The notes beneath the pieces were generated by a model. The model was given only the letters and a program-made list of their open reading frames with translations, was not told the origin of the DNA and searched no databases. Shown in pieces: positions 1 to 10,280 of a stretch of DNA of 10,280 nt (positions are counted from its first letter, which is position 1; each line of letters begins with the position of its first letter). Made by a program: the position numbers and the translations under genes. Origin of the DNA: Thermoprotei archaeon ex4572_64 (lineage in GTDB: Archaea; Thermoproteota; Thermoprotei; Thermoproteales; Thermocladiaceae); NCBI GenBank assembly GCA_002254895.1, contig NJDF01000040.1:1-10280 (forward strand), in the 5' to 3' direction.

Positions 1-327
1 AGGATCAACTCTAACATACTCATTTACAGGTGCAATAATTACTTTCTGTGCTGGTTTTGATGCTACTCTTCTAATTCTTACAGTATCTCCAATACCAACA
101 CCTGCATTTTGTCTTAGAATACCATCCATTCTGATAACATCCTTATCCTCATCATCGACATACGCTGGCCACACTTGAGCATATGCTGTTCTTCTATTAC
201 CAAGAATTTCAACATAATCGCCAGGCTCTAATCCAAGCATCTTCATGTATCGTGTAGGTATTCTAACAATTCCACGACCAACATCTCTAGATCTAGCTTC
301 ACCAACCTTCAACGCTACTTCAACCAT
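1..327 (-). CDS. cdc48: Cdc48/VAT-type AAA+ ATPase, N-terminal domain (partial)
   Basis: The 109 visible codons encode the N-terminal substrate/adaptor domain of the archaeal Cdc48 (p97/VAT) unfoldase; the two AAA modules would lie beyond base 1. The protein starts MVEVALKVGEARSRDVGRGI and continues with a double-psi-barrel pattern (LGLEPGDYVEI, VIRMDGILRQNAGVGIGDTVRIRRV) that matches VAT N-domains closely. Family members form hexameric rings that unfold proteins in the cytoplasm and can feed the proteasome. The start is the ATG at 327-325, placed by the family's usual N-terminus. It lies 77 bases beyond the stop of the DUF2148 gene on the same strand. That gap contains a T-run on the transcribed strand and only a weak TATA-like stretch around 348-356, so independent transcription is likely but not proven. 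Identity is secure; the catalytic part is simply not in the window. Confidence 0.9.
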   Translation of the reverse strand, partial: MVEVALKVGEARSRDVGRGIVRIPTRYMKMLGLEPGDYVEILGNRRTAYAQVWPAYVDDEDKDVIRMDGILRQNAGVGIGDTVRIRRVASKPAQKVIIAPVNEYVRVDP

Positions 328-359
328 GATTAATCATCTATGAGTATACTTACTTAACT

Positions 360-365
360 AAAAAA
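360..365 (-). terminator. T-run after the DUF2148 gene
   Basis: On the minus strand there are six consecutive T residues 40 bases past the DUF2148 stop codon and just upstream of the Cdc48 start. Short U-runs are the usual archaeal intrinsic termination signal. No hairpin is evident. The call rests only on position and composition. Confidence 0.3.
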
Positions 366-404
366 CCTTTACTCGAAGATTCTTTAAAACCTCTAGTTCT
401 CACA

Positions 405-971
405 TCATCTTTTCTCTAATGGCTTTCTATCAAAGAATGGGTTCTTACCAAGTGAGGCTAGTGGTACGCCGAGCACGATATCTGCATTAATGATACCTAC
501 TCTCTTAGCAGCAACACCTATGCTAATCATAATTCTATTATCGACATTTAAGTCAGAAGCAATTTTTACAGCAGAGCCTAAAGCAATACCTAGATTGAGA
601 AGTTGAAATGCACAGTATGGTGCTTTGAAAACTTTACGTTCTTTAAAGATCTTCTTAATTTCTTCACAATTAAAACCACATAATTCACAGTTAAGACCTG
701 TAGGTACTGGATTTCTAAGACCTATAAGTACGATTGCGTGTGCTTTTCTTATAGAATCTGCATCTCTAATCATGAAGTTCCAGCCAAGTTCTTTACCCAC
801 CCTTTCCATCTCTAATGCAATCCTCTCAATATCTTCTCTACCATAAACTATGCAAGACACTACATTATCAATACCTCTAGCTTTAGGTGCTGTACGTGCA
901 GCAATACACATCAACTTAGCTACTTGTATAACCCCATCAAGTTCTGCATCTTTATCCTGAATTATTGGCAT
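405..971 (-). CDS. DUF2148 (ferredoxin-domain-like) iron-sulfur protein
   Basis: This is a 188-residue member of the conserved but uncharacterised DUF2148 family found in anaerobic archaea and bacteria. Visible family signatures are AARTAPKARGIDNV (about residues 24-37), the cysteine cluster C95-x2-C98-x3-C102 in LNCELCGFNC, a further Cys at 120, the segment LGIALGSAVKIASDLNVDNRIM (about 127-148), and the C-terminal GKNPFFDR. The four cysteines suggest one iron-sulfur cluster; no enzyme activity is established for the family. I prefer the ATG at 971-969 over an in-frame TTG at 980 because a TATA-like TTAAATAATT (1000-991) sits about 25 bases upstream of the ATG, as expected for a leaderless archaeal mRNA. 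It is a soluble protein with no membrane segment. It stands 91 bases beyond the end of the Tes-linked ORF and appears to have its own promoter. Confidence 0.85.
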   Translation of the reverse strand: MPIIQDKDAELDGVIQVAKLMCIAARTAPKARGIDNVVSCIVYGREDIERIALEMERVGKELGWNFMIRDADSIRKAHAIVLIGLRNPVPTGLNCELCGFNCEEIKKIFKERKVFKAPYCAFQLLNLGIALGSAVKIASDLNVDNRIMISIGVAAKRVGIINADIVLGVPLASLGKNPFFDRKPLEKR

Positions 972-990
972 GATATGCAAGTAAGTTTGA

Positions 991-1000
991 AATTATTTAA
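991..1000 (-). promoter_or_regulatory. TATA-like box of the DUF2148 gene
   Basis: On the minus strand this reads TTAAATAATT, centred about 25 bases upstream of the ATG at 971. That is the usual TATA-to-start distance when transcription begins at the start codon. It decides the start in favour of the ATG over the upstream TTG at 980. Confidence 0.5.
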
Positions 1001-1062
1001 CATTACTGAACTTCACTTCCTGACACATCAACTCTCAAACCATTCTCATCTCAACTTGAAAA

Positions 1063-2217
1063 TCATGTATTTAGAATCACTATACACGGAATGGCATGAA
1101 TATTTAGAGGAAATCTATCAAGAAGTAGAGGTGGTATGTAGTGATTACAGAGAATCTGAATGTTACTATATCTGTGAGTGGTTATGGAGTGTTCAGTATT
1201 TAGTATGATCATTCCAAAGAGCACCTCTTTAATAGTAATGTCTACGTTTTTTAAGTTCTTAACAATATCTACAGTACATTCTTGAAGAATATCTTTCACA
1301 TCTCTTACTAAACTAATAAACTTGTCAATTTCAAGATTAAGAATTGCTTGTCTAACTTTTCTAAGCATTAATCTAAGCTTCAGTAGTGAATCTAAACTAT
1401 ACTTTAACTTCACTATCTTCTCAACAAGTTCAATACTTGGCTTAGCATTTATACTCGGTAATTTGACAAGTTCTCTACACATAAGTATAAACTTGGCTGG
1501 TGTGAGGTCTTCAAATTTAAAATTGCATAAACTTGCTAACTCGCTATACCTTAGACTTACTTGTGATGCAAGTTTAAGTATAGGTTCTATAAGGAGTTCA
1601 TGAGATTTCTGTAAGAGAATTTTTCCAAGTTCCTTATCTTTTGAAAAAGCTTTAAGTACTCTATATGCTAGGTCTTCAAGATTAAATATTCTTAAATCGT
1701 AAAGATACTCCCCATACTTTAAATAATCATCACTATCAAGTATGAGCTTAATCTCATCAATACAGTAATCAATGCTGTATTGTGGATACTCGATAAAGAA
1801 CTTACCTATAAAGTCCTGACTTAACCTATCTGTAAGTGAGTATCTTGCTAGAATTGAAATCACCATCAACTTTCTAATACCATTTGAGATGTATGGTAGG
1901 GATGAGTCAACAACTTTATACAGGTTAATTAATTGAATCTCATTACTGAAGTTATTAATGATGTAGTTAATTAATTTCGAGATCTCACTATGAGCTTGAA
2001 TACGATCAAGAGGTATTAGCACAACATCACTGTAAAGTAGAAGATCGAGCAAATTGTTGTCAAGTACGTCCACATCACTAGATTCACCATTCCATAAAGT
2101 GTACATTTTGTCGTTAAGTTTAAGTTCTGGAAAAATCTCGTTAAGACTTATCTTCCCTCTACTCCTTAATTTATGAAATATTTTGACTAAGTGATCATCA
2201 ATTTCTAAGTTATGCAT
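1063..2217 (-). CDS. Unrecognised helical protein coupled to tetraether lipid synthase
   Basis: I do not recognise this 384-codon ORF. It reads as a soluble, leucine/lysine/isoleucine-rich, probably all-helical protein with no signal peptide, no clear membrane segment, no Cys-metal motif and no nucleotide-binding loop. Its ATG lies inside the last codons of the tetraether lipid synthase gene (8-base overlap, ATGCATAA), so the two are almost certainly one transcript and translationally coupled. The context suggests an accessory role for that enzyme, but this is inference. The last 50 or so residues (after KEVLFGMIIL) look unlike the rest: rich in His, Pro, Cys and Ile, and lying where purine bias shifts to the other strand. 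A one-base error or real frameshift near 1210-1240 could mean that the true protein ends at the TGA at 1211-1209 in the neighbouring frame. Confidence 0.75.
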   Translation of the reverse strand: MHNLEIDDHLVKIFHKLRSRGKISLNEIFPELKLNDKMYTLWNGESSDVDVLDNNLLDLLLYSDVVLIPLDRIQAHSEISKLINYIINNFSNEIQLINLYKVVDSSLPYISNGIRKLMVISILARYSLTDRLSQDFIGKFFIEYPQYSIDYCIDEIKLILDSDDYLKYGEYLYDLRIFNLEDLAYRVLKAFSKDKELGKILLQKSHELLIEPILKLASQVSLRYSELASLCNFKFEDLTPAKFILMCRELVKLPSINAKPSIELVEKIVKLKYSLDSLLKLRLMLRKVRQAILNLEIDKFISLVRDVKDILQECTVDIVKNLKNVDITIKEVLFGMIILNTEHSITTHRYSNIQILCNHYIPPLLLDRFPLNIHAIPCIVILNT

Positions 2218-3879
2218 AACTAGTTACTGTTTTTCCAGGATTTCTAGAAAGCCATTCTTTAACACTCATTGAGTACTTCCTCTCAATTTCCTCTCTATGG
2301 AAGTTATTCAATGTGCAGAACGGTATGATTCTACCATCAGGTGTGGCATAGTGTATTGTACATCTTCTAACTCTCTGTAAGTCATAGTTAAAGACATCCA
2401 TAAAGTGCATAATACCTAGACCCACAACATTGAACATGAAGTCTCTAAGTGCTGCATAGTCTCTTTTAAGAATAACTTCAAGTAGTAAGTTTTTAACAGT
2501 CTTATGCTTCACATACTTAATTAACTTCAGTAACTTCACTTTAGCTAGATGTTTCCATAAACCTCCCTTAGCTGCTGTGCTATATACTTCCCATGAGAGT
2601 TTTTCAAATGCATCAACATCTACAAGCTTAGTTATAGGTATGGCTCTCTTCTCATCCTCATCATAATATACAAAGGCTGAGGCACCGCATACGGGATTAT
2701 TTGTGAAGAGTGGTTTTTCTTTACCTGTAATTACTTCTAAAGCTTTAGCGAAAGCTACAGGCCAGTTTACTGGTCTCCAATCCCATCTAGAAATCACACC
2801 GTTAGTCTGCTTCTCAATTTCTATAATTACGTCAGGTATTGTTATTCTTAATCTTCTGAGTTCCTCTTTAGAGTATTCTCTAGCTCTACCTGCAAAAGCT
2901 ATTGGTTGAATATTTACCCATCTCACAACATCTCTATTCTCGATAGCAAACTTAACAATTTCACCTAAATCTTTATCATTAAATTCCTTAGCTGCAGTAA
3001 CTACAAGTACTACAGATTTATGACCAATCTTTCTAGCATTCTCAATAACTTTCAATCTTGTCTTGACGTAAGCTTTAGGATCGTACTTTCTATATCTTAA
3101 AATCTTATCGTTATTTTCATTTAGAGTATCACACTGTAAGTATATGGTTGACATTCCAGCTTCCATAAGTGCCTTATAGTAGTCAATATCGTATGCAAGT
3201 CTAATACCGTTAGTGTTTACTTCAACATGGTCGAAACCGTACTTCTTAGCTAATCTAATCATTTCAGGTAAGTCATTTCTAAGTGTTGGTTCACCACCAC
3301 TAAACTGAATAGCATTGGGTGCCCATGGCTTCTCATTCCTAAGTACTCTAAGCATAGAATCAATCTCTTCAAGACTTGGCTCATACACGTAACCACTAAC
3401 AGCTGCATTTGCAAAACATATGGGACACCTCATGTTACATCTATTAGTCACGTCTATGATGGCTAATATGGTGTTTGATCTATGTATTGGACATAAGCCG
3501 CAAGCGAAGGGACATCCCTTACGTTCTCTATAGTATTTCCAGTCAGTATTTGGATTTGCGACTCCACATCCTAAATGTTAACTCTATCCCACTGAATGTA
3601 GTAGTAGTACATCTCTGCATCTCCCCAGTAAAGATCTGTAAAGTAGCCATGTTCTGGACAGTACTTTCTCATCCATATAGCATTATCTTCCTCATAAACT
3701 ACGGCATTAATTACTTTAGTACATACTGGACACACTGACAGAGTTGTTTTTACAATCCTAACATCACCTTCAAGTCTGTACCTAACTTTCAATCTCTCCT
3801 GTAGATTTCGATCTAGAATGTATCTCAAGTATTGTGATGGAATGTTGAATTTACTTAAATCGACTAGTTTATACTTCAC
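2210..3879 (-). CDS. tes: Tetraether lipid synthase (Tes), radical SAM enzyme, frameshifted
   Basis: Read through one frame change this encodes about 556 residues of the MJ0619-like radical SAM family, shown in other archaea to be tetraether lipid synthase, which couples two diether lipid tails into membrane-spanning biphytanyl chains. The first frame (3879-3574, GTG start) carries C50PVC53 and C74PEHG; it then hits TAG at 3573-3571. The downstream frame from 3574 continues the family sequence with GCPFACGLCPIH (Cys 123, 127, 130), the radical-SAM triad CNMRCPIC (Cys 148, 152, 155), the SAM-binding GGEP motif, and the C-terminal RCTIHYATPDGRIIPFC cysteine pair. All cluster ligands are therefore retained. 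The missing base lies in a short T run (ATTTAGG; ATTTTAGG would restore the frame). A TATA-like CTTAAATTTAAAC (3916-3904) sits about 31 bases upstream of the GTG. Either a sequencing error or a real frameshift is possible. The next gene overlaps its stop. Confidence 0.85.
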
Positions 3880-3903
3880 AATTATCCAGTAGGCCTCTAC
3901 TTA

Positions 3904-3916
3904 GTTTAAATTTAAG
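3904..3916 (-). promoter_or_regulatory. TATA-like box of tes
   Basis: On the minus strand this reads CTTAAATTTAAAC, centred about 31 bases upstream of the GTG at 3879 and within the 73-base gap after nurA. It implies a short leader of about five bases and transcription independent of nurA. Confidence 0.45.
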
Positions 3917-3952
3917 TATTACCATTCTAGCTCAATTTTTCTAAAAGAGCTC

Positions 3953-5362
3953 CTACCATAAACCAACGTTTATAGCTAATCTTCTTCTACTTCTAACACC
4001 ATCAAGATTTCTCAAGATAGTAGTTGCATATTCAACAAATTGAGAGTTTGTAAATGTTGCATACTCGTGAGCAAGACATAGAAGAACATTATATCTTGTA
4101 GGGCCTCTATATTGTGATCTTAATAAATCAACAACATCCCAAATATAGTACTTATCGTAGAAAATCTTTGACGGTATCTTATCATCCATGAATGACCATT
4201 CATGATATGGTAGTTCAATCATGATGGGTGAGTCACCTTTACATAGTCTAAGATACATAATTAGAATTCTTGGAAGATCTTGAAGAGAGTCTTTAACTTT
4301 TTTCACATACTCATCAATATCTCTAGTCTCATAACCATCAACTAGTCTTAAATCAATACTATCCTCAATTCGATCAGTAATTGCCTTTACAAGTGCATCT
4401 ACATGCGTTAAGTTTCTTGAGTTTAAGTATGCGTCAATAATACCAACAAGTAATCTTCTAGTTACACCTGTAGCAATGCCTAACTTATCGGCTAAATGTT
4501 CAAGTAAGTCAATATCTGTAATTGATTGACTAAGAGCTACCTTTATGCACTGTTTAACAAGTTCTCTATGAGGACCTGAGTAAGTTTTTGCAAGTTGTAG
4601 AAGTTTTTTTCTGAAACTTCTCAACCACACAATACTATACCACTCAACACCTTTAGTCAATATTTCGAGAGTTTTCTCATCAACGTTAAGGAGAGGTGCA
4701 GAATCTAGTATTGTCTCTTTAATTAAGTTGAAGATTAGGTAATCCTTCATGATCTTTATATTAGTATCTTTAGATACGAAAACAACATTAACATCATGTT
4801 CCTTACATATTCTTAATAGATTTGAAGTAGCCTCTAAAGCTTCAATAATTTCAGGAATGTAGTATAGATCTAGAAATCCCTTAGTCAGTATTAATTCATG
4901 AATAAGTTCAGTAATTCTCGCATAGAGACTACCATCAAGAAGTACATACTTGCTCTTACTCTCATATCGTGAGAGCACTTCCTCAATAGTCTTAATGGCA
5001 ACTCTCATCTCTATTGATGTTAGAAGAGCCCATTTAACGCTAGTACTAGATGTTGGTAAGAACTTAACGAGCAAGTCCTTAATTGGTTTTGAACCAACAT
5101 TGTTGACAGATACTGCTCTAGTAATCACTACTTCACTACCATCACTTAACTGTATAGTTCTTAAACCTCCATCAATAGCTGTAATTACAGCATCAACCTT
5201 AACTTTATCATCACTCCTTAAAGATCTCCATACCCTAAGGCTAGGTCTTTCTGAAAGAATTTTAACTACAAAGTTTAAGTAGTGATTAGCTACAAGACTG
5301 TTCATTCCCGTCTTCGTACTTCTAAATTTCTCAAGAAAAATGTCAAAGAAGAGGTCAGGCAT
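3953..5362 (-). CDS. nurA: NurA-family 5'-3' DNA nuclease
   Basis: This 469-residue protein carries the NurA nuclease pattern. The first acidic motif is VITAIDGGLRTI with Asp64, the second is YVLLDGSL with Asp143, and VVFVSKDT with Lys198 follows. A C-terminal Tyr424-x7-His432 pair lies in YNVLLCLAHEYA. NurA is the ring-shaped nuclease that works with the HerA translocase, and with Mre11-Rad50, in resecting DNA double-strand breaks in archaea. HerA, Mre11 and Rad50 are not in this window, whereas many archaea keep all four together. The protein is longer than the roughly 340 residues of Sulfolobus NurA; the extra length appears to be a helical block of about residues 210-390 between the Lys motif and the C-terminal Tyr/His pair. 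The start is the ATG at 5362, 28 bases from a TATA-like element. No membrane segment is seen. Confidence 0.85.
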   Translation of the reverse strand: MPDLFFDIFLEKFRSTKTGMNSLVANHYLNFVVKILSERPSLRVWRSLRSDDKVKVDAVITAIDGGLRTIQLSDGSEVVITRAVSVNNVGSKPIKDLLVKFLPTSSTSVKWALLTSIEMRVAIKTIEEVLSRYESKSKYVLLDGSLYARITELIHELILTKGFLDLYYIPEIIEALEATSNLLRICKEHDVNVVFVSKDTNIKIMKDYLIFNLIKETILDSAPLLNVDEKTLEILTKGVEWYSIVWLRSFRKKLLQLAKTYSGPHRELVKQCIKVALSQSITDIDLLEHLADKLGIATGVTRRLLVGIIDAYLNSRNLTHVDALVKAITDRIEDSIDLRLVDGYETRDIDEYVKKVKDSLQDLPRILIMYLRLCKGDSPIMIELPYHEWSFMDDKIPSKIFYDKYYIWDVVDLLRSQYRGPTRYNVLLCLAHEYATFTNSQFVEYATTILRNLDGVRSRRRLAINVGLW

Positions 5363-5385
5363 TTAAGTAATTGAACATAATGGAC

Positions 5386-5394
5386 TATTAAGTC
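5386..5394 (-). promoter_or_regulatory. TATA-like box of nurA
   Basis: On the minus strand this reads GACTTAATA, centred about 28 bases upstream of the nurA ATG. It lies in the 125-base divergent region shared with the archaemetzincin gene. Confidence 0.4.
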
Positions 5395-5443
5395 TAGTGC
5401 TTACTCACTAATCTCTAGAGTTTTCTGAAAGTAATGAGGCCCT

Positions 5444-5461
5444 AAAAATTCTTTAAAAATC
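5444..5461 (+). promoter_or_regulatory. TATA-like box of the archaemetzincin gene
   Basis: The A/T tract AAAATTCTTTAAAAATC contains TTTAAAAAT, centred about 32 bases upstream of the first ATG at 5488. This implies a leader of only a few bases and fits leaderless or near-leaderless transcription. Confidence 0.45.
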
Positions 5462-5487
5462 AGGCTAAACTTCTGTACAGAGAGTTC

Positions 5488-6006
5488 ATGATGGTCAAGT
5501 TAGTAAGTGAAGTTGAAATTACAGAGAAGGTAGTTAATATGATGCTTGAAGCTTTTAAAGGTAAAATTAGTGTAAATGTTAAACGTAAAGTTATTGAGAA
5601 GATAGAAAGTGCATACAATAAGGCAAGAAGACAGTACAATGGTGAGTTACTACTTAGATACTTAGAATACCTATACGGCACTAATAGTAATGTAAAGTAT
5701 GTATTTATAATTGATAGTGATGGATATGCTGTAGGGTTGAACTTCATTTTCGGAATAGCAAGACTATATGGAAGTCATGCCATAGTATTCACGTCAAGAC
5801 TATATATTAATGCTGATAAAGATCTCTTCTACAATAGGCTCGTTAAAGAGATTAATCATGAGTTAGGTCACCTACTTGGCCTTAATCATTGCGATAATCC
5901 GAGATGTGTCATGTATTTCTCAAACACTTTAATGGATACTGACTATAAAGACTATAAGTACTGTGAAAGATGCTTCTCAGAAATAGAACCTATTCTCTCT
6001 CATTAA
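5488..6006 (+). CDS. amzA: Archaemetzincin, zinc metalloprotease (peptidase family M54)
   Basis: This 172-residue protein shows the complete archaemetzincin signature. The catalytic zinc motif HELGHLLGLNH has His124, Glu125, His128 and His134, followed directly by Cys135, Cys140-Val-Met142 (the metzincin Met-turn) and SNTLMDTDYK. The pair Cys159-x2-Cys162 with Cys135/Cys140 forms the second, structural zinc site known for this family. The upstream family segment RRQYNG...VGLNFIFGIARLYG is also present. Its physiological substrate is unknown; studied archaeal members show weak or no protease activity. There is no signal peptide, so it should be cytoplasmic. Two adjacent ATGs (5488 and 5491) are both possible starts. 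It converges on citrate synthase with a 17-base overlap of stop regions, so there is no room for a separate terminator. Confidence 0.95.
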   Translation: MMVKLVSEVEITEKVVNMMLEAFKGKISVNVKRKVIEKIESAYNKARRQYNGELLLRYLEYLYGTNSNVKYVFIIDSDGYAVGLNFIFGIARLYGSHAIVFTSRLYINADKDLFYNRLVKEINHELGHLLGLNHCDNPRCVMYFSNTLMDTDYKDYKYCERCFSEIEPILSH

Positions 6007-7141
6007 TTGGAACGTATTTTAAACCTGAAGGGCCGATATAGTAGTCTAATGGTCTTATCAACTTGTTTCTCTCCCAATATTCAAATACATGTGCAATCCA
6101 ACCTACAATTCTTGCTAATGCAAATATTGCTGGATTCATATCTACTGAGAATCCAAGACCATAAAGAATTATTGATGCGTAGAGATCAACATTTGGATAT
6201 ACTCCCTTATGTCCTAAATACTTCATTACAGCTTCTTCAAGTCTAGAAGCAATACTGTATAATCTCTCAGTAACTCCTCCTTTAGATTTTGCTAAAATTT
6301 TTGCAAGTTCTTTAAGATATACTGCTCTTGGATCAGTAATTTTCTTATAAATTCTATGTCCAAAACCCATAATTTTCTCCTTCTTCTCAATCTTACGCTT
6401 TACAAAATCCTCAACAGCATCTGGAGATTCAATCTCGAAAAGCATCTTTAAAGCTTCAGCATTTGCACCACCATGTAGTGGACCTTTAAGACTAGATATT
6501 GCTGAAGTAATTACTGAGTAAATGTCTGTCAATGTAGACGCAGTAGTTATGGCTGTAAAGGTTGAGTTAGCCATACTGTGATCAGCATACACTATGAAGA
6601 GCGATTTCAACACCTTATACTCAATTTCATCAGGCACTCTACCAAAAACCATATACACAAAGTTAGCTATATGATCAAGATCTCCTCTTGGAGGTATAAT
6701 TTCACTCTCGCTTCTCACTCGCTCGAAGTAAGCAACAATGACTGGTGATTGAGCAATAATTCTTAATGCATCTTCAAGACTAGCCTTTCTATCAAGACCT
6801 GTTGAATTTCCATAAAGAAGACCTAGATAATTAATTCCAAACTTCAAAACATCTATTGGACTTGAAGATTTAGGAGTAAAGTGTAGTAGCTTCACTATCT
6901 CTGAAGGAACATTTCTATAAGTTAGCAAGTTTTTTTCAAAATCTTCAAGCTCCTTTCTATTAGGTAATTTGCCAAAAATTAGTAAGTATGCAACTTCTTC
7001 AAAACTTGCCTTCTCAGCTAGCTCAATAAGGTCGTAACCTCTATAGTATATTTTGCCATGCTCTAAATCTATGAAGCAGATCTTTGTTTCTGTAACGTAA
7101 ATATTCTCTAATCCCCAATGGACTTGAGGTCTACTATTCAC
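5990..7141 (-). CDS. gltA: Citrate synthase
   Basis: This 383-residue archaeal-type citrate synthase condenses acetyl-CoA and oxaloacetate to citrate. Active-site motifs are intact: His188 in ADHSMANSTF, His223 in KGPLHGGANAE, His262 in GFGHRIYK and Asp319 in PNVDLY. Their spacing fits the compact archaeal enzymes such as Thermoplasma. The C-terminal WIAHVFEYWERNKLIRP keeps the substrate-binding Arg region. The residue after His188 is Ser rather than the usual Glu, and the following residues read MANST instead of MNAST, a small oddity that should not abolish activity. The closely related 2-methylcitrate synthase cannot be fully excluded. The start is a GTG at 7141; a TATA-like CTTAAAATAA lies about 24 bases upstream, so the mRNA is probably leaderless. 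The gene stands alone, with no other citrate-cycle gene in the window. Confidence 0.95.
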   Translation of the reverse strand: MNSRPQVHWGLENIYVTETKICFIDLEHGKIYYRGYDLIELAEKASFEEVAYLLIFGKLPNRKELEDFEKNLLTYRNVPSEIVKLLHFTPKSSSPIDVLKFGINYLGLLYGNSTGLDRKASLEDALRIIAQSPVIVAYFERVRSESEIIPPRGDLDHIANFVYMVFGRVPDEIEYKVLKSLFIVYADHSMANSTFTAITTASTLTDIYSVITSAISSLKGPLHGGANAEALKMLFEIESPDAVEDFVKRKIEKKEKIMGFGHRIYKKITDPRAVYLKELAKILAKSKGGVTERLYSIASRLEEAVMKYLGHKGVYPNVDLYASIILYGLGFSVDMNPAIFALARIVGWIAHVFEYWERNKLIRPLDYYIGPSGLKYVPINERE

Positions 7142-7160
7142 GGATACTTAATGTTAAAAG

Positions 7161-7170
7161 TTATTTTAAG
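7161..7170. promoter_or_regulatory. Shared divergent TATA element (citrate synthase and ttuA)
   Basis: TTATTTTAAG on the plus strand, CTTAAAATAA on the minus strand. It is centred about 24 bases upstream of the citrate synthase GTG (7141) and about 26 bases upstream of the ttuA ATG (7192). Both distances suit leaderless archaeal transcription, so one AT-rich element may serve both directions. Confidence 0.5.
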
Positions 7171-7191
7171 CATTACTTCAAGTTACACTTA

Positions 7192-8003
7192 ATGACAAGT
7201 AAAAAATGTCATTACTGTAATAAGACTGCTATAGTGAGGATTCCCTACATCAAGTTAAGACTCTGTAAAGATCACTTTATTCAGTATTTTGAGCAAAAAT
7301 TTGTCAGAACTGTAGAATCGCTTAACTTGTTTAAAGGTGTTAGAAGAGTTGTTCTAGGCTTTTCTGGAGGTAAGGATAGTTCAGCACTTCTATATCTGCT
7401 ACATAGGTATTCAAAGTTCTTCAATCTTGAAGTACATTCTGTACACATAGATTTAGGAATAGAAGATTACTCAAAGCAGTGTCTCACCATAGTTGATAAA
7501 GTAGAGAGCAAGTTAGGTATTAAATGTATGGTCGTTAAGGTTAGAGATTATGGATTCACCATAAGTGACGTTAAGCGTCTTGAAAGTAGAATAAAAAGAC
7601 CTGTATGTTCTGTATGTGGTATTGTTAAGAGGTATATACTCAACAAGGTGGCGTTAGAATTGAAAGCTGATGCTGTTATTACTGCTCATAATATGTAGAG
7701 CTTCTAGAAATACCTCACGTAAATACTAAATGTCCATACTATAGTTCAAGCAGAAAACCTCTACAACAATCACTTAGAGAACTACTTACACAAATTGAGA
7801 GTAAGTATCCAGGAACTTTAGTAAATATGGTGATGAATTACTTAAGAAATGTGCATCCAATACTTAACAGACATGCAGGACGTGGAGATGTTAAGAACTG
7901 CTTAATTTGCGGTATGCCTACACAGAAAGATATATGTACATTCTGTAGAGTTAGAATGAGAATTAAGAACCTAAGTGATGAGCGTTCCTCAGCTGAAGAG
8001 TGA
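7192..8003 (+). pseudogene. ttuA: TtuA-type tRNA 2-thiolation enzyme, internally deleted
   Basis: Members of this family (TtuA/Ncs6-like PP-loop ATPases, about 300 residues) thiolate tRNA uridines, U54 in the case of TtuA, which stabilises tRNA at high temperature. Frame one (7192-7698) has the N-terminal zinc finger Cys6/Cys9/Cys25/His28, the PP-loop SGGKDSS (58-64) and the cluster pair Cys139-x2-Cys142. It ends at a TAG directly after AHN. The second frame (7692-8003) resumes with YVELLEIPHVNTKCPYY, which supplies the third cluster Cys, then SKYPG and a C-terminal zinc finger CLICGMP...CTFC. By comparison with Pyrococcus TtuA about 50 residues are missing between these parts, including the conserved LDDE that follows HN, together with a frame change. 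Everything outside the gap is well preserved, so the loss is recent or is an assembly artefact. Which paralogue (TtuA or Ncs6-like) it was is not certain. Confidence 0.8.
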
Positions 8004-8026
8004 TGAATAGATCGACCACTGATTCT
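7972..8026 (+). ncRNA. C/D box methylation-guide sRNA
   Basis: All four boxes are exact consensus and canonically spaced: C box GTGATGA (7975-7981), 11-base guide (7982-7992), D' box CTGA (7993-7996), 3-base spacer, C' box GTGATGA (8000-8006), 12-base guide (8007-8018), D box CTGA (8019-8022). This is the compact archaeal form that binds L7Ae, Nop5 and fibrillarin and directs 2'-O-methylation of rRNA or tRNA. By the D-plus-five rule the D' guide would methylate a G in target CUGAGGAACGC, and the D guide a C in target UGGUCGAUCUAU. I have not located these in a particular RNA. The terminal stem is weak. The sRNA overlaps the last codons and stop of the ttuA homologue; its C' box contains that stop codon. 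The outer ends are approximate. Confidence 0.8.
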
Positions 8027-8065
8027 AATCATACTCTACCGTACTCTTAACTTGCAGTATTAATG

Positions 8066-8085
8066 TGTCACTTACGTAACTGACA
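8066..8085. repeat. 20-base near-perfect palindrome
   Basis: TGTCACTTAC is followed directly by GTAACTGACA, its reverse complement apart from one position. The centre is the perfect palindrome TTACGTAA. TTTT follows at 8086-8089 after the dyad. It lies between the ttuA/sRNA unit and the decarboxylase promoter. It could be a dimeric-repressor operator or contribute to termination. Confidence 0.5.
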
Positions 8086-8110
8086 TTTTCTACCTAGCTC
8101 AAAGTATTAC

Positions 8111-8126
8111 TTACTTCTCTCTTTTT
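8111..8126 (+). terminator. Pyrimidine/T-rich tract
   Basis: The tract TTACTTCTCTCTTTTT ends in five Ts downstream of the ttuA pseudogene and C/D sRNA and upstream of the decarboxylase promoter. It resembles archaeal U-rich termination signals. No hairpin immediately precedes it. Confidence 0.4.
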
Positions 8127-8140
8127 AATGTAATATCGTG

Positions 8141-8157
8141 GTTTAAAGCTTAAAAAG
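8141..8157 (+). promoter_or_regulatory. TATA-like box of the decarboxylase gene
   Basis: GTTTAAAGCTTAAAAAG is the best TATA-like stretch upstream of the ATG at 8201. Initiation about 26 bases downstream would start the mRNA near 8175-8180, giving a leader of about 20 bases that contains the CCCCC tract. A second TATAA at 8161-8165, inside an inverted repeat, is an alternative that would shorten the leader to about 12 bases. Confidence 0.4.
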
Positions 8158-8220
8158 GGGTATAACCCCTATCATAAAAAATCCCCCTACTTTAGATGAA
8201 ATGTGGGGGGTAACCCACAT
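8156..8220 (+). promoter_or_regulatory. Nested G/C inverted repeats over the decarboxylase leader and start codon
   Basis: In AT-rich surroundings there are three stems. First, AGGGGT (8156-8161) pairs with ACCCCT (8165-8170). Second, ATCCCCC (8181-8187) pairs with GGGGGGT (8205-8211), with the start codon in the loop. Third, ATGTGGG (8201-8207) pairs perfectly with CCCACAT (8214-8220), burying the start codon. The second and third stems both use 8205-8207 and exclude each other. This resembles a two-state translational switch, or operator dyads at the DNA level. Confidence 0.55.
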
Positions 8221-8623
8221 AAATAGAACAGACAGAGAGGACGCGATAGTTTATGGTACACATATATACGGTAGTCTATATGGATGTAGTGCAAATTTGC
8301 TAAGAGATGAGGAGTATCTAATTAAAAAGGTTAGAGAAGCTGCAGAACTTGCAAATTCAGTAATAGTATCAATATTTTCATACAAGTTCGGTACGCATAG
8401 TGGCGTATCTGTTATTGCAATAGTAGCTGAAAGTCACATATCAGTACACACATGGCCAGAGTATGAGTATGCAACTATTGATGTATATACATGTGGTTTT
8501 CGAGCTAAGCCTATAATTGCCTTCGAATATTTAGCAAAGTCATTAAATGCTAAAAAGATTGAGGTATATATTAGTGATAGATCGCTCTATAATAGGGCAA
8601 GTTTATTAAGAACACTTTATTAA
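8201..8623 (+). CDS. speH: Pyruvoyl-dependent S-adenosylmethionine (or arginine) decarboxylase proenzyme
   Basis: This 140-residue protein belongs to the small prokaryotic SpeD/SpeH family. The self-cleavage site is between Glu77 and Ser78 in VAESHISVHTWPE; Ser78 becomes the pyruvoyl cofactor, and His83 and Cys98 (YTCG) are the expected processing and catalytic residues. AdoMet decarboxylase supplies aminopropyl groups for spermidine and longer polyamines. In Crenarchaeota a paralogue has become arginine decarboxylase, and the two cannot be separated here by eye. The family usually begins near VYGTHIYGSLYGC (residue 17), so about 17 N-terminal residues are extra. No other in-frame ATG, GTG or TTG lies between, which leaves 8201 as the start even though it sits inside an inverted repeat. 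No strong Shine-Dalgarno sequence precedes it. The gene is followed after 82 bases by hxlB, which seems to have its own TATA-like box. Confidence 0.9.
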   Translation: MWGVTHINRTDREDAIVYGTHIYGSLYGCSANLLRDEEYLIKKVREAAELANSVIVSIFSYKFGTHSGVSVIAIVAESHISVHTWPEYEYATIDVYTCGFRAKPIIAFEYLAKSLNAKKIEVYISDRSLYNRASLLRTLY

Positions 8624-8660
8624 AAATCTAGCAGTAAAATATTTTGAACGTTTAAAACTA

Positions 8661-8672
8661 AAATTTAAATAC
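8661..8672 (+). promoter_or_regulatory. TATA-like box of hxlB
   Basis: AAATTTAAATAC lies about 39 bases upstream of the hxlB ATG and implies a leader of about 12 bases. A second AT-rich stretch, CTTATTTTTA (8678-8687), is 23-24 bases upstream and would instead give a leaderless mRNA. Confidence 0.35.
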
Positions 8673-8705
8673 TAAAACTTATTTTTACACCTAAAGGCTA
8701 ATACC

Positions 8706-9362
8706 ATGTCGCAATTAACTTCAGAACTAAGGTATTTCAAACTTGCTTTTCAGGAAATTATAAAGTTTGTCGAGAATGCGTTGAGTAGGATCGACACAAA
8801 AGAAGTTGAAGAGTTTATAAGATATCTAGAAAAAACACATACAAGTGGTAGAAACGTACTTGTTGTTGGTGTTGGACGTTCAGGACTTGTAGGTAGAGCT
8901 TTCGCTATGAGACTTGTACATTTAGGTTTTAGAGCTTACGTTCTTGGAGAAACAATTACTCCAAGTGTTGGTGAAGGTGATCTTGTAATTGCTATTTCAG
9001 GAAGCGGCTCAACCAGTGTTGTTGTAGCTACTGCTGAAGCTGCTAAAAAAATGAGAGCCACAGTAGTTGCCATAACTAGTTATAGAGATTCACCGCTAGC
9101 TAAACTTTCAGATCATGTAGTCTGCATTCCTGGTAGAACTAAAACTTCAAGAGTTGATGATTACTTTGCAAGACAAATACTTGGACTACATGAGCCACTA
9201 GCACCACTTGGTACTCTCTTCGAAATTACCTCAATGGTATTTTTAGATTCAACAATTGCTGAATTGATGAAATATAACTGCCTCTCTGACCAACAAAAGC
9301 TCCAAACGCTTGTTTACGTACGGTCACAACCAATTCTGGACCTCCAAAGTCTGCATCAATAA
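8706..9362 (+). CDS. hxlB: 6-phospho-3-hexuloisomerase (PHI)
   Basis: This 218-residue SIS-domain isomerase interconverts fructose 6-phosphate and hexulose 6-phosphate. With hexulose-phosphate synthase it runs the ribulose-monophosphate route in reverse to make ribulose 5-phosphate, replacing the missing oxidative pentose pathway in many archaea. Family motifs are GVGRSGLVGRAFAMRLVHLGFRAYVLGET (about 55-82), ITPSVGEGDLVIAISGSGST (84-103, phosphosugar binding) and APLGTLFE (166-173). No synthase gene is nearby. The C-terminus is odd: after TIAELMKY (residue 190) the usual short tail with an Arg-His pair is missing, replaced by about 28 residues ending LQSLHQ that are antisense to the phoH gene. 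Either the gene lost its native 3' end or an indel shifts the frame near 9265-9275, where a stop is present in another frame. The isomerase fold itself is complete. Confidence 0.9.
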   Translation: MSQLTSELRYFKLAFQEIIKFVENALSRIDTKEVEEFIRYLEKTHTSGRNVLVVGVGRSGLVGRAFAMRLVHLGFRAYVLGETITPSVGEGDLVIAISGSGSTSVVVATAEAAKKMRATVVAITSYRDSPLAKLSDHVVCIPGRTKTSRVDDYFARQILGLHEPLAPLGTLFEITSMVFLDSTIAELMKYNCLSDQQKLQTLVYVRSQPILDLQSLHQ

Positions 9363-10280
9363 TGTGCTTACCAATCCAACCTACAGGATGAATAGCTCTA
9401 ATCCAGTTTTTAAATTCTAAAGACATCTCCACGGCTCTAATTCTATAACCACTCTCGTTCTCTATAGTTCTTATTCTCTCACCACCCTTACCTACAACTC
9501 TACCGAGATGTCCTTCCTTAGCAATTATTAGTACGTCAGGCACATTCTCACTTTTAACATCTAAGTTCTCTTTCTCTGCCTTGAACTCTATTACTGAAAC
9601 TACATCAGCATCAGGTGCGTGTACTCTGAGTGAATCCATTATTTGTTTTTCTGCTTCTGAAAGTTCTCTCTTCCTCATTCTAAGTTCAAAAACAACTTTT
9701 ACTCCACGTCTAGCTCCCGGTCTAACAATGTCTTTCAACCCCAAATCAACTACTACAGCATTCTCCTCATTTAGAAGTACTTCTCTAAGTAGTGTGGCTC
9801 CATCCTTTTCAATACCTAACGGTCTTTGAAGTACTGGATCACCAGCAATTATGAGTCTAGAATTTCTACCAATTCTCATAAGTATCTCAGCAGCACTTTC
9901 TGGCTGCACGCTTTGTGCATCATCTAGAAAGATTAAGCAGTCATCAAAAGTTCTACCTCTAAGATATGAGACGTCAGTAACCATGACCTTACCTTCCTGT
10001 ATGAGCTTTAAAATATCCTCTTTACCTACAATACCTTCAAGAATATCTTCAAGATATGAAGTAGCAACTCTATAGTAAAGGTCTCCAAGTCTCTCAGGTG
10101 TTAAGGCTTCACCTGTAGTTACATCAACTACAGGTCTAGCGATTATGAACCTCTTAAAAGTGCCCGCTAAAACAGTAGAGATACCGTATGCACATGAGAT
10201 TAAGGACTTACCAGTACCTGTAGGTCCAAATACACCAACAACTTCATTTCTACTATCCTTAAGTGCATTAATTAGTCGTT
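9226..10280 (-). CDS. PhoH-like ATPase with C-terminal KH domains (5' partial)
   Basis: The reading frame is open to the window edge; the protein continues upstream of 10280. Visible in order are Walker A GPTGTGKS (10227-10204), the PhoH-type RFIIARPVVDVTTGE, LRGRTFDDCLIFLDDAQS (Walker B, 9918-9944 region), sensor motif IIAGDPVLQRP, then a linker and RNA-binding KH sequences with GxxG loops VVGKGGERIR and FVGQRGSYIS. This architecture, a PhoH-family P-loop ATPase fused to KH domains, occurs in archaea and suggests an RNA helicase or RNA-processing ATPase; the cellular role is not established. Walker B reads LDD rather than the common LDE, a conservative change of the catalytic acid. The internal ATG at 9984 is not the start because conserved ATPase motifs lie upstream of it. 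Its 3' end overlaps hxlB by 137 bases on the opposite strand. Confidence 0.9.
   Translation of the reverse strand, partial: RLINALKDSRNEVVGVFGPTGTGKSLISCAYGISTVLAGTFKRFIIARPVVDVTTGEALTPERLGDLYYRVATSYLEDILEGIVGKEDILKLIQEGKVMVTDVSYLRGRTFDDCLIFLDDAQSVQPESAAEILMRIGRNSRLIIAGDPVLQRPLGIEKDGATLLREVLLNEENAVVVDLGLKDIVRPGARRGVKVVFELRMRKRELSEAEKQIMDSLRVHAPDADVVSVIEFKAEKENLDVKSENVPDVLIIAKEGHLGRVVGKGGERIRTIENESGYRIRAVEMSLEFKNWIRAIHPVGWIGKHIIDADFGGPELVVTVRKQAFGAFVGQRGSYISSIQQLLNLKIPLR

Follow-up and report, generated by a model that had tools for sequence, protein, structure and literature searches.

AdoMet decarboxylase (AdoMetDC) carries out a key step of polyamine synthesis. In archaea, operators of the Lrp-type, Phr and similar kinds overlap the BRE/TATA region or the start site. 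We know of no regulator with a GGGGG(G)T site, and a literature search that covered few subscription journals found neither such a regulator nor any account of how the level of archaeal AdoMetDC is controlled, or of an element like the one described here.

Crenarchaeal AdoMetDC is described as duplicated, with one copy turned into an arginine decarboxylase (PMC10407285). When nutrients are limiting, S. acidocaldarius is reported to have lower levels of the mRNAs for arginine decarboxylase, speB and spermidine synthase (PMC6335949), AdoMetDC not being named beside them in the accessible part of that report. Human polyamine-pathway mRNAs are reported to carry G2-quadruplexes with a proposed feedback by polyamine and a hairpin alternative in AZIN1 (PMC6067879), and in Drosophila CNBP is reported to control Odc mRNA via G-rich elements (PMC8439652).

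An AdoMetDC-fold gene and its paralogue

The window, a stretch of 10,280 nucleotides from Thermoprotei archaeon ex4572_64 (assembly GCA_002254895.1, contig NJDF01000040.1), contains an ORF at 8201-8623 that matches TIGR03330 with 125.6 bits (cutoff 75.65) and PF02675 with 117.9 bits (cutoff 25). By family profile match it is an AdoMet decarboxylase (SpeD/SpeH) fold. We read the gene as AdoMetDC and not as the arginine decarboxylase paralogue. The ATG at 8201 is the sole in-frame ATG, GTG or TTG between the preceding stop and the domain. The closest protein found (P0001) is 96% identical to the window's protein, and those of loci L034-L036 are 57-58% identical over the match.

Related genomes usually carry two AdoMetDC-fold genes. 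One gene type, which includes the window's, has a YxC motif, and the other has mostly YxVD or YxID. We take the Cys type to be AdoMetDC and the other type an arginine decarboxylase paralogue, using YxC as a heuristic; that the window's enzyme acts on AdoMet is presumed from this Cys.

Two other genes in the window are broken. Upstream of the AdoMetDC gene, a TtuA-type tRNA 2-thiolation gene (7192-8003, + strand) has a first ORF covering profile positions 2-157 and a second piece in another frame (7728-8000) covering 220-289 of 292, the two separated by only ~30 nt; a pseudogene, a deletion or an assembly fault could account for this. A tetraether lipid synthase (Tes) match (2210-3879, - strand) is split over two ORFs, with profile positions 2-55 in 3571-3879 and 92-485 of 486 in 2210-3451. 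With two genes broken in the same window, errors in the sequence are a possible cause.

G and C blocks at the start of the gene

The initial annotation drew attention to G/C blocks around the start codon, and every letter and coordinate that it gave was right: 8156-8170 reads AGGGGTATAACCCCT, 8181-8187 reads ATCCCCC and 8201-8220 reads ATGTGGGGGGTAACCCACAT (Table 1). The blocks do stand out in this AT-rich DNA, as had been remarked, since window GC is 0.35 and the only two runs of at least five G or C in the whole window are those at 8183-8187 and 8205-8210. A perfect 7-bp inverted repeat alone is not rare: there are 26 in the window with loops of 3-20, three of which have at least four G/C in the arm. 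At the place equivalent to 8156-8170, GGGGGTATA(A/G)C stands in L034, L035 and L059.

Table 1. Features around the start of the AdoMetDC-fold gene (window coordinates)
Feature	Position	Strand	Basis
Inferred BRE/TATA region TTTAAAGCTTAAAAAG of the AdoMetDC promoter	8142..8157	+	TTTAAA at -59, TTAAAA at -51 from ATG
Inverted G/C-run pair AGGGGT-ATA-ACCCCT, just 3' of the TATA box	8156..8170	.	Letters
A-rich box CATAAAAAAT	8173..8182	+	Letters; position relative to TATA spacing
CCCCC run, an inverted G-run copy and the C arm of the alternative stem in the initial annotation	8183..8187	.	Letters, fold
Start codon followed by G-run copy TGGGGGGT	8201..8220	+	Letters, comparison with relatives
GGGGGG run, codons 2-4 of the gene	8205..8210	+	Equivalents in T, P and Sulfolobaceae-like loci
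AdoMet decarboxylase-fold gene, 140 aa	8201..8623	+	TIGR03330, PF02675

A G-run accompanies the AdoMetDC-type gene in relatives

We collected AdoMetDC-fold loci from the classes of genomes G001 (81 genomes) and G004 (229 genomes), taking part of the matches only; the first 30 loci of the G004 class and a further 60 loci were the best-scoring matches listed, and the sample leans to closer relatives. Gene type was set by one residue, the Cys of YxC, and not by clade; a tree was drawn and left unused for the counts. Left out of the counts were L001-L003 (the same genes as L034-L036), L004 and L038 (a single gene, the second copy in G004), L263 and L267 (their domains were parsed too short; runs of at least five G, hereafter G5+, are visible by eye in each, and L285 and L267 are one gene), one paralogue whose upstream stretch was too short, and 8 of 29 Sulfolobaceae-like loci (L305-L309, L311-L313) in which the motif was not found.

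Within 125 nt upstream of the domain anchor, 93 of 114 Cys-type loci had a G5+ run and 96 of 114 a G or C run; for the other type the figures were 6/47 and 15/47. Stretches of 125 nt elsewhere in the same loci contained a G or C run in 214/1339 and 57/442 cases. In a non-redundant set to which the 21 Sulfolobaceae-like loci were added, a G5+ run lay upstream of 85/101 AdoMetDC-type genes versus 5/42 paralogues, and C runs upstream of 28/101 versus 10/42. In these sequence comparisons, the two gene types are told apart by the G-run and not by the C-run. Background stretches of 130 nt had a G5+ run in 242 of 3060 cases. Of the 114 Cys-type loci, 18 showed neither a G nor a C run over these 125 nt; a G5+ run begins a little beyond that limit in 10 of them, and the other 8 lack one within 160 nt. 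No G5 run was seen by eye in the 120 nt upstream in L005, L022 and L027, which lie outside the two classes.

The run is limited in length. Of 184 G5+ runs, 179 were five or six long (n=92 for 5, n=87 for 6, n=4 for 7 and n=1 for 8), and T directly followed 108 of them. Background sequence totalling 400 kb contained 2034 G or C runs of length 4, 457 of length 5, 73 of length 6 and 2 of length 7. A short motif enriched over background and paralogues in this way would suit a transcription-factor operator.

The run also keeps a register with the promoter in part of the set. It stood directly 5' of a TATA-like box in 47/101 regions, and the gap was 4-5 nt for 39 of the 54 runs that had a box within 15 nt downstream. 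A box followed 2-8 nt after 49 runs, against a mean of 13.0 and a maximum of 23 in 200 random placements. More G-runs cluster 24-47 nt downstream of the TATA centre in the same 47 regions, in which 13 of 15 C-runs lie 4-27 nt downstream of that centre, between TATA and start. The site is inverted in L077, and L076, L214 and L253 have an inverted pair. The fixed promoter register that an operator would be expected to show is thus seen in 47 of the 101 regions and not in the rest; the window's promoter-near run comes after the TATA box, as in L034-L036, the commonest arrangement being before it.

Groups of relatives differ in how the runs are placed; the group names are tentative. In the T group (Thermoproteus-like, six loci), C5 or C6 stands just before the ATG and G6 just after. 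The P group (Pyrobaculum-like, ten loci) has G4 or G5 directly 5' of TATA, plus ATGGCGGGGGG. The V group (Vulcanisaeta-like, nine aligned loci) has a run of three to five G immediately ahead of the ATG, with CCCAA or CCCCAA immediately behind it. All 21 parsed Sulfolobaceae-like loci have a G5+ run within 125 nt upstream of the domain; 18 of these read ATGATGGGGG, followed in 16 of the 18 by T.

Some arrangements stood apart. Nine promoters (L179, L181, L183, L186, L193, L219, L246, L251 and L253) have the TATA between G5-G7 and C5-C7 runs as a large inverted repeat, several with a further G-run near the start. A clade of L187, L199, L204, L205, L239, L240 and L254 has a G5-G6 run ~156 nt upstream of the domain. 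In most of these loci the run directly follows a TATTTTTATA-like box, and another TATA-like box stands close to the gene; a distal promoter is possible there. In L047 (genome G053), which was kept out of the groups because its start was left unassigned, many upstream G-runs are 1-3 G longer than those of close relatives and the start frame is shifted, possibly through a sequencing fault.

Promoter spacing and inferred transcription starts

All transcription starts were inferred from TATA spacing, that of the window being taken ~26 nt 3' of the box. In ATG-started ORFs of four genomes, TATA-like boxes cluster at -31 to -26, a leaderless spacing, with one extra position at -44 in the background ORFs of G042. 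T and P orthologues have their boxes at -29 to -26 from the ATG (T group alone, -29 to -27). TATA-like boxes lie at -59 and -51 in the window, at -57 to -52 in its group X, at -55 to -53 in 8/9 of the V group (the box of L050 was unmatched), at -55 to -52 in V2, and at two places, -52 to -50 and -28 to -25, in group C.

From the distal boxes, transcription in the window would start at about 8171-8181, and the C arm at 8183-8187 would then be among the first bases of a short leader. The A-rich box at 8173-8182 could be another TATA box, placed as in leaderless genes, or else mark where a short leader begins; were it used as a promoter, the C arm would lie upstream of the start. The T group has its TATA box at the spacing of leaderless genes, which puts the C arm upstream of the inferred start; it would then be missing from the mRNA. 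The initial annotation had described a third hairpin at 8156-8170. Its letters are present, but it is probably untranscribed because it sits between the TATA box and the inferred start, and we read this inverted pair as a putative regulator site, probably outside the transcript.

Nucleotide constraint at the start codon

The window and L034-L036 share the 13 bases ATGTGGGGGGTAA from the start. Codons 2, 3, 5 and 6 do not vary among the P-group species (10/10), and codon 4 is shared by 9/10; in the domain of the same genes the third base was kept in 0/9 four-fold columns with invariant first two bases. The T-group domain kept it in 1/37 four-fold columns, and the first codons of T differ between species. 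In 20 Sulfolobaceae-like loci (counted without L291, for which a wrong start was chosen), the Gly codons within the first five codons are GGG in 20/20, and GGG makes up 20 of the 129 Gly codons in the rest of the genes. The species in these codon counts are not independent, and the figures give no exact probabilities.

The residues after the start vary by group (MWGV, MRGD, MRGV, MAGGV, MMGV) but the G-run is retained, and this speaks for selection acting at the nucleotide level. The post-start run holds its place relative to the AUG (about +5 to +11) while the TATA distance varies. An ATG followed by G5+ within 3 nt occurred in 29/101 AdoMetDC-type versus 0/42 paralogue regions, and in background ATG ORFs of four genomes the stretch from +4 to +18 had G6 in 0/182 and G5 in 2/182. 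The earlier suggestion that the coding start doubles as a regulatory element thus holds in part: frozen third bases and changing residues speak for a signal at the nucleotide level, and not for the RNA switch that was to carry it.

Eukaryotic AdoMetDC mRNAs have an upstream ORF. A five-codon ORF in the window (ATGAAATGTGGGGGGTAA, 8196-8213, + strand), out of frame over the start codon, is reminiscent of this; by eye, L034-L036 have none, and we set the candidate aside.

Matches to the promoter patterns lie mostly at one gene

The pattern GGGGGN{1,5}AANYTTAWAAG gave 17 hits in 15 genomes, corresponding to 13 distinct sites in 13 genomes, and an AdoMetDC-fold match begins shortly after each of the 13. 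The pattern was absent from two genomes, and its reversed control had 4 matches. These 15 genomes had been picked largely because their promoter showed the pattern. In 25 genomes, GGGGTNAANYTTWTAWR occurred at 26 sites, 19 at the AdoMetDC gene and 7 at unrelated genes (reversed control, 3 matches). Since some of these promoters had served to design the patterns, finding them at the gene is expected, and the information lies in the near absence elsewhere.

In the searched form (G-run plus TATA patterns), a polyamine regulon was not seen: as we read their translations, the genes at the 7 other sites are unrelated. CCCCC..ATG..GGGGG was likewise dropped as a specific signature, its reversed control being about equally common in 16 genomes.

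RNA stems at the start codon

The perfect 7-bp stem ATGTGGG/CCCACAT that opens at the start codon is present in the window, and RNA folding agreed with the initial annotation that it and the CCCCC/GGGGG stem exclude each other. Each of the three stretches that include the C arm, 8150-8230, 8176-8240 and 8179-8225, has the CCCCC/GGGGG stem as its minimum-energy fold (z versus shuffles, -1.79, -1.34 and -1.66), and the start-codon stem appears in a predicted fold only without the C arm (8188-8240; z -2.78). The AUG had been placed within a 17-base loop; in the minimum-energy fold the loop does not take in the whole codon, as its G is paired.

Conservation of the stems in relatives, named in the initial annotation as a check, was not found for the start-codon stem: it forms all 7 pairs solely in the window and between 2 and 5 of them in the five X-group relatives, so that by this comparison the stem is specific to the window. 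A C-run/G-run stem is possible in L034-L036 (CCTCC or ACTCC) and in the T group; 9/10 P-group loci have no C5 run. For the predicted transcripts of 39 orthologues, group mean folding z ranged from -0.88 to +0.76 and that of background genes from -0.37 to +0.08, with the start misplaced for L050 (folded from the ATG) and for L044, L045, L052, L054 and L061 (folded from 39-41 nt upstream). Folded with its C arm, L061 has a strong stem (-34.6 kcal/mol) but a z of only -0.75. No Rfam family matched the whole window at gathering scores.

Weighing the explanations

We lean towards the view that the G/C blocks are sites of roughly the form GGGGG(G)T, through which a DNA-binding regulator, most simply a repressor, would control transcription of this one gene. 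Copies in either orientation lie around the TATA box, transcription start and start codon of the AdoMetDC gene. A putative regulator would occupy those near the BRE and the start region and would govern assembly of the basal transcription machinery at the promoter; in the simplest form, a repressor would compete with TFB/TBP or RNA polymerase when polyamine is plentiful. The comparison of sequences shows conservation, limited run length, TATA register, near gene-specificity and nucleotide constraint at the start codon, and from these we infer protein binding, the sign of regulation and the ligand. Polyamine feedback is probable for AdoMetDC, being a natural guess for this enzyme. The main point against a purely transcriptional reading is the start-codon run, whose place is fixed relative to the AUG despite a varying TATA distance and which points to translation or RNA for that copy. 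Moreover, the run immediately precedes a TATA-like box in only 47/101 regions, 18/114 Cys-type loci lack any G or C run over the 125 nt examined, C-runs separate the gene types poorly, and copy number and spacing vary. The start-codon copy may also act in translation, and a mixed element, an operator with a translational signal in that copy, is quite possible.

An element acting wholly in translation, in which the start-codon G-run would serve as a ribosome-contact signal or a variant of a Shine-Dalgarno-like one, with the runs farther upstream being something separate, is unlikely. It would account for the fixed place relative to the AUG in both leaderless and leadered genes, for the 29/101 versus 0/42 contrast and for the frozen codons after the start. 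GGGGGU can also pair with the anti-SD core CCUCC with one wobble. Yet the upstream run in register with the TATA box would be left unexplained, and the rarity of such runs in background ATG ORFs argues against a general signal. We think it very unlikely that, as the initial annotation had it, C8183-8187 or CCCACAT (8214-8220) pairs with the G-run in a two-state switch that toggles access to the AUG. The two stems are energetically good, each excluding the other, the order C-run, ATG, G-run recurs in six T-group loci, and CCTCC or ACTCC stands at a similar place in L034-L036. Against this, relatives do not keep the start-codon stem, folding is no stronger than background (in the comparison with six misplaced starts), the T group is leaderless by TATA spacing, its C arm preceding the inferred start, a C5 run is absent from nine of ten P-group loci, and Rfam gave zero matches in the window at gathering scores. 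The switch was therefore rejected as the main explanation.

Sensing without a protein, by polyamine acting directly on DNA G-tracts or through a DNA or RNA G-quadruplex, has a slim chance. Several G-runs at a polyamine gene, the near single-gene specificity and human polyamine-pathway mRNAs that are reported to sense polyamine via G2-quadruplexes (PMC6067879) are in its favour, and it would explain why so conserved an element serves almost one gene. In this reading, spermidine or longer polyamines would reshape the dG-dC tracts of the promoter, or the mRNA's G-rich 5' end, and thereby directly determine how much AdoMetDC is made. However, four G3+ runs occur in 12/101 regions with loops of at most 15 and in 1/101 with loops of at most 7, a scarcity on which we rejected a G-quadruplex as the general element; the plus strand of the window has one G4 and one G6 run here, not four, and the sharp length limit and following T suggest sequence-specific recognition. 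Least probable is a by-product of G-rich codons and base composition without a regulatory role. Several start-side runs do encode Gly, and the pre-domain residues vary in length and sequence, but non-coding copies stand in register with TATA, the gene type contrasts with its paralogue (85/101 vs 5/42), the background rate is low (242 of 3060), third bases are frozen, and GC in the window is 0.35.

Comparison with known systems

An element kept at the AdoMetDC gene in many members of two archaeal classes offers a handle on the regulation of that gene. Should no protein turn out to bind the site, direct sensing by DNA or RNA would have to be considered. As in Lrp-type and Phr operators, the sites are short, repeated or inverted, and so placed that a protein on them would encounter TFB, TBP or RNA polymerase; unlike those operators, the pattern matches here are almost limited to one gene.

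The protein family and its duplication are those of the crenarchaeal AdoMetDC/arginine decarboxylase pair (PMC10407285); that report, in its accessible part, treats enzyme evolution and no regulation, and here the G-run is largely limited to the AdoMetDC-type copy. With the human G2-quadruplexes (PMC6067879, in part), the locus shares G-rich elements in polyamine genes and a proposed polyamine feedback; the human elements are in mRNA, whereas copies here lie upstream of TATA and the four-run motif is confined to 12 of 101 regions. CNBP and Odc (PMC8439652, in part) differ in being an animal case that concerns translation through an mRNA coding region; the likeness is that of a nucleic-acid-binding protein reading G-rich sites in a polyamine gene.
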